Source: Halobaculum sp. CBA1158
Lineage (GTDB): Archaea; Halobacteriota; Halobacteria; Halobacteriales; Haloferacaceae
DNA: 64,000 bases
NCBI RefSeq assembly: GCF_021431925.1
Contig: NZ_CP090372.1
Span: 62,001 to 126,000, forward strand
Reading direction: 5' to 3'
Below, piece by piece: positions 1 to 64,000 of this stretch (position 1 is the first letter of the stretch; each line of letters starts with the position of its first letter). A model generated the notes under the pieces. That model had not been told where the DNA came from. It did no database searches and saw only the letters and a program-made list of their open reading frames with translations. A program made the translations under genes and the position numbers.

Positions 1-1326
1 GGCGTAGCGCGCGAGCGTCGCCGTCGCCTCCGCGGCGCGCTCGGGCTGAACGTACACCGGCACGCCCGCCTCCCGGAGCGCGTCGACCTGATCGGCCATC
101 GCGTCCGGCGGCCCCTCGGTCGCGAACAGCACCGGCGTTCCCGTCGCCTCGTGGAGGCCGTCGAGCGCCTCGACCGGGAACCCAAGGGCCTCCTCGAACA
201 GTTCGTACACCAACACCGCGTCGATGGCGTCGTCCGCGGCGACCGCTTCGACGACCTCGCCGAACTCGGGCATCGGTCGGCCGGTGTCGACGGGGTTGCC
301 GGAGAAGGTGATCCCCGGCAGGATCTCGTCGATGCGCTCGCGCGTCTCCGCGCCCAGTTCCGGGAGCGTCGCGCCGGCCCGCTGGAGGCGGTCGGCGATG
401 ATGATCCCCGGCCCCGCCTGCGCGGTCACGACGCCGACGTTGGCCCCCGAGGGCTCGGGCTCGTGTGCGAGCGCGACGCCGGCGTCCAACAACGCGGCCG
501 TCGAGTCGACCGTCGGAACGCCGTACTGCTCGAACCCGGCCAGGTAGAGGTCGTGGTCGCCCGTGAGCGCGCCCGTGTGCGACTCGGCGAACTCGCCCAC
601 GTCCGACTGACCGACCTTGTAGGCGGCCACCGGCGTCTCGGCGTCGCGACACGTCTCCAGCAGGCCGCGGGCGTCGTCGGTCCCCTCGACGTGGAGCACG
701 ATGGCGTCGGTGTCGTCGTGGCCGTCGAAGTACTCGATCGCCTCCTCGAAGCCGACGTTCGCGCGGTTGCCGAGACCGACCATCGCCGAGAGGCCGTACC
801 CCTCGCGGGTCGAGCGGAACGCCAGGTCGTGCGCAACGCCGCCCGACTGGGCAAGCACCGCCACGTCGCCGGCGGGCACGGTCTCGACCCCGCTGGCGAA
901 CGAGAACAGCAGGTCGCTCCCGGGAACGACGTACCCGCTCGTGTTCGGTCCCAGGAGGGCGATGTCGTGTTCCGCGGCGGCGTCGACGACCGTCCGCTGG
1001 AGTTCTTCGCCCTCTTCGCCGGCCTCGGCGAAGCCGCCGGAGTAGATGACCGCCGCGCCGACCCCCGCCTCGCCGCACTCGGCGATCACGTCGGGGACGA
1101 CGGGCGCGGGGACGCACAGCAGCGCGAGGTCGACGCCGTCCACGTCCGTCACCGAATCGACGAACGGCTCGCCGAACAGTTCCCCCTCCCCGGACGGATT
1201 GACGGGGTAGACGGGACCGTCGAAGCGGACCGCACTCGCCATGGCCTCGTAGCCGATCTTGTCCTCGTTGGCCGACGCCCCGACGACGGCGACGGCGTCG
1301 GGGTCGAACAGGCGCTGTAAGTTCAC
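1..1326 (-). CDS. Acyl-CoA synthetase (NDP-forming), C-terminus beyond window
   Basis: The reverse-strand frame runs from a GTG at 1326 to the window edge, 442 codons with no stop, so the gene is cut at its 3' end. It opens with a Rossmann CoA-binding domain (DPDAVAVVGASANEDK) and continues into the succinyl-CoA-synthetase-like ligase subdomains, including a SHTGALTGDH loop that matches the phospho-histidine loop of ADP-forming acetyl-CoA synthetases. Enzymes of this family interconvert acyl-CoA, ADP and phosphate with free acid, ATP and CoA in the cytoplasm. Alpha-type proteins are about 460 residues, so little is missing unless an ATP-grasp domain is fused beyond the edge. An AT-rich AACGATA sits about 25-30 nt upstream, fitting a leaderless GTG start. 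The acyl substrate cannot be read from the sequence. Confidence 0.88.
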   Translation of the reverse strand, partial: MNLQRLFDPDAVAVVGASANEDKIGYEAMASAVRFDGPVYPVNPSGEGELFGEPFVDSVTDVDGVDLALLCVPAPVVPDVIAECGEAGVGAAVIYSGGFAEAGEEGEELQRTVVDAAAEHDIALLGPNTSGYVVPGSDLLFSFASGVETVPAGDVAVLAQSGGVAHDLAFRSTREGYGLSAMVGLGNRANVGFEEAIEYFDGHDDTDAIVLHVEGTDDARGLLETCRDAETPVAAYKVGQSDVGEFAESHTGALTGDHDLYLAGFEQYGVPTVDSTAALLDAGVALAHEPEPSGANVGVVTAQAGPGIIIADRLQRAGATLPELGAETRERIDEILPGITFSGNPVDTGRPMPEFGEVVEAVAADDAIDAVLVYELFEEALGFPVEALDGLHEATGTPVLFATEGPPDAMADQVDALREAGVPVYVQPERAAEATATLARYA

Positions 1327-1573
1327 GACGTGAGGTTCCGGCGGGGCCCGCATATCGTTTTCCCCGCCGGCGAACGCCGCGACGGCTTTCACCGATTCGG
1401 CGTCGGGCCGCGTCGGTTCCCCGTCGACAGCGAGGGCGGCGTCTCGCGAATCACCAACGCCGGAGGGGTCCGTCGTCCCGGCGAAGAGCTGTCCGTGATC
1501 CCGGTAGCGAAGCCGCCGTCACCGCGGTAGGGAAGGGTTATTGTAGGAGGCGAGCGCGCGGACCCACAGGACG

Positions 1574-3037
1574 ATGTCTGACCGACCCGGCCCGTTCGCC
1601 CGCCTCGAATCCCGGCTTCCGGTCGACGCCCCGTGGCTCTCGGTCCCCGTCGGGGTCGTCGCTGCGGGGGCGATACTCGCGGCTGCACCCCTGCCGACGG
1701 AGGCGGCACGGATGCTTGCGATCACGGCGTTCTGTATCGCGCTGTGGGTCGGCACGCCCGTCCCGCCGTGGCTCACCGGCGTCGTGGGGATCGGACTCAT
1801 CGGGGTGAACTTCTCGACGGAACTGGCGCTGTTCGGGTTCCGTTCGCCGGCGACGTGGCTGATCGTCCTCGGCATTCTCATCGGGGAAGCGACCCGCCAG
1901 AGCGGCCTCGCAGGGCTCGTCGAGCGCCGCGTGATCGAGGTGATGCCGGCGGAGGCAGCGACCGACCCGCGGGCGGCGTACCGCTACCTCCTCGTCGCGT
2001 TCTCGGCCATCGGCGCGGGGTTCGTCTTCCTCGTTCCCTCGGCGCTGGTGCGCGTGCTGATCCTCGGGCCCGTCCTGATCTCCGTCGGCGAGCGCTTCAC
2101 GCAGCGGCGGGCGCGGGTGGGGCTGTTCCTCGGGCCGCTGTTCGTCACCTACTACGCGGGTGCCGGTGTGCTCACCGGCTCGCTCGGCAACATCATCATC
2201 ACCGGCATCACGGAGTCAGCCGCGGGCCTCTCGATCGGCTGGGTCGAGTGGCTCGTCTGGCTCGGTCCGGTGATGACGGTCCTCCGAACGGCCGTGGTCG
2301 TCGCCATCGCGTACGCCCTCTACCGCCCGACCACCGGCGACGCGCTCGCCGCCGACGCGGGCGAGGTAGCTGCTGTCACCCCGAATTCGAGCGGGAGCGA
2401 GGAAGCGACCGACGAGGGCGTGGTTGCCGGCGACGAGCGTCGGATGCTCGCGTTCCTGTTGGTCGGCGTGGCGATCTGGGCGACCGACGCGATCCACGGC
2501 CTCCACCCGCTGTACGGCGCGCTCGTCGTGGCGGTGCTGGTGTTCCTCCCGCGGGTCGGCGTCGTCGACCTGGAGGCCGCCGGCGACGCCGACTTCACGA
2601 TCCTCTTTTTCCTCGGTGCCATCTTCGCCATCGCCGAGGGGCTCCAGCGCACGGCCTTCACAGACGCCGCCGCGGGCGCGATCCTGTCCGCCGTGCCCGC
2701 CGACGCGTCGCTCCCGGTCGTCCTCGGGGCCGTCTCGCTGGTCACGGCCGCACTGACGCTCGTGATGGAGGGGCTCGCGGTCGCGAGCGTCCTGACGCCC
2801 GTGCTCGTCGCGTTCGCCCGCGACGCGGGCGTCCCGCTGTTGCCCGTGGCGATGGTGGAGGCGGTGACGCTCGTCACCTACTTCTTCCCGTACCAGTCGG
2901 CCGTCCTCGTGGCGCTGCTCGGACTGGACGTCGTCGAGTCCCGCGAGGTGATCCGCATGGCGACTGCCTGCTCGCTGGCGACGCTACTCGTGCTCTTGCC
3001 GATCCAAATCGCCGTGTTCACCGTCGCGTTCGGCTGA
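1574..3037 (+). CDS. SLC13/DASS-family anion permease
   Basis: This 487-residue protein is highly hydrophobic, with about eleven to twelve membrane segments split by an acidic cytoplasmic loop near residues 260-290. The pattern (early GTPVPPW, a VPSALVRVLILGP segment, and a second half beginning after the loop) resembles divalent-anion:Na+ symporters of the SLC13 family, which import dicarboxylates, sulfate or related anions. A GGTTATTG element at 1536 lies 38 nt before the ATG and may be its promoter. It is divergent from the NDP-forming synthetase and convergent with the next ligase gene. The family call is fairly sure; the substrate is not, although an organic acid would fit the catabolic genes nearby. 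Confidence 0.8.
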   Translation: MSDRPGPFARLESRLPVDAPWLSVPVGVVAAGAILAAAPLPTEAARMLAITAFCIALWVGTPVPPWLTGVVGIGLIGVNFSTELALFGFRSPATWLIVLGILIGEATRQSGLAGLVERRVIEVMPAEAATDPRAAYRYLLVAFSAIGAGFVFLVPSALVRVLILGPVLISVGERFTQRRARVGLFLGPLFVTYYAGAGVLTGSLGNIIITGITESAAGLSIGWVEWLVWLGPVMTVLRTAVVVAIAYALYRPTTGDALAADAGEVAAVTPNSSGSEEATDEGVVAGDERRMLAFLLVGVAIWATDAIHGLHPLYGALVVAVLVFLPRVGVVDLEAAGDADFTILFFLGAIFAIAEGLQRTAFTDAAAGAILSAVPADASLPVVLGAVSLVTAALTLVMEGLAVASVLTPVLVAFARDAGVPLLPVAMVEAVTLVTYFFPYQSAVLVALLGLDVVESREVIRMATACSLATLLVLLPIQIAVFTVAFG

Positions 3038-3084
3038 CCGACACGGAAGCCGACTCCGGGGTCGAGACCCCTAGCTCGCCCGGC

Positions 3085-4635
3085 TCACTCCTCGATCTCG
3101 TCGAGCACGGCGTCGCGCTTGATCTTCCCCGTGCTCGTGCGGGGGATCGACGCCGACTCCGACCGGACCGTGTAGTTGCGGGGGCGCTTGAAGTTCGCAA
3201 GGTCCGTCTCCTCGCGACAGAATTCGTCGAGGTCGTCCCCGGTCACGTCCGCGTCGGCGACGACGACGACGGCGCTGACGACCTTCCCCCAGTGGTCGTC
3301 GTCAACGCCGTAGACGAACGCCTCGTCGACGGCCTCGTGGTTTTCGAGCGCGTGCTCGACCTCGACGGGGTAGACGTTCTCCCCGCCGCTTTGGAACATG
3401 TTGTCGACGCGGTCGACGATGTAGAGGTAGCCGTCCTCGTCGACCTCGGCCACGTCGCGCGTGCGGAGCCAGCCGTCGAAGAAGGACTTCTCTTCGGCCT
3501 CGGGGTTGTCGATGTAGCCGCGGGCCATGCCCGGACCGCGGGCGATGATCTCGCCCTGTTCGCCGGCGTCGACGGTCGCCTCCGGGTCGGGGTCCTCGGT
3601 GATCGGCGCGGTCTCGACGACGCGCAGCTCGTAGGTGTGGGCCTCTTTCCCGATGGTGCCGTAGTGGCCCTCCTGGTCCTCTGGGTGTGCATACGAGAGG
3701 TTCGGGCCGGCCTCGGTCATCCCGTAGGTGTTGTACAGCTCCTCGCTGAGGTGCTCGTGGGTTCGTTCGACCAACTGTTCGCTGACGACCGACCCGCCCG
3801 TGCGGACGTACGTCAGGGAGTCGGTGTCGTAGTCGCCGTCGGCGGCCACGTCGTTCATCGCCGTCAGCTGCGTCGGCACGGCGAGCAGGCCGGTCGCGTT
3901 CGCTTCCTCCACCAGCGACAGCGCCGCCGCCGGGTCGAAGTCCGACTGCACGAGCACCGTCGCGCCCGCGAGCAGGTGCGGGTAGATCCAGGCGTCGCTG
4001 GAGACCATATGGTACCACGGCGTCGTCATCACGCCGACGTCGGTGTGGTCGATGCCGTGCTCCATCACGCCCTGGATCGCGCCGTACCACAGCTGTTCGC
4101 CGTCGAACGGCACGGCCTTCGGGAGGCTCGTCGTCCCGCTGGTGTAGAAGACGCTCGCGTCGCCGTCGGCGGGGAGACCGGGGTCGGAGTCGGCGGCGGC
4201 GGCCGCGAGGAGGTCCTCGTAGTCGACGACGCCCTCGATATCGACGTCTGCTTCGCCGGCGTGGACCGCGAACTCGAACTCGCCGCGGTCGAGCATCGCG
4301 CGCGCCGTCTGGACGTTCGCGTCGTCGAACAGCAGCGCCTCCGCGTCGGCGGCCTCGCACATCCGGACCAACTCGCCGGCCTTCGCGCGGAACGGAAGCT
4401 GGACGGTGGGGGTCCCCCGCTTGTGCCCGACGATCATCGACTCGATCATCTCCGGGCCGTTGACGCCGAGGCTCGCGAGGGGGCCGTCGTTCACCCGTGA
4501 CTCCACGGCGTTCACGAGGCGCGTGGTCCGCTCGTCGAGTTCGTCGTAGCTGAACGTCCGTCCGTCGTCGGTCATGACGGCGGTCTCGGAGCCGTGGCAC
4601 CGGACGGACCGTCGGAAGGCGTCGAGAAACTTCAT
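3085..4635 (-). CDS. AMP-forming acyl-CoA synthetase
   Basis: The protein (516 residues from the ATG at 4635) is a class I adenylate-forming enzyme: it has the P-loop YTSGTTSLPK, the GMTEAGP motif, the hinge region RTRDVAEVDEDG and the C-terminal STGKIKRD with the catalytic lysine. It activates a carboxylic acid to an acyl-adenylate and transfers it to CoA. An upstream in-frame ATG at 4659 gives eight more residues, but the ATTTAATA box at 4670-4677 is only 18 nt from it, too close, whereas 4635 leaves a short leader; I therefore prefer MKFLDAF as the start. Substrate is unknown; medium or long fatty acids or aryl acids are all possible in this family. Confidence 0.87.
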   Translation of the reverse strand: MKFLDAFRRSVRCHGSETAVMTDDGRTFSYDELDERTTRLVNAVESRVNDGPLASLGVNGPEMIESMIVGHKRGTPTVQLPFRAKAGELVRMCEAADAEALLFDDANVQTARAMLDRGEFEFAVHAGEADVDIEGVVDYEDLLAAAAADSDPGLPADGDASVFYTSGTTSLPKAVPFDGEQLWYGAIQGVMEHGIDHTDVGVMTTPWYHMVSSDAWIYPHLLAGATVLVQSDFDPAAALSLVEEANATGLLAVPTQLTAMNDVAADGDYDTDSLTYVRTGGSVVSEQLVERTHEHLSEELYNTYGMTEAGPNLSYAHPEDQEGHYGTIGKEAHTYELRVVETAPITEDPDPEATVDAGEQGEIIARGPGMARGYIDNPEAEEKSFFDGWLRTRDVAEVDEDGYLYIVDRVDNMFQSGGENVYPVEVEHALENHEAVDEAFVYGVDDDHWGKVVSAVVVVADADVTGDDLDEFCREETDLANFKRPRNYTVRSESASIPRTSTGKIKRDAVLDEIEE

Positions 4636-4669
4636 GGCTCGTGGTGGTGTGTGAGCCACTCGCGCGAAG

Positions 4670-4677
4670 TATTAAAT
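4670..4677 (-). promoter_or_regulatory. TATA-like box of the acyl-CoA synthetase
   Basis: ATTTAATA on the reverse strand lies 42 nt before the ATG at 4635 and only 18 nt before the alternative ATG at 4659. It is the only AT-rich element in the immediate upstream region and decides the start choice. Confidence 0.5.
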
Positions 4678-4783
4678 CTTCCATCGAGCGCGCGCCGTCG
4701 GTCGGGTCGTCCACGTGCGTCGCCGACGAGACGATCGCGACCGGAGGCTGTCGGGACCCGTCGGGCCGTCACCGACAGGCTTT

Positions 4784-4803
4784 CGCACGCTCGGAGGCGT
4801 GCG
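4784..4803 (+). promoter_or_regulatory. Hairpin just upstream of the UbiA start
   Basis: A perfect 7-bp inverted repeat (CGCACGC, 6-nt loop, GCGTGCG) ends 6 nt before the ATG at 4810. A GGAGG sequence at 4793-4797, a possible Shine-Dalgarno site 12 nt from the start, lies in the loop and the base of the right arm. If transcribed it could modulate ribosome access. Confidence 0.35.
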
Positions 4804-4809
4804 ACCGGT

Positions 4810-5709
4810 ATGGATCGGGGAGAGGCGGGAGATCCGAGGGGGCCGGCCGAGCCCGGATCGCCGGCGGGATCGCCGGTCCGAGCGCTCGCGACGCAGGTGA
4901 AGCCCCGGTTCATGGCTCCGGCCGTCGCGACCGCCGCCTTCGGCGCGCTCCTCGCCCCGGCGGTCGACCCCGTCGTCGCCGGACTCCACGTCGCCTGCGC
5001 CGCCCTCGCGGTGTACGTCGCCCACCTTCGCGACGAGCGCGTCGACGCGTACGTCCGCGGCGAGGAGGACCCCGCCGTTCCCCCCTCCGCGCTCCGGGCG
5101 GCTACTGTCGCCGCCAGCGCCGGCTTCCTGCTCTCGGTTGTGGGGCTGTGGGCGCTCGCCGGCCCGCTTCCAGCCGCGTTGACGCTCCCCCTGTGGCTGC
5201 TGGGACTGGCGCACGCGCCGTACCTCGACACGAACCCCGTCACCGTCTCGCTGGACTACCCGGTCGCGGTCGGGCTGACGATCGTCGGCGGCTACGTCGC
5301 ACAGACCGGCGCGCTCCCGGCCCGGGTCGGGTGGGTCGCCGTCGCGTTCGTCGCGCTGCTCGCGGGCGCGACGATCACGCTGGACCGACTCGACCGGGCG
5401 TTCGACGCCGGGATCGGCAAACGAACCGTCCCCGTGGTCGTCGGCGACGCCGGGGCGGCCCTGCTGGCGGCCGGACTGGTCGCCGCCGCCGGGGCTGTGA
5501 CGGTCGCCGGCGTCGCCGCGGGAGCGCTTCCCCGTCCGGTCCTTCCGTCGGCAGTCGTCCCGTTCGTCGCCGGGATCGCGAGCGCACGCGCGTCGCCGGG
5601 TCGAGCGACCCGAGTCCAGATGGCCGCGTCGTACCCGTTCGCCGGACTCGCGTTTCTGGGTCTGTGCGTCGGAACCTCCTGCGCGATCGCCGGTCGGCTG
5701 CCGTGGTAG
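4810..5709 (+). CDS. UbiA-family prenyltransferase
   Basis: A 299-residue polytopic protein with about eight membrane segments. It carries the two aspartate-rich loops of UbiA prenyltransferases in degenerate first form (LRDERVDAYVRGEED) and clear second form (DRAFDAGIGKRTVPVVVG), which bind Mg2+-prenyl diphosphate. Such enzymes attach isoprenoid chains to aromatic or glycerol acceptors, as in archaeal ether-lipid or quinone synthesis. The first loop lacks the usual N-x-x-x-D start, so activity is less certain. The ATG at 4810 is chosen over an upstream in-frame extension because the extension is arginine-rich and unlike the rest. It is divergent from the ligase gene at 4635. The acceptor is unknown. 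Confidence 0.75.
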   Translation: MDRGEAGDPRGPAEPGSPAGSPVRALATQVKPRFMAPAVATAAFGALLAPAVDPVVAGLHVACAALAVYVAHLRDERVDAYVRGEEDPAVPPSALRAATVAASAGFLLSVVGLWALAGPLPAALTLPLWLLGLAHAPYLDTNPVTVSLDYPVAVGLTIVGGYVAQTGALPARVGWVAVAFVALLAGATITLDRLDRAFDAGIGKRTVPVVVGDAGAALLAAGLVAAAGAVTVAGVAAGALPRPVLPSAVVPFVAGIASARASPGRATRVQMAASYPFAGLAFLGLCVGTSCAIAGRLPW

Positions 5710-5748
5710 CCCGTCGTCTTCACCGGCGCGGCGAGTCGTTCCCCCGCG

Positions 5749-6516
5749 TCAGCGGTACGCGAGGCCGACCTCGATGTCGTCCGCGGCCGCCCCGAGTCGC
5801 TCGGCCAACTCGCCGGTGCAGCGGTCGCGGTCGACCCGGTGCGCCGGGCCGGCGATCGCGATCGAGCCCTGCACCTCGTCGCCGTCGAACAGCGGGACCG
5901 CGACCGCGTGGATCCCGCGGAGGTCCTCCCCGAGGTTGAGTGCGAAGCCGCGCTCGCGCACGGTCTCCAACTCCGTCGCGAGCGCCTCGCGGTCGGTGAT
6001 CGTCGCGTCGGTCATCGCCGGCAGCCCTGAGTCGGCGGCGATCTCGTCGACCTCCTCGGTCGGGAGGTGCGCGAGGATCGCCTTCCCGCCGGAGTTGGCG
6101 TGCATGTGCGCCCACGACCCGACCACGGAGTTGACGTTGATCTCCGCGCCGGCCGCGCGCCCGTCGATCACCATCACCCGACCGTTCTCGTGGACCATCA
6201 GCCACGTCGTCTCCCCGGTCTCCTCGGCCAGGTCGTCGAGCACGGGGAGGGCGACGTCGTACACCGCTCGTTGCGTCCGGACGTACTGACCGTGGCCGAA
6301 GAACTCCAGACCGAGGCGGTACTCGCCGTCGCGCCGCACGACGAACCCGTGCTCGCGCATCGTCGACAGGTGGCCGTGGACGGTGCTCTTGGCCAACCCC
6401 AGCGCGTCCGCCAACTCCGTCACGCCCGCGCCCTCTGACTCACGGATCTGTTCGACGAGAGCGAAAAGCGTCTCGTCGGACTTGACGCCCCTCGTCCCGT
6501 CCGTGTCCCGTTCCAT
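5749..6516 (-). CDS. IclR-family transcriptional regulator
   Basis: This 255-residue protein has an N-terminal winged helix (residues about 15-75, with ELADALGLAKSTVHGHLSTM as recognition region) and the C-terminal IclR effector domain, recognisable by HANSGGKAILAHLP and the LNLGEDLRGIHAVAVP segment. IclR proteins usually sense small aromatic or organic acids and control catabolic operons. The ATG at 6516 is preferred over that at 6522 because an AT-rich TTAGTA at about 6538-6546 lies near the expected leaderless distance. Its neighbours are UbiA on one side and aconitase, divergently across a 640-bp gap, on the other. The target genes are not shown by the sequence. Confidence 0.9.
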   Translation of the reverse strand: MERDTDGTRGVKSDETLFALVEQIRESEGAGVTELADALGLAKSTVHGHLSTMREHGFVVRRDGEYRLGLEFFGHGQYVRTQRAVYDVALPVLDDLAEETGETTWLMVHENGRVMVIDGRAAGAEINVNSVVGSWAHMHANSGGKAILAHLPTEEVDEIAADSGLPAMTDATITDREALATELETVRERGFALNLGEDLRGIHAVAVPLFDGDEVQGSIAIAGPAHRVDRDRCTGELAERLGAAADDIEVGLAYR

Positions 6517-6799
6517 GTGCACACCACCGCACGGGCCGTACTAACGCTTTTGGGGCGGGACGATCGGCCGCAGTAGCTCCGTCTCGGCGCGGCGTTCTAC
6601 CGTCGATCCACTTGCTTCCGGCCGTGCTTCGCGCCGTCGCCCCCGACGTGGCACTCCCGATCACCCGACAAAACGCGTTCGATAGCAACGAACGATATTA
6701 TGAGAACCCTGTGGCCCGTCAGACCGCTCTGTCGAGCGATCTTACTCGGAAAACCGGCCCGATACGCCGCTGTCGACTCCGTATTCCACACGCACGTTC

Positions 6800-6821
6800 A
6801 TTACATACGTACACTTGTAAC
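6800..6821. promoter_or_regulatory. Candidate operator ATTACA-N10-TGTAAC
   Basis: ATTACA at 6800-6805 and TGTAAC at 6816-6821 form an inverted repeat with a 10-nt spacer. The same half-sites with the same spacer occur at 11565-11586, beside the second iclR gene. Which protein binds is not known; an IclR homologue is the obvious candidate. Confidence 0.45.
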
Positions 6822-6838
6822 AAGCCGACGGTCGGCTT
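6822..6838. repeat. 17-bp perfect palindrome
   Basis: AAGCCGACGGTCGGCTT is self-complementary around a central G. It directly abuts a second palindrome, CTTGTAACAAG at 6814-6824, and the candidate operator at 6800-6821. No T-run follows, so it looks more like a binding site than a terminator. Confidence 0.5.
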
Positions 6839-7124
6839 CCGATCCCGATCGGACGCTTTCGATCGCGTTCTCGATGTCGTTCGCCGATCCGGTCGTTCGC
6901 GAGTGAGCGGATTGAGGGACGCGATCCGAATACGTGTCTCCTCATCGTTCGCTGATGACGAACGAGTCGCTTCATCAAACGGCCCTCTGACGGAGGCGGA
7001 ACGGCCGATCGAAGCGCCGTCGCGGCCGGGATGCCTCGCCGTCGCAATCCCGAACGTGCCGCGTCGCCGCGAAGCCGACGACGACACATCAGAGAGCCGC
7101 GTCGTGGTGATATCCCGACGCAAC

Positions 7125-7132
7125 GCTTAATC
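7125..7132 (+). promoter_or_regulatory. TATA-like box of aconitase
   Basis: GCTTAATC lies 35 nt before the ATG at 7160, the leaderless spacing seen throughout the window. It supports that start over an upstream in-frame extension. Confidence 0.5.
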
Positions 7133-7159
7133 TCTCGGTGGGCGGATCTCGACCGAGCA

Positions 7160-9088
7160 ATGAGTTCCGACGCCTCGACGGCGACCGAGCGGGTCCTGCG
7201 CGATCACCTCCGAGACGGGGAGATCGCGCCGGGGGCGACCGTCGGTATCGACATCGACCAGGTGCTGCTTCAGGACGTGCTCGGCCCGCTCGTGTGGATG
7301 GAGTTCGAGGCGCTCGGGCTCGACGCCGTCCGCATCGACCCCGTCGTCACCTACGCCGACCACCAGGTGTACGGCATCAACGAGGCGGACGCCGATACCC
7401 ACCGCTACCTCCGGACGGTGGCGCGTCGCCACGGCGGTCACTTCTCGAAGGCCGGCGCGGGCATCTGCCACCAGGTCCACCGCGAGCGGTTCATCGAACC
7501 GGGCGCGACCCTGCTCGGCAGCGACTCGCACTCGACGACGATGGGGGGGTTCGGCGCGCTGGGGATCGGTGCCGGCGGCCTCGATGTCGCCGTCGCGATG
7601 GCGGGCGAGCCGTACGCCGTCGAGGTGCCGGAGGTCGTCGCCGTCGAACTGACCGGCGAGCTTCCGGCGTGGGCGACCGCGAAAGACGTGATCCTCGAAC
7701 TGCTCCGGCGCGGTTCGGTGAAGGCCGGAGTCGGTCGCGTCTACGAGTTCGTCGGCCCCGGCGTGGGGACGCTTTCGGTTCCCGAACGGTGTACGATCGC
7801 GAACATGACCACGGAGCTCGGCGCGACCAGCGGGCTGTTCCCCAGTGACGAGCGGACGCGCGAGCACCTCGCGCGGCTCGGTCGCGAGGACGCCTACCGT
7901 CCCCTCGCGGCCGACGAGGGGGCCGAGTACGCCGACCGGATCGCGGTCGACCTCTCGGCGATCGAGCCGCTCCTGGCCGCGCCGTCGATGCCCGACCGCG
8001 TCGCTCCGGTCGGCGAGTACGCTGGCGTCGACGTGGACCAGGTCCTCGTCGGCTCGTGCACCAACGGCTCGTATCACGACCTCGCGACCGTCGCGTCGGT
8101 CCTCGAGGGCGAGGCGGTCGCGCCCGACACCGACGCGGTCGTCGTCCCCGCCTCGAAGCGCAGCGTCCGCCTGCTGTCGGAGACGGGCGGCACGACCGCG
8201 CTGTACGACGCCGGCGTCGGGATCTCGGAGAGCACCTGCGGCCCCTGCATCGGCCAGGGGCACGTCCCCGCGCCCGACAGCGTCAGCCTCCGGGCGTTCA
8301 ACCGCAACTTCGCCGGTCGTTCGGGCTCCGAGGACGACGCGGTGTACCTCTGCTCGCCGGCCGTCGCGGCCGCCAGCGCCGTCGCCGGCGAGATCGTCGA
8401 CCCCCGCGAGACGGACCTGTCGCCGCCGACGGTGACCCTTCCGGACGACATGACCGGCGGGGAGACCGACGTGCTCGGCCCGGACCCGTCGGTCGCGGTC
8501 GACCGCGGCGAGACGATCGGCACGATCCCGGAGGGGACCCCGCTGGCGGAGTCGATCGCCGGTCCGGTGCTCATCGTCGTCGGCGACGACGTGACCACGG
8601 ACCACATCGTCCCCGCGACCGCCGAGGTCATGTCGCTGTGGTCGGACCCGCAGGCGTGTGCGGCGCACACGCTCGCCCGAATCGACCCCGAGTTCGCCGA
8701 CCGCGCCGCCGCGGCCGACGGCGGCGTCGTCGTCGCCGGCGAGAACTACGGGCAGGGCTCCAGCCGCGAAAACGCCGCGCTCGAACTCGCCGTCCTCGGC
8801 GTCGACGCCGTGATCGCCGAGAGCTTCGCGCGCATCCACCGCGCGAACCTCGTCAACTTCGGCGTCGTCCCGCTCGCGTTCCGCGACGCCGCGGATCGCG
8901 ACGCGCTCGCGGAGGGCGACGCCGTCGCGGTCGACGGGCTCCGCGAGGCGGTCGTCGCCGGCGACGAGTCCGTGACCGTCCGAACCGACGAGGGGTCATT
9001 TGCGGTCGACCTGGCGCTGTCCGAGACGGATCGCGACGTGCTCGCGGCCGGCGGTCGCCTCCGGTACGTCGCCGAGGGCGGCGACTGA
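7160..9088 (+). CDS. acnA: Aconitate hydratase
   Basis: The 642-residue protein has the aconitase fold: an N-terminal three-domain catalytic part and a C-terminal swivel domain with the GENYGQGSSRE motif. The three cysteine ligands of the [4Fe-4S] cluster are visible at about C300 (VGSCTNGS), C360 and C363 (STCGPCIGQG), and GSDSHSTTMGG is the usual substrate loop. The enzyme interconverts citrate and isocitrate in the TCA cycle. Its length fits the compact archaeal and mitochondrial type. Placement beside an IclR gene within catabolic genes suggests it may be co-regulated with acetyl-CoA supply; a related hydro-lyase such as homoaconitase or methylaconitase is possible but less likely. The upstream extension to 7031 is rejected because it is basic and precedes the TATA box. 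Confidence 0.88.
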   Translation: MSSDASTATERVLRDHLRDGEIAPGATVGIDIDQVLLQDVLGPLVWMEFEALGLDAVRIDPVVTYADHQVYGINEADADTHRYLRTVARRHGGHFSKAGAGICHQVHRERFIEPGATLLGSDSHSTTMGGFGALGIGAGGLDVAVAMAGEPYAVEVPEVVAVELTGELPAWATAKDVILELLRRGSVKAGVGRVYEFVGPGVGTLSVPERCTIANMTTELGATSGLFPSDERTREHLARLGREDAYRPLAADEGAEYADRIAVDLSAIEPLLAAPSMPDRVAPVGEYAGVDVDQVLVGSCTNGSYHDLATVASVLEGEAVAPDTDAVVVPASKRSVRLLSETGGTTALYDAGVGISESTCGPCIGQGHVPAPDSVSLRAFNRNFAGRSGSEDDAVYLCSPAVAAASAVAGEIVDPRETDLSPPTVTLPDDMTGGETDVLGPDPSVAVDRGETIGTIPEGTPLAESIAGPVLIVVGDDVTTDHIVPATAEVMSLWSDPQACAAHTLARIDPEFADRAAAADGGVVVAGENYGQGSSRENAALELAVLGVDAVIAESFARIHRANLVNFGVVPLAFRDAADRDALAEGDAVAVDGLREAVVAGDESVTVRTDEGSFAVDLALSETDRDVLAAGGRLRYVAEGGD

Positions 9089-9154
9089 GACGGCGGTATA
9101 CGTGGAGAACGCGGAGAACGAGGGATGCCGGAAACGGCCGGTTTCCCGGCCGGC

Positions 9155-10384
9155 TCAGTAGTTCCCCGTCGAGATGATCGGCGGGGCGGTGTGGGGGCCG
9201 TACGGCGCGTCGTCGAGGTACTCGCCCGCGGGCTCGAAGTAGTCCGCGAGCGCCGCGGCGGCCTCCTTGCGGAGGTTCGTGATCGGGTTGTCGCCCTGGA
9301 GGTACTCCAGGGCCGTGCCGGCGGCCTCGAGGTTGTACTCGGCGGCCGTCTCGCGCCGGGCGGCGTACAGTTCGATCTCGTCGCGTGCTGTCGGGCGATT
9401 CGCGTCGATGGCCGCGGCGATGGCGCTCGCGGCCTCGTCGGCGTCGGCGATGCCCGAGTTCATCCCGCGCGCGCCGAACGGCGCGAGCAGGTGTGCGGCC
9501 TCACCGGCCAGCAGGACGCGGCGGTGGTCGTCGACGAAGGTGTCGGCCATCACCTGCAGGAACTTGTAGCTGGACACCCACGTCACCTTGTCCTCGTACT
9601 CCTCGCCCATGACCGTGCGGACGAACTCGCGCATCTTGTCGTCGCTCACGAGTTCCTCCACGTCGTCGTCGGCGTGACATTGGATGTCGAGCCGCCACCC
9701 GCCCGTGAACGGGACGAGCATCACGTTTCGGCCGCCGACCTCGGGATCGTCGTAGTGGAACAGCCGCTCACACCGCCAGCGGTCGTCCTCGTCGTCCAGT
9801 TCGTCCACGTCGGCGATGATGAAGGAGTTCTCCGACTGGTCGCCGTCGAAGCTCGCGCCGATCTCCTTGCGGACGGTCGATCCGCCGCCGTCCGCGCCCA
9901 CGAGGTACTCGGCGTCCCACTCGCGGCCGTCGCTGGTCTCGACGTGCACGCCGTCCTCGCCGGTCTCGACGGTCTCGACCTCGGCGTCCCAGTGGATGTC
10001 GATCCCGGCGTCCTCCAGCGCCTCGTGCATGAACTCCTCGGTCGTCTCCTGTGGGATGCTGGAGAAGTGGGGAATGTCGCCGTGCCCGCCGGGATTGTCG
10101 TACGTCCGCTCGAACACGTCCTTTCCGCGCCAGGCGGTCCGCCGGGTGGGCCAGACGAGCCCCTCGTCGACGAGGTCGTCCGCCAGTCCGGGGTGGACCC
10201 GGTCCAACGTGTGCAGCGTCGAGCCGTGGACGTAGATCGCGCGGCTCCCCGATCGGTCGCGGTCCTCGGGTTCCGCCTCCAGGATCGCCGCGGGAACGCC
10301 GCGAGCGTTGAGGGCGAGCGCGGTCGACATGCCGGTCGGGCCCGCGCCGGCGATGAGCACGTTCTCCTCGGTAGCACCACTCAT
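9155..10384 (-). CDS. FAD-dependent aromatic monooxygenase (PheA/TfdB/MhpA type)
   Basis: A 409-residue flavoprotein hydroxylase. Numbered from the ATG at 10384, it has the dinucleotide motif GAGPTG (13-18), the DG motif GADGGGS (about 163-169) that contacts both FAD and NAD(P)H, and a third motif where the usual GDAAH reads GEAAH (294-298). Members hydroxylate phenolic acids with O2 and NAD(P)H. An alternative ATG at 10402 adds six residues, but the AT-rich AATAGCTAT at 10420-10428 is too close to it. It is transcribed toward the convergent aconitase and is preceded by an IclR gene on the same strand 172 bp upstream, which probably controls it. The aromatic substrate is not known. Confidence 0.85.
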   Translation of the reverse strand: MSGATEENVLIAGAGPTGMSTALALNARGVPAAILEAEPEDRDRSGSRAIYVHGSTLHTLDRVHPGLADDLVDEGLVWPTRRTAWRGKDVFERTYDNPGGHGDIPHFSSIPQETTEEFMHEALEDAGIDIHWDAEVETVETGEDGVHVETSDGREWDAEYLVGADGGGSTVRKEIGASFDGDQSENSFIIADVDELDDEDDRWRCERLFHYDDPEVGGRNVMLVPFTGGWRLDIQCHADDDVEELVSDDKMREFVRTVMGEEYEDKVTWVSSYKFLQVMADTFVDDHRRVLLAGEAAHLLAPFGARGMNSGIADADEAASAIAAAIDANRPTARDEIELYAARRETAAEYNLEAAGTALEYLQGDNPITNLRKEAAAALADYFEPAGEYLDDAPYGPHTAPPIISTGNY

Positions 10385-10556
10385 AGGTATCACGTATTCC
10401 ATCTCACAGCGTCGGCATAGCTATTGTGATCCCGGAGTCACCGGTCGGTGCGATCACGGTCGCCGGGCGATCTCCGAACCTGCCGGGACCGATCGCCGGT
10501 ACTCCCGACGCGAGGTCGGTAGACTGCCGGTCGATGTCGCGGCCGAACGGCACTAC

Positions 10557-11318
10557 TCAGATGCTGTACCGGTAGTTCAACGACACCTCGTCGGCGGTTT
10601 CCACGACGGCGCGGATCCTGCTACTGCGGTACTCCTCGTTCTGCAGCCTGCCGGTGGGACACGCGATCGAGATCGTTCCCACGACGTCGCCTTTCACGAT
10701 GACCGGTGCGGCGATGATGCTCACGCCCACGTCCTGCTGGTCGCTATCGACGGCGTATCCGTCGCGTTCGATCTGATCGAGCTCGTCCCGCAGTTTCGCC
10801 ATGTCCGTGATTGTGTGTTCAGTTATCTCCGGGAGCCCGTGCGTGTCGACGATCTCGTCGATTCGGTCGTCGGGGAAGTTCGCAAGCATCGCCTTTCCGG
10901 CGGCCTGCGTGTGGATGTGGAATCTGAGCCCCGGGTACGTCCCCATGTCGACCGTGGAGGTGTCGCCGTTGTTGTGGAGCAGCACCCACTCGCCGTCCTC
11001 TTCGAGCCCTACCTGACAGAGGTCGTCGGTCTCCTCCGAGAGCTTCCGCAGCGGTGCCCGCGCCGCGTTGAACAGGACGCTCCGGTACTTCAGCCGACTT
11101 CCGAGGCCGAGGAACCGGTACCCGATTCGGTAGGTTCCCCCGTCGTTGATCACGTAGCCGGTCGACGCGAGCGTCGTCAAATAGTCGTGTGCAGTAGCCC
11201 TGCTCACTCCCAACTCCGTGGCGACGGCCGACGGCCCGGCCGAGCGCTTGCGCTCCAACACGTCGATGACCTCGAACGCCCGAACGACCGTTTTCAGCGG
11301 GGTCGTATCTCCACCCAT
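10557..11318 (-). CDS. IclR-family transcriptional regulator
   Basis: A 253-residue IclR protein: winged helix at about residues 8-65 (ELGVSRATAHDYLTTLASTG) and effector-binding domain with HTQAAGKAMLANFP and the late QQDVGVSIIAAPV strand. It differs substantially from the paralogue at 5749-6516. The start is supported by GATTTATC at 11342-11349, 31 nt upstream, within an inverted repeat that may be an autoregulatory site. It lies between an FAD monooxygenase gene on the same strand and a divergent SDR plus the paa operon, so it is a reasonable candidate regulator of aromatic catabolism here; this is inference from position only. Confidence 0.9.
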   Translation of the reverse strand: MGGDTTPLKTVVRAFEVIDVLERKRSAGPSAVATELGVSRATAHDYLTTLASTGYVINDGGTYRIGYRFLGLGSRLKYRSVLFNAARAPLRKLSEETDDLCQVGLEEDGEWVLLHNNGDTSTVDMGTYPGLRFHIHTQAAGKAMLANFPDDRIDEIVDTHGLPEITEHTITDMAKLRDELDQIERDGYAVDSDQQDVGVSIIAAPVIVKGDVVGTISIACPTGRLQNEEYRSSRIRAVVETADEVSLNYRYSI

Positions 11319-11321
11319 AGT

Positions 11322-11353
11322 GAACGATCATCGGTGTTTGTGATAAATCGTTC
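11322..11353. promoter_or_regulatory. Inverted repeat over the iclR promoter
   Basis: GAACGAT at 11322-11328 and ATCGTTC at 11347-11353 are perfect inverted arms 18 nt apart. The right arm overlaps the TATA-like box (11342-11349) and the left arm the expected transcription start of the iclR gene at 11318, the position expected for an autorepressor site. Confidence 0.45.
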
Positions 11354-11564
11354 GAGATTGTCTGACGACGCCTCCGTGAGAACGAGGCGGAGGTCATATC
11401 GACAGTCTCGATTGGGTCCCGAACTCGCCGGTTCCGTCGTAAGTCTCTCGGTACGTGCGTTCTCCTACTTGATACCGGGCCTACGTCGATATATCTCACG
11501 GGGACTGAGCTCCCGATCGGCGAAATCTATTCGAGTATCTCTTACACACTTCGCCGACAGATCC

Positions 11565-11586
11565 ATTACAGTACTAGCTTTGTAAT
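11565..11586. promoter_or_regulatory. Candidate operator ATTACA-N10-TGTAAT
   Basis: Perfect 6-bp inverted arms with a 10-nt spacer, 247 bp from the iclR start and 306 bp from the SDR start. The same arms and spacing recur at 6800-6821 in the other iclR intergenic region. Confidence 0.45.
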
Positions 11587-11891
11587 TTTCTCCGCCGACT
11601 GAAGCGTACTTCCGGCAGGGATTCGGTATTACTACCGTACTAGGTCTGAAGACGCTGATACCGGACGAATTCGGATCGCCGATGGACGTCGAACGCTGTT
11701 CGAATATCTCTAACATTTGGAGTCGACGCCGTTCCGTCGGAGTCGGGCCGTCGCTCGCGGCCGTGGCGTCGCCGTCCGGCGTTCGACGGTCTGATCGGTA
11801 GTTCGGCGATGCTTGCGGGTTCTTCGGGGGATCATTCGCGACCGGGGCGAACGCTGGATATAACTGCGTCATGCGCGAGGGGACAGCCGTC

Positions 11892-12665
11892 ATGAGTCAG
11901 CCAACGCTCACAGAACAGATCGGATTAGACGACGAGGTCGTGTGCGTCACAGGCGGTGCCGGCGGGATCGGGACGGCGATCGGGGAGACGGTCGCCGAGC
12001 TCGGTGCCGACGTGGCGCTGGCGGACGTCGACCTCGCGGGCGCGAGAGAGAACGCGGAGGCGCTGGAGGAGAAGTACGGTGTGAACGCCCTCGCCGTCGA
12101 GACCGACGTATCGTCGTACCCGGAGGCGGAGGCGATGGTCGAGACCGTCGCCGACGAGCTCGGCCCCATCGACGTGCTCGTGAACAACGCCGGCATCGCG
12201 TCGAACCAGCGCTTCGCCGACACCGACCCGGGCGACTGGGAGACGTGGATCGGGGTCGCCCTGTTCGGGACGCTGAACTGCACGCACGCGGTCATCCCGA
12301 GCATGGTCGCACGCGGCCGCGGGACGATCGTCAACTTCGCGAGCGGCTCCTACCGCGGCAACGACCCCGGACTCGCGGTGTACGGGGCCGCGAAGGCGGC
12401 GAACGTCTCGTTCACGAAGACGATCGCAAAGGAGGTCGGTCCCGACGGCGTGCGCGTCAACTGCGTCTCCCCGGGCACCGTCCGGACGCCCGCGACCGAG
12501 GACTGGCTCGACGCACACGAGGACACGATCGCGAAGTCGTACGCGCTCGAGCGGGTCGGCGAGCCCGAGGACGTCGCGAACGTGGTCGCGCTCCTGGCGG
12601 GCGAGGCGACCGGTTGGGTCACCGGAGAGGTCGTCCACGTGGACGGCGGCTACCTCCGACGGTAA
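11892..12665 (+). CDS. SDR-family oxidoreductase
   Basis: A 257-residue classical short-chain dehydrogenase: NAD(P)-binding TGGAGGIG near the N-terminus, acidic residue after beta-2 (ADVDLA, favouring NAD), structural NNAG, catalytic serine in the NFASGS strand and the YGAAK tyrosine-lysine pair. It reduces or oxidises a secondary alcohol or ketone. The second ATG at 11892 is preferred over 11871 because GGATATAAC at 11856-11864 is 36 nt upstream of it but only 15 nt from the first. It sits 137 bp before paaA on the same strand with a separate promoter between them. A role as 3-hydroxyacyl-CoA or other aromatic-pathway dehydrogenase is plausible, not shown. Confidence 0.87.
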   Translation: MSQPTLTEQIGLDDEVVCVTGGAGGIGTAIGETVAELGADVALADVDLAGARENAEALEEKYGVNALAVETDVSSYPEAEAMVETVADELGPIDVLVNNAGIASNQRFADTDPGDWETWIGVALFGTLNCTHAVIPSMVARGRGTIVNFASGSYRGNDPGLAVYGAAKAANVSFTKTIAKEVGPDGVRVNCVSPGTVRTPATEDWLDAHEDTIAKSYALERVGEPEDVANVVALLAGEATGWVTGEVVHVDGGYLRR

Positions 12666-12770
12666 CGCCGAACGACCGTCGTTCTCGACCGACAGCCGTC
12701 CGTCGACGATATCCCGCCCGTACGACCGTCGGTTCGACGTCCGACGGGCACGCCGGCTCACGAGGTGGAT

Positions 12771-12777
12771 TTTTATG
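12771..12777 (+). promoter_or_regulatory. TATA-like box of the paa operon
   Basis: TTTTATG lies 32 nt before the ATG at 12803. This makes 12803 a leaderless start and argues against the in-frame ATG at 12779, which immediately follows the box. Confidence 0.6.
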
Positions 12778-12802
12778 CATGGGTTCCGTTGGCACAACCA
12801 CG

Positions 12803-13756
12803 ATGGCAGCCAAGAGCCCACCGGAGAGTGAGGAGAAACTGCAGCGTCAGATCCAGAACGGCCGGATGATCGAGTCGGTCGCGGAGATGACCCCCGGCTA
12901 CCGGGACGCGGTGGTGACCCCGCTGAAGGTGAACGCGGACATCGAGCTGATGAGCGCGCCCGCGCTGTTCGAGCAGGCGATGAACGCGCCGAGCCTCGAC
13001 GCGCGCAACGCCGAACTGTCGACCATTCAAGACGAGGTCGGCCACTCGTACATCTCGCTGCGGCTGCTTCGCAACCTCGGCGTCGACATCGACGAGTACC
13101 TCTACGAGCGCGAGCCCGAGGAGTGGCGGTCGGCGTACGCCTTCGAGATGTACCTCGACGACTTCGCCGAGCAGACCGTCTTCCACGCGTTCCTCGACCG
13201 CGGGGGGCTCGTCCTGCTCTCGGACATCTACGAGAACACCTCCTACGCGCCGTGGAAGCGGGCGCTGCTGAAAGTGGAGAAAGAAGAGCAGTTCCACATC
13301 CGTCACGGCGAGACGTGGTTCCGCCGCCTCGCGAACAAGAACGGCACGACGAAACGGAAGGTCCAGGACGCCGTCGACTGGCTGTTCCCGATGGGGCTGG
13401 AGCTGTTCGGGTTCCCGGACGACCTGAAGACCCGCACAGAGCAGCTCGACTACGGAATCAAGGGGCTGTCCAACGACGAACTCCGCCAGGAGTGGATGAG
13501 CCACGTCGTCCCGCTGTGCGAGGAGCACGACATCGACGTACCGGCCCACTACGACGCCGACGCGGACGAGTACGTCCTCGAGTTCGACTTCCCCGTCGCG
13601 TTCACCGACGAGGAGAAGCGCTGGCACTTCGACGACCCCGTCTCGTGGGACGACGTCCTCGACCGCTGGCGCAGCGGCGGTCCCGCCCGCGACGACTTCG
13701 TCGAGATGATCCAGACCGGCGACATCTACGACGGCGTCATCGGACACGGCGCGTGA
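12803..13756 (+). CDS. paaA: Phenylacetyl-CoA epoxidase catalytic subunit PaaA
   Basis: This 317-residue protein is the di-iron oxygenase subunit of ring 1,2-phenylacetyl-CoA epoxidase. The two ExxH iron-ligand pairs are visible as DEVGH (E78, H81) and EEQFH (E162, H165), with additional glutamates such as E48 in the expected helices, and the WKRALLKVEKEEQFH helix is characteristic. With PaaC it forms the core that adds one oxygen atom across the aromatic ring of phenylacetyl-CoA. It heads the cluster paaA-DUF59-paaB-paaC-zinc ribbon. No paaE-type reductase is adjacent; a ferredoxin gene at 15923 may supply electrons. The subunit assignment is confident; an analogous aryl-CoA substrate cannot be excluded. 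Confidence 0.93.
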   Translation: MAAKSPPESEEKLQRQIQNGRMIESVAEMTPGYRDAVVTPLKVNADIELMSAPALFEQAMNAPSLDARNAELSTIQDEVGHSYISLRLLRNLGVDIDEYLYEREPEEWRSAYAFEMYLDDFAEQTVFHAFLDRGGLVLLSDIYENTSYAPWKRALLKVEKEEQFHIRHGETWFRRLANKNGTTKRKVQDAVDWLFPMGLELFGFPDDLKTRTEQLDYGIKGLSNDELRQEWMSHVVPLCEEHDIDVPAHYDADADEYVLEFDFPVAFTDEEKRWHFDDPVSWDDVLDRWRSGGPARDDFVEMIQTGDIYDGVIGHGA

Positions 13757-13844
13757 GGCCCACAGCGAACCCACGAGCCATCCGAACCTGACCACGACCC
13801 CCCGAACACACCACCGAACAACAACACGACAACAAACACACAAT
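13757..13844 (+). other. A/C-rich, G- and T-poor spacer between paaA and paaD
   Basis: The 88-nt spacer becomes almost purely A and C on the coding strand over its last ~55 nt (13790-13844), ending right at the paaD ATG. It has no TATA-like box or Shine-Dalgarno sequence. An RNA with this composition would be unstructured, which may help ribosome loading on an internal cistron. Confidence 0.5.
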
Positions 13845-14216
13845 ATGAGCACACAGAACGTACGCGTGTCGGGATCCGGAATCGCGGCCGACGGGTCCGT
13901 CTCGGAGATCGAACGCCGGCTGGTCGAACGGATCGACGCGGAAGTAATGGACCCGCACATCCCGGTCAGCCTGGTCGAGATGGGCATGATCTACGACGTC
14001 CGGTACGACGCCGGCGACGTGACCGTGGACATGACCTACCCCTGCATGGGCTGTCCGGCCTACCAGATGCTGCAGGACGACATCGAGGAGAGCCTCCGCG
14101 GGTTCGACGAGGTCGACGACGTCTCGATCGAGGTCGTCTGGGACCCGGTCTGGTCGAAGGACCGACTCGACGAGGAGGTCCAACAGAAGCTGCGGGAGTC
14201 GGGGACGGCGATATGA
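13845..14216 (+). CDS. paaD: PaaD N-terminal part: DUF59/MIP18-type Fe-S assembly protein
   Basis: A 123-residue protein with a DUF59 (MIP18) domain, including the EVMDPHIPVSLVEMGMI core and the cysteine motif PCMGCPA near residues 66-72. In bacteria PaaD (PaaJ) has this domain plus a C-terminal zinc ribbon and is needed for maturation of phenylacetyl-CoA epoxidase. Here the zinc ribbon is encoded by a separate gene at 15180, so this is the N-terminal half of PaaD as an independent protein. Its stop overlaps the paaB start by the 4-base ATGA, indicating translational coupling. The ATG follows the unusual A/C-rich spacer. Confidence 0.88.
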   Translation: MSTQNVRVSGSGIAADGSVSEIERRLVERIDAEVMDPHIPVSLVEMGMIYDVRYDAGDVTVDMTYPCMGCPAYQMLQDDIEESLRGFDEVDDVSIEVVWDPVWSKDRLDEEVQQKLRESGTAI

Positions 14217-14425
14217 ACTACGAGGTGCTGACCCGGATCAGCCCGGGCGACGACCTGATCCACGTCGGGAGCGTCGAGGCCCCCTCGGACAAGCTGGCGA
14301 AGAACTACGCCGACACCACCTACGACGAGGAGGACTGGTCGGTGATGGTGCTCGTCCGGCGCGAGGACCTCATCAAGGTGACCGGCGACTTGAACGACGA
14401 GGTCGAGATGGGTGAGTTGGTATGA
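14213..14425 (+). CDS. paaB: Phenylacetyl-CoA epoxidase subunit PaaB
   Basis: A 70-residue acidic protein with the PaaB pattern: an N-terminal strand (YEVLTRISPGDDLIHVGSV), an alpha-helical middle (DKLAKNYADTTY, equivalent to the A-x-x-N-A-R-D-x-Y region) and a final LVRREDL segment. PaaB bridges PaaAC heterodimers in the bacterial complex. Bacterial PaaB is about 95 residues, so this is a shortened archaeal form. It overlaps the genes on both sides by 4 bases (ATGA), fixing both its start and its place in the operon. Confidence 0.85.
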   Translation: MNYEVLTRISPGDDLIHVGSVEAPSDKLAKNYADTTYDEEDWSVMVLVRREDLIKVTGDLNDEVEMGELV

Positions 14426-15183
14426 CCGACGACTGGACGCCGGAGGCGGTCGACTACGTGCAGGCGATCGCCGACACGAAGCTGATGCTGTCGCATTGGT
14501 ACGCCGAGCAGGCGTTCATTGGGCCGACCATCCAGGACAACATCGCGCTGTTCAGCCTCACGCAGGACGAGTACGGACAGGTGCGTCAGTTCTTCCTCCA
14601 ACTCGAGGGACAGGGTCGCGACGCCGACTGGCTCCGGAGCGACCGCGACGGCGACGAGTTCTTCAACGCCGCGACCACCGACGAGGCGGCTCCCGACTGG
14701 ACGCGCTTCGAGGTGCGGTTCGGGCTCACCGACCGCGCGGCACACCTCATGTTCGACGCCATCGTCCACGACGACTTCACCGGGCTCACGGACAAGATGA
14801 GCGAGGAGGAGTACTCCCACTTCGACTTCCACGACGGCTGGCTCGAACACCTCGCGGAGGCCGAGCCGGCGGAGTTCGAGGCGGCCCTCGAGGAGTCGCT
14901 GGCGGACGTGCTGGCGTTCATCGGTCCGGCCGCCTACGACGACGAGACCGACCCGCTCGTGGCGTCCGGCTTCACCGACCGCTCGGTCGCCGAACTTCGC
15001 GAGGCCTTCCTCGACCACCTCGCGGGCCTCATCGAGGGGACCTCCGTCACGGTCCCCGACCCTGATCCGGTGTCGACGGCCGAGTGGGACGAGCGTCGCC
15101 GCCGGCTGATCGGCGGCGGGATCGGACCGGACGTCCTCGAGACCATCCGGGGCGACCGGAACAAGGAGTTCGCCATGGAATGA
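14422..15183 (+). CDS. paaC: Phenylacetyl-CoA epoxidase structural subunit PaaC
   Basis: A 253-residue helical, ferritin-like protein. It aligns with PaaC through an N-terminal helix (YVQAIADTKLMLSHWYAEQ), the ALFSLTQDEYGQVRQFF helix and the central EEEYSHFDFH helix. PaaC supports the catalytic PaaA subunit and lacks a complete di-iron centre. In E. coli the third-helix motif is DELGHAR-like; here it reads DEYGQVR, so the histidine ligand is absent, as expected for the non-catalytic subunit. It starts inside the paaB stop (ATGA) and its own stop overlaps the zinc-ribbon gene by ATGA. Confidence 0.88.
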   Translation: MTDDWTPEAVDYVQAIADTKLMLSHWYAEQAFIGPTIQDNIALFSLTQDEYGQVRQFFLQLEGQGRDADWLRSDRDGDEFFNAATTDEAAPDWTRFEVRFGLTDRAAHLMFDAIVHDDFTGLTDKMSEEEYSHFDFHDGWLEHLAEAEPAEFEAALEESLADVLAFIGPAAYDDETDPLVASGFTDRSVAELREAFLDHLAGLIEGTSVTVPDPDPVSTAEWDERRRRLIGGGIGPDVLETIRGDRNKEFAME

Positions 15184-15386
15184 CACGAGTCGCGCCCGAC
15201 GGCGGCGAGGACGCCGACGCGTCAGAGGACGGCCCGGCGTGTCCGTTCTGCGACTCGACCGACGTCGTCAGGGACTCGGGATTCGGCCCCGAGATCTCGA
15301 AGGAACAGTACTACTGCAACAGCTGTGAGACCCCGTTCGAGCGGATCAAGTTCGGGGAGTCCAAACGCCCCGAAACCGGCCGCTGA
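15180..15386 (+). CDS. Zinc-ribbon half of PaaD as a separate protein
   Basis: A 68-residue protein with a single zinc ribbon: CPFC at about residues 22-25 and CNSC about twenty residues later, followed by ETPFERIKF. This matches the C-terminal part of bacterial PaaD/PaaJ, where CPxC...CNxCGEPF follows the DUF59 domain. The first twenty residues are a disordered acidic tail. The start is fixed by the ATGA overlap with paaC. It probably works together with the DUF59 protein at 13845 in epoxidase maturation. It is the last gene of the overlapping paa string; a new promoter follows. Confidence 0.85.
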   Translation: MTRVAPDGGEDADASEDGPACPFCDSTDVVRDSGFGPEISKEQYYCNSCETPFERIKFGESKRPETGR

Positions 15387-15408
15387 CGGCGACACGCCCC
15401 TCCGGGGA

Positions 15409-15416
15409 TTTAATAA
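15409..15416 (+). promoter_or_regulatory. TATA-like box of the GNAT-ferredoxin pair
   Basis: TTTAATAA lies 32 nt before the ATG at 15441, giving the GNAT and ferredoxin genes their own leaderless promoter downstream of the paa genes. Confidence 0.6.
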
Positions 15417-15440
15417 GGACTCGGGGACAGAGTTTGCTGT

Positions 15441-15923
15441 ATGGATATCACCGTTCGCGAGGCGAGATCGGAGGACGGCGACGCGCTCCTCGATCTGTGG
15501 TACGAGTTCACGGACCACCTCTCGGAGTTCGACGACCGCTACGGTGCCAAGGACGGTGCCGACGACCACTGGCTTTCGTACTTTCAGAACCAGCTCGTCG
15601 ACTCGAAGTACAGCGCCGTCCTGCTCGCCGAGAGCGACGACGAGTTCGTCGGCGTCCTCGAGGTTCGGATCGTCGGCGAGCACCCGATCTTCCAACTGGA
15701 GCGACACGGCCAGATACACGGGTTGTTCGTGCGCGAACGCGCTCGCGACGAGGGCGTCGGCCGGGCGCTGCTGGAGGCGGCCGCGGCGTGGCTCAGCGAG
15801 GACCCGCGCGGCGTCGACTTCTACCGGGTCGACGCCATCGAGGGGGACGACGAGGCGGCCACGGCGCTTTCGGAACTGGGACTGACGCCCGTGAAGCACA
15901 CGTTCGAGGGGAGGATCGACTGA
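15441..15923 (+). CDS. GNAT-family N-acetyltransferase
   Basis: A 160-residue protein with the GNAT fold: N-terminal ITVREARSEDGDALLDLW and the acetyl-CoA pyrophosphate loop in IHGLFVRERARDEGVGRALL (R-x-x-G-x-G). It would transfer an acetyl group to an amine acceptor. It has its own TATA-like box but its stop codon overlaps the ferredoxin start (TGATG), so the two are translated together. A link to phenylacetyl-CoA metabolism is suggested only by this arrangement. Acceptor unknown. Confidence 0.82.
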   Translation: MDITVREARSEDGDALLDLWYEFTDHLSEFDDRYGAKDGADDHWLSYFQNQLVDSKYSAVLLAESDDEFVGVLEVRIVGEHPIFQLERHGQIHGLFVRERARDEGVGRALLEAAAAWLSEDPRGVDFYRVDAIEGDDEAATALSELGLTPVKHTFEGRID

Positions 15924-16207
15924 TGGTGGAGACGTACGAGGTCGAGTTCGTCGAGGAGGGCGTCACGGTCGAGGTGCCCGCGAACAAGTCGATCCTCGAC
16001 GTGGCCGAAGAGATGGGACTCCAACTCCCCTACCGGTGTCGACGAGGGATCTGCGGCGTCTGTTGTGCCCAACGCGAGGAGGGAGGCGAGGTCGACCAGT
16101 CCGAGGGGATGTTCCTCTCGCCGTCCGAGGAGGAGGAGGGCTACGTGTTGACGTGTGTCGGCAAGCCCCTGTCGGACCTCCGAATCGAGACGAACTCCGC
16201 GCCGTGA
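15923..16207 (+). CDS. Plant-type [2Fe-2S] ferredoxin
   Basis: A 94-residue ferredoxin with the cluster motif YRCRRGICGVCC (C-x4-C-x2-C) and the fourth cysteine in VLTCVGKP. It carries one electron. Bacterial phenylacetyl-CoA epoxidase uses PaaE, a flavoprotein with a C-terminal ferredoxin domain of this kind; no flavoprotein domain is encoded here, so this may be the stand-alone equivalent and would need a separate reductase. An extra cysteine directly follows the third ligand. Its start overlaps the GNAT stop. It is short and lacks the long N-terminal extension of the common halophilic ferredoxins. Confidence 0.88.
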   Translation: MVETYEVEFVEEGVTVEVPANKSILDVAEEMGLQLPYRCRRGICGVCCAQREEGGEVDQSEGMFLSPSEEEEGYVLTCVGKPLSDLRIETNSAP

Positions 16208-16246
16208 GTCGGCTCGATCGGCCGCGTCGGTGACGTTCGGCGCGAC

Positions 16247-17065
16247 CTACCGCCCGACGTACTCGGGTTCCCGGTCCTCTGCGAACGCCGCCATCCCCTC
16301 GGCGAAGTCCTCCGTCTGCGAGAGCGACACCCAGATGTGTCCGCCGTAGTCCAGTGCCTCCTCGTACCCGACCTGTCGGGTCATGTTCGTCGCGTCCTTG
16401 ATCCCTCGGAGGGCCAGCGGCGGCTGCCCGGCGAGCGTCTCCGCGAACTCCTCGACTGCGTCGTCGAGTTCGTCACCCGGGTGGACCTCGTTGAGCGCGC
16501 CGTACTCCAGCGCCTCCTCGGCGTCGATCTGCTTGCCGGTCATGCACAGCTCCTTGGCGTTGCTGACGCCGATGATCGTCGAGAGCCGCTGGGCGGCACC
16601 CCCGCCGGGGAGGAGCCCGAAGTTCACCTCGGGCTGGCCGAACGTGCTCGACTCGCTCGCGTACCGGAAGTCGCAGGCGATGGCGAACTCGAACCCGCCA
16701 CCCAGGCACAGCCCGTCGATCTTCGCGATCACGGGGGCATCGTACGACTCGATGGCGTCGGTCGCCTCGCAGAACAGATCCGGGATGAGCTTCCGGTCGT
16801 CGTGGTTCTCGAGCCCCTCCATCTCGTTGAGGTCGAGTCCGCTGCTGAACGCCTTCTCGCCCGCGCCCTCCATGATCACGACGCTGACGGCGACGCCGTC
16901 GGCCTCGCGGTCCAACTCCTCCAAGCGGTCGAACACGCCGATCATATCGTGTTGCATCTGTTCGTCGATCGCGTTCATCGCCTTCGGCCGATCGAGGGTG
17001 ACGCGGGCGATACCGGTCTCGTCGTCGAAGCTCCACGACAGGGTCTCGAACTCGTTCTCGGACAT
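16247..17065 (-). CDS. Enoyl-CoA hydratase/isomerase
   Basis: A 272-residue crotonase-fold protein. Both catalytic glutamates of enoyl-CoA hydratase are present: E126 in LGGGFEFAIACD and E146 in FGQPEVNFGLLPGGG; the oxyanion-hole segments (FSSGLDL and GLCLGGG) are intact. It would hydrate trans-2-enoyl-CoA esters, or act like PaaF/PaaG on ring-derived CoA esters. A CTTAATAG box at 17089-17096 is 31 nt before the ATG, so it has its own leaderless promoter. It is convergent with the ferredoxin gene. Position beside paa genes supports a role in phenylacetate degradation, but the exact step is not determined. Confidence 0.88.
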   Translation of the reverse strand: MSENEFETLSWSFDDETGIARVTLDRPKAMNAIDEQMQHDMIGVFDRLEELDREADGVAVSVVIMEGAGEKAFSSGLDLNEMEGLENHDDRKLIPDLFCEATDAIESYDAPVIAKIDGLCLGGGFEFAIACDFRYASESSTFGQPEVNFGLLPGGGAAQRLSTIIGVSNAKELCMTGKQIDAEEALEYGALNEVHPGDELDDAVEEFAETLAGQPPLALRGIKDATNMTRQVGYEEALDYGGHIWVSLSQTEDFAEGMAAFAEDREPEYVGR

Positions 17066-17088
17066 CGAATTCGGATTCTCCGTGTACC

Positions 17089-17096
17089 CTATTAAG
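17089..17096 (-). promoter_or_regulatory. TATA-like box of enoyl-CoA hydratase
   Basis: CTTAATAG on the reverse strand, 31 nt before the ATG at 17065; leaderless spacing. Confidence 0.6.
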
Positions 17097-17149
17097 AATC
17101 GTGGGTGTACGAGGAGGTCGACCCTGAGCCGTGGTGGCGCGACCTCGAA

Positions 17150-18004
17150 TCACTCGTCTCCGAATAGCTCGACCGCCTCGGACGGGAACGCGACGCGCTC
17201 TCCGTCGCCGCCGAAACAGCCGTACGTCACGTCGCCTCGGATGCAGATGTCGTCCGTCGCGGGACGCCGAAGCTGATATGCGATGTCGATCGAACGGTCG
17301 TCTGCATCGAGCGTCTGTCCGACGATCTCGATGTCGTCCTCGAACCGGATCGACCGCTCCAGCGTGAAATTCCAGTCGACCGGCACGAACGGGTACGTCC
17401 CGTCGGTTAGCGTCCCGAGCGAGTGCCCGCGGTCCTCCAGGAACGTCTCCAGACAGATCGACAGCTCGCGCGCGTAGTCCTCGAAGTAGCCCAGTCCGGC
17501 CGCCTCGATGTGGGGCGTCCTGAACGGGACCTCCCGCGTGAATCTCGCACCGTCGCCCTCGGGCGCGCGAGGGGTGATTTCGATCGGCTCGAGGCCCGCG
17601 GGTCCGCGGGCCTCGAGTTCCGCTCGGACGTCTTCCGGGACCGGCTCGGCCGTTCCCTCCGGCGTGATCGTGATCTGAACCATCCTGGCGGTGCCGAAGC
17701 GTTCCCCGTCTGCGGCCCGCTCGAACCGGTATTCGAACTGGACGTTGGTCTCGCCGACCGCGACGGGATCGACCCCGACGACGACTGTGTCATCGTACCG
17801 CGGATACCGGGACAGTTCGGCGTGGATCGCGACGGGGGCGTACGGAACCCCGCCCGCGTCGACGATCTCCTCGACGGTGTACCCCAACTCGTAGGACAGT
17901 TCCTCGGTCGCCTCGATCAGCAGGTCGAAGAACGTCGCGTTGTGCATGAACGGGCCGTACGAGAGTTCGCCGAACCGTACCTTGTGACGGAGTAGCTCGA
18001 CCAT
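17150..18004 (-). CDS. Tandem hotdog-fold thioesterase-like protein
   Basis: This 284-residue protein appears to contain two hotdog domains, roughly residues 1-145 and 155-284. The first has the YbgC-like segment SYGPFMHNATFFDLLIEATE, the second a related HIEAAGLGYFEDYARE. In 4-hydroxybenzoyl-CoA-type thioesterases the loop before the helix contains a catalytic aspartate (D-x-x-G-H-V-N); neither copy here shows it clearly, so it may be an unusual thioesterase or an acyl-CoA-binding relative. The ATG at 18004 is chosen since the 31-residue upstream extension has no family similarity and overlaps the divergent promoter region. It is divergent from livG and behind the enoyl-CoA hydratase on the same strand. 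Confidence 0.7.
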   Translation of the reverse strand: MVELLRHKVRFGELSYGPFMHNATFFDLLIEATEELSYELGYTVEEIVDAGGVPYAPVAIHAELSRYPRYDDTVVVGVDPVAVGETNVQFEYRFERAADGERFGTARMVQITITPEGTAEPVPEDVRAELEARGPAGLEPIEITPRAPEGDGARFTREVPFRTPHIEAAGLGYFEDYARELSICLETFLEDRGHSLGTLTDGTYPFVPVDWNFTLERSIRFEDDIEIVGQTLDADDRSIDIAYQLRRPATDDICIRGDVTYGCFGGDGERVAFPSEAVELFGDE

Positions 18005-18168
18005 GCGCCTTCCCACGATAACCGGGGTGAAAACCGGTCGGGATCCGGTAGATTCACTCGACGGTTCGGGTGAGGCGTACGGCATCGGCTCGCGCACCGG
18101 TGTCGAGACCGTGGAGTCCGGCTATCCATCGACGTTCGACCGGCCGTCGTCGGTCCAAGCAGGCAGGA

Positions 18169-18176
18169 TTTATATT
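18169..18176 (+). promoter_or_regulatory. TATA-like box of livGF
   Basis: TTTATATT is 33 nt before the ATG at 18202, which settles that start over the longer in-frame ORF from 18070. Confidence 0.65.
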
Positions 18177-18201
18177 CGGTGGGGTACGTCACCAGATAAC
18201 G

Positions 18202-18927
18202 ATGCTAACGGCGAACGATGTGACGAAGACTTTCGGCGGGCTCGTCGCCGTCGACGACGTGGAGTTCGAGATCGGCGACGGCGAGATCGTCGGCCTGATC
18301 GGCCCCAACGGGGCCGGGAAGACGACGCTGTTCAACACGATCACGGGGATCCTCGACCCCGAGCCGGGCGCGTCGATCACCTTCGACGGCCGGGACCTCG
18401 TCGAGCTCGAAACCCACGAGATCGCCCGCCACGGCGTGATCCGAACGTTCCAGATCGTGCGCGTCTTCGACGAGATGAGCGTGCTCGACAACGCCGCCGC
18501 GGGTGCGCTGTTCGGCACCGAGGACTCCGTCTCCAAGGAGGAGGCCCGCGAGATCGGACGGGAGGCGCTGGAGTTCATCGGTCTGGCTGACAAGGCCGAC
18601 CTCGAGGCGGGATCGCTCCCGATCGCCCAGAAGAAGCAGCTCGAGCTGGCGCGGGCGCTGGCGGCCGATCCGAAGCTCGTGTTGCTCGACGAGATCGCGA
18701 GCGGGCTCACGCCCGGTGAGATCGAAACCCTCACCGAGACGATCCGTCGGATCCGCGACGAGCGCGGGATCTCCGTGTTCTGGATCGAACACATCATGGA
18801 CGCGATCATGGGGGTCGCAGACCGGATCATCGTGTTGAACAGCGGTCGAAAGATCGCGGAGAACTCCCCGTCGGCGATCCGCAACGACGAGGAAGTCATC
18901 GAGGCCTATCTGGGTGAGGAAGCATGA
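18202..18927 (+). CDS. livG: Liv-type ABC transporter ATP-binding protein (LivG-like)
   Basis: A 241-residue ABC ATPase. Walker A is GPNGAGKTT, the signature region is the LivG-type LPIAQKKQLELARAL rather than LSGGQ, Walker B is LVLLDEIASGL and the H-loop reads WIEH. The RTFQIVRVFDEMSVLDN segment is typical of LivG. With LivF it powers import through a LivHM permease. Its stop overlaps the livF start (ATGA). The permease and binding-protein genes lie on the opposite strand just downstream, so the transporter is encoded by two convergent units. The cargo may be an aromatic or branched organic acid given the neighbours, but this family also takes amino acids and urea. Confidence 0.9.
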   Translation: MLTANDVTKTFGGLVAVDDVEFEIGDGEIVGLIGPNGAGKTTLFNTITGILDPEPGASITFDGRDLVELETHEIARHGVIRTFQIVRVFDEMSVLDNAAAGALFGTEDSVSKEEAREIGREALEFIGLADKADLEAGSLPIAQKKQLELARALAADPKLVLLDEIASGLTPGEIETLTETIRRIRDERGISVFWIEHIMDAIMGVADRIIVLNSGRKIAENSPSAIRNDEEVIEAYLGEEA

Positions 18928-19616
18928 TCGAGGCAGACGAGATCGACGCCTCCTACGGCGGGATACAGGTGTTGTGGGACCTCTCCGTGTCGGTATCGGA
19001 AGACGACGGCGTGGTCGCAATCGTGGGCCCCAACGGCGCGGGCAAGTCGACGCTCCTGCGGATCCTCTCGGGACTTCACCCCATCGACGACGGCCGGGTG
19101 ACGCTGTGGGGAGAGGACATCGACACGCTCGAGCCCTCGGACATCGTCCGCAAGGGATTCGTCCACGTCTCCGAGGAGCGGAACCTCTTCGGCGAGATGA
19201 GCGTCAAGGAGAACCTCGAGATGGGTGCGTACACTCGCCGGGACACCCTCGAGGAGAACCTCCGTGAGATGTACGAGCTGTTCCCGGTCCTCGAGGAGCG
19301 CAAGGACCAGAGCGCCGGGTCGCTCTCGGGCGGGGAACAGCAGATGCTCGCGATCGCACGCGGGCTCATGGCGGAGCCGAAGATCCTCGCGCTCGACGAA
19401 CCCAGCGAGGGGCTCGCTCCCCAGATCACGACTCGGATGTTCGAGAAGATCGAAGCGATCAGCGAGGACGTGACCGTGCTGATCATCGAACAGCACGTCC
19501 ACCGCGCGCTCTCGCTGGCCGAGCGGGCGTATCTGCTGGAGAACGGTGAGATCGTCACCGAGGACACCGGCCAGGGACTATTGGACTCCGAACACGTCGA
19601 GCAGGCGTACCTCTGA
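18924..19616 (+). CDS. livF: Liv-type ABC transporter ATP-binding protein (LivF-like)
   Basis: A 230-residue ABC ATPase with Walker A GPNGAGKST, signature LSGGEQQ, Walker B ILALDEPSEGL and the LivF-specific region VSEERNLFGEMSVKENLEMGAY. It pairs with LivG as the heterodimeric motor of a branched-chain-amino-acid-type importer. The start is fixed by the 4-base ATGA overlap with livG. Its 3' end faces the livM stop 89 bp away across a convergent junction with a short T-run at 19664-19673. Confidence 0.9.
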   Translation: MIEADEIDASYGGIQVLWDLSVSVSEDDGVVAIVGPNGAGKSTLLRILSGLHPIDDGRVTLWGEDIDTLEPSDIVRKGFVHVSEERNLFGEMSVKENLEMGAYTRRDTLEENLREMYELFPVLEERKDQSAGSLSGGEQQMLAIARGLMAEPKILALDEPSEGLAPQITTRMFEKIEAISEDVTVLIIEQHVHRALSLAERAYLLENGEIVTEDTGQGLLDSEHVEQAYL

Positions 19617-19705
19617 CTCGCCGCGGGCGTCGCTCGAAACTCACGCGGAGAACGGAGGAGAAGTCGTTTTTCACGAACCGACCGTCGCGGCGGCGACGCC
19701 GCCGA

Positions 19706-20722
19706 TCAGTCGGCGGTTCCCTCGGGCGGCGGGTCCGCGTCCCCGTCGTTCCAGGGCGCGTACCGTTCGACCAAATCGTCGAGGACCGGGACCACCCCGC
19801 TTCTGAAGTAGAGGAACAGGAAGATGAGCATCAGGCCGAAGATCGGTTCGCGCCAGTCGGTGAACGACTGCACGAGCACCTCCTCGAGTGCGACGACGAT
19901 ACCCGCGCCCACGACGGGGCCGAGCGTCGTCCGCAGACCGCCGACGATCAGGACGATGAGCACCAGCACGTCGACGGTGAGGAACGCGAACGACCCCGGG
20001 AGGATGTACGCGGCCTCCCTGGCGTAGAACGCGCCCACGAAGCCGAAGACGAACGCGGCGATGAAGCCGGCAATCACCTTGTACCGAACGACGTCGACGC
20101 CGATCGACGAGGCGGCGACCTCGTCCTCGCGGATCGCCGCGAACGCGACGCCGAACCGCGAGTTCACCAGCCAGACGTACAGCACCAGCAGCGCGAACAG
20201 CAGCACGAGCAGCACGTAGTAGAGGACGAGTTTCTCGCCCACGCCGATCGGTCCGGCGATCGTGTCCAGCGAGAAGTACCTGTACGGGAAGCCCGTCGAC
20301 CCGCCGGTGAGGCCCCGAGCGCCCACGAACACCTCGGACAACACGATCTGGAGGTTCAGGGTAAGAATGGAGATCAGCACCACGGTGAACTTCCGCTTGG
20401 CCGATACCCAACTCACGGCGACCCCGATCAGGCCGGCGATGAACGCGGCGATGGGGAGCGTGAGCCACGCGGTGACACCGAACTCGTCTGCCATGATCGC
20501 CGTTCCGTAGCCGCCGACGCCGGCCAGTCCGCCCATGAACAGGAACAGCTGGTCGGTCTGCCCGAAGACGATGTTCAACGCGACGCCGAACATCGCCACG
20601 ACCACCAGGTGCGCGAGGATGCTCTCGTAGTAGCTGCTGCCGAGCACCGGGAGCGGTGCGATCGCCAGCAGGGCGGTGACGAGGCCGACGCGGCCGAGTT
20701 CTCCCCTCGGAAGCGCGTTCAT
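19706..20722 (-). CDS. livM: Liv-type ABC transporter permease (LivM-like)
   Basis: A 338-residue membrane protein with about nine to ten hydrophobic segments and the LivM signature loop RFGVAFAAIREDEVAASSIGVDVVRYK, the EAA-like cytoplasmic coupling region. It forms the pore with LivH. The C-terminal thirty residues are an acidic, proline-rich tail. Its ATG overlaps the livH stop by ATGA, so the two are translated together. It is convergent with livF, which encodes one of its ATPase partners. Confidence 0.9.
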   Translation of the reverse strand: MNALPRGELGRVGLVTALLAIAPLPVLGSSYYESILAHLVVVAMFGVALNIVFGQTDQLFLFMGGLAGVGGYGTAIMADEFGVTAWLTLPIAAFIAGLIGVAVSWVSAKRKFTVVLISILTLNLQIVLSEVFVGARGLTGGSTGFPYRYFSLDTIAGPIGVGEKLVLYYVLLVLLFALLVLYVWLVNSRFGVAFAAIREDEVAASSIGVDVVRYKVIAGFIAAFVFGFVGAFYAREAAYILPGSFAFLTVDVLVLIVLIVGGLRTTLGPVVGAGIVVALEEVLVQSFTDWREPIFGLMLIFLFLYFRSGVVPVLDDLVERYAPWNDGDADPPPEGTAD

Positions 20723-21612
20723 GCTATCGCCTCCGGCTTGGCCAGCAGGAACACGATCGCCGCCCCGAAGAGGATGACCGTCGCCACGTACGAGCCGACG
20801 AAGAAGTTCGCGAACTGGTTAACGAACCCGAGGAGCACCCCGGCGACGATCGCGCCGCCGAGACTCCGGACGCCGCCGACGATCGACACGATGAGCGCGA
20901 ACGTCGTGTACTGGAAGCCGTCGGCGACCGAAACGGTCTGCCCGACCGCCCAGACGACTCCGGCGATGCCCGCGACCGTGACGGAGAGGACGAAGATGAG
21001 CGTGCGGATGCGGCGGGGGTTGACACCCACGAGCTGTGCGCCCTGCTCGTCTTGGAACACAGTCCGCGTCGCCTTTCCGAGGTACGTCAGCCGGAGGAAA
21101 CTGAACAGGATCGCGAGCGCGACGGCCCCGACCCCGATCACGACGAGCGAACTGCTCCTGACTACTGCCGCTCCGATCGTGACCGTCGGCAGATCGACCG
21201 GAAGCCCGTAGCTCCCCGGGAACGAGGGGATGGCTATCCCCGACGTGAGGCTCAGTCCGTTGATGAAGAAGCCGTCCAGGAACACGGTCAGTCCAAGCGT
21301 CACGAAAATCCCGAGGAGGATCCGTTCCTCACCGGTCGAGCGATACACCAACGAGAGGAGCGTTCGGTCGACGAGAAGCCCGATCCCGGCCGCGACGAGT
21401 ACGCCGATTACCGCGGCGACGATCACGCCCTGGCCGCTGTTGACGGCCCAGGAGGCGATCAGTACCGCGATCACGGAGAACACGCCGATGGAGAGGTTGA
21501 GTACCTCCCCGAGCCCGAAGACGAGCGTGATACCGACGCCCAGTAGTGCCAGAAAGACACCGAAGGCGAGTCCGTCGATGGCGACAGCGGCCATCGTGCT
21601 GATTGTTACCAT
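20719..21612 (-). CDS. livH: Liv-type ABC transporter permease (LivH-like)
   Basis: A 297-residue membrane protein with about eight to nine hydrophobic segments. The N-terminal DGLAFGVFLALLGVGITLVFG and the loop GKATRTVFQDEQGAQLVGVN are typical of LivH. The ATG at 21612 (MVTISTM) is chosen over 21663: a CATATACA box at 21643-21650 is about 38 nt upstream of it, and the extension has no family similarity. It heads livHM. The binding-protein gene on the same strand ends about 125 bp downstream of the promoter side, so binding protein and permease may be transcribed separately or by read-through. Confidence 0.88.
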   Translation of the reverse strand: MVTISTMAAVAIDGLAFGVFLALLGVGITLVFGLGEVLNLSIGVFSVIAVLIASWAVNSGQGVIVAAVIGVLVAAGIGLLVDRTLLSLVYRSTGEERILLGIFVTLGLTVFLDGFFINGLSLTSGIAIPSFPGSYGLPVDLPTVTIGAAVVRSSSLVVIGVGAVALAILFSFLRLTYLGKATRTVFQDEQGAQLVGVNPRRIRTLIFVLSVTVAGIAGVVWAVGQTVSVADGFQYTTFALIVSIVGGVRSLGGAIVAGVLLGFVNQFANFFVGSYVATVILFGAAIVFLLAKPEAIA

Positions 21613-21737
21613 AAACGTGTGCTCAAGACTGTGGGTGTGGTGTGTATATGTTTCGGCTTTCAACGGTCATTGAGATGTCGGTGCGGTCCTCGAACCGCCG
21701 GAACCGGAACGCGTCCGACCCGGCGGTCGCCCGGTCG

Positions 21738-22973
21738 TTACTCCCCGGGCACTCGGGCCGGAACCGGCTCGGACCGGTAGAGCTCCTCGTAGCTGTGGTT
21801 ACCGTTCGAGTCGTACGAGGGAGCCTCCAGAAGGAGGTTGCTGAACAGCACGACCTGCTGGTCCAGTTCGCCGTACTCGTTCCACTGGATCGGCTCGGCG
21901 AACAGCGTGTCGACGGACGTGTTCCGGATGCCGTTCGCGATCTCGGTCGGCTCGGTCGAGCCGGCCTCCTCGATACCCGCCGCCAGGATGTACGCGGTGA
22001 CGTACCCGTAGGCGGTGTGAGTGTTGAACTGCATGTCGTACTCCTCGGCGAAGGCGCTGCCCACCTCCGTGAACGCCTCCTCGTACGGGTTCGAGTTGTG
22101 GATGTGGACGTAGTTCTCGATCGCCTCCTCGGAGAGCGCGCCCGTAAGCAGTTGCGGCGGGGCGCTCGATCCGGTGATAACGTCGGGGTTCAGTCCGACC
22201 TCGTACGCCTGGTTCGCGATGCTGACCCCGCCCGGCGGGTGGCCGCTCGAGATGAGCATCTCCAGGTCGTCGGAGAACTGCCGCAGGTAGGACGTGAAGT
22301 CGCTCGCGCCGACGGGTGCGACCTGGATGTTCACGTCGACATCGAAGTACTCGTTGATGGCGGTCTCGGCCGACCGCCCCCACGCGTAGTCGCCGATGAT
22401 CGCGCCGACGTTCGAGTAGTCGGCCTCGGCGAAGGCGCTCGCCTGCGCCTGGATGTACGTCGACGCGGGGTTGAGTCCGACTCGGAACACGTGTCGCGTC
22501 TCCTGTGTGATTACGTCGTCAGCGCCGGACATGTGGAGCAGGTGCGGCACCTGAAGCTCCTCGGCGGTCTGTGAGACGCGGATCCCGACGTCGGAGGAGA
22601 CCGCGCCGGTCGTCGCGACGGCACCGTCCTGTTCGACGAGCCGCCGGAAGCTCGAGTCCGCCTGTCCGGCGTCGGCACCGGTGTCGGTCACGCTGACTTC
22701 GAGGTCGCGACCGTCGAGCACGCCGCCGTTGGCGTTGATCTCCTCGACTGCGAACTGGAGCCCGTCGCGGTGGGGGGTCGCCCACGCGGCGAACGGCCCG
22801 GATACCGGCTCGAGCGCGCCGATGGTGATCGGGTCGGAACTTCCGCCGCCGTTGTCGCCGCCGTCGTCGCCACCGTTTCCGCCGTTACCCGAACATCCTG
22901 CGAGGACGCCGAGGGTTGCTGTACCACCGCTGGCCTTCAGAAACGCACGCCTGTTTATGCGTGTCATTGCCAT
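21738..22973 (-). CDS. Liv-type ABC transporter substrate-binding lipoprotein, Tat-exported
   Basis: A 411-residue periplasmic-binding-protein type I (Peripla_BP_6) protein. It starts with a twin-arginine motif (INRRAFLK) and a lipobox LAGC, followed by a glycine/aspartate-rich flexible linker, then the ligand-binding domain beginning ITIGALEPVSGPF. It captures ligand outside the cell for LivHMGF. Two in-frame ATGs, at 22973 and 22967, are both possible; the ACAATTAAAC box at 22991-23000 slightly favours the latter as leaderless. An upstream extension to 23048 precedes the promoter and is rejected. Ligand is not identifiable, though linkage to paa and ligase genes suggests an aromatic acid or related compound. 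Confidence 0.92.
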   Translation of the reverse strand: MAMTRINRRAFLKASGGTATLGVLAGCSGNGGNGGDDGGDNGGGSSDPITIGALEPVSGPFAAWATPHRDGLQFAVEEINANGGVLDGRDLEVSVTDTGADAGQADSSFRRLVEQDGAVATTGAVSSDVGIRVSQTAEELQVPHLLHMSGADDVITQETRHVFRVGLNPASTYIQAQASAFAEADYSNVGAIIGDYAWGRSAETAINEYFDVDVNIQVAPVGASDFTSYLRQFSDDLEMLISSGHPPGGVSIANQAYEVGLNPDVITGSSAPPQLLTGALSEEAIENYVHIHNSNPYEEAFTEVGSAFAEEYDMQFNTHTAYGYVTAYILAAGIEEAGSTEPTEIANGIRNTSVDTLFAEPIQWNEYGELDQQVVLFSNLLLEAPSYDSNGNHSYEELYRSEPVPARVPGE

Positions 22974-22990
22974 TCGGTCGGATTCTACGT

Positions 22991-23000
22991 GTTTAATTGT
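22991..23000 (-). promoter_or_regulatory. TATA-like box of the binding-protein gene
   Basis: ACAATTAAAC on the reverse strand, roughly 27-33 nt before the two candidate ATGs at 22973 and 22967. Confidence 0.55.
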
Positions 23001-23155
23001 GTCGGTGCCCCAGCCCCGTGTGCGGTGATCGATCGTGCAATTAACCATCGAACTGCCTTCATCCCGTGTACCATCTATTGAAACGATCTATCTCCGACGA
23101 ACGCCCGAGGCACGGTACACTATCTGTTCGGGGACGGGTATCTGCGGCGGCCGTG

Positions 23156-23196
23156 CGGCGCTGTGGTGTGGATCGCCGGCGCTGTGGTGTGGATCG
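23156..23196. repeat. Tandem 20-bp direct repeat
   Basis: CGGCGCTGTGGTGTGGATCG occurs at 23156-23175 and again at 23177-23196, a perfect two-copy tandem repeat with one spacer base, in the intergenic region upstream of the 23268 gene. It is non-coding by every sign; it may be a duplication or a pair of binding sites. Confidence 0.6.
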
Positions 23197-23235
23197 TCCG
23201 GTTCCCGTCTCATCGGGCGACTGTGCGCCGCGAAA

Positions 23236-23243
23236 CACTTATG
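23236..23243 (+). promoter_or_regulatory. TATA-like box of the small gene and paaK-like ligase
   Basis: CACTTATG is 32 nt before the ATG at 23268, supporting that start rather than the in-frame ATG at 23241, which lies within the box. Confidence 0.5.
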
Positions 23244-23267
23244 AGAATTCTGGATAGTCGATCACCG

Positions 23268-23489
23268 ATGTCAGCAGACGATAGTCTCAGCCGTGCGGAA
23301 GTAACAGACCGGATCAGGCGCGCACGGGCGCTCCTCCAAGAGGTACGGGACGAGTCGGCGACGCCGGTCGTCGCGCACTCGGCCCACCAGGCGGACATGT
23401 ACTGCCACCGACTCATGTGGGAACTGGGCGAGGAGACGGCGAACACGCCCGAGTTGGAGGAACGGATCGGCGTCGAGGGGAACGACTGA
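23268..23489 (+). CDS. Small conserved-looking protein coupled to a PaaK-like ligase
   Basis: A 73-residue acidic protein of unknown function. It is predicted mostly helical, with a DRIRRARALLQEVRDES helix and a histidine/cysteine-bearing middle (VVAHSAHQADMYCHRLMWEL) that could bind metal or form a helical hairpin. The stop TGA overlaps the ligase ATG (TGATG), and the promoter at 23236 serves both, so it is probably a partner or regulator of the ligase. I do not recognise the family. The start is chosen by promoter spacing. Confidence 0.7.
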   Translation: MSADDSLSRAEVTDRIRRARALLQEVRDESATPVVAHSAHQADMYCHRLMWELGEETANTPELEERIGVEGND

Positions 23490-24874
23490 TGCGCGACAGC
23501 TACCGCCCCCGGTACAACGCCGCCGCGGCCGACAGCGACCACTGGAACGAGTACATGGAGACGATGCCGCGGGAGGATCTCGACGCTCTCCACCTCAGGC
23601 GCATTCGGCGCAACATCGAGTACGCCTACGACAACATCCCGTTCTACCGGGAGCTCTACGACGACGCCGGCGTGACGCCGAGCGACATCAAGACGCTCGA
23701 GGACTTCAACACGAAGGTCCCGATCATCGACAAGCCGGACCTGATGGAGATCCAGAAGGAGCACGGCGGCGACCCGTTCCGCGGCCGCGACCCGTCCGGT
23801 CCCGAGCATCACATGTACCGGTTCCAGACGAGCGGCACTACCGGCGCGCCGCTGCAAGAGGCCGTGACTCAACCGGCGACGATGGCCGTGGGCGACGCGT
23901 GGAACTACGGCTTCTGGCGGTGCGGCGTCCGCCCGGACGACACGTTCTACTTCGCGTTCCCGTTCGGCACCTTCCTCGGGTTCTGGAGCGCCTACTGGGG
24001 CGTCCGCCGGCTCGGCGCGACCGTCAGAAGCGGTGCCGGCCAGTCGACCGAGGAGCGCATCAACGACATCGTCAGCGTCGACCCCGACGTCGTCGTCATG
24101 ACGCCGACGTACGCGATGTACCTGCTGGAGAAGGCCGACGAGATGGGCGTCGACCTCTCGGAGACGAGCGTCCGACTCACCGTCCACGCCGGCGAGAAGG
24201 GACCGTTCGTCGACTCGGTCCGATCGCGGATCGAGGAGGGGTGGGACGCGGAGGTGTGGGACGCGTACGGGCAGTCCGAGTCGATCTTCCTCGGCACGAC
24301 CATGGACACCGACTCGGGAGGCGTCAACCCCGTCGAACCGTACTACTACTCGACCATCGTCGACCCGGACACCGACGAGGTCATCCACGAGGACGGCGCG
24401 CGCGGCGAGCACATCATCACCTGTCACATTCCGACCGCGCCAGGGCTCACGCTCCGGTACCGCTCGCACGACATCGTCGAGATGTACCACGACTCGCGGG
24501 ACGTGTTCGACACGGACCTCACCTGGAAGTTCTTCGAGGGAAGCGTCCTCGACCGGACGGACAACATGCTCACGCTCCGGGGGACGAACATCTACCCGCG
24601 GGCGATCGAGGAGGTGATGACCGGCGTCCCGAACGCGACGCCCCACTACGAGATCCACGTCGACCGCGAGTCCGGCAACGACCAGATGACGGTGCAGATG
24701 GAGGCCTCACCGGACCTCGATCGCGACTCCTACGGCGACCTCGAGGACGAGCTCCGGGCGGAGTTACAGGAGGCGGTCGGCGTCAGGATCGACTTCGAGG
24801 TCACGGAACCCCAGAGCCTGCCCAGGTACGAACTCAAGTCCAAGCGGTTCTTCGACCACCGCGACCAGTCGTGA
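23489..24874 (+). CDS. Phenylacetate-CoA ligase family protein (PaaK-like)
   Basis: A 461-residue adenylate-forming enzyme of the PaaK branch: the N-terminal helical region HLRRIRRNIEYAYDNIPFYRELY, the nucleotide loop FQTSGTTGAPLQ, the WDAYGQSE motif and the RTDNMLTLRGTNIYP hinge with C-terminal LPRYELKSKR. Such enzymes form aryl-CoA thioesters from phenylacetate or related acids, the entry step for the Paa epoxidase encoded 8 kb away. The final lysine region differs from the fatty-acid ligase motif as expected for PaaK. It is translationally coupled to the small 73-residue protein upstream. The precise acid is not certain. Confidence 0.87.
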   Translation: MRDSYRPRYNAAAADSDHWNEYMETMPREDLDALHLRRIRRNIEYAYDNIPFYRELYDDAGVTPSDIKTLEDFNTKVPIIDKPDLMEIQKEHGGDPFRGRDPSGPEHHMYRFQTSGTTGAPLQEAVTQPATMAVGDAWNYGFWRCGVRPDDTFYFAFPFGTFLGFWSAYWGVRRLGATVRSGAGQSTEERINDIVSVDPDVVVMTPTYAMYLLEKADEMGVDLSETSVRLTVHAGEKGPFVDSVRSRIEEGWDAEVWDAYGQSESIFLGTTMDTDSGGVNPVEPYYYSTIVDPDTDEVIHEDGARGEHIITCHIPTAPGLTLRYRSHDIVEMYHDSRDVFDTDLTWKFFEGSVLDRTDNMLTLRGTNIYPRAIEEVMTGVPNATPHYEIHVDRESGNDQMTVQMEASPDLDRDSYGDLEDELRAELQEAVGVRIDFEVTEPQSLPRYELKSKRFFDHRDQS

Positions 24875-25021
24875 GGCGCGGTCGGCACCTGTTCGTCTCC
24901 GATTCCGTGTCGACGCCGTCGCCGCTCACCGTTCCCCCCGGATCGGTGCGGGAACCGACCCGAACGCCCGCCGACCCCGGTGACCGGAACGTTCAATGGG
25001 TCTACTGACAGACGGCAACAC

Positions 25022-26158
25022 ATGCCATCATCGGTCAGGAGACTCGACGCCGACGCGGAGGTCCCGCCGCAGGCGTTCGAGGACTACATCGTGGACATGG
25101 ACTTCCACGTCAACCCGGTCGAAGACGAGCTGCTGGCGTACGTGGAGGACGACCGCGCGCTCGACAAACTCACGACCGAGTTCGGCGCGACGCCGGTCAT
25201 GGGCAAGTGGGACGCCGCGTACGGCATCGAGGAGGGACAAGAGGGCTTGTTCACGCAGGGACGCGCGAAGTACGCCGAGGACGTCCGGGAGGCCTGCGAG
25301 ACGATCGCCGTCGACGACCCGGTCGTCAACCCCGGGATCAACAACCTGAACCTCCAGCACCACCCGGTATTGAAGAACGCGGTCTGTCAGGCCGCCAACG
25401 ACTACATGCTCGACAACTTCGCCGACGAGGGCATGTATACGGCGATGATGGTTCCCAAGTGGGACCCCGAGTACGCCGTCGAGGAGATCGAGCGGGTCGC
25501 CGCCGAGGACGGGATCGTCGCCGCCTACTCGTGGTTCGACCCGAAGGTCCCGTGGGGGAACGAGCAGTTCGACCCCGTCTTCGAGGCGCTCGTCGACCAC
25601 GATCTCCCGCTGCTGCTACACGGCTCGCTCGCGTACTGGCCCCAGCACTCCTACGTCGGCGACGACATGCTCACCTGGACGGAGGTGCTCGGCTTCGACT
25701 GGCCGATCCACGGCATGGTCAACCTCGTCAACATGATCATGCGCGGGGTCTTCGACAAGTACCCCGACCTGAACGTCGTCTTTCAGGAGGCGGGCCACTG
25801 GTGGACGCCGTTCCTCCGCTACCGGATGGACGAGTTCTACGAGATGCACCCCGACGACGTCCAGATCACGCCCCGGAAGATGGAGTCGGGCGAGCGATAC
25901 CTCCAACGCGCGCCCAGCGAGTACCTGCGCGACAACGTCTCGCTGTGTACGCAGCCGTTCGCGCTCCCGCGGAACTCCGGCGACGCGCGCAAACTGCTGG
26001 AGCTGTCGATGGCCGAGGAACTGTTCACTTACTCCAGCGACTGGCCCCACCAGACGCTCGACCCGCCGACGTGGTTCTACACCTCCAACGCCTTCGACGA
26101 CGACGACCTCAGGGAGCGCATCCTGAGCGGGAACGCCGTGGACATCCTGAACCTCTGA
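25022..26158 (+). CDS. Amidohydrolase-2 (ACMSD-like) TIM-barrel metal-dependent hydrolase
   Basis: A 378-residue member of the PF04909-type amidohydrolases. Metal-ligand candidates are DMDFH (D27, H29), LLLHGS in the barrel, QEAGHWW near the end of strand 6 and YSSDWPH late in the barrel. These proteins hydrolyse or decarboxylate aromatic-ring products (ACMSD, LigJ, resorcylate decarboxylase). The first motif is DxHxN rather than DxHxH, a variant seen in several branches. The ATG at 25022 is used, since residues before it have no family match. It is followed after 2 bp by a Rieske protein gene, with which it surely shares a transcript. Substrate unknown. Confidence 0.82.
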   Translation: MPSSVRRLDADAEVPPQAFEDYIVDMDFHVNPVEDELLAYVEDDRALDKLTTEFGATPVMGKWDAAYGIEEGQEGLFTQGRAKYAEDVREACETIAVDDPVVNPGINNLNLQHHPVLKNAVCQAANDYMLDNFADEGMYTAMMVPKWDPEYAVEEIERVAAEDGIVAAYSWFDPKVPWGNEQFDPVFEALVDHDLPLLLHGSLAYWPQHSYVGDDMLTWTEVLGFDWPIHGMVNLVNMIMRGVFDKYPDLNVVFQEAGHWWTPFLRYRMDEFYEMHPDDVQITPRKMESGERYLQRAPSEYLRDNVSLCTQPFALPRNSGDARKLLELSMAEELFTYSSDWPHQTLDPPTWFYTSNAFDDDDLRERILSGNAVDILNL

Positions 26159-26160
26159 CC

Positions 26161-26547
26161 ATGAGTGGGAACGACACCGTCGAGCCGACTGAGGACGGGT
26201 TCACCAGGGTCGCGAGCGCGTCGGAGGTCCCCGAGGGCGAGGGGATCGGCGTCAGCGTCGACGGGATCGAGGTCGCCGTGTTCAACGCCGGCGACGAGTT
26301 CCTCGCGATCAGCAACCGCTGCGCCCACCAACAGGCACCGCTGTGCAAGGCCGGCGACGAGAAGATCAACGCCGAGGACACGTGGACCGGGAAACGCGGC
26401 GGCGTCGACGTCGAGTCGAAGACGGTCGCGTGTCCGTGGCACCTGTGGTCGTGGGACCTCGAGACCGGGGAACACGAACCCTCGGGCAAGCGGATCGGCA
26501 CGTTCGACTGCACGGTTCGGGACGGCGACGTGTTCGTCCGGATCTGA
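26161..26547 (+). CDS. Rieske [2Fe-2S] protein
   Basis: A 128-residue protein consisting of one Rieske domain with ligands C54-x-H56 and C91-x2-H94 (NRCAHQQAPL and CPWHLWSW). It transfers electrons at fairly high potential, as in ring-hydroxylating systems. The 34-residue stretch between the two ligand pairs is about twice the usual length and holds a charged insertion. It starts 2 bp after the amidohydrolase stop, so the pair is probably made together; no oxygenase alpha subunit is adjacent. It may serve a hydroxylase elsewhere or the encoded hydrolase complex. Confidence 0.87.
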   Translation: MSGNDTVEPTEDGFTRVASASEVPEGEGIGVSVDGIEVAVFNAGDEFLAISNRCAHQQAPLCKAGDEKINAEDTWTGKRGGVDVESKTVACPWHLWSWDLETGEHEPSGKRIGTFDCTVRDGDVFVRI

Positions 26548-26604
26548 GCCGGGGGGCGTCGCCGGCGCGGTCGTCGCCGTCGCGTGATCGCTCGGCGGAC
26601 TCAT

Positions 26605-26612
26605 CTTTATTA
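26605..26612 (+). promoter_or_regulatory. TATA-like box of the CoA-transferase operon
   Basis: CTTTATTA is 31 nt before the GTG at 26636, supporting a leaderless GTG start. Confidence 0.55.
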
Positions 26613-26635
26613 CCGCCCACCGCGGGCGTCGACAC

Positions 26636-27541
26636 GTGCAGCAGGACAAGACCACGGGGATGGCCGAGGCCGTCTCCCGGATCGACCCCGGAAGCGCCGT
26701 CGCCGCCGGACTGGCGCTCGAACACGCGATCCCCTTCGCGGCCGGCCACGAACTGCTCAGACAGGGTATCGACGACCTCACGCTCGTCGGACCGATCAGC
26801 GACGTGCTGTTCGACCAGCTGATCGGGGCGGGGCTCGTCTCGCGCGTCCGCGCGGCGTGGACGGGCAACGTGAGCGCCGGCAGCGGCTACAACTTCCGCC
26901 GGGCGGCCGAGTCCGGCGACATCGAGGTGGAGAACCACTCGAACTTCTCCATCGCGCTCGCGCTCCAGGCGGCGTCGATGGGAGTGCCGTACCTCCCGAC
27001 GCGGTCGCTGCTCGGCAGCGACATCGCGACCGAACCCCAGTTCCAGGTCGCCGACGACCCCTTCGAGGGCGAGCCGATCGTCCGGGTCCCCGCCGTCGCT
27101 CCGGACTGGGCGGTCGTCCACGTCCAGCGCGCCGCGCCGACCGGTGACGCCCACTTCTGGGGGAACACCGGGATCACCTACGAGGCGGTCCGCGCGGCCG
27201 ATCACGTGCTCGTCACCTGCGAGGAGGTCGTCGACGTCTCGACGATCAAACGCGATCCGAGTCGGACCCGCATCACGCGCGAGCAGGTGGACGCGGTCGT
27301 GGAAGCCCCCTTCGGGGCCCACCCGTCGCCCGTGGCCGGTCACTACGACCGGGACAACGAGTTCTTCCTCGAGTACGCGGATGAGACGCGGGAGGCGGAC
27401 GGCTTCGACGCCTGGGCCGACGCGTGGGTCCACGGCGTCGACGACCGCGAGTCGTACCGCGAGCGGTACGAGCGCGAGGTCGGTCGGGACCTCTCGGTGA
27501 CCGAGCCGACCGTCGCCGCGGAGGTGCGCTATGGGCAATGA
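26636..27541 (+). CDS. Family I CoA-transferase, alpha subunit
   Basis: A 301-residue protein starting with GTG. It matches glutaconate/3-oxoacid CoA-transferase alpha subunits: early GLALEHAIPFAAGHELLRQG, the GNVSAGSGYNFRRAAES loop, VENHSNFSIALALQA, PYLPTRSLLGSD and the WAVVHVQRA strand. With the beta subunit it would move CoA between acids. It is also related to IpdA, the ring-opening hydrolase subunit of steroid degradation. The beta subunit gene begins 11 bases inside its end. Given aromatic genes around, 3-oxoadipate or a related dicarboxylate is a possible substrate; not proven. Confidence 0.82.
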   Translation: MQQDKTTGMAEAVSRIDPGSAVAAGLALEHAIPFAAGHELLRQGIDDLTLVGPISDVLFDQLIGAGLVSRVRAAWTGNVSAGSGYNFRRAAESGDIEVENHSNFSIALALQAASMGVPYLPTRSLLGSDIATEPQFQVADDPFEGEPIVRVPAVAPDWAVVHVQRAAPTGDAHFWGNTGITYEAVRAADHVLVTCEEVVDVSTIKRDPSRTRITREQVDAVVEAPFGAHPSPVAGHYDRDNEFFLEYADETREADGFDAWADAWVHGVDDRESYRERYEREVGRDLSVTEPTVAAEVRYGQ

Positions 27542-28361
27542 GCGATCGGCGGGCGGCACCGGCGGAGACGGAGCCGATCGGGAACCGGTCACGCCGGGGG
27601 AGTACACGCCCCGCGAGCAGATGGTGAGCGCGGCCGCCCGCGAGATCGACGACGGCGACGTGGCGTTCGTGGGGATGCGACTGCCGCTCATCGCCTTTCA
27701 GGTGGCGGTGAGCACCCACGCGCCGACCGCGATGTCCGTCTTCGAGAGCGGCGTGGTCCGCGACGACCCGGCCGACGGTTTCCTCCACACGATGTGTGAC
27801 CTGTCGAACCTGAACCGCGCCGTGTCGCTGACGGAGATGACCGACGTGATGGGTCGGCTCGCTCGCGGCGACGTAGACGTGGGCTTTCTGGGCGGCGCTG
27901 AGATCGACCGATACGGCAACCTCAACACCACCCGCGTCCGCGACGGCGACCGGACGATACGGCTCCCCGGCAGCGGCGGCGCGTGCGACATCGCCTGCAT
28001 GGCCGACAGGACGGTGATCCTCATGGCCCACGAGCCGCGTCGGTTCGCCGAACGGGTCGAGTACGTGACCAGTCCCGGCCACGGCGAGGGCGGGGACTGG
28101 CGCGAGCGAGAGGGACTGCCCGGCGGCGGTCCCGACGCGCTTGTGACGACGAAGGCGACGTTCGGGTTCGACGACGGCGAGCTCTTCCTGCGGAGCTGTC
28201 ACCCGGGCGTCGACCCCTCGTCGGTGGTCGGGGACTTCCCGTGGGACCTGCGGACCAGCGAGGGGGCCCGCGGCGAGCCCGTCGCGACGACCGACGTGCC
28301 GACCCGCGAGGAACTGGATCTCGTGCGCACGTTCGACCCCGACGGCTTCTGGACCGAGTGA
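27531..28361 (+). CDS. Family I CoA-transferase, beta subunit
   Basis: A 276-residue partner of the preceding alpha subunit. The active-site glutamate of CoA-transferases is likely in SVFESGVV, and GGAEIDRYGNLNTTRV, LPGSGGACDIA and the late CHPGVDPSSV follow the GctB/IpdB pattern. Presence of the glutamate favours a true CoA-transferase over the IpdAB hydrolase type. The first 25 residues are a glycine-rich acidic extension. The start lies 11 bases inside the alpha gene. The next gene has its own promoter 170 bp downstream. Confidence 0.8.
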   Translation: MGNERSAGGTGGDGADREPVTPGEYTPREQMVSAAAREIDDGDVAFVGMRLPLIAFQVAVSTHAPTAMSVFESGVVRDDPADGFLHTMCDLSNLNRAVSLTEMTDVMGRLARGDVDVGFLGGAEIDRYGNLNTTRVRDGDRTIRLPGSGGACDIACMADRTVILMAHEPRRFAERVEYVTSPGHGEGGDWREREGLPGGGPDALVTTKATFGFDDGELFLRSCHPGVDPSSVVGDFPWDLRTSEGARGEPVATTDVPTREELDLVRTFDPDGFWTE

Positions 28362-28428
28362 TCGGCGGCCCGGCGGGCAGAGTCGTCAGGTCGCCGGGCC
28401 GCCGGGGTGCACGCGACTCCGGGCTCCA

Positions 28429-28477
28429 CGGAGGCGTCGTCGATCCCGGGGCCCGCGGAGGCGTCATCGACCCCGGG
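28429..28477. repeat. Two-copy 22-bp direct repeat in an intergenic region
   Basis: CGGAGGCGTCGTCGATCCCGGG (28429-28450) recurs at 28456-28477 with two mismatches, period 27, in the 200-bp gap before the aryl-CoA ligase gene. It is GC-rich and lies about 50 bp before the TATA-like box. It may be a chance duplication. Confidence 0.45.
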
Positions 28478-28530
28478 TGAGCGGTATCGAGCCGGCGTCT
28501 GCAACCTACATAATCGTCGCGGTAGGAACT

Positions 28531-28538
28531 TCTATAAC
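28531..28538 (+). promoter_or_regulatory. TATA-like box of the benzoate-CoA-ligase-like gene
   Basis: TCTATAAC is 33 nt before the ATG at 28564, supporting it over the longer frame from 28477. Confidence 0.6.
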
Positions 28539-28563
28539 GCCCCCGTTTCCACTATCGACCGTC

Positions 28564-30207
28564 ATGCAATCCCACGTGCCCGAGGAGAAGCGGCCCAGTC
28601 CCGACTCCGCCCCCGAACTGGTACACGCCGTTCCGGAGGTACACTATCCGAACGAGATCAACGTCGCGACCGAGCTCGTCGACCGCCACGTCGCGGACGG
28701 CCACGGCGACGATCCGGCCATCCGCTTCGAGGACGACGAGACGACGTACGCGGAGCTACAGGCGCAGGTGAATCGGCTCGCGAACTCGTTGGCCGACCTC
28801 GGCGTCGAGCCCGGACACCGCGTGCTCGTTCGCTTCCCCAACCGCCCGGAGGCGGTGATCTCCTGTCTCGCGATCCAGAAGCTCGGCGGGGTCGCGCTCC
28901 CCTCGATGAAGCTGCTGCGCGCGAAGGAACTCGAGTACATCGTCAACGACGCGGGCGCGACCCACGCCGTCGTGTACGACGACCTCCTCGATGAACTGGA
29001 GAACGCGATGCCGGAGCTCGACACCCTTGAGGAGGTCGTCGTCGCCGAGCGCGGGGCGGGCGTCGAACACGACCACCACGGGTTCGACGACCTCCTCGAG
29101 GCGGGCGAGGAGACGTTCGACGCCTACGACACGGAACGGGACGACCTCGCGCTCATGCTGTACACGAGCGGGACGACCGGTCGACCGAAGGGCGCGGTTC
29201 ACACCCACCGACAGCTGCTCGCGACGGCCGACTCCTACGCACGCTACTGCATCGAGCCGACGCGGGACGACGTGTTCGGCGGGAACCCGCCGCTCCCGTT
29301 CGCGTACGGCTACGGCGACCTGGTCACGTTCCCGCTGCGATTCGGCGCGACGACGAGTCTCGTCGAGGACGCCAAGCCGGTCGACCTCCTTCACGCCATC
29401 GAGGACCATGGCATCTCCGTGCTGTGTTCGATCCCCACGGCGTTCAACCAGATGCTCTCCGGGCACCCGGACGCGGCCGAGGAGTTCGACCTCTCCTCGC
29501 TTCGCGTCGGGATGAGCGCCGGCGAGCCGCTCGCGCCGAGCACGTTCGAGGAGTTCCGAGAGGAGTACGGCATCAAGCTGCTCGACGGTATCGGAACCAC
29601 GGAGATGCTCCACATCTTCGTCAGCCACCGCCACGACGAGGAAGTCGATGCCAGCGCAACGGGCTTCCCGGTGCCGGGCTACGAGTGCAAGGTCGTCGAC
29701 CCGGAGACCCGCGAGGAGGTCGAGCGCGGCGAGGCGGGCCTGCTCGCGGTCCGCGGCCCGACGGGCATCAGCTACTGGGGCCGCCCCGACAAGCAGGAGG
29801 AGGCGGTCGTCGACGGCTGGAGCTACCCCGGCGACATCTTCGCACACCGGCCCGACGGCCGCCTGGAGTACAAGTCCCGCCGCGACGACCTCATCATCTC
29901 CTCGGGGTACAACATTCCCGGCCCGGAGGTCGAGAACGTCGTTCAGGAGCTCGACGAGGTCGCGGAGGTCGCCGTCGTCGGCGCGCCCGACGAGCAGCGC
30001 GGCAAGATCGTCAAGGCGTTCGTCGTCACCGCCGACGGCGTCGAGGGGAGCGACGACCTCCGGGAGTCGATCCAGGACCACGTCAAGCAGACCTTGGCTC
30101 CGTACAAGTACCCACGGGCGGTGGAGTTCGTCCAGGAACTCCCGCGCACGGAGACCGGGAAGATCCAGCGGGTCAAACTCCGAGAGCGCGAAGAGGGGGA
30201 GAACTGA
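28564..30207 (+). CDS. Benzoate-CoA ligase-like AMP-forming enzyme
   Basis: A 547-residue adenylate-forming ligase. It has the P-loop YTSGTTGRPKG, the DGIGTTEMLHIFVS segment that is typical of benzoate- and 2-aminobenzoate-CoA ligases, the hinge region RLEYKSRRDDLIISSGYNI and the C-terminal PRTETGKIQR with the catalytic lysine. It would convert benzoate or a substituted benzoate to its CoA thioester. The ATG at 28564 follows a TATA-like box at leaderless spacing. Immediately downstream are a MaoC hydratase, a tiny ORF and a metallo-beta-lactamase protein. Exact substrate is uncertain, and benzoyl-CoA epoxidase genes are not in the window. Confidence 0.85.
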   Translation: MQSHVPEEKRPSPDSAPELVHAVPEVHYPNEINVATELVDRHVADGHGDDPAIRFEDDETTYAELQAQVNRLANSLADLGVEPGHRVLVRFPNRPEAVISCLAIQKLGGVALPSMKLLRAKELEYIVNDAGATHAVVYDDLLDELENAMPELDTLEEVVVAERGAGVEHDHHGFDDLLEAGEETFDAYDTERDDLALMLYTSGTTGRPKGAVHTHRQLLATADSYARYCIEPTRDDVFGGNPPLPFAYGYGDLVTFPLRFGATTSLVEDAKPVDLLHAIEDHGISVLCSIPTAFNQMLSGHPDAAEEFDLSSLRVGMSAGEPLAPSTFEEFREEYGIKLLDGIGTTEMLHIFVSHRHDEEVDASATGFPVPGYECKVVDPETREEVERGEAGLLAVRGPTGISYWGRPDKQEEAVVDGWSYPGDIFAHRPDGRLEYKSRRDDLIISSGYNIPGPEVENVVQELDEVAEVAVVGAPDEQRGKIVKAFVVTADGVEGSDDLRESIQDHVKQTLAPYKYPRAVEFVQELPRTETGKIQRVKLREREEGEN

Positions 30208-30291
30208 CCGTCGCCTGGAACCGGACCATCCGACCGAGTCGCCCCGGGGACGCGAGCGCTTTTTGTTCCCCGCCGTGTTCCGACCAAGCGG

Positions 30292-30738
30292 ATGACGAAA
30301 CGGACATTCGAGGACATCGAGGAGGGCGCAGTCCACGACCTCGGCAGCTTCCGGGCCGAGGAGGCGGAGATGCGGGCGTTCGCCGAACGGTACGACCCGC
30401 AGCCGATCCACGTCGACCCCGAGGCCGCGGCCGACTCCATCTTTGGCGGCATCATCGCCAGCGGCTGGTACACCGCCTCGTGTTGCATGCGGCTGCTCGT
30501 CGACGGCTTCTTCAACGACACGGTGAGCATGGGCGCGTTCGGGATGGAGGAGCTCCGGTGGAAGACGCCGGTCCGCGCCGGCGACACCGTCGCGGTCGAG
30601 TTGGCGATCGCGAAGAAGACACAGTCCGACAGCCGCGACGATCGCGGCTACGTCGACGTCGACGTGACCGCGACCAACCAGGACGGCGAGGAGGTCGTCT
30701 ACTGGCGCGCGACGAACATCATCGGGACCCGACAATGA
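30292..30738 (+). CDS. MaoC-like (R)-specific enoyl-CoA hydratase
   Basis: A 148-residue hotdog protein with the hydratase-2 motif YDPQPIHVDPEAA, giving catalytic D35 and H40, followed by GGIIASGWYTASCCMRLL. It would hydrate enoyl-CoA to (R)-3-hydroxyacyl-CoA. A CTTTTTGTTC stretch at about 30257-30267 may be its TATA element, some 30 nt before the ATG. Its stop overlaps an ATG of the tiny Pro-rich ORF (ATGA). Bacterial Paa pathways use a MaoC domain (PaaZ hydrolase domain) for oxepin-CoA ring opening, so an analogous role is possible. Confidence 0.87.
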   Translation: MTKRTFEDIEEGAVHDLGSFRAEEAEMRAFAERYDPQPIHVDPEAAADSIFGGIIASGWYTASCCMRLLVDGFFNDTVSMGAFGMEELRWKTPVRAGDTVAVELAIAKKTQSDSRDDRGYVDVDVTATNQDGEEVVYWRATNIIGTRQ

Positions 30739-30827
30739 CCGGCGACCCGCCACCGACGCCGAATCCCACACCGACGCCGAATCCGCCAGCGACCCTGGTC
30801 GTCGACTTCCGCGGAGCAGCGGCGTGA
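30735..30827 (+). CDS. Tiny proline-rich ORF bridging two genes
   Basis: A 30-codon frame that begins in the MaoC stop (ATGA at 30735-30738) and ends in the start of the next gene (GTGA at 30824-30827). The product would be MTGDPPPTPNPTPTPNPP followed by ATLVVDFRGAAA, with a repeated PTPNP unit encoded by a 17-nt near-repeat. It is too short to classify. The double 4-base overlap is the pattern of real translationally coupled genes here, but chance or a vestigial gene cannot be excluded. Confidence 0.4.
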   Translation: MTGDPPPTPNPTPTPNPPATLVVDFRGAAA

Positions 30828-31768
30828 CGGTCGATCGGATCCCGGTCTCCTCGGGCGGTCCCGAGGGGACAAACAGCGCGTACGTGCTCCCCGATCGAGG
30901 GATACTCGTGGACCCCGGCCCGCCGGGCGAGGAGGCGTGGGCGGAACTGTGCGAGGGCCTGCGCGGCGCGGGCGTCGCACTCGACGCGATCGATCACGTC
31001 GTCGCCACGCACTGGCACGCTGATCACGTCGGCCTGACGACGCGGCTCGCGGCTGCTGCGGACGCGACGATCCACATGCACGAGCGCGACGCCCCGCTGC
31101 TGGCCGACTACGCCGCCGAACGCGAGCGTCGCCTGCGACGCGACGAGCGGACGATGCGCTCGTGGGGCGTCCCGGCCGACCTCGCGGCCGCCGTAGTCGA
31201 CGGCGACGAGCCGTCACCGCTCCCCGACCGGACGCCGGTCGAGGCGCACGCCGACGGCGACGACATCGCGGGTGCGACCATGGTGCACACGCCGGGACAC
31301 ACCGCCGGTCACCTCGCGCTCGCGGTCGACGGCCACTTGTTCGTCGGCGACACGGTACTGCCGATGTACACCCCGAACGTCGGCGGCAGCGACACCAGGA
31401 CGACGGACCCCCTCGCCTCGTTTCTCGACTCGCTCGACCGGCTGGACCGACTGGAAGCGACCGTACACCCCGGACACGGCACGACCGACGATCTCGCGGG
31501 CCGATCCGAGTCGATCCGCGAGCACCACCGAACGCGGAGCAGACGGGTGCTCGACCGGGCGTCGCGACTGGACCGGCCGACGCCGTGGGCGATCGCGACG
31601 GACCTGTTCGGGGAGATGCGAGGGGTCCACGCCAAGTTCGGTGCCGGCGAGGCCGCGGCCCACCTCGGGTACCTTGAGGGACACGGCGACGTGGAGCGCG
31701 TCGACGAGGAACCGCTCCGGTTCGAGTCCAGCCGCGAACCGGAGTCGGACCCGACAGCGTTCGAGTAG
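30824..31768 (+). CDS. Metallo-beta-lactamase fold hydrolase
   Basis: A 314-residue protein, GTG start, with the binuclear metal motif ATHWHADH (HxHxDH), then GHTAGH and GDTVLP and a final PGHGTT loop, in that order. A C-terminal helical extension (residues 230-314) is the LACTB2-like domain. It is likely a hydrolase of thioesters, lactones or related bonds; in this operon a CoA-ester hydrolase would fit but that is inference. Its start is fixed by the GTGA overlap with the tiny Pro-rich ORF. It is convergent with the acyl-CoA dehydrogenase. Confidence 0.83.
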   Translation: MTVDRIPVSSGGPEGTNSAYVLPDRGILVDPGPPGEEAWAELCEGLRGAGVALDAIDHVVATHWHADHVGLTTRLAAAADATIHMHERDAPLLADYAAERERRLRRDERTMRSWGVPADLAAAVVDGDEPSPLPDRTPVEAHADGDDIAGATMVHTPGHTAGHLALAVDGHLFVGDTVLPMYTPNVGGSDTRTTDPLASFLDSLDRLDRLEATVHPGHGTTDDLAGRSESIREHHRTRSRRVLDRASRLDRPTPWAIATDLFGEMRGVHAKFGAGEAAAHLGYLEGHGDVERVDEEPLRFESSREPESDPTAFE

Positions 31769-31815
31769 ACCGGTCCACGGCTTCACGCCCCACTCACCCC
31801 CCACTCACGCCGGCG

Positions 31816-32985
31816 CTAGAGGTCCAGCGTCTCCGTCGCGATCGTGGTCCGCTGGATCTCGGACGTGCCGCCGATGATGCTGAGGATCTTCGCGTCGCGG
31901 TAGTACCGCTCCACGGGCATCCCCTTTTGATAGCCCTTCCCGCCGTGGACCTGGATCGCGTTGCGAGTGACGAACTCGGCGGCCTCGCTCCCCGCGAGCT
32001 TCGCGGCGCTGGACGCCCGGGTGTCGCCCTCGTCGGCCGCGATCGCCGCCGCCGAGGAGTACACGAGGTGTCGCGCACCCGCGAGCTGCTGGTACATGTC
32101 CGCTATCAACACCTGCACGGCCTGGTACTCGCCGACGGGACTGCCACCCTGTTCCCTGTCGCCGGCGTACGCCGTCGCCTCGTCGAAGGCGGCGCGCGCG
32201 ATCCCCGCGCCGATCGCGCCCAATCCCGTGCGCGCCATGTCGATCGTCCCCATCGCGATGCGGAATCCGCCGCCGACTTCCCCGAGGAGGTTCTCGGTCG
32301 GGATCTCCACGCCGTCGAGCCTCGAGTCGCCGGTGACGTGGCCCCGCATGCCCATGTACTCGACGCGGTCGAACTCGAACCCCGGGGCGTCGTCGACGCC
32401 GGGGACGATGAACACGCTCACGCCGTGAGAGTCCTCGGGCTGCGGGCGCTTTCGCGCGACCACGAGGTGCACGTCGGCGACGCCGGCGTTCGTGCCGAAC
32501 GCCTTCTCGCCGGTGAGGCGGTAGCCGTCGTCGGCATCCGTTCCCGCGTCCGCCTCCGCGACCGTGCTCAGTTCCGTCGGCGAACTCCCCGCGTCGGGCT
32601 CGGTGAGCAGCATCGCGCCGACCGCCGCTCCGGAGGCCATCCGCGGGAGGTACTCCTCGCGCTGGGCGTCGGTTCCGAACCGGGCGATCGGCAGCGCCGC
32701 GAACGTGTGCCCCTGGATCGTCTCCGCGACCGCGCCGCTCGTGGCGGCGATCCGCTCGACCGCGAGACAGTAGCCGAGGAAGTCGCTCGTCAGGCCTCCG
32801 TACTCCTCGGGAAGTAGGAGTCCCAGCAGCCCCCGGTCTCCGGCCTCCTCGATCACGTCCCGCGGGAACTCGTCGGAGGCTTCGATCTCCGCGGCCCGCG
32901 GCTCGACGACCTCCGTCGCGAACGCGTTCGCTCGGTCTCGGACGGTCCGATGGTTCTCACTCAGCGCCGACTCGATGAGATGCAT
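31816..32985 (-). CDS. Acyl-CoA dehydrogenase
   Basis: A 389-residue FAD enzyme with all three ACAD domains: helical N-terminus, MLLTEPDAGSSP flavin loop, LTGEKAFGTNAGVADVHLVVA beta domain, and the C-terminal HGGKGYQKGMPVERYYRDAK. It would desaturate an acyl-CoA at C2-C3. Unusually, the catalytic glutamate of the YEGT motif is glycine (IIGGT, G372) and the alternative position used by isovaleryl-CoA dehydrogenase is alanine (DMAR, A251). The ATG at 32985 is 33 nt after a GGTTTATC box; an upstream extension is rejected. Substrate unknown; the base may be supplied by another residue. Confidence 0.88.
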   Translation of the reverse strand: MHLIESALSENHRTVRDRANAFATEVVEPRAAEIEASDEFPRDVIEEAGDRGLLGLLLPEEYGGLTSDFLGYCLAVERIAATSGAVAETIQGHTFAALPIARFGTDAQREEYLPRMASGAAVGAMLLTEPDAGSSPTELSTVAEADAGTDADDGYRLTGEKAFGTNAGVADVHLVVARKRPQPEDSHGVSVFIVPGVDDAPGFEFDRVEYMGMRGHVTGDSRLDGVEIPTENLLGEVGGGFRIAMGTIDMARTGLGAIGAGIARAAFDEATAYAGDREQGGSPVGEYQAVQVLIADMYQQLAGARHLVYSSAAAIAADEGDTRASSAAKLAGSEAAEFVTRNAIQVHGGKGYQKGMPVERYYRDAKILSIIGGTSEIQRTTIATETLDL

Positions 32986-33010
32986 GCTATCGGCTCCTCC
33001 CCGAACCCAG

Positions 33011-33018
33011 ATAAACCT
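33011..33018 (-). promoter_or_regulatory. TATA-like box of acyl-CoA dehydrogenase
   Basis: GGTTTATC on the reverse strand, 33 nt before the ATG at 32985, leaderless spacing. Confidence 0.6.
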
Positions 33019-33088
33019 ACGCGCGAGCGACCGCGCCGCCGACGGCTCCATCTCTCAGGAATGTCGTCCCGCGCCGCCGCCTCCCGGT

Positions 33089-33574
33089 TCACTCGTCGGC
33101 CAGCGCTTCGACGAGCGAGTCGATCGAGTACGACGACAGCGCGCGCGCGTCGTCGTACAGCGTCTCGATGACGTACGTCGAGTTGGTGCGCTCGACCGCG
33201 GGAACGCGCTCGAACTCCCGGAGCAGTCGCCCGACTGCGTCGTCGTCGGGCAGGTGCGCCACCGCGACGAAGTCCGTCTCACCCATCGTCGACAGCAGCG
33301 TCGTCACGCCCTCCAGGTCGGCGATCGTGCCGGCCACGTCGTCGTGGTCGCCCGCGTAGTCCGCGAGCACCTCCACCAGCACCGTCACGCCCAGGCCGAG
33401 GGCGTCGAGGTCGATGTCGTACAGGTCGTTGCGGATCACGCCCGCATCGCGGAGGTTGTTCAGGCGGTAGTGTACCGTCGACACGGGGATCCCCGTCTCC
33501 TCGCTGATCCGGTCGGGACTGCCAGTCCCGTGGTCCGCGATCGCCTTCAGGATCCGCAGGTCGCGCTCGTCCAT
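33089..33574 (-). CDS. Lrp/AsnC-family transcriptional regulator
   Basis: A 161-residue protein with an N-terminal AsnC-type helix-turn-helix (MDERDLRILKAIADHGTG, then ISEETGIPVSTVHYRLNNLRDAGVI) and a C-terminal ligand-binding RAM-like ferredoxin-fold domain including VTTLLSTMGETDFVAVAHL. Archaeal Lrp proteins often bind amino or organic acids and regulate nearby operons. Here it stands alone upstream of the acyl-CoA dehydrogenase on the same strand, so that gene is a possible target. The ATG at 33574 is preferred over 33595, which only adds a short acidic tag. Confidence 0.88.
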   Translation of the reverse strand: MDERDLRILKAIADHGTGSPDRISEETGIPVSTVHYRLNNLRDAGVIRNDLYDIDLDALGLGVTVLVEVLADYAGDHDDVAGTIADLEGVTTLLSTMGETDFVAVAHLPDDDAVGRLLREFERVPAVERTNSTYVIETLYDDARALSSYSIDSLVEALADE

Positions 33575-33730
33575 ACGTCTCTCCCCGTCCTCCACCCCGA
33601 TAGTTCCAGCCCTCTCCAGGTGATCACCAGTCCGATCGAACTCGGTTCAACTGAGCGCGGGTGACCTCGCGGCCGCGGTCGTCGCGCTCGGGACGATCCT
33701 ACTCGGTCGACCTCGACTCGGCTCCGGACG

Positions 33731-34090
33731 TTACTCTCGCTCCGCTCGGAGCGCGATGTCGCCGCTGGCCGCGACTGCGACCGCGACGCCGGCGTAGGTA
33801 AACGAGACGTAGACGCCTGCGTCGTCGGCCCCGTTTCCGGTCAGCACGTCGTTCAAGCCGTCTACGTCGATCCGATCCTCCAGCGGTGGGAGCGCCGTCG
33901 GGTCGCGACCGGTGACGGCCGCGACCGCCTCGATCACGGCGATACTCGGCTGCACATCGGGGTCGACCTCCGAGCGAAACGCGCGATCGGAGCCTTCGCG
34001 CTCGAGTTCACGCTCGCCCGACGCGGTCTGCTCGCTCGTCTCCGCGTCCCATCGGGGAGGCAGATCGTTTCGATCGGACCACGAGTCCAT
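33731..34090 (-). CDS. HalOD1 output-domain protein
   Basis: A 119-residue protein whose last eighty residues form a HalOD1 domain: VIEAVAAVTGRDPTALPPLEDRID, then GLNDVL and VSFTYAGVAVAVAASGDIAL. This domain is found at the C-terminus of haloarchaeal signalling proteins or alone, and its ligand is unknown. The first forty residues are acidic and probably disordered. A CTTTTTAC box at 34116-34123 lies 33 nt upstream of the ATG at 34090, making that the likely start; longer frames to 34315 run through the promoter. A second HalOD1 protein is at 39979-40263. Confidence 0.82.
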   Translation of the reverse strand: MDSWSDRNDLPPRWDAETSEQTASGERELEREGSDRAFRSEVDPDVQPSIAVIEAVAAVTGRDPTALPPLEDRIDVDGLNDVLTGNGADDAGVYVSFTYAGVAVAVAASGDIALRAERE

Positions 34091-34115
34091 CGCGACGACC
34101 ATAGCGGACCGACGG

Positions 34116-34123
34116 GTAAAAAG
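34116..34123 (-). promoter_or_regulatory. TATA-like box of the HalOD1 gene
   Basis: CTTTTTAC on the reverse strand, 33 nt before the ATG at 34090. Confidence 0.5.
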
Positions 34124-34296
34124 AGGCGGACTCTGGGGTGAGGGCGGTCGTCGACTCCTACCGAACGCCGGGACCGATCGAATCGGGACAGTCCCACCGA
34201 CGCCTCCCGGGAACCAGGTGAGTACGGTGGGTACGCTGCCGCTTCCGGCGAGGAACGCCCCGCCTAACTTACTCGCAAGCGGGTGTGGATCGCCGT

Positions 34297-34545
34297 ATGC
34301 ATAACTCGTCCTCACCGAACTCGGATCGGTCGGAGTCGGTCGTCCCGGAATCGATCGACCCGATTTCGATCGCGTCGGGCAGCCTCACGCGTCTCGAGCT
34401 CTCGTTGTGGCGCGCGCTGAAGACGACCGACGAGCCGGAGTCGCGGTATCACATCCGGACCGCGTTGCAGCACGTCGAGGTGGTCCGAACTGCGGGCGCA
34501 CCCGACGGCGATGCCGAACGCACGACGGGAGACGAGCAGCGATAG
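34297..34545 (+). CDS. Small haloarchaeal protein of unknown function
   Basis: An 82-residue protein divergent from the HalOD1 gene. Its centre (LELSLWRALKTTDEPESRYHIRTALQHVEV) is predicted helical and resembles small haloarchaeal hypothetical proteins; the ends are polar and probably disordered. An AACTTACTC element at about 34267 lies 30 nt before the ATG at 34297; an upstream ATG at 34285 is also possible. No catalytic motif is visible. The shared divergent promoter region suggests common control with the HalOD1 gene. Confidence 0.6.
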   Translation: MHNSSSPNSDRSESVVPESIDPISIASGSLTRLELSLWRALKTTDEPESRYHIRTALQHVEVVRTAGAPDGDAERTTGDEQR

Positions 34546-34672
34546 TCCGTCCGAGGGACGGATCGATCCGGGAGGGCCGACATCAGCGAAGTCGCTCGAA
34601 CGGTCGGGTCGATACCCGATCGAGTCGATACCCGGGTCAGACCGACCGCGGCCGATCACCCCGCGGCTCGGG

Positions 34673-34894
34673 TCACACCCGGTCGTCGAGGCTCACAACG
34701 TCGTCGCGGCCGACGACCATGAACGCGTCCTCGCGGAGCATGTCCTCGTCCGTCGGCAACACGATCACCTCCTCTCCCCCGCTGGTCGAGGTCGGGATGA
34801 AGTCCAGGTCGAGGAGCCGGTAGCCGAGGTCGTCGATCGGGTCGGGATTCGGCGGGAGCTCTCGCCAGTCCTCGTTCACGAACGGCACCGTCAT
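34673..34894 (-). CDS. Small acidic protein coupled to a beta-helix protein gene
   Basis: A 73-residue acidic protein starting MTVPFVNEDWRELPPNPDP. It is not recognised. It has a predicted beta-rich core (DLGYRLLDLDFIP and EEVIVLPTDEDML) and a C-terminal segment with VVGRDDVVSL. Its ATG overlaps the stop of the upstream beta-helix gene (ATGA at 34891-34894), so it is translated with that gene and may be its cytoplasmic partner or a remnant. It has no signal sequence. Confidence 0.68.
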   Translation of the reverse strand: MTVPFVNEDWRELPPNPDPIDDLGYRLLDLDFIPTSTSGGEEVIVLPTDEDMLREDAFMVVGRDDVVSLDDRV

Positions 34895-36885
34895 AGCCCT
34901 CGTTCGACGGTGAACGTCGCGTCGCCGTCGACGGTCACTTCGGTGATGTCGCCGTCGAACCGGTAGGCGTCGACGCCGCCGCCGACGAGGCCGATCACCT
35001 TGCCGTCGCGGGCGATGTCGCGGATCCGATCCCAACCGGCACCGTCCTCGGTGACTCGGCTCGCCTCCGTGTCGCGGACGACCTCGCCGCTGACGGTGAA
35101 CGTGTAGTTCGTCGGCGAGTCGGCGTCCTGGCCGTCGACGAGCACGCGCTTCGAGAACTCCTCGACGCCCGGGTCGTCCGTGCGGTCGCCGTCGCCTCCG
35201 GCGTCGGCGTCGCCCGATCCGTCGTCGGTCGAGTCGTCGCCTCCGTCGACGCCGGTTCCGCCGTCGTCCGTCCGATCGTCGTCGCCGTCGCCGTCGGCGA
35301 TTCCGGTTCCGCCGTCGTCGGTCCGACCGCCGTCCGTCGAGTCGTCGCCCGTGGAGTCGTCGCCGGTCGACCCGTCGTCGGTATCGCTACCGTCCGTCGA
35401 TCCGTCGTCGGTCGATCCACCCTCGTCGGTGTCCGGACCGCCGTTCACCAGTTCCTCGAACGTCGTGGTCGTGCCGTCGAGCGATACGGAGTACTCGTAG
35501 CCGTCGTCGACGAGGTAGTCGGTCACCTCGCCGTCGAAGCGGAACGAGTCCAGTTCGCCCGGCTTCAGGTCGTTGACGACGAGCGTCGAGGAGCCGTCGT
35601 CGTTGCGGACGACGTCCTCGTCGCGCGGGTCGGCGGTCTCTCCGTACGTCGCGCCGCCGGAGACGTCGATCCGCATGTCGAAGTCGCCGACGCGCGCGTC
35701 CGCCGACACCGGATTGTCCTCGCCCGCCTGAAGGACGATCGTGTGCTCGTAGTCGGCCGGATCGTCGGACCCGGTGTCCTCCTCCTCGGAGGACGATCGT
35801 CCCCACGGGCCGACGCCGGCGGCGACGCCGTCGATCTCGTCGGCAGCGTCGTAGCCGGTGACCTCGGAGGGAAGCGGGAACGTCGCGGACGCCTCGGTGA
35901 AGCCGCTTCCGGAGAAGTCGGGCTCGACGGCTCGGCTGCCCGAGCCCTCGACCGTGCAGTTCTCGATCGTCACGTCGCAGGCACCGTTGCTCTTGTCGCG
36001 AACGAGATCCCCGTCGGAGTCGTTGTAGAACGCGCAGTCGCGGATCGTGACGTTCGACCCGGCCGCGCCGTCGTGGATCTCGATCATGTCGGCCGTGCCG
36101 TCGACGTCGAGGAAGATGAGGGAACAGTTCTCGATGACGAAGTTCCCCTGTTGGCGCATCCGGATCCCCCGTGCGTACGGATAGTTGGTGTCGTCGTACG
36201 CGGGCGTCTCGGTCACGGCGATCAGACAGTTACGGATGTACGTCGTCGCGGTCTCGTCCGACTCGCGGTGGCCGATCCGGATGTTCGCGATGTTGTTGTT
36301 GACCGCCGCGCAGTTCTCGTACGTCATCGGCATCTTGTCGGTGTACGCGCCGTTGTTGGCCATCCACGCCCACGCCGAGTTGCGCACGGTCGCACGCTCG
36401 CCGCCGGAGGGGTTGTACAGCGCGCGGTCCTCGCTCCGCTGACCGCCCTCCGGCCAGACGAAGCCGTCGAGCACAGCGCCGTCACGGATGTCGATCCCCG
36501 CCTTCGACGAGGGGTTCGACCCGCGGAGGACGACGTTCTCGAGGGTCCCGCGCATGCTCCCGTCCATCGTCCCCGACTCGAGGTTCACGACCACGTCGCC
36601 GGGGTCGCCCTGCCCGACGATCCGCGTGTCCGAGCCGATACTGAGGTCGTCGCCGTCCCAGCTGTACTCGCCGGCCGGGACCGCCACGTCGCCCGACTGA
36701 GTCAGGTACCGGTTGAAGTCGCCCGCCGCGGCCGCCCGGTCGGCCAGCAGGCCGGCCCCGCCGAGCGTCGCGAACGCGCCGACCCCCTTCAGCAGCGTCC
36801 GCCTGCTGGTCGCGCCGGTAGCCTCGTCGTTCGCCTCGGTAGGCGCTTCGTTACTCGCGTCCGTCTCCTTGTGGCTGTTAGCCAT
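34891..36885 (-). CDS. Tat-exported right-handed parallel beta-helix protein
   Basis: A 664-residue protein with a twin-arginine signal (SRRTLLKGVGAFATLGGAGLLA, R28-R29) and no lipobox, hence exported and probably folded before export. Residues about 75-340 hold repeated N-N-x-I/V-E-N-C strands (VIENCSLIF, VTIRDCAFY, VTIENCTVE) typical of right-handed beta-helices that bind or cleave polysaccharides. A middle beta domain is followed by a low-complexity aspartate-threonine-glycine-serine linker of about ninety residues and a C-terminal repeat of the same beta domain (DAYRFDGDITEV compare DSFRFDGEVTDY). It adjoins the glycan locus. The ATG at 36885 is preferred to 36909. Catalytic residues are not evident. 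Confidence 0.85.
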   Translation of the reverse strand: MANSHKETDASNEAPTEANDEATGATSRRTLLKGVGAFATLGGAGLLADRAAAAGDFNRYLTQSGDVAVPAGEYSWDGDDLSIGSDTRIVGQGDPGDVVVNLESGTMDGSMRGTLENVVLRGSNPSSKAGIDIRDGAVLDGFVWPEGGQRSEDRALYNPSGGERATVRNSAWAWMANNGAYTDKMPMTYENCAAVNNNIANIRIGHRESDETATTYIRNCLIAVTETPAYDDTNYPYARGIRMRQQGNFVIENCSLIFLDVDGTADMIEIHDGAAGSNVTIRDCAFYNDSDGDLVRDKSNGACDVTIENCTVEGSGSRAVEPDFSGSGFTEASATFPLPSEVTGYDAADEIDGVAAGVGPWGRSSSEEEDTGSDDPADYEHTIVLQAGEDNPVSADARVGDFDMRIDVSGGATYGETADPRDEDVVRNDDGSSTLVVNDLKPGELDSFRFDGEVTDYLVDDGYEYSVSLDGTTTTFEELVNGGPDTDEGGSTDDGSTDGSDTDDGSTGDDSTGDDSTDGGRTDDGGTGIADGDGDDDRTDDGGTGVDGGDDSTDDGSGDADAGGDGDRTDDPGVEEFSKRVLVDGQDADSPTNYTFTVSGEVVRDTEASRVTEDGAGWDRIRDIARDGKVIGLVGGGVDAYRFDGDITEVTVDGDATFTVERGL

Positions 36886-37274
36886 GGAGCGGAAGGATGT
36901 ACCTACCAAGAAGAAGGATACGACGCGATCGAGACAGAACGTCGATAGGATACGGCTACTTGCGGTCGAGAGGCAGTAAGCTGGACATGTCGTAGATACA
37001 CAATTGCTACCAGTTCGATACCGAAGTAGTATGCTCGAGCTAGTGCGCGTCGACGCGGCGGGGCCGTGATCTCCGATTCAGTAGCACGCTGTGTACGCCG
37101 GTACGAAGAGTGTACGGCACGGTAAGGTGGCCGTTCGTCCCGGTAGGGTCGTCGTGGCGAGCACTCCTTCGGTTACGAAACTTGTACCGGACCCCATTCA
37201 CGACGAGTCCGGTCGGCCACGCCGTGACCGGTCGGCTGACCATAACAAAGGTCGGTGCTCGGGTGGTCTCGGCC
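36886..37274. other. Divergent intergenic region, no gene seen
   Basis: About 390 bp between the beta-helix gene and the first AlkP gene. No frame has haloarchaeal coding character. GTATCCTT near 36914-36921 on the reverse strand may be the weak promoter of the beta-helix gene, and the TAACAA-type promoter at 37241 serves the AlkP gene. The central part (36,960-37,060) is comparatively AT-rich. Confidence 0.5.
37241..37250 (+). promoter_or_regulatory. TAACAA-type promoter element, AlkP/FemAB unit
   Basis: CATAACAAAG begins 34 nt before the GTG at 37275, exactly the spacing found at five related elements, and points to this GTG as a leaderless start. Confidence 0.6.
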
Positions 37275-38912
37275 GTGAGTGACAGAGGAGACTCCCGGAT
37301 GCGAACGCTCCTGATCGGGGTCGACGGCGTCTGTCGGCCGGTGTTGGACCCGTTGTTCGAGCGCGACGTGGTCCCGGCGCTGGAGTCGCTGTTCGAGCGC
37401 GGCGCGGGGGGAGATCTCGACTCCCAGTTGCCGCCGTGGACGCCCAGCGCGTGGCCCTCGCTGTACACCGGCGTCAATCCGGGCAAGCACGGGGTCTTCG
37501 ATTTCCTGCGATTCGACGGCTACGACTGGTCGCTGGTCGACCGGACCGACGTGCGCGAGCACGCGCTGTGGGAACTGCTCGACCGCCACGACCTCACCAG
37601 CGTCGTGGTGAACGTCCCGGTGACCGGCCCCGCGAGGCCGTTCGACGGCGCGCTCGTCCCCGGCTACATCTCCCCCGAAGAGCCCGAGTGCCACCCCGAG
37701 GGGGTGCTCGCGGAGCTCCGAGCCGAGTTGGGCGACTATCGGGTGTACGCGCCCGCCGGCCGCGACGACGACGAGCGAGTCGAGTGGTACGAACGCCTTA
37801 CCGCCATGCGCGGGGCCGCCTTCCGCCACCTCGCCGAGGAGTACGACCCCCACTTCGGGTTCGTCCAGTTCCAACAGACTGACACCGTGTTCCACGAGTC
37901 GCCCGAGGACGGGGAGGCCGTCGAGGGGGTGTTCGCCGCCGTCGACGACGAGATCGACGCGATCCTCGAGGCGTGTTCGCCCGACACCGTGATCGTCGCC
38001 AGCGATCACGGGATCGGCCCGTACGACGGCTACGAGTTCCGCGTCAACAGCTTCCTCGCGGAGCGCTCGCTCGTCCGGACGACGCGGGGCGAGGGCGGCA
38101 TGCCCTCGTGGGGGGACCTGGCCAGATCCGGGACCGACGGCCCGTCGCTGGCGACTCGGCTCGTCCGGGCGGCCTCGGCCGTCGGGCTGACGAGCCAGCG
38201 GCTCGGCCGCCTGCTGTCGGCGCTCGGACTCGACGACATCGTGCTCGATCGCGTCCCGAAGTCGACGGTCCACGCGGCGACCGAGCGCGTCGACTTCCCG
38301 GCTTCGACCGCGTACATGCGCTCGCGCACGGAGATGGGCATCCGGATCAACGTGGCGGGTCGCGACCCCGAGGGAGTCGTCCCGCCCGACGAGTACGCCG
38401 ACGTGCGCGAGGAGCTCATCGAGTCGCTCTCCGCCGTGCGGACGCCGGACGGCGAGCCGGCGTTTTCGGCCGTGCTGCCGCGCGAGGCCGTGTTCGACGG
38501 GCCGCACGTGGAGGAGGCGGTCGACGTCGTGACCGTTCCCAACGACTTCGACACGTACCTCTCGGCGGCGCTTCGGGGCGAACAGTTCGGGCCGCCGTCT
38601 GAGCCGTGGAACCACAAGCCGACGGGGATCGTCGCCCTCGCGGGCGACGGCGTCGACTCGGACGCGTCGCTGTCGGGCGCGCACCTGTTCGACGTGGCAC
38701 CGACCGTGCTGTCGACGATGGGCGTCCCGCCCAGCGATCGGATGGACGGCGACACGCTCGAACCGGTGTCCGCCGAGCCGGCGGCGGCGTACCCGCCGTT
38801 CTCGTCTCGCCGTCCGATCGGGGAGAACAGCGGTGACGGCGTCGAGGCCGACCACGACGGGGCCGTCGCAGACCGACTCGCGACGCTGGGCTATCTTGAG
38901 GGGAGTCGATGA
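37275..38912 (+). CDS. AlkP-superfamily phosphodiesterase/nucleotide pyrophosphatase-like protein
   Basis: A 545-residue member of the type I phosphodiesterase branch of the alkaline-phosphatase superfamily. First metal aspartate is in LIGVDGV, the nucleophile threonine in PPWTPSAWPSLYTG, the second-site aspartate and histidine in QTDTVFH and the metal pair in VASDHGIGP; the tail DRLATLGYLE is typical. It has no signal peptide. These proteins act on phosphoesters or transfer phospho-groups on sugars or lipids. GTG 37275 fits the promoter spacing; ATG 37299 is an alternative. The stop overlaps the FemAB-like gene (ATGA). It begins the first glycan-type unit. Confidence 0.8.
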   Translation: MSDRGDSRMRTLLIGVDGVCRPVLDPLFERDVVPALESLFERGAGGDLDSQLPPWTPSAWPSLYTGVNPGKHGVFDFLRFDGYDWSLVDRTDVREHALWELLDRHDLTSVVVNVPVTGPARPFDGALVPGYISPEEPECHPEGVLAELRAELGDYRVYAPAGRDDDERVEWYERLTAMRGAAFRHLAEEYDPHFGFVQFQQTDTVFHESPEDGEAVEGVFAAVDDEIDAILEACSPDTVIVASDHGIGPYDGYEFRVNSFLAERSLVRTTRGEGGMPSWGDLARSGTDGPSLATRLVRAASAVGLTSQRLGRLLSALGLDDIVLDRVPKSTVHAATERVDFPASTAYMRSRTEMGIRINVAGRDPEGVVPPDEYADVREELIESLSAVRTPDGEPAFSAVLPREAVFDGPHVEEAVDVVTVPNDFDTYLSAALRGEQFGPPSEPWNHKPTGIVALAGDGVDSDASLSGAHLFDVAPTVLSTMGVPPSDRMDGDTLEPVSAEPAAAYPPFSSRRPIGENSGDGVEADHDGAVADRLATLGYLEGSR

Positions 38913-39910
38913 GCATCGAGGTGCGCCCCGTCGAGGACGACGACGCCTGGGACGGCTACCTGGCCCACGCGAGGACGGCCACGCCGTTTCACCGCGCGGC
39001 CGCGCTCGACGTGCTCGCGTCGGCCGCCGACGCCCGGCTCCACCGCCTCGCGGGGTTCAAGGGACAGGAGCCGGTCGGCGTGTTCCCCGTCTTCGAGGTT
39101 GACCGCGGCCCGGTGACGGGCGCGTTCTCGCCGCCGCCGGACCTGAAGGTGCCGTACCTCGGTCCGTCGCTGGTCGTCCGGGGAGACCCGCCGAAGCGCA
39201 GGCGACTCGACCGCCAGCACCACGCGTTCATCGAGGCCGCCCTCGACCACCTCACGGAGCGGGTCGATCCGGGCCTGGTCCAGGTGCGAACGCCGCCCGG
39301 CTACGACGACGTACGGGCCTTCTCGTGGCGGAGTCACGAGGTGGTGCCGCGGTACACGTACGTCGTCGACCTGGAGCGCGGGACCGACGACCTGCTCGCG
39401 AGTTTCAGTTCGGACGCCCGACGAAACGTCACCGACGAGTACGACGCGTCGTACTCGATCCGCCCGGGGACGCCCGAGGACATCCGTCGGATCGTCGCCC
39501 AGACCGCCGCACGCCACGCCGCACAGGACGAACCCTTCCCCGTCGACGCCGACTTCGTCGTCGACCTCCACGAGGCGACCGACGAGGGCGTCGTCCGGCC
39601 GCTCGTCTGTCGGGTCGACGGCGAGTTCGCCGGCGGGACCGTGTGCCTCGAGGGGGAGACGACGGCGATCCGGTGGCTCGGGTCGGCGACGCCGTCGGTC
39701 GATCTGCCGGCAAACGACCTGCTCGATTGGACGTACTGCCGGGCCGCGGCCGGCCGGGGCGTGACGGCGTTCGACCTCGCGGGGGCCAACACCCCGCGAA
39801 TCGCCGAGTACAAGGCGAAGTTCGCGCCCGATCTGGTGCCGTACTACCGCGCGCGGAACTGTTCGCGGACCATGGACGTGGCCGTCTCGCTGTACGACAA
39901 GATCCGATAA
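38909..39910 (+). CDS. FemAB/BioF2-like GNAT-fold transferase
   Basis: A 333-residue double-GNAT protein resembling FemX/FemAB peptidoglycan-bridge enzymes: FKGQEPVGVFPVFEV in the first half, a Y-V-V-D-L segment with SFSSDARRNVTDEYDA helix and the DLAGANTPRIAEYKAKFAPDLVPYY core in the second. Bacterial FemAB transfers amino acids from aminoacyl-tRNA to lipid II. Archaea lack peptidoglycan, so the acceptor here may be another glycan or lipid-linked precursor. It overlaps the AlkP gene by 4 bases, and a paralogue of similar length is at 51558. Function is inferred only from fold. Confidence 0.78.
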   Translation: MSIEVRPVEDDDAWDGYLAHARTATPFHRAAALDVLASAADARLHRLAGFKGQEPVGVFPVFEVDRGPVTGAFSPPPDLKVPYLGPSLVVRGDPPKRRRLDRQHHAFIEAALDHLTERVDPGLVQVRTPPGYDDVRAFSWRSHEVVPRYTYVVDLERGTDDLLASFSSDARRNVTDEYDASYSIRPGTPEDIRRIVAQTAARHAAQDEPFPVDADFVVDLHEATDEGVVRPLVCRVDGEFAGGTVCLEGETTAIRWLGSATPSVDLPANDLLDWTYCRAAAGRGVTAFDLAGANTPRIAEYKAKFAPDLVPYYRARNCSRTMDVAVSLYDKIR

Positions 39911-39978
39911 CAGGCACGGCCTTCGTGCTGTACAACCGTCGGCTATCCCCCCGTCGACGCTCCGGTTCGGTGCCGTCG

Positions 39979-40263
39979 TTACCGCTCGACCTCGAGCTCG
40001 AGCCAGCCGTCGGAGGAGACGCGCACGTCGACGCCGGCGTACTCGAACGTCACGTCGACCGAGGACGCCGACTCGGTCACGAGCGCGTCGAGCGCGTCGC
40101 CGTCGACCGACTCGTTGAGAACGTCCAGCTCCGTCTGATCGCGTCCGGTCGCGTCTGCGACCGCGACGACGACCGCCGTGCTCGGACTCTCGAAGTCCGT
40201 CCAGTCCGTTCGGTGAACGAGCCCGGCACCGCTGCCCGAGGTGAGTGTGGTGTCTCTCGTCAT
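39979..40263 (-). CDS. HalOD1 domain protein
   Basis: A 94-residue protein with a single HalOD1 domain: STAVVVAVADATGRDQTELDVL, then DALDALVT and VTFEYAGVDVRVSSDGWLEL. It lacks any other domain. It resembles the paralogue at 33731. Small HalOD1 proteins are common in haloarchaea and their role is unknown. It is convergent with the FemAB-like gene. A CTTAACATC sequence near 40305-40313 may be its TATA element, leaving a leader of about fifteen bases. Confidence 0.8.
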   Translation of the reverse strand: MTRDTTLTSGSGAGLVHRTDWTDFESPSTAVVVAVADATGRDQTELDVLNESVDGDALDALVTESASSVDVTFEYAGVDVRVSSDGWLELEVER

Positions 40264-40529
40264 GTATTCCCAGCTGCTCTACCCCGTCTACCTGGTTCTT
40301 GATGTTAAGTAGTTCGGATCGATTCCGGAAAAGTATAATAAATCATATACAATTACCTCGTGGTATTCGGGGTTCTTCTCCACGAATTCACCATCGTACG
40401 GCGTCGGACGCCACAGTATATATTTGTTTTGTCATTACGATCAGCGGCCGAATTTAGCCGGGTGCAAATACATAAATAGCGGTCGCCGCGTCCGACTCCG
40501 CTACGGTTCGGGACGGCTGTTTGAGCGGC
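40264..40529. other. AT-rich intergenic segment with TATA-like runs and a hairpin
   Basis: Unlike almost everything else in the window, 40300-40490 is AT-rich (for example AAAAGTATAATAAATCATATAC and GTATATATTTGTTTT). It includes GGCGTCGGACGCC at 40400-40412, a perfect palindrome followed by a T-rich run at 40413-40431, and AATACATAAATAG near 40467. No ORF is convincing. It may contain a small RNA promoter and terminator, or just promoters. Confidence 0.5.
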
Positions 40530-40712
40530 TCAGCTCCAGGTGGTGAGCACGCGTTCGTCGGCGCGTGCGGCACCTTCCTCGGGATCGCCCGACTCGTCGA
40601 GGTCGGCCGCTCTCGAACACGCGATACAGCGGCGGACGACGTCTCTGTTGTCCCCGAACACTCGTGCGAAGCGCTCCGTCACGTGGCTTCCGCAGGTCAC
40701 ACACTCTGGCAT
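40530..40712 (-). CDS. Small zinc-finger protein (haloarchaeal DUF7563-like)
   Basis: A 60-residue protein beginning MPECVTCGSHVTERFARVF with a second cysteine pair, RRCIACS, consistent with a four-cysteine zinc finger. Small proteins of this form are widespread in haloarchaea and their function is unknown. The ATG at 40712 lies 35 nt downstream of a reverse-strand TATAACAA element (40740-40747), so it is preferred over the ATG two codons upstream. The C-terminal tail is acidic. Confidence 0.82.
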   Translation of the reverse strand: MPECVTCGSHVTERFARVFGDNRDVVRRCIACSRAADLDESGDPEEGAARADERVLTTWS

Positions 40713-40739
40713 ACACACTCAGCCCTCCGGGCACTCATT

Positions 40740-40747
40740 TTGTTATA
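40740..40747 (-). promoter_or_regulatory. TAACAA-type promoter element, zinc-finger gene
   Basis: TATAACAA on the reverse strand begins 35 nt before the ATG at 40712. Confidence 0.6.
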
Positions 40748-40970
40748 CAGAGCCGAACGTCGAGAAACCCGACCTGAGACCGCAGAAGGGCGAACCGATC
40801 GGTTCGACGGGCGATCTGACACCCGGTCGTTCGATCGTCGCCCAATCGATACGCTCGCCGTACGCGTTCCGCGGTCGCCCCCGCGTGACCGCGTGAGATC
40901 GCCGCGCCGACCGGCCGAACCGGCGACCCGATCGACGGACGCAGTCGGTGCTTACGCCGCGAGTGCACCG

Positions 40971-40979
40971 CATAACAAT
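40971..40979 (+). promoter_or_regulatory. TAACAA-type promoter element, beta-helix lipoprotein
   Basis: CATAACAAT begins 34 nt before the GTG at 41005, fixing a leaderless start. Confidence 0.6.
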
Positions 40980-41004
40980 CGGACGCGAACTCCCTCCTCG
41001 GGGC

Positions 41005-42477
41005 GTGAACACGAACCGCCGGTCGATGCTGCGACGACTCGCGGCGGTCACGGCAGCGGCGGCGCTGGCGGGCTGTGGCGGTCGCGGGAACGACCCCTCA
41101 ACGACGACGGGTCGCGAGACGGACACCTCGACGGTGACGACGACTCCCGGATCGACCTCTCCGACGACGCCCGAGGAGGTCGCGTCTCGATGGGGGTTCG
41201 AGCGCACGGTCGATCTGGTCGAGGCGGGCGCGGACCCAACGGGGGAGGAGCCGATCGACGAGGCGTTCGACGCCGCGGTCGCCCCCGACACGCTGGTGTA
41301 TCTCCCGAGCGGAACCTATCGGGTCGCAGACGGGATCACCGTCGGCGGACTCGACCGAATCGGTCTCCTCGGTTCGGACGCGACTGTGGTCCCCCGCGAG
41401 GGCAACGAGGACAACCTCTTCTCGTTCGGCTGGCCCGAACCGGTCAGGGAGGCGCTGTTCAAGGGGATCACCTTCGACTTCTCCGCGCCAGACACCGGTG
41501 GCAGACCATTACTCGCGCAGGCGAGCGACTCGCTGTTGGTGGAGGGCCTGGTCGTCAAAGGCGAGGCCGACGTGAATCAGGACCTCGTGCGCGTCGACGT
41601 CACCGACTCCGACGGGTCGGGCGTCGTCCGCGGCCTGCGACTGCTCGACGGAGCGATTCCGGACTACCGGATCACCGGCTGTGAGGTCGGCGACGACAAC
41701 CGCGGCGACGTGTCGTTCGTCGACTGCCGGATCGACGGCTTCCCGGACAACGGCCTGTACGCGAACCCGCCCGAGGGGAGCGTCAGCGTACTCGGGGGTC
41801 GATACCGGAACAACGGCGTCGCGGGCGTGCGCGTCGAGGTCGCCGACGACGCCGTCGTCCGCGGCGTCCACGTCCGATGTGACGACGCCGAGGGCGCGGG
41901 CGAGAACATGCGCGGGATCCGCCTGCGCGCGGGTAACTCGGTCCTCGTCGAGGACTGCCTCGTCGAACTGCTGGAGGTGACATCCAGCGACGGCGCGGTC
42001 ACGTTCGCCTCCGAGTTGGGTGCGGCGACCGTGCGCAACTGCCACCTCCGCGTCGACGCCGACGGCGTCAACGCCGTCCGGATCAAGCGAGCGGCCGACC
42101 GACAGGTCCGCGAGGGTCCGTTCCGGTGTGAGTCGCTCACGATCGTCGGCTCCGCCGAGACGGGCGCGGCGATCCAGGCGGCCGACCGGAGCGGCTGTTC
42201 CTTCCGCGATCTGTGCGTCTTCCAGCCCGGCGAGGACCGCGACGGCTTCGACACGGACAACGTCCACGGCGAGGTCGCCGACTCCCGACTCGCCGTCACC
42301 GGCCGCCCGTTCCGACTGGAGAACTCGACGCTCGATCGCTCGAACGTCACCGTCTCGCCCGACGCCGACGAGGCGGCCGCCGGCGACGAGGGCGACGGCG
42401 ACGCCGCGAGGTTCGGCCCGTGTGCCGACAGCGACCGCGGCAGCGACGTGGACCCTGACGGTGCCGACGACGCGTGA
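41005..42477 (+). CDS. Tat lipoprotein with right-handed beta-helix domain
   Basis: A 490-residue protein starting with GTG. It has a twin-arginine signal (NRRSMLRRLAAV) and lipobox LAGC with the lipidated cysteine at residue 24, then a short serine/threonine linker. The body repeats beta-helix strands such as LLVEGLVVKG, GDVSFVDCRIDG, VRGVHVRCDD, VLVEDCLVEL and TVRNCHLRV, a fold of polysaccharide lyases and hydrolases. The RTVDLVEAGADPTGEEPIDEAF opening matches pectate-lyase-like proteins. It is anchored outside the cell and could process the glycan made by genes downstream. No catalytic site is identified. Confidence 0.84.
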   Translation: MNTNRRSMLRRLAAVTAAAALAGCGGRGNDPSTTTGRETDTSTVTTTPGSTSPTTPEEVASRWGFERTVDLVEAGADPTGEEPIDEAFDAAVAPDTLVYLPSGTYRVADGITVGGLDRIGLLGSDATVVPREGNEDNLFSFGWPEPVREALFKGITFDFSAPDTGGRPLLAQASDSLLVEGLVVKGEADVNQDLVRVDVTDSDGSGVVRGLRLLDGAIPDYRITGCEVGDDNRGDVSFVDCRIDGFPDNGLYANPPEGSVSVLGGRYRNNGVAGVRVEVADDAVVRGVHVRCDDAEGAGENMRGIRLRAGNSVLVEDCLVELLEVTSSDGAVTFASELGAATVRNCHLRVDADGVNAVRIKRAADRQVREGPFRCESLTIVGSAETGAAIQAADRSGCSFRDLCVFQPGEDRDGFDTDNVHGEVADSRLAVTGRPFRLENSTLDRSNVTVSPDADEAAAGDEGDGDAARFGPCADSDRGSDVDPDGADDA

Positions 42478-42587
42478 TATCTGACTGCGACGCCGTGCGG
42501 GCGGACTGGAGCGACGCGGCGGATGTGACGCGGACGGGTCGCCCCCGTCGTGCGGTCAGCGCGCGGCTAACCGGTCGCAATCACGTC

Positions 42588-42596
42588 CATAACAAT
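42588..42596 (+). promoter_or_regulatory. TAACAA-type promoter element, WbpDEBA-like operon
   Basis: CATAACAAT of the same family, but with no start codon at the usual 34 nt. The first supported gene begins 165 nt downstream, so transcripts from here would carry a leader of about 135 nt. Confidence 0.5.
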
Positions 42597-42645
42597 GTGT
42601 GAAACGGCGGATTGACGCACGACCGCCACCGGCGGAACTCGGATC

Positions 42646-42756
42646 ATGTCTCCACGTAGGACGCCAGAACGGATCGGAGCACAGCCCCCTCCCGACAGCG
42701 TGCGTGCGACCCCCTCGGGGTCGCCGTACGCGACGCGGCTCGGAGGAGAATTATGA
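42646..42756 (+). CDS. Possible 36-codon leader ORF
   Basis: A frame from the ATG at 42646 runs to a TGA at 42754-42756 that overlaps the acetyltransferase ATG by the ATGA pattern. The product would be basic and proline-rich, MSPRRTPERIGAQPPP onward, unlike haloarchaeal proteins. It lies in the leader downstream of the TAACAA promoter and includes the 8-bp stem hairpin (42706-42724) and the Shine-Dalgarno-like sequence. It could be a leader peptide; chance is possible in a low-stop, GC-rich sequence. Confidence 0.25.
   Translation: MSPRRTPERIGAQPPPDSVRATPSGSPYATRLGGEL
42706..42724 (+). promoter_or_regulatory. Leader hairpin before a canonical Shine-Dalgarno
   Basis: GCGACCCC, loop CTC, GGGGTCGC form a perfect 8-bp stem. 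It is followed after 17 nt by GGAGGA (42742-42747), a strong Shine-Dalgarno sequence 5 nt before the ATG at 42753. Other unit-leading genes in the window lack this and look leaderless. Confidence 0.5.
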
Positions 42757-43364
42757 CGCCCGGACGGACGGACGCGCACGGCCACGGTCGCGCCCGGTCC
42801 GACGGCGGCTCGCGCGGCGCGCGGATCGACCCCGGTGCCACACTCAAGCGAGTCGACGGTACGGGTCCGACCCTGGGCGCGGACGCGACGGTCCGGGAGG
42901 GAACCGTCGTGTACGCCGACGTGGTCGCGGGCGACGGCCTCTCGACGGGCCACCACGCCGTGATCCGCGAGGGGACGCGGCTGGGTGACGACGTGCTCGT
43001 CGGCACCCACGCCGTGCTCGACGGCGACTGCACGGTCGGCGACGGCGTGTCCATCCAGACCGGGGCGTACTGCCCGACGGGCACGAGGCTCGGCGACCGG
43101 GCATTCCTCGGCCCGCACGCCGTGCTCACGAACGACCGATACCCGCTTCGCACCGACGAGGGACTGGACGCCCCGACGGTCGAGGCCGACGCGTCCGTGG
43201 GCGCGAACGCGACGGTCCTCCCCGGCGTCACAGTCGGCGAGGGGGCGTTCGTCGCCGCCGACGCGCTCGTCGCCGAGGACGTGCCGCCGCGGACGCTCGC
43301 GGTCGGCTCGCCGGCCGAACACCGACCGCTTCCCGACCCGCTTCAGGGGGTGAACGACGCGTGA
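42753..43364 (+). CDS. Hexapeptide-repeat N-acetyltransferase (WbpD-like)
   Basis: A 203-residue left-handed beta-helix acyltransferase with many hexapeptide turns (ATVREGTVVYADVVAG, LGDDVLVGTHAVLDG, VGANATVLPGVTVGEG) and a C-terminal GSPAEH. It would acetylate an amino group on a nucleotide sugar, like WbpD acting on UDP-3-amino-GlcNAcA. The first 25 residues are glycine/arginine/aspartate-rich and disordered. It is preceded by the strongest Shine-Dalgarno in the window, and its stop overlaps the aminotransferase GTG (GTGA). Context with aminotransferase, oxidoreductase and dehydrogenase genes gives the assignment; the same fold acetylates other acceptors. Confidence 0.82.
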   Translation: MTPGRTDAHGHGRARSDGGSRGARIDPGATLKRVDGTGPTLGADATVREGTVVYADVVAGDGLSTGHHAVIREGTRLGDDVLVGTHAVLDGDCTVGDGVSIQTGAYCPTGTRLGDRAFLGPHAVLTNDRYPLRTDEGLDAPTVEADASVGANATVLPGVTVGEGAFVAADALVAEDVPPRTLAVGSPAEHRPLPDPLQGVNDA

Positions 43365-44530
43365 TCCCCATCGCCGACCCGGAGATCGGCGAGGCCGAGC
43401 GCGAGCGGGTTCTCTCCGTGCTCGACTCCGGCCAACTCGCCGACGGCGAGGAGGTGCGCGCGTTCGAGCGGGAGTTCGCCGACGTCTGCGAGGCCGAGCA
43501 CGCCGTGGCGACGACGAACGGCACGACGGCGCTGCACGCCGCCCTGGAGGCGCTCGGGATCGGCCCCGGCGACACGGTCGTCACGACGCCGTTCTCCTTC
43601 GTCGCCACTGCGAATGCGATCCGCCACGTCGGCGCTGAACCGGTGTTCGCGGACGTGAGCCAGGCGACGCTGACGCTCGATCCCGCGCGCGTCGCGGAGG
43701 TGCTGGACGAGCGTGACGACGTGGCCGCGATCCTCGCGGTCCACCTCTACGGGACGCCCGCCGACGTGGGGCCCCTGCGCGAGCTCGCCGACGAACACGA
43801 CGTCTCCCTCGTCGAGGACGCCGCACAGGCCCACGGCGCGGCCTACCGCGGCGAGCGCGTGGGAAGCCTCGGCGACGCCGCCTGCTTCTCGTTTTACCCG
43901 ACCAAGAACATGACCAGCGGTGAGGGCGGGATGATCACCACCGACGACGAGGCCGTCGCCGAGCGCGCGGCGCGATTCTGCGATCACGGTCGCACCGTCG
44001 AGTACCGCCACGGCGACGTGGGTCACAACTTCCGGATGACGAGCCTCTGTGCAGCCATCGGCCGCGCGCAACTCCGGAAGCTCCCCGAGTTCACCCTCGC
44101 GCGCCGCGGCAACGCCGCGTACCTCACCGAGCACCTCCGGGACGCCCCCGTCGAAACGCCCGCCGAGCCCGACGGCGTCCGGTCGGTGTACCACCAGTAC
44201 ACCGTCCGCTCGGACCACCGCGACCTGCTCGAGTCGCACCTCGCCGACCGCGGCGTCTCGGCGGCGGTGTACTACCCCCTCCCGATCCACGAGCAACCGG
44301 CGTACGATGACGTGGACGCCGACCTCCCGGTCGCCGAGCGCGCCGCCGATCGGGTGCTGTCGCTGCCGGTCCATCCGGGGCTCTCCGTCGAGGACCTCCG
44401 AACGATCGTCTCGGCCGTCACGGCGTTCGGCGACTCCGAACGCGTCCCGGAAACCGCTGCGGGTTCGAGCCCCGAGACCGGAACGGATCCCGAGCCCGGA
44501 CCCGAGGCGTCCGGGCGGGTGGACTCGTGA
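43361..44530 (+). CDS. DegT/DnrJ/EryC1 sugar aminotransferase (WbpE-like)
   Basis: A 389-residue PLP enzyme, GTG start. Motifs: ATTNGTTALHAALEALGI near residues 48-66, VEDAAQAHGAAY for PLP contact, and the Schiff-base lysine K182 in FSFYPTKNMTSGEGG. It would transaminate a keto sugar nucleotide, such as UDP-3-keto-GlcNAcA, with glutamate as donor. The C-terminal forty residues are a proline/glutamate-rich tail. It overlaps its neighbours by 4 bases on both sides. Confidence 0.9.
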   Translation: MIPIADPEIGEAERERVLSVLDSGQLADGEEVRAFEREFADVCEAEHAVATTNGTTALHAALEALGIGPGDTVVTTPFSFVATANAIRHVGAEPVFADVSQATLTLDPARVAEVLDERDDVAAILAVHLYGTPADVGPLRELADEHDVSLVEDAAQAHGAAYRGERVGSLGDAACFSFYPTKNMTSGEGGMITTDDEAVAERAARFCDHGRTVEYRHGDVGHNFRMTSLCAAIGRAQLRKLPEFTLARRGNAAYLTEHLRDAPVETPAEPDGVRSVYHQYTVRSDHRDLLESHLADRGVSAAVYYPLPIHEQPAYDDVDADLPVAERAADRVLSLPVHPGLSVEDLRTIVSAVTAFGDSERVPETAAGSSPETGTDPEPGPEASGRVDS

Positions 44531-45519
44531 GCGACGCCGACCGGCCGGTCCGGGTCGGCGTCGTCGGCGTCGGGAGCATGGGCCGCAACCACGCCCGAGT
44601 GTACCGCGAGCTCGCCGACGCGGAACTCGTTGGCGTCGCCGACATGGACTCGGCGGCGGCCGACCGCGTCGCCGGCGAGTACGGCACAGAGTCGTTCGAC
44701 ACCGACGACCTGCTCTCGGCCGTCGACGCCGTCAGCATCGCCGTCCCGACCTCGGCGCACGCACCCGTTCTGGAACGCTGCATCGACGCCGGCGTCCACG
44801 CGCTCGTCGAGAAGCCGTTCGTCGACGACCTCGCGGTCGGGCGCGAACTCGCCCGCCGAGCCGCGGCCGAAGGCGTCACCGTCCAGGTGGGACACGTCGA
44901 GCGGTTCAACCCGGCTGTCCGGACGCTGATGCGGATCCTCCCCGACCTCGACGTCGTCGCCGTCGACGCCCGGCGGCTCGGCCCCCCGGTCGACCGCGAG
45001 CTCGACGGCAGCGTCGTCTCCGACCTGATGATCCACGACATCGACGTGGTGAACGCGGTCGTCGACGCGCGACCCGGCACGCTCGGGGCGACCGGCGCGG
45101 CCGACGGCGACTACGCCACGGTGCAGTGCGTGTACGACGACGACACGGTCGCCACTTTCACCGCCAGCCGCGTCACCCGGCGGAAGGTCCGAGAACTGGA
45201 GATCACCGCCCGCGAGTGCCTCGTCGCCGTCGATTACCTCTCGCAGTCAGTAGAGATCCACCGCGGCGACCACCCCGAGTACATCGAGTCCAACGGCACG
45301 ATCCGCCACCGCACAGAGAGCGTCATCGAGCGGCCGTTCGTCGAGACGGGCGAGCCGCTGAAAGGAGAGCTCGCGGCGTTCGTCGACGCCGTCGCCGACG
45401 GCGACGAGCCGGTCGTCACCCCGAAGGACGGCCTCGACGCCGTCGAGTTCGCCCGGCAGATCGAGGGGATACTCGGCCTCGGTTCGACGCCGTCGGCCGA
45501 ACGAGAGGTGCACAGATGA
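44527..45519 (+). CDS. Gfo/Idh/MocA oxidoreductase (WbpB-like)
   Basis: A 330-residue NAD(P) oxidoreductase, GTG start: Rossmann motif GVVGVGSMGRNHARVY, the EKP motif E95-K96-P97, then the substrate-binding domain with SDLMIHDIDVVNAVV. WbpB-type enzymes oxidise C3 of UDP-GlcNAcA to the 3-keto form. It overlaps the aminotransferase by GTGA. Its stop lies in the first copy of a 26-bp duplication and overlaps a 9-codon frame that leads to the next gene. Confidence 0.87.
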   Translation: MSDADRPVRVGVVGVGSMGRNHARVYRELADAELVGVADMDSAAADRVAGEYGTESFDTDDLLSAVDAVSIAVPTSAHAPVLERCIDAGVHALVEKPFVDDLAVGRELARRAAAEGVTVQVGHVERFNPAVRTLMRILPDLDVVAVDARRLGPPVDRELDGSVVSDLMIHDIDVVNAVVDARPGTLGATGAADGDYATVQCVYDDDTVATFTASRVTRRKVRELEITARECLVAVDYLSQSVEIHRGDHPEYIESNGTIRHRTESVIERPFVETGEPLKGELAAFVDAVADGDEPVVTPKDGLDAVEFARQIEGILGLGSTPSAEREVHR

Positions 45520-45558
45520 GCGACCGTACGGGGGTGCAGAGATGAGCGAACGCACGGA
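45507..45558. repeat. 26-bp tandem duplication at a gene junction
   Basis: GGTGCACAGATGAGCGACCG... at 45507-45532 and GGTGCAGAGATGAGCGAACG... at 45533-45558 are tandem copies with about 4 mismatches. Each contains a GATGAGCGA start-stop overlap. The duplication spans the end of the oxidoreductase and the start of the nucleotide-sugar dehydrogenase. Confidence 0.75.
45516..45545 (+). CDS. Nine-codon bridging frame
   Basis: ATG at 45516 overlaps the oxidoreductase stop (ATGA), reads MSDRTGVQR and stops at 45543-45545, overlapping the next ATG at 45542. It exists only because of the 26-bp duplication. It probably has no peptide function but may preserve translational coupling. Confidence 0.35.
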   Translation: MSDRTGVQR

Positions 45559-46909
45559 AGTCCCGCCCCGGCTGTACGCCTCGAACCGCCACGAGCGCGC
45601 CCGACGCGAGGCGTTTCGCGAGGGACGGCTCCCGGTGACCGTCTACGGGCTCGGGAAGATGGGCCTCCCCATCGCCGCGGTGTTCGCCGAGGCGACCGGC
45701 GCGGTCACCGGCGTCGACGTGGACGAGTCCGTCGTCGCGGGCGTCAACGACGGCGAGTGTCACGTCGCGAACGAGCCGGGACTCGACGACCTGGTCGCGG
45801 AAACGGCGGCCGACGGGTCGCTGTCGGCGACAACCGACGCCGCCGCCGCCGCGGAGGCCGCCCGGATCCACGTGATCATCGTCCCGACGCTGATCACCGA
45901 CGACGACCGCCCGGACACGTCGGTCGTCACCTCCGTCGCGCGCGACGTGGCGAGCGGCCTCTCGCCGGGCGATCTGGTGTGCGTCGAGTCGACGCTCCCG
46001 CCCGGCACCTGCCGGGACGTGCTCGGCCCGCTGTTGCGCTTCGAGAGCGGGCTCGACGCCGACGACTTCGGGCTCGCCTTCTGCCCGGAGCGCACCTCCA
46101 GCGGCCGGGCGCTCGCGGACGTGCGCGGCACCCACCCGAAGGTCGTCGGCGGCCTCGACCGCGAGGCCACGCGCGCGGCCGAGCTGGTGTACGACGAACT
46201 CACCGACAATGAGGTGATCCCCGTCGCCGACGCCACGACCGCGGAGGCCGTGAAGGTGTTCGAGGGGCTGTACCGCGACGTGAACATCGCGCTGGCGAAC
46301 GAGCTGGCGCGGTTCACCGACGAACTCGGGATCGACGTGCGCGAGGCCATCGACGTGGCGAACACCCAGCCGTACTGCGACATCCACACGCCCGGCCCGG
46401 GCGTCGGGGGCCACTGCATCCCGTACTACCCGTACTTCGTGATCAACTGGCTGGAGACCGGCGCGCCCCTGCTCTCGAGGGCCCGTGAGGTCAACGACGC
46501 GACGCCGACGCACGTCGTCGACCTGCTGGCCGGGGAACTCGCGGACCGCGGCCGCGACCTCGACGGCGCGACCGTGGTCGTGCTGGGACTGGCCTACCGC
46601 GCCGGCGTCGCCGAGACGCGCGCCAGCCCCGGCGTCGACATCTGCCGGGCGCTGGCCGACCGCGGCGCGACGGTCTACGCCAGCGACCCGCTGGTCGACG
46701 CCGACGGTCTCGCGGCGACCGACGTGCACCACGACGAGGTCGGCGCGCTCGACGCGGACGCCGTGGTGCTCGCAACCGACCACGACGAGTTCGAGGCGAT
46801 CGACTGGCGCTCCGTGCCGCGCTCGGCCGTAGTGATCGACACGCGCGACGCCCTCGACGCCGACGCGCTCGACCGCGACGTCTACGTCGTCGGGAGGGGA
46901 CGGCGGTGA
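45542..46909 (+). CDS. Nucleotide-sugar 6-dehydrogenase (WbpA/WecC-like)
   Basis: A 455-residue UDP-glucose/GDP-mannose-dehydrogenase family protein: N-terminal NAD motif VYGLGKMGLPIA, substrate-loop FCPERTSSG, and the catalytic cysteine C292 in VGGHCIPYYPYF, with helix VKVFEGLYRDVNIALANELARF. It oxidises a UDP-HexNAc to the uronic acid in two steps, forming UDP-GlcNAcA or UDP-ManNAcA. In the operon order acetyltransferase, aminotransferase, oxidase, dehydrogenase it corresponds to WbpA. The start is chosen at the second copy of the duplicated junction, since the frame from the first copy ends after nine codons. It overlaps the next gene by GTGA. Confidence 0.9.
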   Translation: MSERTEVPPRLYASNRHERARREAFREGRLPVTVYGLGKMGLPIAAVFAEATGAVTGVDVDESVVAGVNDGECHVANEPGLDDLVAETAADGSLSATTDAAAAAEAARIHVIIVPTLITDDDRPDTSVVTSVARDVASGLSPGDLVCVESTLPPGTCRDVLGPLLRFESGLDADDFGLAFCPERTSSGRALADVRGTHPKVVGGLDREATRAAELVYDELTDNEVIPVADATTAEAVKVFEGLYRDVNIALANELARFTDELGIDVREAIDVANTQPYCDIHTPGPGVGGHCIPYYPYFVINWLETGAPLLSRAREVNDATPTHVVDLLAGELADRGRDLDGATVVVLGLAYRAGVAETRASPGVDICRALADRGATVYASDPLVDADGLAATDVHHDEVGALDADAVVLATDHDEFEAIDWRSVPRSAVVIDTRDALDADALDRDVYVVGRGRR

Positions 46910-47775
46910 CGGGCCTCCGAACCGACGCCGACGACGACGGTGTCGGCGGCGTCGACGGCTTCGTCGCCGACGGGTTCACCACCGACGCCTACGTCGACCT
47001 GCTCGATGCGGCCGAGGAGGGCGGCTACGAGTTCCTGACGGTTCGCGAGTACCTCGCGAGCGAGGACCTCCCCGACCGCTTCGTGATCCTCCGCCACGAC
47101 GTGGACCGGAAGGCGGCCAACGCCGCCCGCCTCGCTCGGATCGAAGCAGAGCGGGGAGCGTCGGCGACGTACTACCTCCGTACCTCCACGTTCGACCCGG
47201 AGTTCGCGCGGTCGCTCGCGACGCTGGGTCACGAGGTCGGCTACCACTACGAGGACTACGTCCGCGCGGACGGCGACCTCGAGGCGGCCCACGACGGGTT
47301 CGCGAGCAGCCTCCGCGAGTTCCGGGCCTACTGCGAGGTCGACACCGTCTGCATGCACGGCAACCCCCTCTCGCCGCACGACAACCGGGAGATGTGGACC
47401 GCCGCCGACGCCCCCGGGTTCGACGCCTACGACCTGCTCGGCGAGGCGTACCTCTCGATGGACTTCGTGGACGTGACGTACTTCTCGGACACGGGCCGCA
47501 CCTGGCGCGACGGCGCGTTGAAGATCAAGGACCACCCCGTCGGCGAGCACCACAAGCCCGTCTCGGCAGACGGCACCGCGGAGTTGGCCGCCCTGTTGCG
47601 TTCGGGCGCGTTCGACCGCGGCTGTCTGCTCGTCCACCCCGAGCGGTGGGCCGACTCCGTCCCCGAACTGTTCGTCGAACGCACCAAGGACCGGGCGATC
47701 AACGCCGTCAAGCGCGGCCTGCGCCTGGTCCGCCCGCCCGAAACACCGCCATCCGCTTCACCATCCACCTCATGA
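46906..47775 (+). CDS. NodB-like polysaccharide-deacetylase-related protein
   Basis: A 289-residue protein, GTG start, with a (beta/alpha) NodB-like core. RHDVD at about residues 63-67 gives the D-x-D-type metal motif, GHEVGYHYEDY corresponds to the H-x-x-x-H region in altered form, and CMHGNPLS and LLVHPERW follow. Some of these proteins deacetylate glycans; others with altered motifs do not. It sits between the dehydrogenase and an AlkP gene with 4-base overlaps on both sides. Enzymatic activity is uncertain. Confidence 0.72.
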   Translation: MTGLRTDADDDGVGGVDGFVADGFTTDAYVDLLDAAEEGGYEFLTVREYLASEDLPDRFVILRHDVDRKAANAARLARIEAERGASATYYLRTSTFDPEFARSLATLGHEVGYHYEDYVRADGDLEAAHDGFASSLREFRAYCEVDTVCMHGNPLSPHDNREMWTAADAPGFDAYDLLGEAYLSMDFVDVTYFSDTGRTWRDGALKIKDHPVGEHHKPVSADGTAELAALLRSGAFDRGCLLVHPERWADSVPELFVERTKDRAINAVKRGLRLVRPPETPPSASPSTS

Positions 47776-49376
47776 CGACCATCACCATCGGACTCGACGG
47801 CGCGAACTGGGACCTGATCGTCGACTGGCTCGACGCCGGCGACCTGCCGAACCTCGCCGCGCTGATCGACGACGGCGTCGGCGGCGTCTGCCGGAGCTGT
47901 CTCCCCCCGATCACCGTCCCCAACTGGAAGTGTTACGCGACCGGGAAGGGCCCCGGAAAGCTCGGCGTGTTTCGCTTCGACCGGATCGATACCGAGCAGC
48001 GCGAGCACGTGTTTCACGACGCGACCGACTTCGACAGCGCCGAGCTGTGGGACTATCTCACCGACGAGGGCATGACCGCCGGCGTGATCAACAAGCCGTC
48101 GACGTACCCGCCCAAGGAGATCGACGGCTTCGTCGTCGCCGGCGGCCCCGACGCCTCCGAGACGGCGTACCGGTCGCTGGACCGCGGCTTCGCGACGCCC
48201 GACCGCGTCGAGCGGTTCCTCCGTGAGGAACTCGACTACCGCGTCCACCCCAGCCCGATGATCTCGCCGAGCGAGACGGGGGAGGCCGAGGTGGACGCGG
48301 TCCTCGACCTGATCGACCTCCGGTTCGACGCGGCGTCGGCGCTCCTGGAGCGCGAGGACCCCGACTTCCTCCACCTCACCGTGTTCTACAGCATGGCGCT
48401 CCAGCACTACTTCTACGACGACGAGCCGGTCGAGCGCGCGTGGAAGCGCATCGACGACCGCCTCGGGGAGTTCCTCGGCGAGGGTCACGACGTCCTGGTG
48501 ATGTCCGATCACGGCACCTGCGATGTCGACGCCGTGTTCTACGTGAACGTCTGGCTCCAGCGACAGGGCTACCTCTCGGTCGAGCGCACGGTCGACGGCG
48601 CGCTCCGCAGGGCGGGGATCACCCGGGAGCGGGCGCTGTCGGCGGCCAAGCGCCTCGGATTGGTCGAGACGCTCAGCAAGGTCGTCCCGGAGCGAATCCA
48701 GCGCGTCGTCCCCTGGGAAGAGGGTGTCAAGCGCGACCGCGTGCTGTCTGTCCTCGACTGGGACGCGACCGACGCGGTCGCCAGCAACCAGGGCCCGATC
48801 TACCTGACGAGGTCGCCGGGGGAGCCGGGATACGAAGAGCTTCGCACGGAGCTGATCGAGGGGCTGGAGTCGCTTCGCCACCCCGAGACCGGCACCCCGA
48901 TCGTCCGCTCGGTCCGCCGCGGCGAGGAGCAGTACACGGGACCACACGCCGACGAAGCGCCGGATCTGATCCTCGATCAAGGCGAGGGGATCCACACGAG
49001 CGACGCGATCGGTCGCGAGGAGCCGATCGCCGACTCGGGCGTCTGGCGCGGCGGCAACATGCCCGAGGGCGTGTTCGTGTTCTCCGGGCCGAGCTTCCGG
49101 TCGGACGGCCTCACAGAGCGCGCCCGGATCGTCGACCTCGCGCCGACGCTGCTGCACTCGATGGGCGCGGCCGTCCCCGACGACCTCGACGGCGAGGTGC
49201 TCGACGTGTTCGCGCCCGACTCGGCCGCCGCCGAGCGCCCGGTTCGGACGCGGAGTCCCCTCGCTCCCGACCGCGGTCGCGACGCGCACGCCGCCGACGC
49301 CCACGACGGCGGCGACGCCGACGGCGACGGAACCGGCGTCGAGGACCGCCTCGCCGACCTCGGCTACCTGGAGTGA
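47772..49376 (+). CDS. AlkP-superfamily phosphodiesterase-like protein with altered metal site
   Basis: A 534-residue relative of the AlkP proteins at 37275 and 61820. First metal aspartate: IGLDGANW. Nucleophile threonine: PPITVPNWKCYATGKGPGK. SDHG: LVMSDHGTCD. The tail is RLADLGYLE. But the segment equivalent to T-D-x-x-Q-H reads S-M-A-L-Q-H, so the aspartate of one metal site is methionine. It has no signal peptide. In this operon it may act on lipid-linked or nucleotide sugars. The acidic C-terminal region before the last ten residues is disordered. Start fixed by ATGA overlap. Confidence 0.8.
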   Translation: MTTITIGLDGANWDLIVDWLDAGDLPNLAALIDDGVGGVCRSCLPPITVPNWKCYATGKGPGKLGVFRFDRIDTEQREHVFHDATDFDSAELWDYLTDEGMTAGVINKPSTYPPKEIDGFVVAGGPDASETAYRSLDRGFATPDRVERFLREELDYRVHPSPMISPSETGEAEVDAVLDLIDLRFDAASALLEREDPDFLHLTVFYSMALQHYFYDDEPVERAWKRIDDRLGEFLGEGHDVLVMSDHGTCDVDAVFYVNVWLQRQGYLSVERTVDGALRRAGITRERALSAAKRLGLVETLSKVVPERIQRVVPWEEGVKRDRVLSVLDWDATDAVASNQGPIYLTRSPGEPGYEELRTELIEGLESLRHPETGTPIVRSVRRGEEQYTGPHADEAPDLILDQGEGIHTSDAIGREEPIADSGVWRGGNMPEGVFVFSGPSFRSDGLTERARIVDLAPTLLHSMGAAVPDDLDGEVLDVFAPDSAAAERPVRTRSPLAPDRGRDAHAADAHDGGDADGDGTGVEDRLADLGYLE

Positions 49377-49381
49377 GACCG

Positions 49382-50413
49382 ATGCGGATCCTCGTCGACG
49401 TGAGTCACCCGGCGCACGTCCACCTGTTTCGCAACGCGATCGGATCCCTCCGAGACCGCGGGCACGCGGTCCGCGTCGTCAGCCGACGCAAGGACGTGAC
49501 CACCGACCTGCTGGACGCCTACGGTATCGACCACACCCCGCTGTCGCGAAAGCGGCCGGGCGTCGCCGGCGTCGCCCGCGAGTGGGTCGGCCGCGGCGCG
49601 CGCCTGCTCCGCGTCGCCGCCGGCTTCCGCCCGGACGTGGTGCTCAGCAGGCTGAGTCCGACGGCCGCCTACGTCGCTCGCGCGGTCGGCGCACCGAACG
49701 TCGTGTTCCACGACACAGAGCAGGCGGGCCTGCTCGACCGGGTGACGACCCCGGCGGCGTCGGTGGTGTGCACGCCCGCCGAGTTCGGGCGCGACGCGGG
49801 CGATCGCCAGATCCGATACGAGGGCTACCACGAACTGGCGTACCTCCATCCCGCGCGCTTCGAGCCGAACCCGACGCGCCTGCGGGACGCCGGCGTCGAT
49901 CCGGATGAGCCGTTCGCCGTCGTCAGGCTCGTCGAGTGGAGCGCCCACCACGACGGCGACGCGGCCGGCTTCTCGCCGGCGGTCGTCCGCGACCTGGTCG
50001 AGCGGCTCGCCGACCGCGGGGCCGTCTACGTCTCCGCCGAGGGCGACCTCCCGGCGGCGCTGGCCGAGCACGAGGCACCCGTCGCGCCCGACGCCATGCA
50101 CGACCTGCTGGCGTTCGCCGACTGCTACGTCGGCGACTCGGGGACGATGGCGGCGGAGGCGGCGCTGCTCGCGACGCCGACGGTCCGGTACGACCCCTAC
50201 GACGCGACGCTCGCCAACTTCGAGACGTTCGCCGACCGCGGGCTCGTCGAGTCCGTCGACGACGAGCGCGCCGCCGCCGACCGCGCGGTCGCGCTCGCGG
50301 ACGACCCCGAGGCCGGCGGTCGCTGGCGTCGTCGCCGGCGGCGACTCCTGGCACAGAAGGTCGACGTGACCGCCTTCGCGGTCGAACTCGTCGAGGAGGT
50401 GGGCGGCGCGTGA
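49382..50413 (+). CDS. DUF354-family glycosyltransferase-like protein
   Basis: A 343-residue GT-B-like protein. Its opening MRILVDVSHPAHVHLFRNAI and the later FHDTEQAGLLDRV, VVRLVEWSAHHDG and CYVGDSGTMAAEAALLATPTVRYDP segments match DUF354, a family related to GT-B glycosyltransferases and UDP-GlcNAc 2-epimerases. It could transfer or epimerise a HexNAc-type sugar; no epimerase is otherwise seen for converting the GlcNAc to ManNAc form, so either role fits. It begins 5 bp after the AlkP stop and its end overlaps the next gene by GTGA. Confidence 0.78.
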   Translation: MRILVDVSHPAHVHLFRNAIGSLRDRGHAVRVVSRRKDVTTDLLDAYGIDHTPLSRKRPGVAGVAREWVGRGARLLRVAAGFRPDVVLSRLSPTAAYVARAVGAPNVVFHDTEQAGLLDRVTTPAASVVCTPAEFGRDAGDRQIRYEGYHELAYLHPARFEPNPTRLRDAGVDPDEPFAVVRLVEWSAHHDGDAAGFSPAVVRDLVERLADRGAVYVSAEGDLPAALAEHEAPVAPDAMHDLLAFADCYVGDSGTMAAEAALLATPTVRYDPYDATLANFETFADRGLVESVDDERAAADRAVALADDPEAGGRWRRRRRRLLAQKVDVTAFAVELVEEVGGA

Positions 50414-51492
50414 GCCGCGACCGCGACCCGGACCGCGCTGGCGATGCCCGCGACGACCGCGACGCCGACGCGTCGAACGCCTCGTCCGCGTCGCCCTCGT
50501 CGCCCCCGCCGCCTCCGCCCGGCAACGACGACCTCACCTGGCCCGACGGCGAGCCGCCCGTGGAACGTCCCGTCCCCGACGACCACGAGTTCGTCCTCCT
50601 GCTCACCCACGACCTCGACCGGCCGTACAAGACGTACCAGTCGCTGTACTACGCCCTGACCGAGCCTGGTCGCCGGCTGCACCACCTCTCGACGCTCGCC
50701 CCCGGCTCGAACCCCTACTGGTGTTTCGACCGGCTGCGGTCGCTGGAGGCGGAACTGGGCGTCCGGTCGGCGTGGTACGTGCTCGACGAGCAGCGACTGC
50801 TCCGCGACCGCCCGCCCTCGGAGTGGCTCTCGATGGAGTCGATCCAGCTGTACGCCGGGCGCTACGACCCGACGGCCCCCGACGTCCGGGAGGCGCTTCG
50901 CGCGCTCGCCGCCGGCGGGTGGGAGGTGGGGCTCCACGGATCCTACGAGTCGTTCGACGACCGCGAGCGTCTCGCCGCCGAGAAGGCCACCGTCGAGGAC
51001 GTGATCGGCCACCCGATCGCGGGCGGCAGGCAGCACTACCTCAATCTCCGGACCCCCGAGACGTGGGAGCACCACCGCGCGATCGGCCTCCGCTACGACG
51101 CGAGCCTCGGCTCCAGCGACGCGGCCGGGTTCGACCACGGCCACGGCATCAGACGCCCCTTCGGCGACGAGTTCGTCGTGTTCCCGCTGACGGTCATGGA
51201 GCAGTCGCTTCCCGACCCCGGCGAGAGCTTCGAGGCGGCGTGGGAGGTCTGCTCGAGGCTGCTCGCCGAGGCGCGCGAGGAGGGTGCCGTGATGAGCGTA
51301 CTGTGGCACCCGCGGCTGTTCGCGCCCGCGGAGTTCCCGGGCCATACGCGACTGTATCGGACGCTGATCCGTCGGGCGCAGGAACTGGGCGCGTGGGTCG
51401 GCGCGCCCGGTCACTTCTACGACCTGATGGCCCTCGACGAGCCGTCGACGGACGCCGGCGACGACGCGGTCGACGCCGTCGACGCGGAGTGA
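50410..51492 (+). CDS. NodB-like polysaccharide-deacetylase-related protein with disordered N-terminus
   Basis: A 360-residue protein, GTG start. The first fifty residues are aspartate/arginine/serine/proline-rich and probably disordered, including a run of prolines. The core has THDLDRPYKTYQ (metal aspartates), FRIC-type barrel strands, GWEVGLHGSYESFDD and WHPRLFAPAEF, the pattern of haloarchaeal polysaccharide deacetylase-like proteins. It may act on glycans, or bind them. It ends the long overlapping operon that starts at 42753, before a new promoter. Confidence 0.72.
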   Translation: MSRDRDPDRAGDARDDRDADASNASSASPSSPPPPPPGNDDLTWPDGEPPVERPVPDDHEFVLLLTHDLDRPYKTYQSLYYALTEPGRRLHHLSTLAPGSNPYWCFDRLRSLEAELGVRSAWYVLDEQRLLRDRPPSEWLSMESIQLYAGRYDPTAPDVREALRALAAGGWEVGLHGSYESFDDRERLAAEKATVEDVIGHPIAGGRQHYLNLRTPETWEHHRAIGLRYDASLGSSDAAGFDHGHGIRRPFGDEFVVFPLTVMEQSLPDPGESFEAAWEVCSRLLAEAREEGAVMSVLWHPRLFAPAEFPGHTRLYRTLIRRAQELGAWVGAPGHFYDLMALDEPSTDAGDDAVDAVDAE

Positions 51493-51522
51493 GGACCGGC
51501 AGTCCGCGGGCGGTACGCGCCG

Positions 51523-51531
51523 TATAACAAT
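51523..51531 (+). promoter_or_regulatory. TAACAA-type promoter element, FemAB-GT4 unit
   Basis: TATAACAAT begins 35 nt before the ATG at 51558. Confidence 0.65.
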
Positions 51532-51557
51532 TCAGGTCGCGGGCTCCTCTCTCGCCG

Positions 51558-52565
51558 ATGGAGATCCGACGGCTCTCGGCCGAGGAATGGGAGGACGCGC
51601 TTCCGTCCGACGGCTTCGAGGTGTTTCACACCCCCGAGGCGCTGGACGTGCTCGACGTCCACGCCCGCGGCGAACTCAGGCGCTACGGCGGCTTCAAGGG
51701 CGACCGCCCGGTGGGGCTGGCCCCGGTGTTCGTCCGCGAGCAGCCGATCGGCACGACCGCGCTGTCGCCCCCGCCGGGGTTCGGCGTCCCGCGACTCGGG
51801 CCGCTGGTGACGCCGGCGAGCCCGAAACGGCGGAAACGCGAGCGCGTCAACGGCCGCTTCACCGAGGGGTTACTCGAGGAGTTGGACGTGTCGTCGTCGA
51901 CGACGCTGTTCCGGATGGTGTGCCCCACCTCCCATCCGGACCCGCGCCCCTTCGGCTGGTCCGAGCTATCCATGGACCCGTCGTTCACCTACCACCTCCC
52001 CGTCGACGGCGACACCGACGCGATCATGGCGTCGTTCTCGAAGAGCCTGCGACGGGAGATCCGCGACGCCCGCGACCTCGACGTCTCCGTCGAGGTGGGC
52101 GGCCGTGACGCCGTGCGGCGCATCTACGAGCAGGCGCGCGACCGCTACGCCGAGCAGGACCGGGGGTTCACCCACACCTGGCCGTACGTGCGCGACCTGA
52201 CGGAGGCGCTGTCGGCGGTCGACCGCTGCCGGCCGTACGTCGTCCGCGACGCCGACGGCTCCTTCTGCAGCGGCATCGTCGTGCTCTACTCCAACGACGC
52301 CGCGTACTTCTGGCTCGGCGGCGCTGTCGCCACCCGCGACGGGACGAGCGTCAACGGCCTCCTCCATTGGCGGATCATCGAGGACGTCGCCGCCGGCGAG
52401 CCGCGCGAGTCGGTCGACACCTACGACCTCATGGGCGCGAACACGGAGCGGCTGTGTCGCTACAAGAGCAAGTTCGGGGCCGACCTGGTGCCGTACTACA
52501 CCGTCGAGTCCGAGGGCGCGGGGATGCGCGCGGCCAAGACCGCCTACCGGCTGATGAGCAGGTGA
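51558..52565 (+). CDS. FemAB/BioF2-like GNAT-fold transferase
   Basis: A 335-residue paralogue of the protein at 38909. Shared landmarks are GGFKGDRPVGLAPVF, FTYHLPVDGD followed by SFSKSLRREIRDARD, and DTYDLMGANTERLCRYKSKFGADLVPYY. The double GNAT fold of FemX/FemAB enzymes is suggested. In bacteria they add amino acids to peptidoglycan precursors; in haloarchaea no such polymer exists, so an aminoacyl or acyl modification of a surface glycan or its lipid-linked precursor is a plausible role. It is followed 4 bp later by a GT4 gene. Confidence 0.8.
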   Translation: MEIRRLSAEEWEDALPSDGFEVFHTPEALDVLDVHARGELRRYGGFKGDRPVGLAPVFVREQPIGTTALSPPPGFGVPRLGPLVTPASPKRRKRERVNGRFTEGLLEELDVSSSTTLFRMVCPTSHPDPRPFGWSELSMDPSFTYHLPVDGDTDAIMASFSKSLRREIRDARDLDVSVEVGGRDAVRRIYEQARDRYAEQDRGFTHTWPYVRDLTEALSAVDRCRPYVVRDADGSFCSGIVVLYSNDAAYFWLGGAVATRDGTSVNGLLHWRIIEDVAAGEPRESVDTYDLMGANTERLCRYKSKFGADLVPYYTVESEGAGMRAAKTAYRLMSR

Positions 52566-52569
52566 GCAC

Positions 52570-53538
52570 GTGCGGGTGCTCAACCTCGTCCCGACCGAAC
52601 AGTCGCGGTTCTTCACGCAACAGCGCGCGACGCTGCGCGAACTGGGCGTCGAGGAGACCACGCTCGCGGTCCCCGGCCGGCGGACGTACGACGACGGCGA
52701 CACAGACGGCCGAGGCTTCAGCGATTACCTCCGATTCGTCCCGTCGGTGTTTCGCCACTCGCTGGGCGAGTACGACCTCGTGCACGCGAACTACGGGCTG
52801 ACGGCTCCGCACGCGCTCGCGCAGGTCCGACTCCCGGTCGTCCTCTCGCTGTGGGGCAGCGACCTCATGGGCGACTACGGCTGGCTCACCCGGCGGTGCG
52901 CCCGCCACGCCGACGCCGTCGTCGTCATGTCCGAGCGCATGGCCGCCGAACTGGACACGGACTGTCACGTCATCCCCCACGGCGTCGACCTCGAGCTGTT
53001 CCGCCCGATGCCGGTCGACGCCGCCCGCGAGGCGCTCGGGTGGCGCGACGATCCCGACGCCCACCACGTGCTGTTCCCGTACCCGCCGGCGCGGGGAGTG
53101 AAGGACTACCCGCGGGCCGAGCGCGTCGTCGACCGCGTCGCGGACGCGGTCGACGGCGACGTGCGATTCCACACGGTCACCGGGGAGCCACACGAGCGCA
53201 TGCCGCTGTACATGAACGCCGCGGACGTGCTGCTCGTCACCTCCGAGCGCGAGGGGTCGCCCAACGCCGTGAAAGAGGCGCTGGCGTGCGACCTCCCGGT
53301 CGTCTCGACGGACGTGGGCGACGTGCCCGAGCGCCTCGACGGCGTCGCCCACTCGCGGGTGTGCGGCTCCGACGCGGATCTCGTCGACGGAATCGTCGCC
53401 GCGTTGCGTGCCGACGGTCGGTCGAACGGCCGGGCCGCCGCCGAGGAGGTCGGGCTGGAGGCGACGACCGCACGGCTCCGAGCGGTGTACGAGTCGGTCG
53501 TCGGCGTCGCCCGCGAGCCGGCTCTCGCGGGGCGGTGA
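52570..53538 (+). CDS. GT4-family glycosyltransferase
   Basis: A 322-residue GT-B glycosyltransferase, GTG start. It has HANYGLTAPHALAQ, a LSLWGSDLMGD segment, VIPHGVDLELFRP and the late EREGSPNAVKEALACDLPVVSTDVGDVPE region with the E-x7-E motif of GT4 enzymes. It would transfer a sugar from a nucleotide donor onto a glycan or lipid carrier at the cytoplasmic face. The sugar is unknown. It is transcribed with the FemAB-like gene 4 bp upstream. Confidence 0.88.
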   Translation: MRVLNLVPTEQSRFFTQQRATLRELGVEETTLAVPGRRTYDDGDTDGRGFSDYLRFVPSVFRHSLGEYDLVHANYGLTAPHALAQVRLPVVLSLWGSDLMGDYGWLTRRCARHADAVVVMSERMAAELDTDCHVIPHGVDLELFRPMPVDAAREALGWRDDPDAHHVLFPYPPARGVKDYPRAERVVDRVADAVDGDVRFHTVTGEPHERMPLYMNAADVLLVTSEREGSPNAVKEALACDLPVVSTDVGDVPERLDGVAHSRVCGSDADLVDGIVAALRADGRSNGRAAAEEVGLEATTARLRAVYESVVGVAREPALAGR

Positions 53539-53599
53539 CGTGTCGACGACCGCCGCCCGAATCGGAGAGAGTCAACCGGCCGCCCCGGCGTATCCGGGC

Positions 53600-53608
53600 C
53601 ATAACAAT
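53600..53608 (+). promoter_or_regulatory. TAACAA-type promoter element, polytopic protein-flippase unit
   Basis: CATAACAAT begins 49 nt before the ATG at 53649, a longer gap than elsewhere, so transcripts may have a leader of about 15-20 nt. A nearer GTG at 53638 opens only an out-of-frame shadow. Confidence 0.5.
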
Positions 53609-53648
53609 CCCCGGACGGACCGGAGTGCGGCCAACTGGTGAGTCACGA

Positions 53649-55652
53649 ATGGGAACCACGACGCGCCGCGTCGCCGGGGTCGGACTGCTCGTCGGCTATC
53701 TGGGGCTGTTCGCCGCGATCCTCGTCGCTCGGTCGGCCCCGGCGACGGGGTACGAACTCTCCGTGTACGCCGCCACGCCGACGGCGACGTGGATCGGCCT
53801 CGGCGTGGCTGCCGCCGCCGGACTCTGCGTCGCGTTCGCGACGACGCCCGCGGATCGCTTCCACGGCGGCGCGCCCCTGCTGGTGGGAGCTACCGGCGTC
53901 GTCGTGTCGGCGATGCCGACGCTCCGGGGGTATCGCTACTACGGCGCTGGCGACGGGCTGACACACCTCGGGTGGGCACGCGAGATGGCCGCCGGCGCGA
54001 TCTCTCCGACGGAGGTGCTGTACCCGGGGATCCACTCGACGGCGGTGGCGTTCTCGGCGGTCATGGGCGTCCCGCTGACGCGGTCGATGCAGTACGTCGT
54101 CCTGCTCGCGTTTCCGCTGGTGTTCCTGCTGACCGTGCCGCTGGCGGTTCGCGTCGTCACCGACGCGCGCCGGGCGTACGCGGTCGCGGTCGCGGCCGCG
54201 GCGCTGTTCGTGCCGATCAACAACATCAGCGTCCACCCGACGGCCCACCCGACCAGTCAGGCCATCCTCCTGGTCCCGGCGGCGGCGTACCTCGCTCTGT
54301 CGTACGTGCTGGACCCCGCGGCAGACGCGCTCGAGGCGACGACGAACGCCGACGCCGGCGACGCGGACGCGTCTGCCGAGGCGAGCACCGATCCCGACGC
54401 CGACGACCCGTCGACGCCGCGGACCGTCACGGACGGCGGCGGCTCCGTCGGCGTCACCGGCGTCGGCGTCCTGCTCGCGCTGGTGTCGGCCGCGTTCGTG
54501 CTCGTCCACCCCCAGCAGGCGCTCAACCTCGCGCTCGTGTTCCTCGCGGTGGCGCTGCTCCAGGCCGCGCTCCGCCGCCGTGACGCCGACTCGTCGATCG
54601 CGAGCCACCGGTGGCTGGGCGTCCAGACCGGGGTGCTCGTCGGATTCTTCCTGCTGTGGACCCCCCGGTTCGAACGCGCCCGCGACACGGTGGCGTTCAC
54701 CCTCGGGAGCATCCTCGGTGGCGACGCCTCGGCGGGCACAGTCGTCGCCGCGAAGGCGACCTCGCTGACGGCGCTGGGAGGGAGCCTCCCGTCGCTGTTC
54801 TTCAGGCTGTTCGTCGCCGGGACGGCGCTGTCGGTCGTCGCCGGCGGCCTCGTGCTCGCGACGCTCGCGGGCCGCGTCGCCGACGACCGAACCGACGCCG
54901 CCGTCCGCTACCTCGCGACGGCGCTGGTGCCGCTTGCGGGCGTGTTCCTCGTCGTCTTCGCCATCGGTGCCGGCGACATGTACTTCCGGTATCAGGGGTT
55001 CATGATGGCGTTCGTCACCGTCCTCGGGGCCGCCGGGCTCGCGCTCGCCGCCGACCGCATCGACCGCTCGCTTCCGACGGGAGCCGGTCCCGCCGTCGTG
55101 CTCGCCGTCCTGTTGGTCCTCGCGCCGATCGCGGCCGTCGGCTATCACGCCTCGCCGTTCATGTACCAGCCGACCCCGCACGTGACGGGGAGCCAACTCG
55201 ACGGCCACGCCGCCGCCTTCGAGCACCGGGAGCCGGGAGTGCCGTTCACCGGGCTCCGGGGCGGGCCGCGCCGCTACGTCGACGCCTACTACGGCACCGA
55301 GTTCGCCCGCGGCGATCTCGAGTTCCCGGGGTACGACAGCGGGATCAACGACACCACATTCACCGGCGCGAGGTACGCCGGAGAGTTCGACGAGACGCGG
55401 TACGTCGCGATCACCGAGTCGAGCCGTCAGCGCGAGACCGCGCTCTACGACGGCTTCCGATACCCCGAGCGAGGGTTCAGGGAGCTGGAGACGACGCCGA
55501 CGGTGAACCGCGTGCAGTCCAGCGACGGGCTCCGCGTGTACTACGTGCGGGCGACGAACGCGACTGTGACCGACGACGCCGCGACCGACCTCGACGGTGA
55601 CCGTGTCGGCGTCGCCGCCGGCGACACCGAGGCCGACACGGCGGGTGAGTGA
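53649..55652 (+). CDS. Large polytopic membrane protein, GT-C or polymerase-like
   Basis: A 667-residue membrane protein with about twelve to fourteen hydrophobic segments, an acidic loop of about sixty residues near position 220-280, and a soluble C-terminal domain after about residue 500. A YYGAGDGLTHLGW segment near residue 100, after the second or third membrane helix, is reminiscent of the acidic first loop of GT-C enzymes, and NNISVHPTAHPTSQ occurs in another loop. It could be a lipid-linked-glycan transferase or a Wzy-like polymerase; no signature settles it. It is followed by a flippase gene 3 bp downstream, consistent with glycan assembly. Confidence 0.7.
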   Translation: MGTTTRRVAGVGLLVGYLGLFAAILVARSAPATGYELSVYAATPTATWIGLGVAAAAGLCVAFATTPADRFHGGAPLLVGATGVVVSAMPTLRGYRYYGAGDGLTHLGWAREMAAGAISPTEVLYPGIHSTAVAFSAVMGVPLTRSMQYVVLLAFPLVFLLTVPLAVRVVTDARRAYAVAVAAAALFVPINNISVHPTAHPTSQAILLVPAAAYLALSYVLDPAADALEATTNADAGDADASAEASTDPDADDPSTPRTVTDGGGSVGVTGVGVLLALVSAAFVLVHPQQALNLALVFLAVALLQAALRRRDADSSIASHRWLGVQTGVLVGFFLLWTPRFERARDTVAFTLGSILGGDASAGTVVAAKATSLTALGGSLPSLFFRLFVAGTALSVVAGGLVLATLAGRVADDRTDAAVRYLATALVPLAGVFLVVFAIGAGDMYFRYQGFMMAFVTVLGAAGLALAADRIDRSLPTGAGPAVVLAVLLVLAPIAAVGYHASPFMYQPTPHVTGSQLDGHAAAFEHREPGVPFTGLRGGPRRYVDAYYGTEFARGDLEFPGYDSGINDTTFTGARYAGEFDETRYVAITESSRQRETALYDGFRYPERGFRELETTPTVNRVQSSDGLRVYYVRATNATVTDDAATDLDGDRVGVAAGDTEADTAGE

Positions 55653-55655
55653 GCG

Positions 55656-57131
55656 GTGGCATCGTCGTTCGTCGAGCGGATCGCACGCGGCGTCAAGGCG
55701 ACGTTCGCCGCCAACGTCGTCGACATGGCCGCCAACGCGGCGCTGGTGCTCCTGTTGACGCGGGTGCTTCTCACCCCCGACCAGTTCGGCACGCTCAACT
55801 TCGCGCTGGCGGCGATGAGCGTCGTCGCCATCCTCGCGACCCTCGGCATCCCCAAGTCGGCCGGTCGGTACGTCACCCAGTTCGTCGAGTCCGACCCCGG
55901 ACTCGTCCCGCACGTCGTCCGGCGATCGCTGGCGTTCCTGCTGGCGTCGTCGGCGGTCGTCGCCGTCGGCGTCGTCGCGCTCGGCCGTCCGGTCGCGACG
56001 CTCGTCGGCCAGGAGTCGCTCGTCCCGTTTCTCGGGATCGGCGCGGCCTACGTCGTCGCGACGGCGCTCACCCAGTACGTCCGCGAGCTGCTCCGGGCGT
56101 TCGGACGCGTGGAGTGGAGCGGGATCGTCCGCGTCGTCACCGGCGTCGGCCGCGTCGCTGGCGTCGTCGCGCTCGTCGGGCTGGGGTTCGGCATCGCCGG
56201 CGCGCTCGCGGGCTACGTCGTCGGCTACGCCGTCGCGGCGCTGGTCGGCGGCGGGCTCCTCTACGTTCGGCTGTATCGGACGTACGATCCCGACCCCGAC
56301 CCCGAGGCCGGGCTCTCCCGCCGGATCGCCGAGTACAGCGTCCCGCTGACGGCGACTCGGGGAGCGAACGTCCTCGACAAGCGAGTCGACGTGCTCCTCG
56401 TCGGCGCGCTGCTGGACATGACGGCCGTCGGCTTCTACACCGTCGCCAAGCAGGTGTCGGACTTCGTGTCGATGCCGGCGTCGTCGTTCGGCTTCACCGT
56501 GTCGCCGGCGCTGAGCGAACAGCGCGAGCGCGGCGAGACCGACCGCGCCGCCAGGGTGTACGAGCGGTCGCTGACGTACGTCCTCCTGGCGTACGTGCCC
56601 GCGGTGACGGGGCTCGCGCTCGTGGCCGGCCCGATGGTCCGGTACGTCTTCGGGGCCGACTACCTCGGCGCTGTGCCGGTCGTCCAGGTGTACGCCGGCT
56701 TCATCCTCGTGAACGCCGTGAACAAGGTGACGAGCGACGGCCTCGATTACCTCGGTCGGGCCCGCTCGCGGGCGGTGATCAAGTCCGCGATGGCCGTCGC
56801 CAACGCGGTCCTCAACCTCATTCTCATCCCGCGGCTTGGCGTCGTCGGCGCGGCGCTGGCGACCGTGATCACCTACACCGTGTACACCGGATCGAACGTC
56901 TACTTCATCCATCAGGAGCTGTCGTTCGAACCCGGCAGGGTCGTCCGCGCGCTCGCGACCGTGTGTCTGGTGACCGTCGGGATGGCGCTGTCCGTGTGGG
57001 TCGCCCTGCCGTACGTGTCCGGGATCGCGACCCTCCTCGCCACGGTCCTACTCGGCGTCGTCGTCTGGGCCGTTCTCTCGGTCGCCGGCGGCGTCCTCGA
57101 CCCCGAGGAAGTCGCCGATATCTTGGGGTGA
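55656..57131 (+). CDS. Wzx-type oligosaccharide flippase
   Basis: A 491-residue MOP-superfamily exporter, GTG start, with about fourteen membrane segments. Landmarks include ANVVDMAANAALVLLLTRVLLTPDQFGTL at the N-terminus, a LVGALLDMTAVGFYTVAKQVSDF region after the midpoint and VNAVNKVTSDGLDYLGRARSR. It would move a lipid-linked oligosaccharide across the membrane. It is linked to the polytopic protein gene by a 3-bp gap. Lipid carrier and glycan are not determined. Confidence 0.88.
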   Translation: MASSFVERIARGVKATFAANVVDMAANAALVLLLTRVLLTPDQFGTLNFALAAMSVVAILATLGIPKSAGRYVTQFVESDPGLVPHVVRRSLAFLLASSAVVAVGVVALGRPVATLVGQESLVPFLGIGAAYVVATALTQYVRELLRAFGRVEWSGIVRVVTGVGRVAGVVALVGLGFGIAGALAGYVVGYAVAALVGGGLLYVRLYRTYDPDPDPEAGLSRRIAEYSVPLTATRGANVLDKRVDVLLVGALLDMTAVGFYTVAKQVSDFVSMPASSFGFTVSPALSEQRERGETDRAARVYERSLTYVLLAYVPAVTGLALVAGPMVRYVFGADYLGAVPVVQVYAGFILVNAVNKVTSDGLDYLGRARSRAVIKSAMAVANAVLNLILIPRLGVVGAALATVITYTVYTGSNVYFIHQELSFEPGRVVRALATVCLVTVGMALSVWVALPYVSGIATLLATVLLGVVVWAVLSVAGGVLDPEEVADILG

Positions 57132-57161
57132 CACTCGCCGCCCGCGACGCCGCAGGCGCTC

Positions 57162-57169
57162 TATAACAA
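57162..57169 (+). promoter_or_regulatory. TAACAA-type promoter element, epimerase gene
   Basis: TATAACAA begins 34 nt before the ATG at 57196. Confidence 0.65.
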
Positions 57170-57195
57170 ACCGACGAGTCGGGCACCCGGCGTGC

Positions 57196-58233
57196 ATGGA
57201 GACGCACGAGGACGCGGCCACGGGTGCAGCCGAAGCGACAACCCACTCCGGATCCGGAACCCGAACCGGACCCGGATCTGACGCGCTCGATCCGACCGCC
57301 GCCGACCACGACCTCGAGGGTGAAACGGTACTGATAACCGGTGGAGCCGGCTTCGTCGGCAGTCACCTCGCGAGCGCGCTCGTCGACGACGCGGAGGTGC
57401 GCGTGCTCGACGACCTCTCGAACGGCGACGCCGACGCGGTGCCCGACGGCGCGACGCTGCTCGAGGGCGACCTGCTCGACGGGGACCCCTTGGAGCGCGC
57501 GACCGACGGCGTCGACGTGATCTTCCACCAGGCGGGACTGGTCAGCGTCCCGCTGTCGATCGAGCGCCCCCGCGAGAGCAACCGCGTCAACGTCGCCGGC
57601 ACGCTCGCGGTGTTGGAGGCCGCCCGCCGAGAGGACGCCCGCGTCGTCGTCGCCTCCAGCGTCGCCGTCTACGGGAACCCCGAGTCGGTGCCGATCGCCG
57701 AAAGCGACCCCAAGGAGCCGACCTCGCCGTACGCGACCGACAAGCTCGCGATCGACCACTACACCAGGATATACGCCGACCTGTACGGCCTGGAGACGGT
57801 AGCGCTCCGCTACTTCAACGTCTACGGTCCCGGGCAGTCGGCCGGGGAGTACGCCGGCGTCGTGAGCACGTTTCTCGAGCAGGCGCGCTCCGGTCAGCCG
57901 CTCACCGTCGAGGGCGACGGCTCGCAGACGCGCGATTTCGTCCACGTCGCCGACGTGGTCCGAGCCAACCTCGCGGCCGCCGCGACCGAACACACCGGCG
58001 AGGCGTTCAACGTCGCCACCGGCGAGAGCGTCTCGATCCGCGACCTGGCCGACGTCGTCGTCGACGTGACCGGCGCGAGCGCCGGCGTCGTCCACGTCGA
58101 CGCCCGACCCGGGGACATCGAGCGCAGTCGCGGCGACACCGAAAAGGCACGCCGACTCCTCCGGTTCGAACCGCGCGTCGACCTCCGGACGGGACTCGCC
58201 GCCCTCGCGAGTCGCCCGGCTCCGGTCCGGTGA
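57196..58233 (+). CDS. NAD-dependent nucleotide-sugar epimerase/dehydratase (GalE/WbpP-like)
   Basis: A 345-residue extended-SDR protein. NAD motif TGGAGFVGSH near residue 53, active-site SPYATDK with the Y-x3-K pair, and RYFNVYGPGQSAGEYAGVVSTF match UDP-glucose and UDP-GlcNAc 4-epimerases of the WbpP type. The first 35 residues are acidic and threonine/glycine-rich, probably disordered. It would interconvert UDP-Glc(NAc) and UDP-Gal(NAc). It has its own promoter and is followed by a remarkable polypurine tract. Confidence 0.87.
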   Translation: METHEDAATGAAEATTHSGSGTRTGPGSDALDPTAADHDLEGETVLITGGAGFVGSHLASALVDDAEVRVLDDLSNGDADAVPDGATLLEGDLLDGDPLERATDGVDVIFHQAGLVSVPLSIERPRESNRVNVAGTLAVLEAARREDARVVVASSVAVYGNPESVPIAESDPKEPTSPYATDKLAIDHYTRIYADLYGLETVALRYFNVYGPGQSAGEYAGVVSTFLEQARSGQPLTVEGDGSQTRDFVHVADVVRANLAAAATEHTGEAFNVATGESVSIRDLADVVVDVTGASAGVVHVDARPGDIERSRGDTEKARRLLRFEPRVDLRTGLAALASRPAPVR

Positions 58234-58259
58234 GACCGTTCGAACGGCGCAGATAGCGC

Positions 58260-58383
58260 GAAAGAGAGGCGAGAAGGGCAAGAGAGGCGAGAGAGGCGAG
58301 AAAGGAAAGAGAGGAGAGAAAGGCAAGAGAGGCGGAAGAGGTGAGAGAGGCAGAAGAGTTTGTGAGGAGAGAGGCGAGAAGCC
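58260..58383 (+). repeat. 120-bp polypurine tract with GAGAGGCGA-like units
   Basis: In 58261-58380 I count 107 purines of 120 bases on the + strand. Units such as GAGAGGCGAGAA recur irregularly (58264, 58286, 58295, 58369). It begins 27 nt after the epimerase stop. No ORF on either strand uses it sensibly; the reverse frame would be a proline/leucine/serine repeat. Confidence 0.85.
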
Positions 58384-58424
58384 TGGCCGTCCCACGCAGC
58401 CTCTGTAACATAGACGGACGGCCA
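58384..58424. repeat. Inverted repeat after the polypurine tract
   Basis: TGGCCGTCC (58384-58392) and GGACGGCCA (58416-58424) form perfect 9-bp arms with a 23-nt loop between convergent genes. It could be a terminator-like structure for either side; the sequence beyond is rich in GGTA repeats rather than T. Confidence 0.5.
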
Positions 58425-58425
58425 C

Positions 58426-58480
58426 AGTAGGTAAAATAGGTAGGTAAGGTACGTAAGATAGGTAGCTTAGATAGCTATTA
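58426..58480 (+). repeat. AT-rich tract of GGTA/TAGGT repeats
   Basis: Consecutive degenerate units (AGGTAAAATAGGTAGGTAAGG and TACGTAAGATAGGTAGC) cover about fifty bases with very unusual composition for this genome. No promoter or start codon matches it. It follows the hairpin in the convergent region between the epimerase and the 58505 gene. Confidence 0.6.
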
Positions 58481-58504
58481 CATCTTGTCGACTCGACGAT
58501 CGGT

Positions 58505-59329
58505 TCAGTCGACCACCGACCCGAACGACAGCGGCGCGAGATCCGGGTGGTCGTCGCGGTCAACGACGGCGGGGTCACCCCGGACGTACGCGTCGCGCAC
58601 CGCCTGCCAGTCGGCGTGTCGTCGGAGCACGCGAACCGGGATCGAGTCCAGGTCGAGCAGTTTCGCGATCGAGAGGCGGTTGCGGCCGTCCTCGAACAGG
58701 ACCTCGCCGTCGCGGCCGACGTGGACGGCTATCTCGTCTTTCAGGCGCTCGGTGAGCAGTCGCGACCGCCGGTCGGAGTCGATCGGGTCGCGGCCGCCCT
58801 CGACCAGTAGCTCCGCTTGACTGCGGTAGCCCTCGTCGCGGATCGTCTCGTACAGGTCGTCGAGCCGGCGGCAGCGGCGTCGGAACTCCGCCTCGGTGCG
58901 ACAGCCCCAACGGACGAGACCGCCGTCGAGTTCGTCGACGATCCGGTCGTAGAACGTCGTCTCCTCCCAGGGGACGCCGTCCTCAAAGTGCGCCCGGTAC
59001 GCCCGGAACACATCGAGGTCGGCGAAGCGCTCGCGCTCGCGGTCCCAGTCGCCGCCGGCGACGACGCCCGCCTCCGCGAACTTCGCGGCGTGGAGTTCGA
59101 CGCACCGCTGGATGTCGGCGGGGTCGACGCGGATCAGCCGATACGGCTCGGGAGGGGCGGCGTAGCGCAGTCGGTTACGCAGCGTTCGGGCGGCGACGAC
59201 CGCCCTCGCGTAGCGGTCGCGCGCGATCAACAGCGACGACTCGACGGAGGGAACGCCCTCGGCGAGTCGCCGACCCGCGCCGCGGAGTGTCTCGTCGAGC
59301 GTGCCGATCGGTCGGGGTCCGTATGCCAT
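58505..59329 (-). CDS. ParB-like-nuclease-fold-related protein of unknown function
   Basis: A 274-residue protein I cannot place firmly. Its C-terminal third contains VHVGRDGEVLFEDGRNRLSIAKLLDLDSIPVRV, similar to the ParB/Srx-like G-x-H/R-R core found in small regulatory or nucleotide-handling proteins. The N-terminal half is arginine-rich and helical. The ATG at 59329 gives a 19-nt gap to the oxidoreductase stop at 59349, so they form an operon. Haloarchaeal glycan loci often contain such proteins beside oxidoreductases, but a role is unknown. Confidence 0.6.
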   Translation of the reverse strand: MAYGPRPIGTLDETLRGAGRRLAEGVPSVESSLLIARDRYARAVVAARTLRNRLRYAAPPEPYRLIRVDPADIQRCVELHAAKFAEAGVVAGGDWDRERERFADLDVFRAYRAHFEDGVPWEETTFYDRIVDELDGGLVRWGCRTEAEFRRRCRRLDDLYETIRDEGYRSQAELLVEGGRDPIDSDRRSRLLTERLKDEIAVHVGRDGEVLFEDGRNRLSIAKLLDLDSIPVRVLRRHADWQAVRDAYVRGDPAVVDRDDHPDLAPLSFGSVVD

Positions 59330-59348
59330 CGGAATCGGCGGGGGCGCG

Positions 59349-60488
59349 CTACTCTGCCTCCGTCGCAACGGCGGAATCGGTCGCCTCGCTGACGCCGTCG
59401 TCGCCGGGGTCGCGGCGCTCTCGGGCCGCCTCGCGGACCTCCGACATCAGCCGGATCATCCAGCGCGACTCCGACAGCGGGACGGGCATCGCCGCCTCGT
59501 CGCCGGCCGCCAGCGCGCGCGACTCGGCGTCGTTCTGGTAGTAGTGGGCGTTGAGCAGGCGCGCGGTGTCCCAGTCGTCCGAGCGGTTCCGACGGAGGAG
59601 CGCGCGAGCGTTCGCGACCGTGTCGCGGAGGCGGTCCAGCGCGTTGTCGAGGTTGTTCGACACCTTCCCCGCGGCCGAGCCCTTGTAGTCGCGGTCGTGT
59701 TCGACGAGCGTCTGTGAGATCAGGTCCGCCGTCAGCGACTTCTCCGACCCGTGGACGATCAGTTGACGGACGGCGCGAGTGCCGCCGAGCATCGTCGTCG
59801 TGCACAGCACGTCGTCGTCGGTGACGTACTGGAGGGTCGCCCCGTCGTAGTCGAAGTCCCGGTCGTAGCGGCCCCGCAGCGCCGTCGTCGCCGAGACGTC
59901 CGCGGCCGACCGCGGATAGCCGCCGGCGCGCAGCGTGATGTAGATCGGATGAGGGAGCCCCTCCTCGAACTCGCCGCCCGAGAGTTCGAAGTTCCACGGA
60001 CCGCGGTTCGGGTCGTCCGGACGGCTACACCCCGAGTATATCACCTCGACGCCCCGGACCTCGCCGCACTCGCCCGCCTCCATCGCCCGGCGGACTCGGC
60101 GGACCACGGGGTCGAAGTTGTGGTTGTGTTTCTCGGAGACGACGACGTCGCGGTCGGTGGCGTACGCCGCCAGCTCCTCGAACTCCTCGTACGTCTCGGT
60201 GATCGGTTTCTCTATCTGCACGGGGACGCCGGCGTCGACGAGCGTCTTCGCCACCGGCAGGTGCGACTGGACCGGGGTGCACACGTGCGCCCAGTCGAGC
60301 GACTCGGCGGCGATCAGGTCGTCCAGATCGGTGTACGCCGTGATCCCGTACGCCTCGGCGCGCTCGCGCGCCACCTCCTCGTCGAGGTCGCAGACCGCGA
60401 CCAACTCGGTTCGAGGGTTCCGCTCCAGTCCCGACAGGTGCACGTCAGAGACGGTTCCGCCGCCGACGACGGCTGTTCGAAGGGTCAT
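59349..60488 (-). CDS. Gfo/Idh/MocA oxidoreductase
   Basis: A 379-residue NAD(P) oxidoreductase. Rossmann motif AVVGGGTVSDVHL, then the IEKPITETYEEFEEL segment with the E-K-P motif, and KHNHNFDPVVRR in the substrate domain. It would oxidise or reduce a sugar nucleotide or a sugar. It is a divergent second copy relative to 44527. The ATG at 60488 is exactly 34 nt after a TAACAA-type promoter, so it is preferred to 60515, which lies inside the promoter. It is transcribed with the gene at 58505. Confidence 0.88.
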   Translation of the reverse strand: MTLRTAVVGGGTVSDVHLSGLERNPRTELVAVCDLDEEVARERAEAYGITAYTDLDDLIAAESLDWAHVCTPVQSHLPVAKTLVDAGVPVQIEKPITETYEEFEELAAYATDRDVVVSEKHNHNFDPVVRRVRRAMEAGECGEVRGVEVIYSGCSRPDDPNRGPWNFELSGGEFEEGLPHPIYITLRAGGYPRSAADVSATTALRGRYDRDFDYDGATLQYVTDDDVLCTTTMLGGTRAVRQLIVHGSEKSLTADLISQTLVEHDRDYKGSAAGKVSNNLDNALDRLRDTVANARALLRRNRSDDWDTARLLNAHYYQNDAESRALAAGDEAAMPVPLSESRWMIRLMSEVREAARERRDPGDDGVSEATDSAVATEAE

Positions 60489-60513
60489 CGTCGACACGTC
60501 GCCGAGTCGACCC

Positions 60514-60522
60514 ATTGTTAAT
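60514..60522 (-). promoter_or_regulatory. TAACAA-type promoter element, Gfo/Idh/MocA unit
   Basis: ATTAACAAT on the reverse strand begins 34 nt before the ATG at 60488. Confidence 0.65.
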
Positions 60523-60608
60523 GAGGCGATAGCCCGCCGCCCCCGGTCACACCGACCCGTTCCTCGCGGAGTGCCGCCCAGTTCCTCTCGCGAGACACCG
60601 ACCCGTTC

Positions 60609-61619
60609 TCACGCCACGTCGACCCAGAGGTAGAGGTGCTCGGTCGCCGTCTCGGCCGACGGCGACGACGGGGCCTCGCCGCGGTGGACGAACACGCTCA
60701 ATCGGAGGTCCTCGCCGATCAGGTCGGGCGCGATCGAGACGTCGCGCTCGGTCCGTTCACCGTCGGCGAGCGAGAGGTCGAACCGCGTCAGCTCGCTGCG
60801 TTCGAGCACAGTCATCGTCTCGCCCGAGTCGTCGACCTCGACCCGATCGAGCACGAGCACCACCTCGTAGTCGGCCGCCTCGCCGAGGCGGTTCTCGACG
60901 GCAACGACGAGGTCGGTCGACTCACCGGCCGACAGCGAGGCGGGGTAGTCGCCGGCGACGGGACCGTCCGCGCCGGGGGTGAGCACGGCCGCCTCCGTGT
61001 ACGACTCGCCGTCGACCGGCGCGGCCAGCCCCACAGCGAGGCCGCCAACCGCCAAAAGCGCCGCGACCGCGACCGCACCGCTCAGAACCCGGTCGGCCCG
61101 GTTCGGTCCGTCCCCCTCGCCGAACGGTCGTCCGAACGTCCCGGTTCCGCGCGTCGACGGGAGGTCGTACCTGCTGCTCGCCGGGAGCCGCAGTCGCCTG
61201 ACCGCGCCGGCGACGGCTCCGGCGACCACGACGCCCACGAGCGTCGCCGTGATCGAGGGTGTCGCGAGCGGAGCGCCGACGACCGCGAGACCGACGACGA
61301 TCAGGGGGAGAAGCACGAGGCTGGCGACCACGGACAGCGAGCAGCGCTCCGACCAGCCGAGCCCGTCTGTCAGCGGGAGTCGCCAGGGCGTCGGCCGGTC
61401 GGCGTCGGCGGGGCGATCGCCCGGAAACAACACCGACAGGAGGGCGTATCCGGGAAGCACTCCCACGAGCGGCGTGGCCAGTAGCACCCGAAGCGGGCCG
61501 TCGACGACGCCGAGCGCGATGACCGCACCGGCGACGATAGCATACCCGATCAGGATCGGCGTGTCGATCGGCAGCGACCGGATCGCTCCGTCGCCGTCGC
61601 CCGCGGGGTCCCGTCTCAT
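60609..61619 (-). CDS. DUF1616-like membrane protein
   Basis: A 336-residue protein with four to six membrane helices in its first half and a further helix near residue 195, then an extracytoplasmic beta-rich domain of about 130 residues (YPASLSAGESTDLVVAVENRLG). This matches DUF1616, frequent in archaeal surface-glycan loci but of unknown function. It may help assemble or anchor glycans. The ATG at 61619 is 34 nt from its promoter. It is followed by the Gfo/Idh/MocA promoter on the same strand and is divergent from the third AlkP gene. Confidence 0.75.
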   Translation of the reverse strand: MRRDPAGDGDGAIRSLPIDTPILIGYAIVAGAVIALGVVDGPLRVLLATPLVGVLPGYALLSVLFPGDRPADADRPTPWRLPLTDGLGWSERCSLSVVASLVLLPLIVVGLAVVGAPLATPSITATLVGVVVAGAVAGAVRRLRLPASSRYDLPSTRGTGTFGRPFGEGDGPNRADRVLSGAVAVAALLAVGGLAVGLAAPVDGESYTEAAVLTPGADGPVAGDYPASLSAGESTDLVVAVENRLGEAADYEVVLVLDRVEVDDSGETMTVLERSELTRFDLSLADGERTERDVSIAPDLIGEDLRLSVFVHRGEAPSSPSAETATEHLYLWVDVA

Positions 61620-61644
61620 GGCGTCGCCTTCCCCGGTTCGGGGG

Positions 61645-61653
61645 ATTGTTATG
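61645..61653 (-). promoter_or_regulatory. TAACAA-type promoter element, DUF1616 gene
   Basis: CATAACAAT on the reverse strand begins 34 nt before the ATG at 61619. Confidence 0.65.
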
Positions 61654-61779
61654 CGGTTCGTTCCCCCGCCGCGGCCGCACGACGAGACCGATCGCGTCCG
61701 ACAACCGCCAACGGCGACGATACTGTCCGTGGCCCAGTTCCGTCGCCGGACATCGGGGAGACAGTAGTTCAATTCGCCG

Positions 61780-61788
61780 CCTAACAAA
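61780..61788 (+). promoter_or_regulatory. TAACAA-type promoter element, third AlkP gene
   Basis: CCTAACAAA begins 40 nt before the ATG at 61820. It is a slightly divergent member of the family. Confidence 0.5.
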
Positions 61789-61819
61789 GCCCCTCCCGTG
61801 TCGGCGTCCAGACGACACG

Positions 61820-63502
61820 ATGACTGCAACTGCCAGATTCGATCAGCGTTCGGGGGGCGACGGAATGAAACCCGACGGGGAGGCCGCGTTCGTGCTGGGG
61901 TTCGACGGCGTTCCGTGGGACCTGCTCGCCGACTGGGTCGAACAGGGGGAACTTCCGGCGTTCGCGCGACTGTTCGAGGAGGGAGCCTCGGGACCGCTTC
62001 ACAGCACCACGCCGGCGTCGACGCCGCTGGCGTGGCCGTCGATCGCGACCGGACGCAGGCCCGACGGCCACGGTGTCTACTGGTTTCGGCAGTTGCAGTC
62101 GGACTACTCGCATCGGGTCGCGACCAGCGACGACGTGACCGGCCCCCGTCTGTGGGACCTCCTCGCGCCCGCGACGGTCGCGAACGTCCCGATGACGTAC
62201 CCCGCGCGCCCGATCGACGGCCACCTCGTGACCGGGATGATGACCCCGGGGTCGGGCGACGGGTTCACCCACCCGCCGACGCTCGCGGAGACGCTCGCCG
62301 ACGAGGTGCCGGAGTACCGGATCGGGCTCGACTGGCAGCGGTTCGACGGCGACGAGGGCGCGTTCGTCGAGGAGATCGGGTCTGTTGTCGACTCGCGCGA
62401 GCGACTCCTGGAGTACCTCCTCGGAGAGACGACGTTTCGACTGGGGTTCGTGGTGTTCACCGCGCCCGACCGACTCCAGCACCTCGTGTGGGACGAATCG
62501 GTCCTGCTGGATCACTACCGCCGCCTCGACGAGGTGCTCGCGAGGGTGCACGAGCACGTCGAGGAACGAGACGGCACGCTGCTGGTGGTCTCCGATCACG
62601 GCTTCGGGCCGATCGAGCGCGTCGTCTCGCCCAACCGCGTGCTCGAACGGGCGGGGCTGCTCGCCCGCCGCGGGAACGACGCCGGCGTCCGCGGCGTGCT
62701 CGGTCGCCTCGGCGTCGACAAGACCGCGGTCCGCGGGTGGCTCGACCGCCTCGGCATCGACGACGAGGACGTCGTCGAGCGCCTCCCCCAGGGGCTCGTC
62801 GACATGGTGGCGATGCAGGTGCCCGGAGACAACGCCGTCTACGACATCGACTACCCCGAGTCCGACGCGTTCGTCCGCGGTGACGGCTGTCTGTACGTCA
62901 ATCGGACCGACCGCTTCGACCACGGTACCGTCGAGCCGACCGCCGTTCCCGAGCTGAAGCGGCAGATTGCCGATCTGTTCGAGGGAGTGACCGATCCCGA
63001 GACGGGCGAGGACGTCCTCGTCGTCCACGACGGCGACGACTGCTTCCCCGACGATCCCGAGTCGCCGGACCTCGTCGTGGAGGGGATCGAGGGCTACGAG
63101 GTGCACACGCCCCTGACCGACGGTGCCGTGTTCGACGCACGGGAGACGGCCGCGAGCCACCGCCCGGAAGGTATCCTCCTCGCGACCGGTCCCGACATCG
63201 ACCCCGGCGCGCGCCTCGACGACGCGAGCGTCGTCGACGTGTTCCCCACCGTCCTGCACGCGCTCGGGGAATCGATCCCGCCGGGCGTCGACGGTGACGT
63301 GCTGCGGTCGGCGTTCGCCGACGGCTCCGACCCGGCCGAGCGGGACCTCCGCGTCGCCGACGAAATGATCGGCGATGACGCCACGACAAGAGCCGACGAG
63401 ACCGGCGACAACGCGGACGAGGGCGGGGCCGACGATACGGACGAGGGCGGGACCGACGAGGCGGTCGAGGCGCGGCTTCGAGGTCTCGGCTACATCGACT
63501 GA
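61820..63502 (+). CDS. AlkP-superfamily phosphodiesterase/nucleotide pyrophosphatase-like protein
   Basis: A 560-residue protein of the same family as those at 37275 and 47772. Metal aspartate in LGFDGVPW, nucleophile threonine in PASTPLAWPSIATG, second-site pair in TAPDRLQHLVW and VVSDHGFGP, and the tail EARLRGLGYID. It lacks a signal peptide. The C-terminal sixty residues include an acidic, glycine-rich stretch. It may cut or transfer a phospho-group in glycan synthesis. It has its own promoter and is convergent with the last gene. An internal ATG at 61865 is an alternative start. Confidence 0.82.
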   Translation: MTATARFDQRSGGDGMKPDGEAAFVLGFDGVPWDLLADWVEQGELPAFARLFEEGASGPLHSTTPASTPLAWPSIATGRRPDGHGVYWFRQLQSDYSHRVATSDDVTGPRLWDLLAPATVANVPMTYPARPIDGHLVTGMMTPGSGDGFTHPPTLAETLADEVPEYRIGLDWQRFDGDEGAFVEEIGSVVDSRERLLEYLLGETTFRLGFVVFTAPDRLQHLVWDESVLLDHYRRLDEVLARVHEHVEERDGTLLVVSDHGFGPIERVVSPNRVLERAGLLARRGNDAGVRGVLGRLGVDKTAVRGWLDRLGIDDEDVVERLPQGLVDMVAMQVPGDNAVYDIDYPESDAFVRGDGCLYVNRTDRFDHGTVEPTAVPELKRQIADLFEGVTDPETGEDVLVVHDGDDCFPDDPESPDLVVEGIEGYEVHTPLTDGAVFDARETAASHRPEGILLATGPDIDPGARLDDASVVDVFPTVLHALGESIPPGVDGDVLRSAFADGSDPAERDLRVADEMIGDDATTRADETGDNADEGGADDTDEGGTDEAVEARLRGLGYID

Positions 63503-63508
63503 GACCGG

Positions 63509-64000
63509 TCACTCGCGACCGAGGAGTCGCCGCGGGAGTTCCGTCCCGGGCGCGCCGTCGGCGACCCACAGGCCGATAGCCGCCGCGATCAGCGCGGCGT
63601 CGGCGAGGAGGTACGCCGCGCCCGCCGGCGTGGCGACGTATCCGAGGAACGCCGCGAACAGCTCCGAGACGTGGCCGATCGCGTCGGTCGGCGGCGACGA
63701 CGACGCGGCGGGAACGAGCGGCCACAGCATGAACCCGACGGCCAGGTCGCCGGAGACGACCAGCGGGTATGCCACGTCGCCGAGGAGGTGCGAGACCCAG
63801 CCGATCGCGACCGCCGTCCCGAGGCCGGAGATCCCTCTCAGGCGTCCGACTCCGGCCGCGAGTCCGGCCGCCGCGAGCGCTGTGAACAGCGAGTGCCCGA
63901 GCGACCGGCCGGACGGGAGCACGCCGAGCACCCACGCCAGCGGCTTGTCGATCAGATCCGGTGCCAGCGCCGCGGCGACGACGGCGACGGCCACCGCGGT
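63509..64000 (-). CDS. DUF457/YdjM-like membrane protein, 5' end beyond window
   Basis: The reverse frame is open from the window edge to a stop at 63509, so the N-terminus is missing; 163 codons are visible. It has four to five membrane segments, ALAPDLIDKPLAWVLGVLPSGRSLGHSLFTA at the start and AIGWVSHLLGDVAYPL, the H-x-x-G-D pattern of DUF457 (LexA-binding, metal-dependent-hydrolase-like) membrane proteins. Function in archaea is unknown. It ends 7 bp from the AlkP stop on the opposite strand. Confidence 0.75.
   Translation of the reverse strand, partial: TAVAVAVVAAALAPDLIDKPLAWVLGVLPSGRSLGHSLFTALAAAGLAAGVGRLRGISGLGTAVAIGWVSHLLGDVAYPLVVSGDLAVGFMLWPLVPAASSSPPTDAIGHVSELFAAFLGYVATPAGAAYLLADAALIAAAIGLWVADGAPGTELPRRLLGRE

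Follow-up and report, generated by a model that had tools for sequence, protein, structure and literature searches.

Why does a megaplasmid of Halobaculum sp. CBA1158 carry a stretch of about 120 bp made mostly of purines between the ends of two genes, and does this stretch, or something beside it, perform a function there? A preliminary description of the locus proposed that the tract might form triplex or R-loop structures that stop transcription, or might mark a recombination or integration junction. We analyzed it within a window of 64,000 nucleotides (contig C2, positions 62001-126000, from a genome of 3,320,122 bases, or 3.32 Mb, in four contigs); coordinates are those of the window unless prefixed with C2. 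The explanation we favor, with a probability of about 0.6, is that the spacer contains two elements, namely a purine repeat presumably grown by slippage and an outlying array of the iterons that are found upstream of the plasmid’s parA gene.

A degenerate purine repeat between converging genes

The maximum-scoring purine segment of the window spans positions 58260-58381 (122 bp, 89% purine, score 70), with purines on the plus strand and pyrimidines on the minus strand, in a window that is 69% GC. The best score across 100 order-3 Markov replicas was 23, far below that of the tract, which is therefore real and beyond chance. It has the length and composition first attributed to it (88% purine over the originally marked span, 58260-58383). 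No other purine or pyrimidine segment in the window exceeded the reporting threshold. A genome-wide search for windows of 48 positions containing 45 or more purines returned 24, and since all of them are on C2 and inside the tract itself, it is the sole tract of its strength in the genome. TRF describes it as a repeat of period 9 with 9.9 copies and 72% matches, and its autocorrelation is led by lags of 9, 18, and 27.

As initially described, the tract is located in an intergenic, convergent region, which proves to be a spacer of 271 bp (58234-58504). It starts about 26-27 bp past the stop codon of a plus-strand gene for an NAD-dependent epimerase/dehydratase (57196-58233), and 123 nt past the stop codon of a minus-strand gene for a hypothetical protein (58505-59329, in an ORF open to 59368); the surrounding gene cluster is of the polysaccharide type. 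The epimerase gene is complete and ends before the tract, and the tract is therefore not its tail. The hypothetical protein matches no Pfam or NCBIfam family and its predicted structure is poor (mean pLDDT 47.6), with a GRNRLSIAKLLDL stretch that may resemble ParB or sulfiredoxin-like folds. An Rfam search of the window gave no match. Immediately after the tract is a perfect 9-bp inverted repeat with a 23-nt loop, TGGCCGTCC / GGACGGCCA (58384-58424), which we rejected as a special element because similar repeats occur about once per kilobase on the replicon and its folding z-score is ordinary (-0.8 to -1.5). A 12-bp palindrome, CCGTTCGAACGG, is present at 58236-58247, two bases past the epimerase stop.

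The closest relatives found for the locus are Halobaculum plasmids. In 4 of 10 relatives the two genes nearly abut, with the spacer almost absent in H. lipolyticum (7 bp) and the aligned gene ends 30 to 47 bp apart in three congeners. The other six carry different genes after the epimerase: PAS kinases in H. marinum and H. limi, FxLYD/DJ-1 or hypothetical genes in H. salinum and H. halophilum, a serpin and a kinase in Halolamina, and an acetyltransferase in Halobaculum XH14. The junction is thus variable. Inspection of the sequence by eye identified no integration boundary or duplicated target site. None of the 10 relatives has a comparable purine tract at the epimerase junction, and the prospect that the tract might be merely a strain-specific expansion without homologues has therefore largely been realized. 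Searches with the spacer found no homologues in phages, and among 60 relatives no match had an E value below 0.005; two viral contigs were among the matches of a pattern search. On the H. marinum plasmid NZ_CP119990.1, a block of ~35 kb is duplicated (about 1-36 kb and 214-249 kb), with identical protein accessions.

From its sequence, we take the tract to be a degenerate tandem repeat of a 9-bp unit, specific to this lineage, that most likely grew by replication slippage and is probably without a dedicated function. It would be tolerated because it is positioned between two gene ends, and we propose no sequence-specific job for it. Polypurine minisatellites and microsatellites are a known class of short-unit tandem arrays, and the tract resembles these in being a degenerate short-unit array in a spacer that is absent from relatives. 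It differs in its 9-bp unit, a period that dominates in only 2 of 60 intergenic tracts of at least 48 bp (16 have period 5, and 23 have no clear period). Unrelated repeat units in different lineages suggest that such tracts have originated repeatedly by slippage. Taken alone, the purine tract is ordinary.

An iteron array beside the tract

The likely functional element of the spacer lies outside the coordinates that first drew attention. Positions 58427-58480, about 25-78 nt past the stop codon of the minus-strand gene whose 3′ end faces them, hold about six 9-bp iterons (core TASSTR) like those that precede the plasmid’s parA; the region 58427-58486 is 35% GC. The link to ParA came from a blastn comparison of the right half of the spacer with plasmids, wherein the one match (38 bp at 87%, E 0.01) came from Haloterrigena sp. 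KLK7 and lay a short distance upstream of a ParA gene. Words similar to those of the spacer array are present upstream of parA on C2. In the DNA upstream of parA from nine Halobaculum genomes, core words are spaced by 9, 18, or 27 bp (26, 20, and 14 pairs) or by distances 4-5 bp off these multiples, with almost no spacings between. The top lag of the window array is likewise 9 (z 5.6), and an outlying array in H. limi has spacings of 9, 27, and 36. Divergent ParA paralogues (38-39% identity) lack the iteron motif. Three Haloterrigena plasmids (L421, L422, and L423) have a period of 13 bp (and 26 bp) upstream of parA, not 9.

The core word TASSTR was picked after seeing the site under study. 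We built a 6-mer model from the 560 bp preceding parA in each of the eight other genomes (327 bp for one of them) and scanned the 264-kb replicon with it. Among all 60-bp segments, the one at 58427-58486 took first or second rank, with a score of 39-42. The parA site of the same replicon scored 41-43, and the best remaining site (C2:199563) scored 23-25. With 20 control models made from other AT-rich intergenic DNA, between 1942 and 198646 windows scored above the spacer array. When the first 6-mer model was applied to 1.79 Mb of other haloarchaeal stretches, no window reached 24. A position matrix built from 221 units of eight other genomes also placed the spacer array at the top of C2 (33.1, compared with 27.3, 26.0, and 24.2 for the parA sites), and the best score from three Markov replicas was 14.5. 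In models that were not trained on its own genome, the distal array therefore scores like the arrays next to parA. A further outlying array is present outside the window at C2:199572-199595, again between convergent genes, with a matrix score of 31.0.

On the 429-kb plasmid of H. limi, a model trained without this species ranked the parA site first and positions 326767-326826 next (37). Like the array in our window, this second site lies downstream of the hypothetical-protein gene, and the distances to parA are about 102 kb in H. limi and about 98 kb on C2. A corresponding scan of H. marinum (250,000 of 250,847 bp, with H. marinum left out of training) produced strong sites only near parA, and a weak site (about 23.5) in two copies.

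A pattern search for three phased cores, with one mismatch allowed, yielded 52 matches in 11 whole genomes, and 40 of these adjoin this ParA. The pattern is located near parA in all nine genomes that carry this ParA and is absent from the two that do not, and no match was found on the main chromosome of our strain. Outlying matches include the window array, C2:199572, H. limi 326763, a site 3.7 kb from parA in genome G010, and two singles. Because a control pattern with the reverse letter order occurs just as often (18 times in our genome vs 10 for the real pattern), the evidence is in the location of the matches rather than their number. Among the 11 genomes or plasmids in the comparison, an outlying array is present at this junction in just two, our own and that of H. 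limi.

The ParA ATPase and its candidate partner

The parA gene (C2:217356-218255, minus strand) encodes a Walker-type ParA ATPase of 299 amino acids (Pfam AAA_31, 2.7e-31) that matches ParA/Soj structures in the PDB at about 1e-18, and its orthologues in eight other Halobaculum genomes are 86-91% identical. Directly after it is a small gene (C2:216919-217356, 145 amino acids) that overlaps the parA stop codon by 1 nt in eight of nine genomes, with the gene not properly called in the ninth (G010). The encoded proteins range from 141 to 172 amino acids. They invariably begin with MAFDDLD and end in a conserved C-terminal domain, and the acidic linker joining the two varies. They match no Pfam family at the cut-off and no PDB entry by sequence; by eye, the C-terminal domain resembles ribbon-helix-helix proteins. 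The replicon thus has three features of a type I (ParA-based) plasmid partition system: a Walker-type ParA ATPase, a small gene directly after parA, and repeated cis elements close to parA, which are present in 9 of 9 genomes.

Based on its gene position, the protein encoded after ParA is a candidate for the partner that binds the iterons, by analogy with SegB and the small centromere-binding proteins of other systems (PMC12284271 and PMC9178275). In the mechanism we envision, this protein would bind the iterons cooperatively, and ParA would move or position the resulting complex. The array at 58427-58480 is an outlying copy of the array upstream of parA on this Halobaculum megaplasmid family, and would be a centromere-like site that may serve as a second centromere-like or plasmid-organizing station.

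Type Ib plasmid partition systems, of which ParFG is an example (PMC9178275), are among the closest known counterparts. They consist of a ParA, a small partner gene, and short iterated repeats upstream. The locus matches them in its 299-amino-acid ParA, the partner gene overlapping the stop codon, and the short upstream repeats. It differs in being archaeal, in having an extra array about 98 kb away, and in a partner of apparently unrelated sequence. Among archaeal systems, SegAB of Sulfolobales also pairs a ParA-type ATPase with a small DNA-binding protein (here a putative DNA binder), and its sites, like the putative ones here, occur both ahead of the operon and far from it on one replicon (PMC12284271). 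However, the same source gives the SegB motif as a 13-bp palindrome that is chromosomal and mostly inside genes (83.7%), whereas the iterons described here are contiguous 9-bp units in intergenic DNA of megaplasmids, and the partner has no PDB or Pfam match by sequence. The ParA-AspA-ParB system of the Sulfolobus plasmid pNOB8 is similar in being an archaeal plasmid partition system with its own centromere-binding protein (a candidate here), but it has three proteins and a different centromere (PMC9178275). The portions of the archaeal plasmid-partition literature consulted gave SegAB and pNOB8, and no described haloarchaeal centromere repeat was found in them.

Alternative functions for the array

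It is conceivable that the iterons are a binding site for a transcription factor or a replication protein rather than a partition site. The array next to parA could be an operator of the parA operon, and both H. limi and H. marinum carry orc1/cdc6 in the neighborhood of parA. However, the outlying array is situated between two gene ends and at the promoter of neither flanking gene, and long contiguous arrays of short repeats resemble cooperative centromere repeats. We consider this alternative somewhat unlikely.

Another possibility, which we regard as rather unlikely, unites the two elements, such that the entire spacer would act as a secondary centromere in a so far undescribed partition system of haloarchaeal megaplasmids. 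In this case the product of the gene following parA would bind the iterons, and the polypurine repeat, with its matching 9-bp period, would belong to the centromere as a flank or a derivative. The similarity between the iterons and the purine unit is not significant (0.95 of shuffles are as good).

Purine tracts and transcription in Haloferacaceae

A further proposal, which we judge to be improbable, is that the tract forms the transcription-termination or 3′-end region of the minus-strand operon. RNA made from the minus strand across the tract would be 48% C, 40% T, and 8% G, with several UUUC words. Intergenic terminators in Haloferax volcanii are reported to have a T stretch ending at C, with a median 3′ UTR of 97 nt (PMC7237163). 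These resemble the tract in that the RNA past the gene end is pyrimidine-rich, and they come from the same archaeal family, but they are short T stretches followed by C, rather than a 120-nt CU repeat. A look for a T5C-like stretch on the minus strand of the spacer gave one TTTT (58433-58436), four TTTC, and no TTTTT.

Long purine tracts are common in the family, where 98 of 167 Haloferacaceae genomes have a window of 45 purines in 48 and 87 have a pure purine run of 30 or more. We assigned tracts to classes with a home-made gene finder applied to 120 stretches and C2, which recovers the genes flanking the tract in our window. Of 130 tracts, 46 are coding on the sense strand, 3 are antisense, and 15 are at edges. 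Tracts in spacers between tandem genes are pyrimidine in the RNA in 28 of 35 cases (28:7), or in 23 of 29 clusters once orthologous places are merged (23:6, P 0.002), often 0-40 nt past the stop codon. This tendency agrees with the T-rich termination of Haloferax (PMC7237163). These counts omit edge tracts lacking two flanking genes (15 in the first family set, 7 outside the family, and 15 in the new family set), tracts inside called genes, the duplicate stretch L187, and poly-G runs. Sampling was restricted to places among those listed in the genome searches; from one listing, Glu-rich runs were dropped by eye and 40 of 69 kept places were used, and in another, 20 of the 21 places picked by eye among those without a locus were used, with the remaining places without a locus left out.

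Several results weigh against termination. An independent sample from the family points the same way, but at 9 of 13 (9:4) its P value alone is 0.27. Outside Haloferacaceae the direction is opposite (6 of 18, or 6:12), and weaker tracts show no clear bias (6 of 9, or 6:3). Convergent tracts in the family are nearer the gene that reads them as pyrimidine in 11 of 17 clusters, and our tract is arranged the other way (123 vs 26 bp). It begins 123 nt past the stop codon of the minus-strand gene, and it is missing from the relatives. No general 3′ pyrimidine bias was found on the replicon. There is thus a tendency in Haloferacaceae toward CU-rich over GA-rich RNA 3′ of genes, and no general rule. 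Given a strand bias that is seen within the family and is absent outside, a terminator role is no more than possible.

Several repeats were noted during this survey. Pure tandem repeats of the 5-bp AGAGG type recur across many genera of Haloferacaceae and also in further families, in several cases immediately past a stop codon. Three genomes of one genus (G239, G273, and G300) carry many long (GA)n runs, with 21 of 22 listed places being (GA)n-like. At G157:C70:214987-215212, 9-bp repeats of GAAAGAGGC form two blocks 191 bp apart in a repeated stretch that is probably coding.

We find it very unlikely that polymerases are blocked between the convergent genes by an R-loop of GA-rich RNA transcribed from the epimerase side, or by an intramolecular triplex of the DNA. 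The epimerase strand is indeed purine-rich from 27 bp past the stop codon, and the tract, which had been called mirror-like, does contain one perfect mirror repeat of 20 bp (58304-58323), or one of 32 bp with a single mismatch. These repeats stand out to some extent from letter shuffles (P 0.052 and 0.002, respectively), but they are within the range of shuffled repeat units (P 0.16 and 0.054), and thus the symmetry does not exceed that of the repeat itself; an H-DNA element would be expected to show more. Moreover, the arrangement seen here, in which the nearer gene would give purine RNA, is the less common one in a family whose tracts tend toward pyrimidine RNA, the tract is not conserved, and a bacterial triplex element had no terminator activity (PMC4666352). 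A conserved triplex or R-loop stop signal is therefore not supported.

Finally, a collagen-like Gly-X-Y peptide encoded by the plus frame 58070-58405, which has Gly at every third codon over most of the repeat and a Pfam Collagen match (E 5e-5), is hardly credible and was rejected as a gene, given a score of 23.4 bits that is below the curated cut-off of 27.2, no ATG, GTG, or TTG start, a codon score of -0.31 per codon (vs +0.28 for the epimerase), reliance on AGA, which makes up 1.3% of Arg codons on the replicon, and a K+R content of 41% (vs 8.1%) that gives it a charge opposite to that of the replicon’s proteins. A minus-strand ORF (58007-58411) was likewise rejected on its negative codon score and lack of a family, and all six frames across the tract score below coding.

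Implications for megaplasmid maintenance

Under the two-element explanation, the purine tract is worth keeping in view because it marks a spacer with an outlying ParA-type iteron array that is shared with H. limi. The array provides a concrete candidate cis site, along with a putative DNA-binding partner, for a ParA system common to nine Halobaculum genomes. If these roles are confirmed, it would become possible to ask how polyploid haloarchaea keep their megaplasmids, and why a second site has been kept at the same place in two species.
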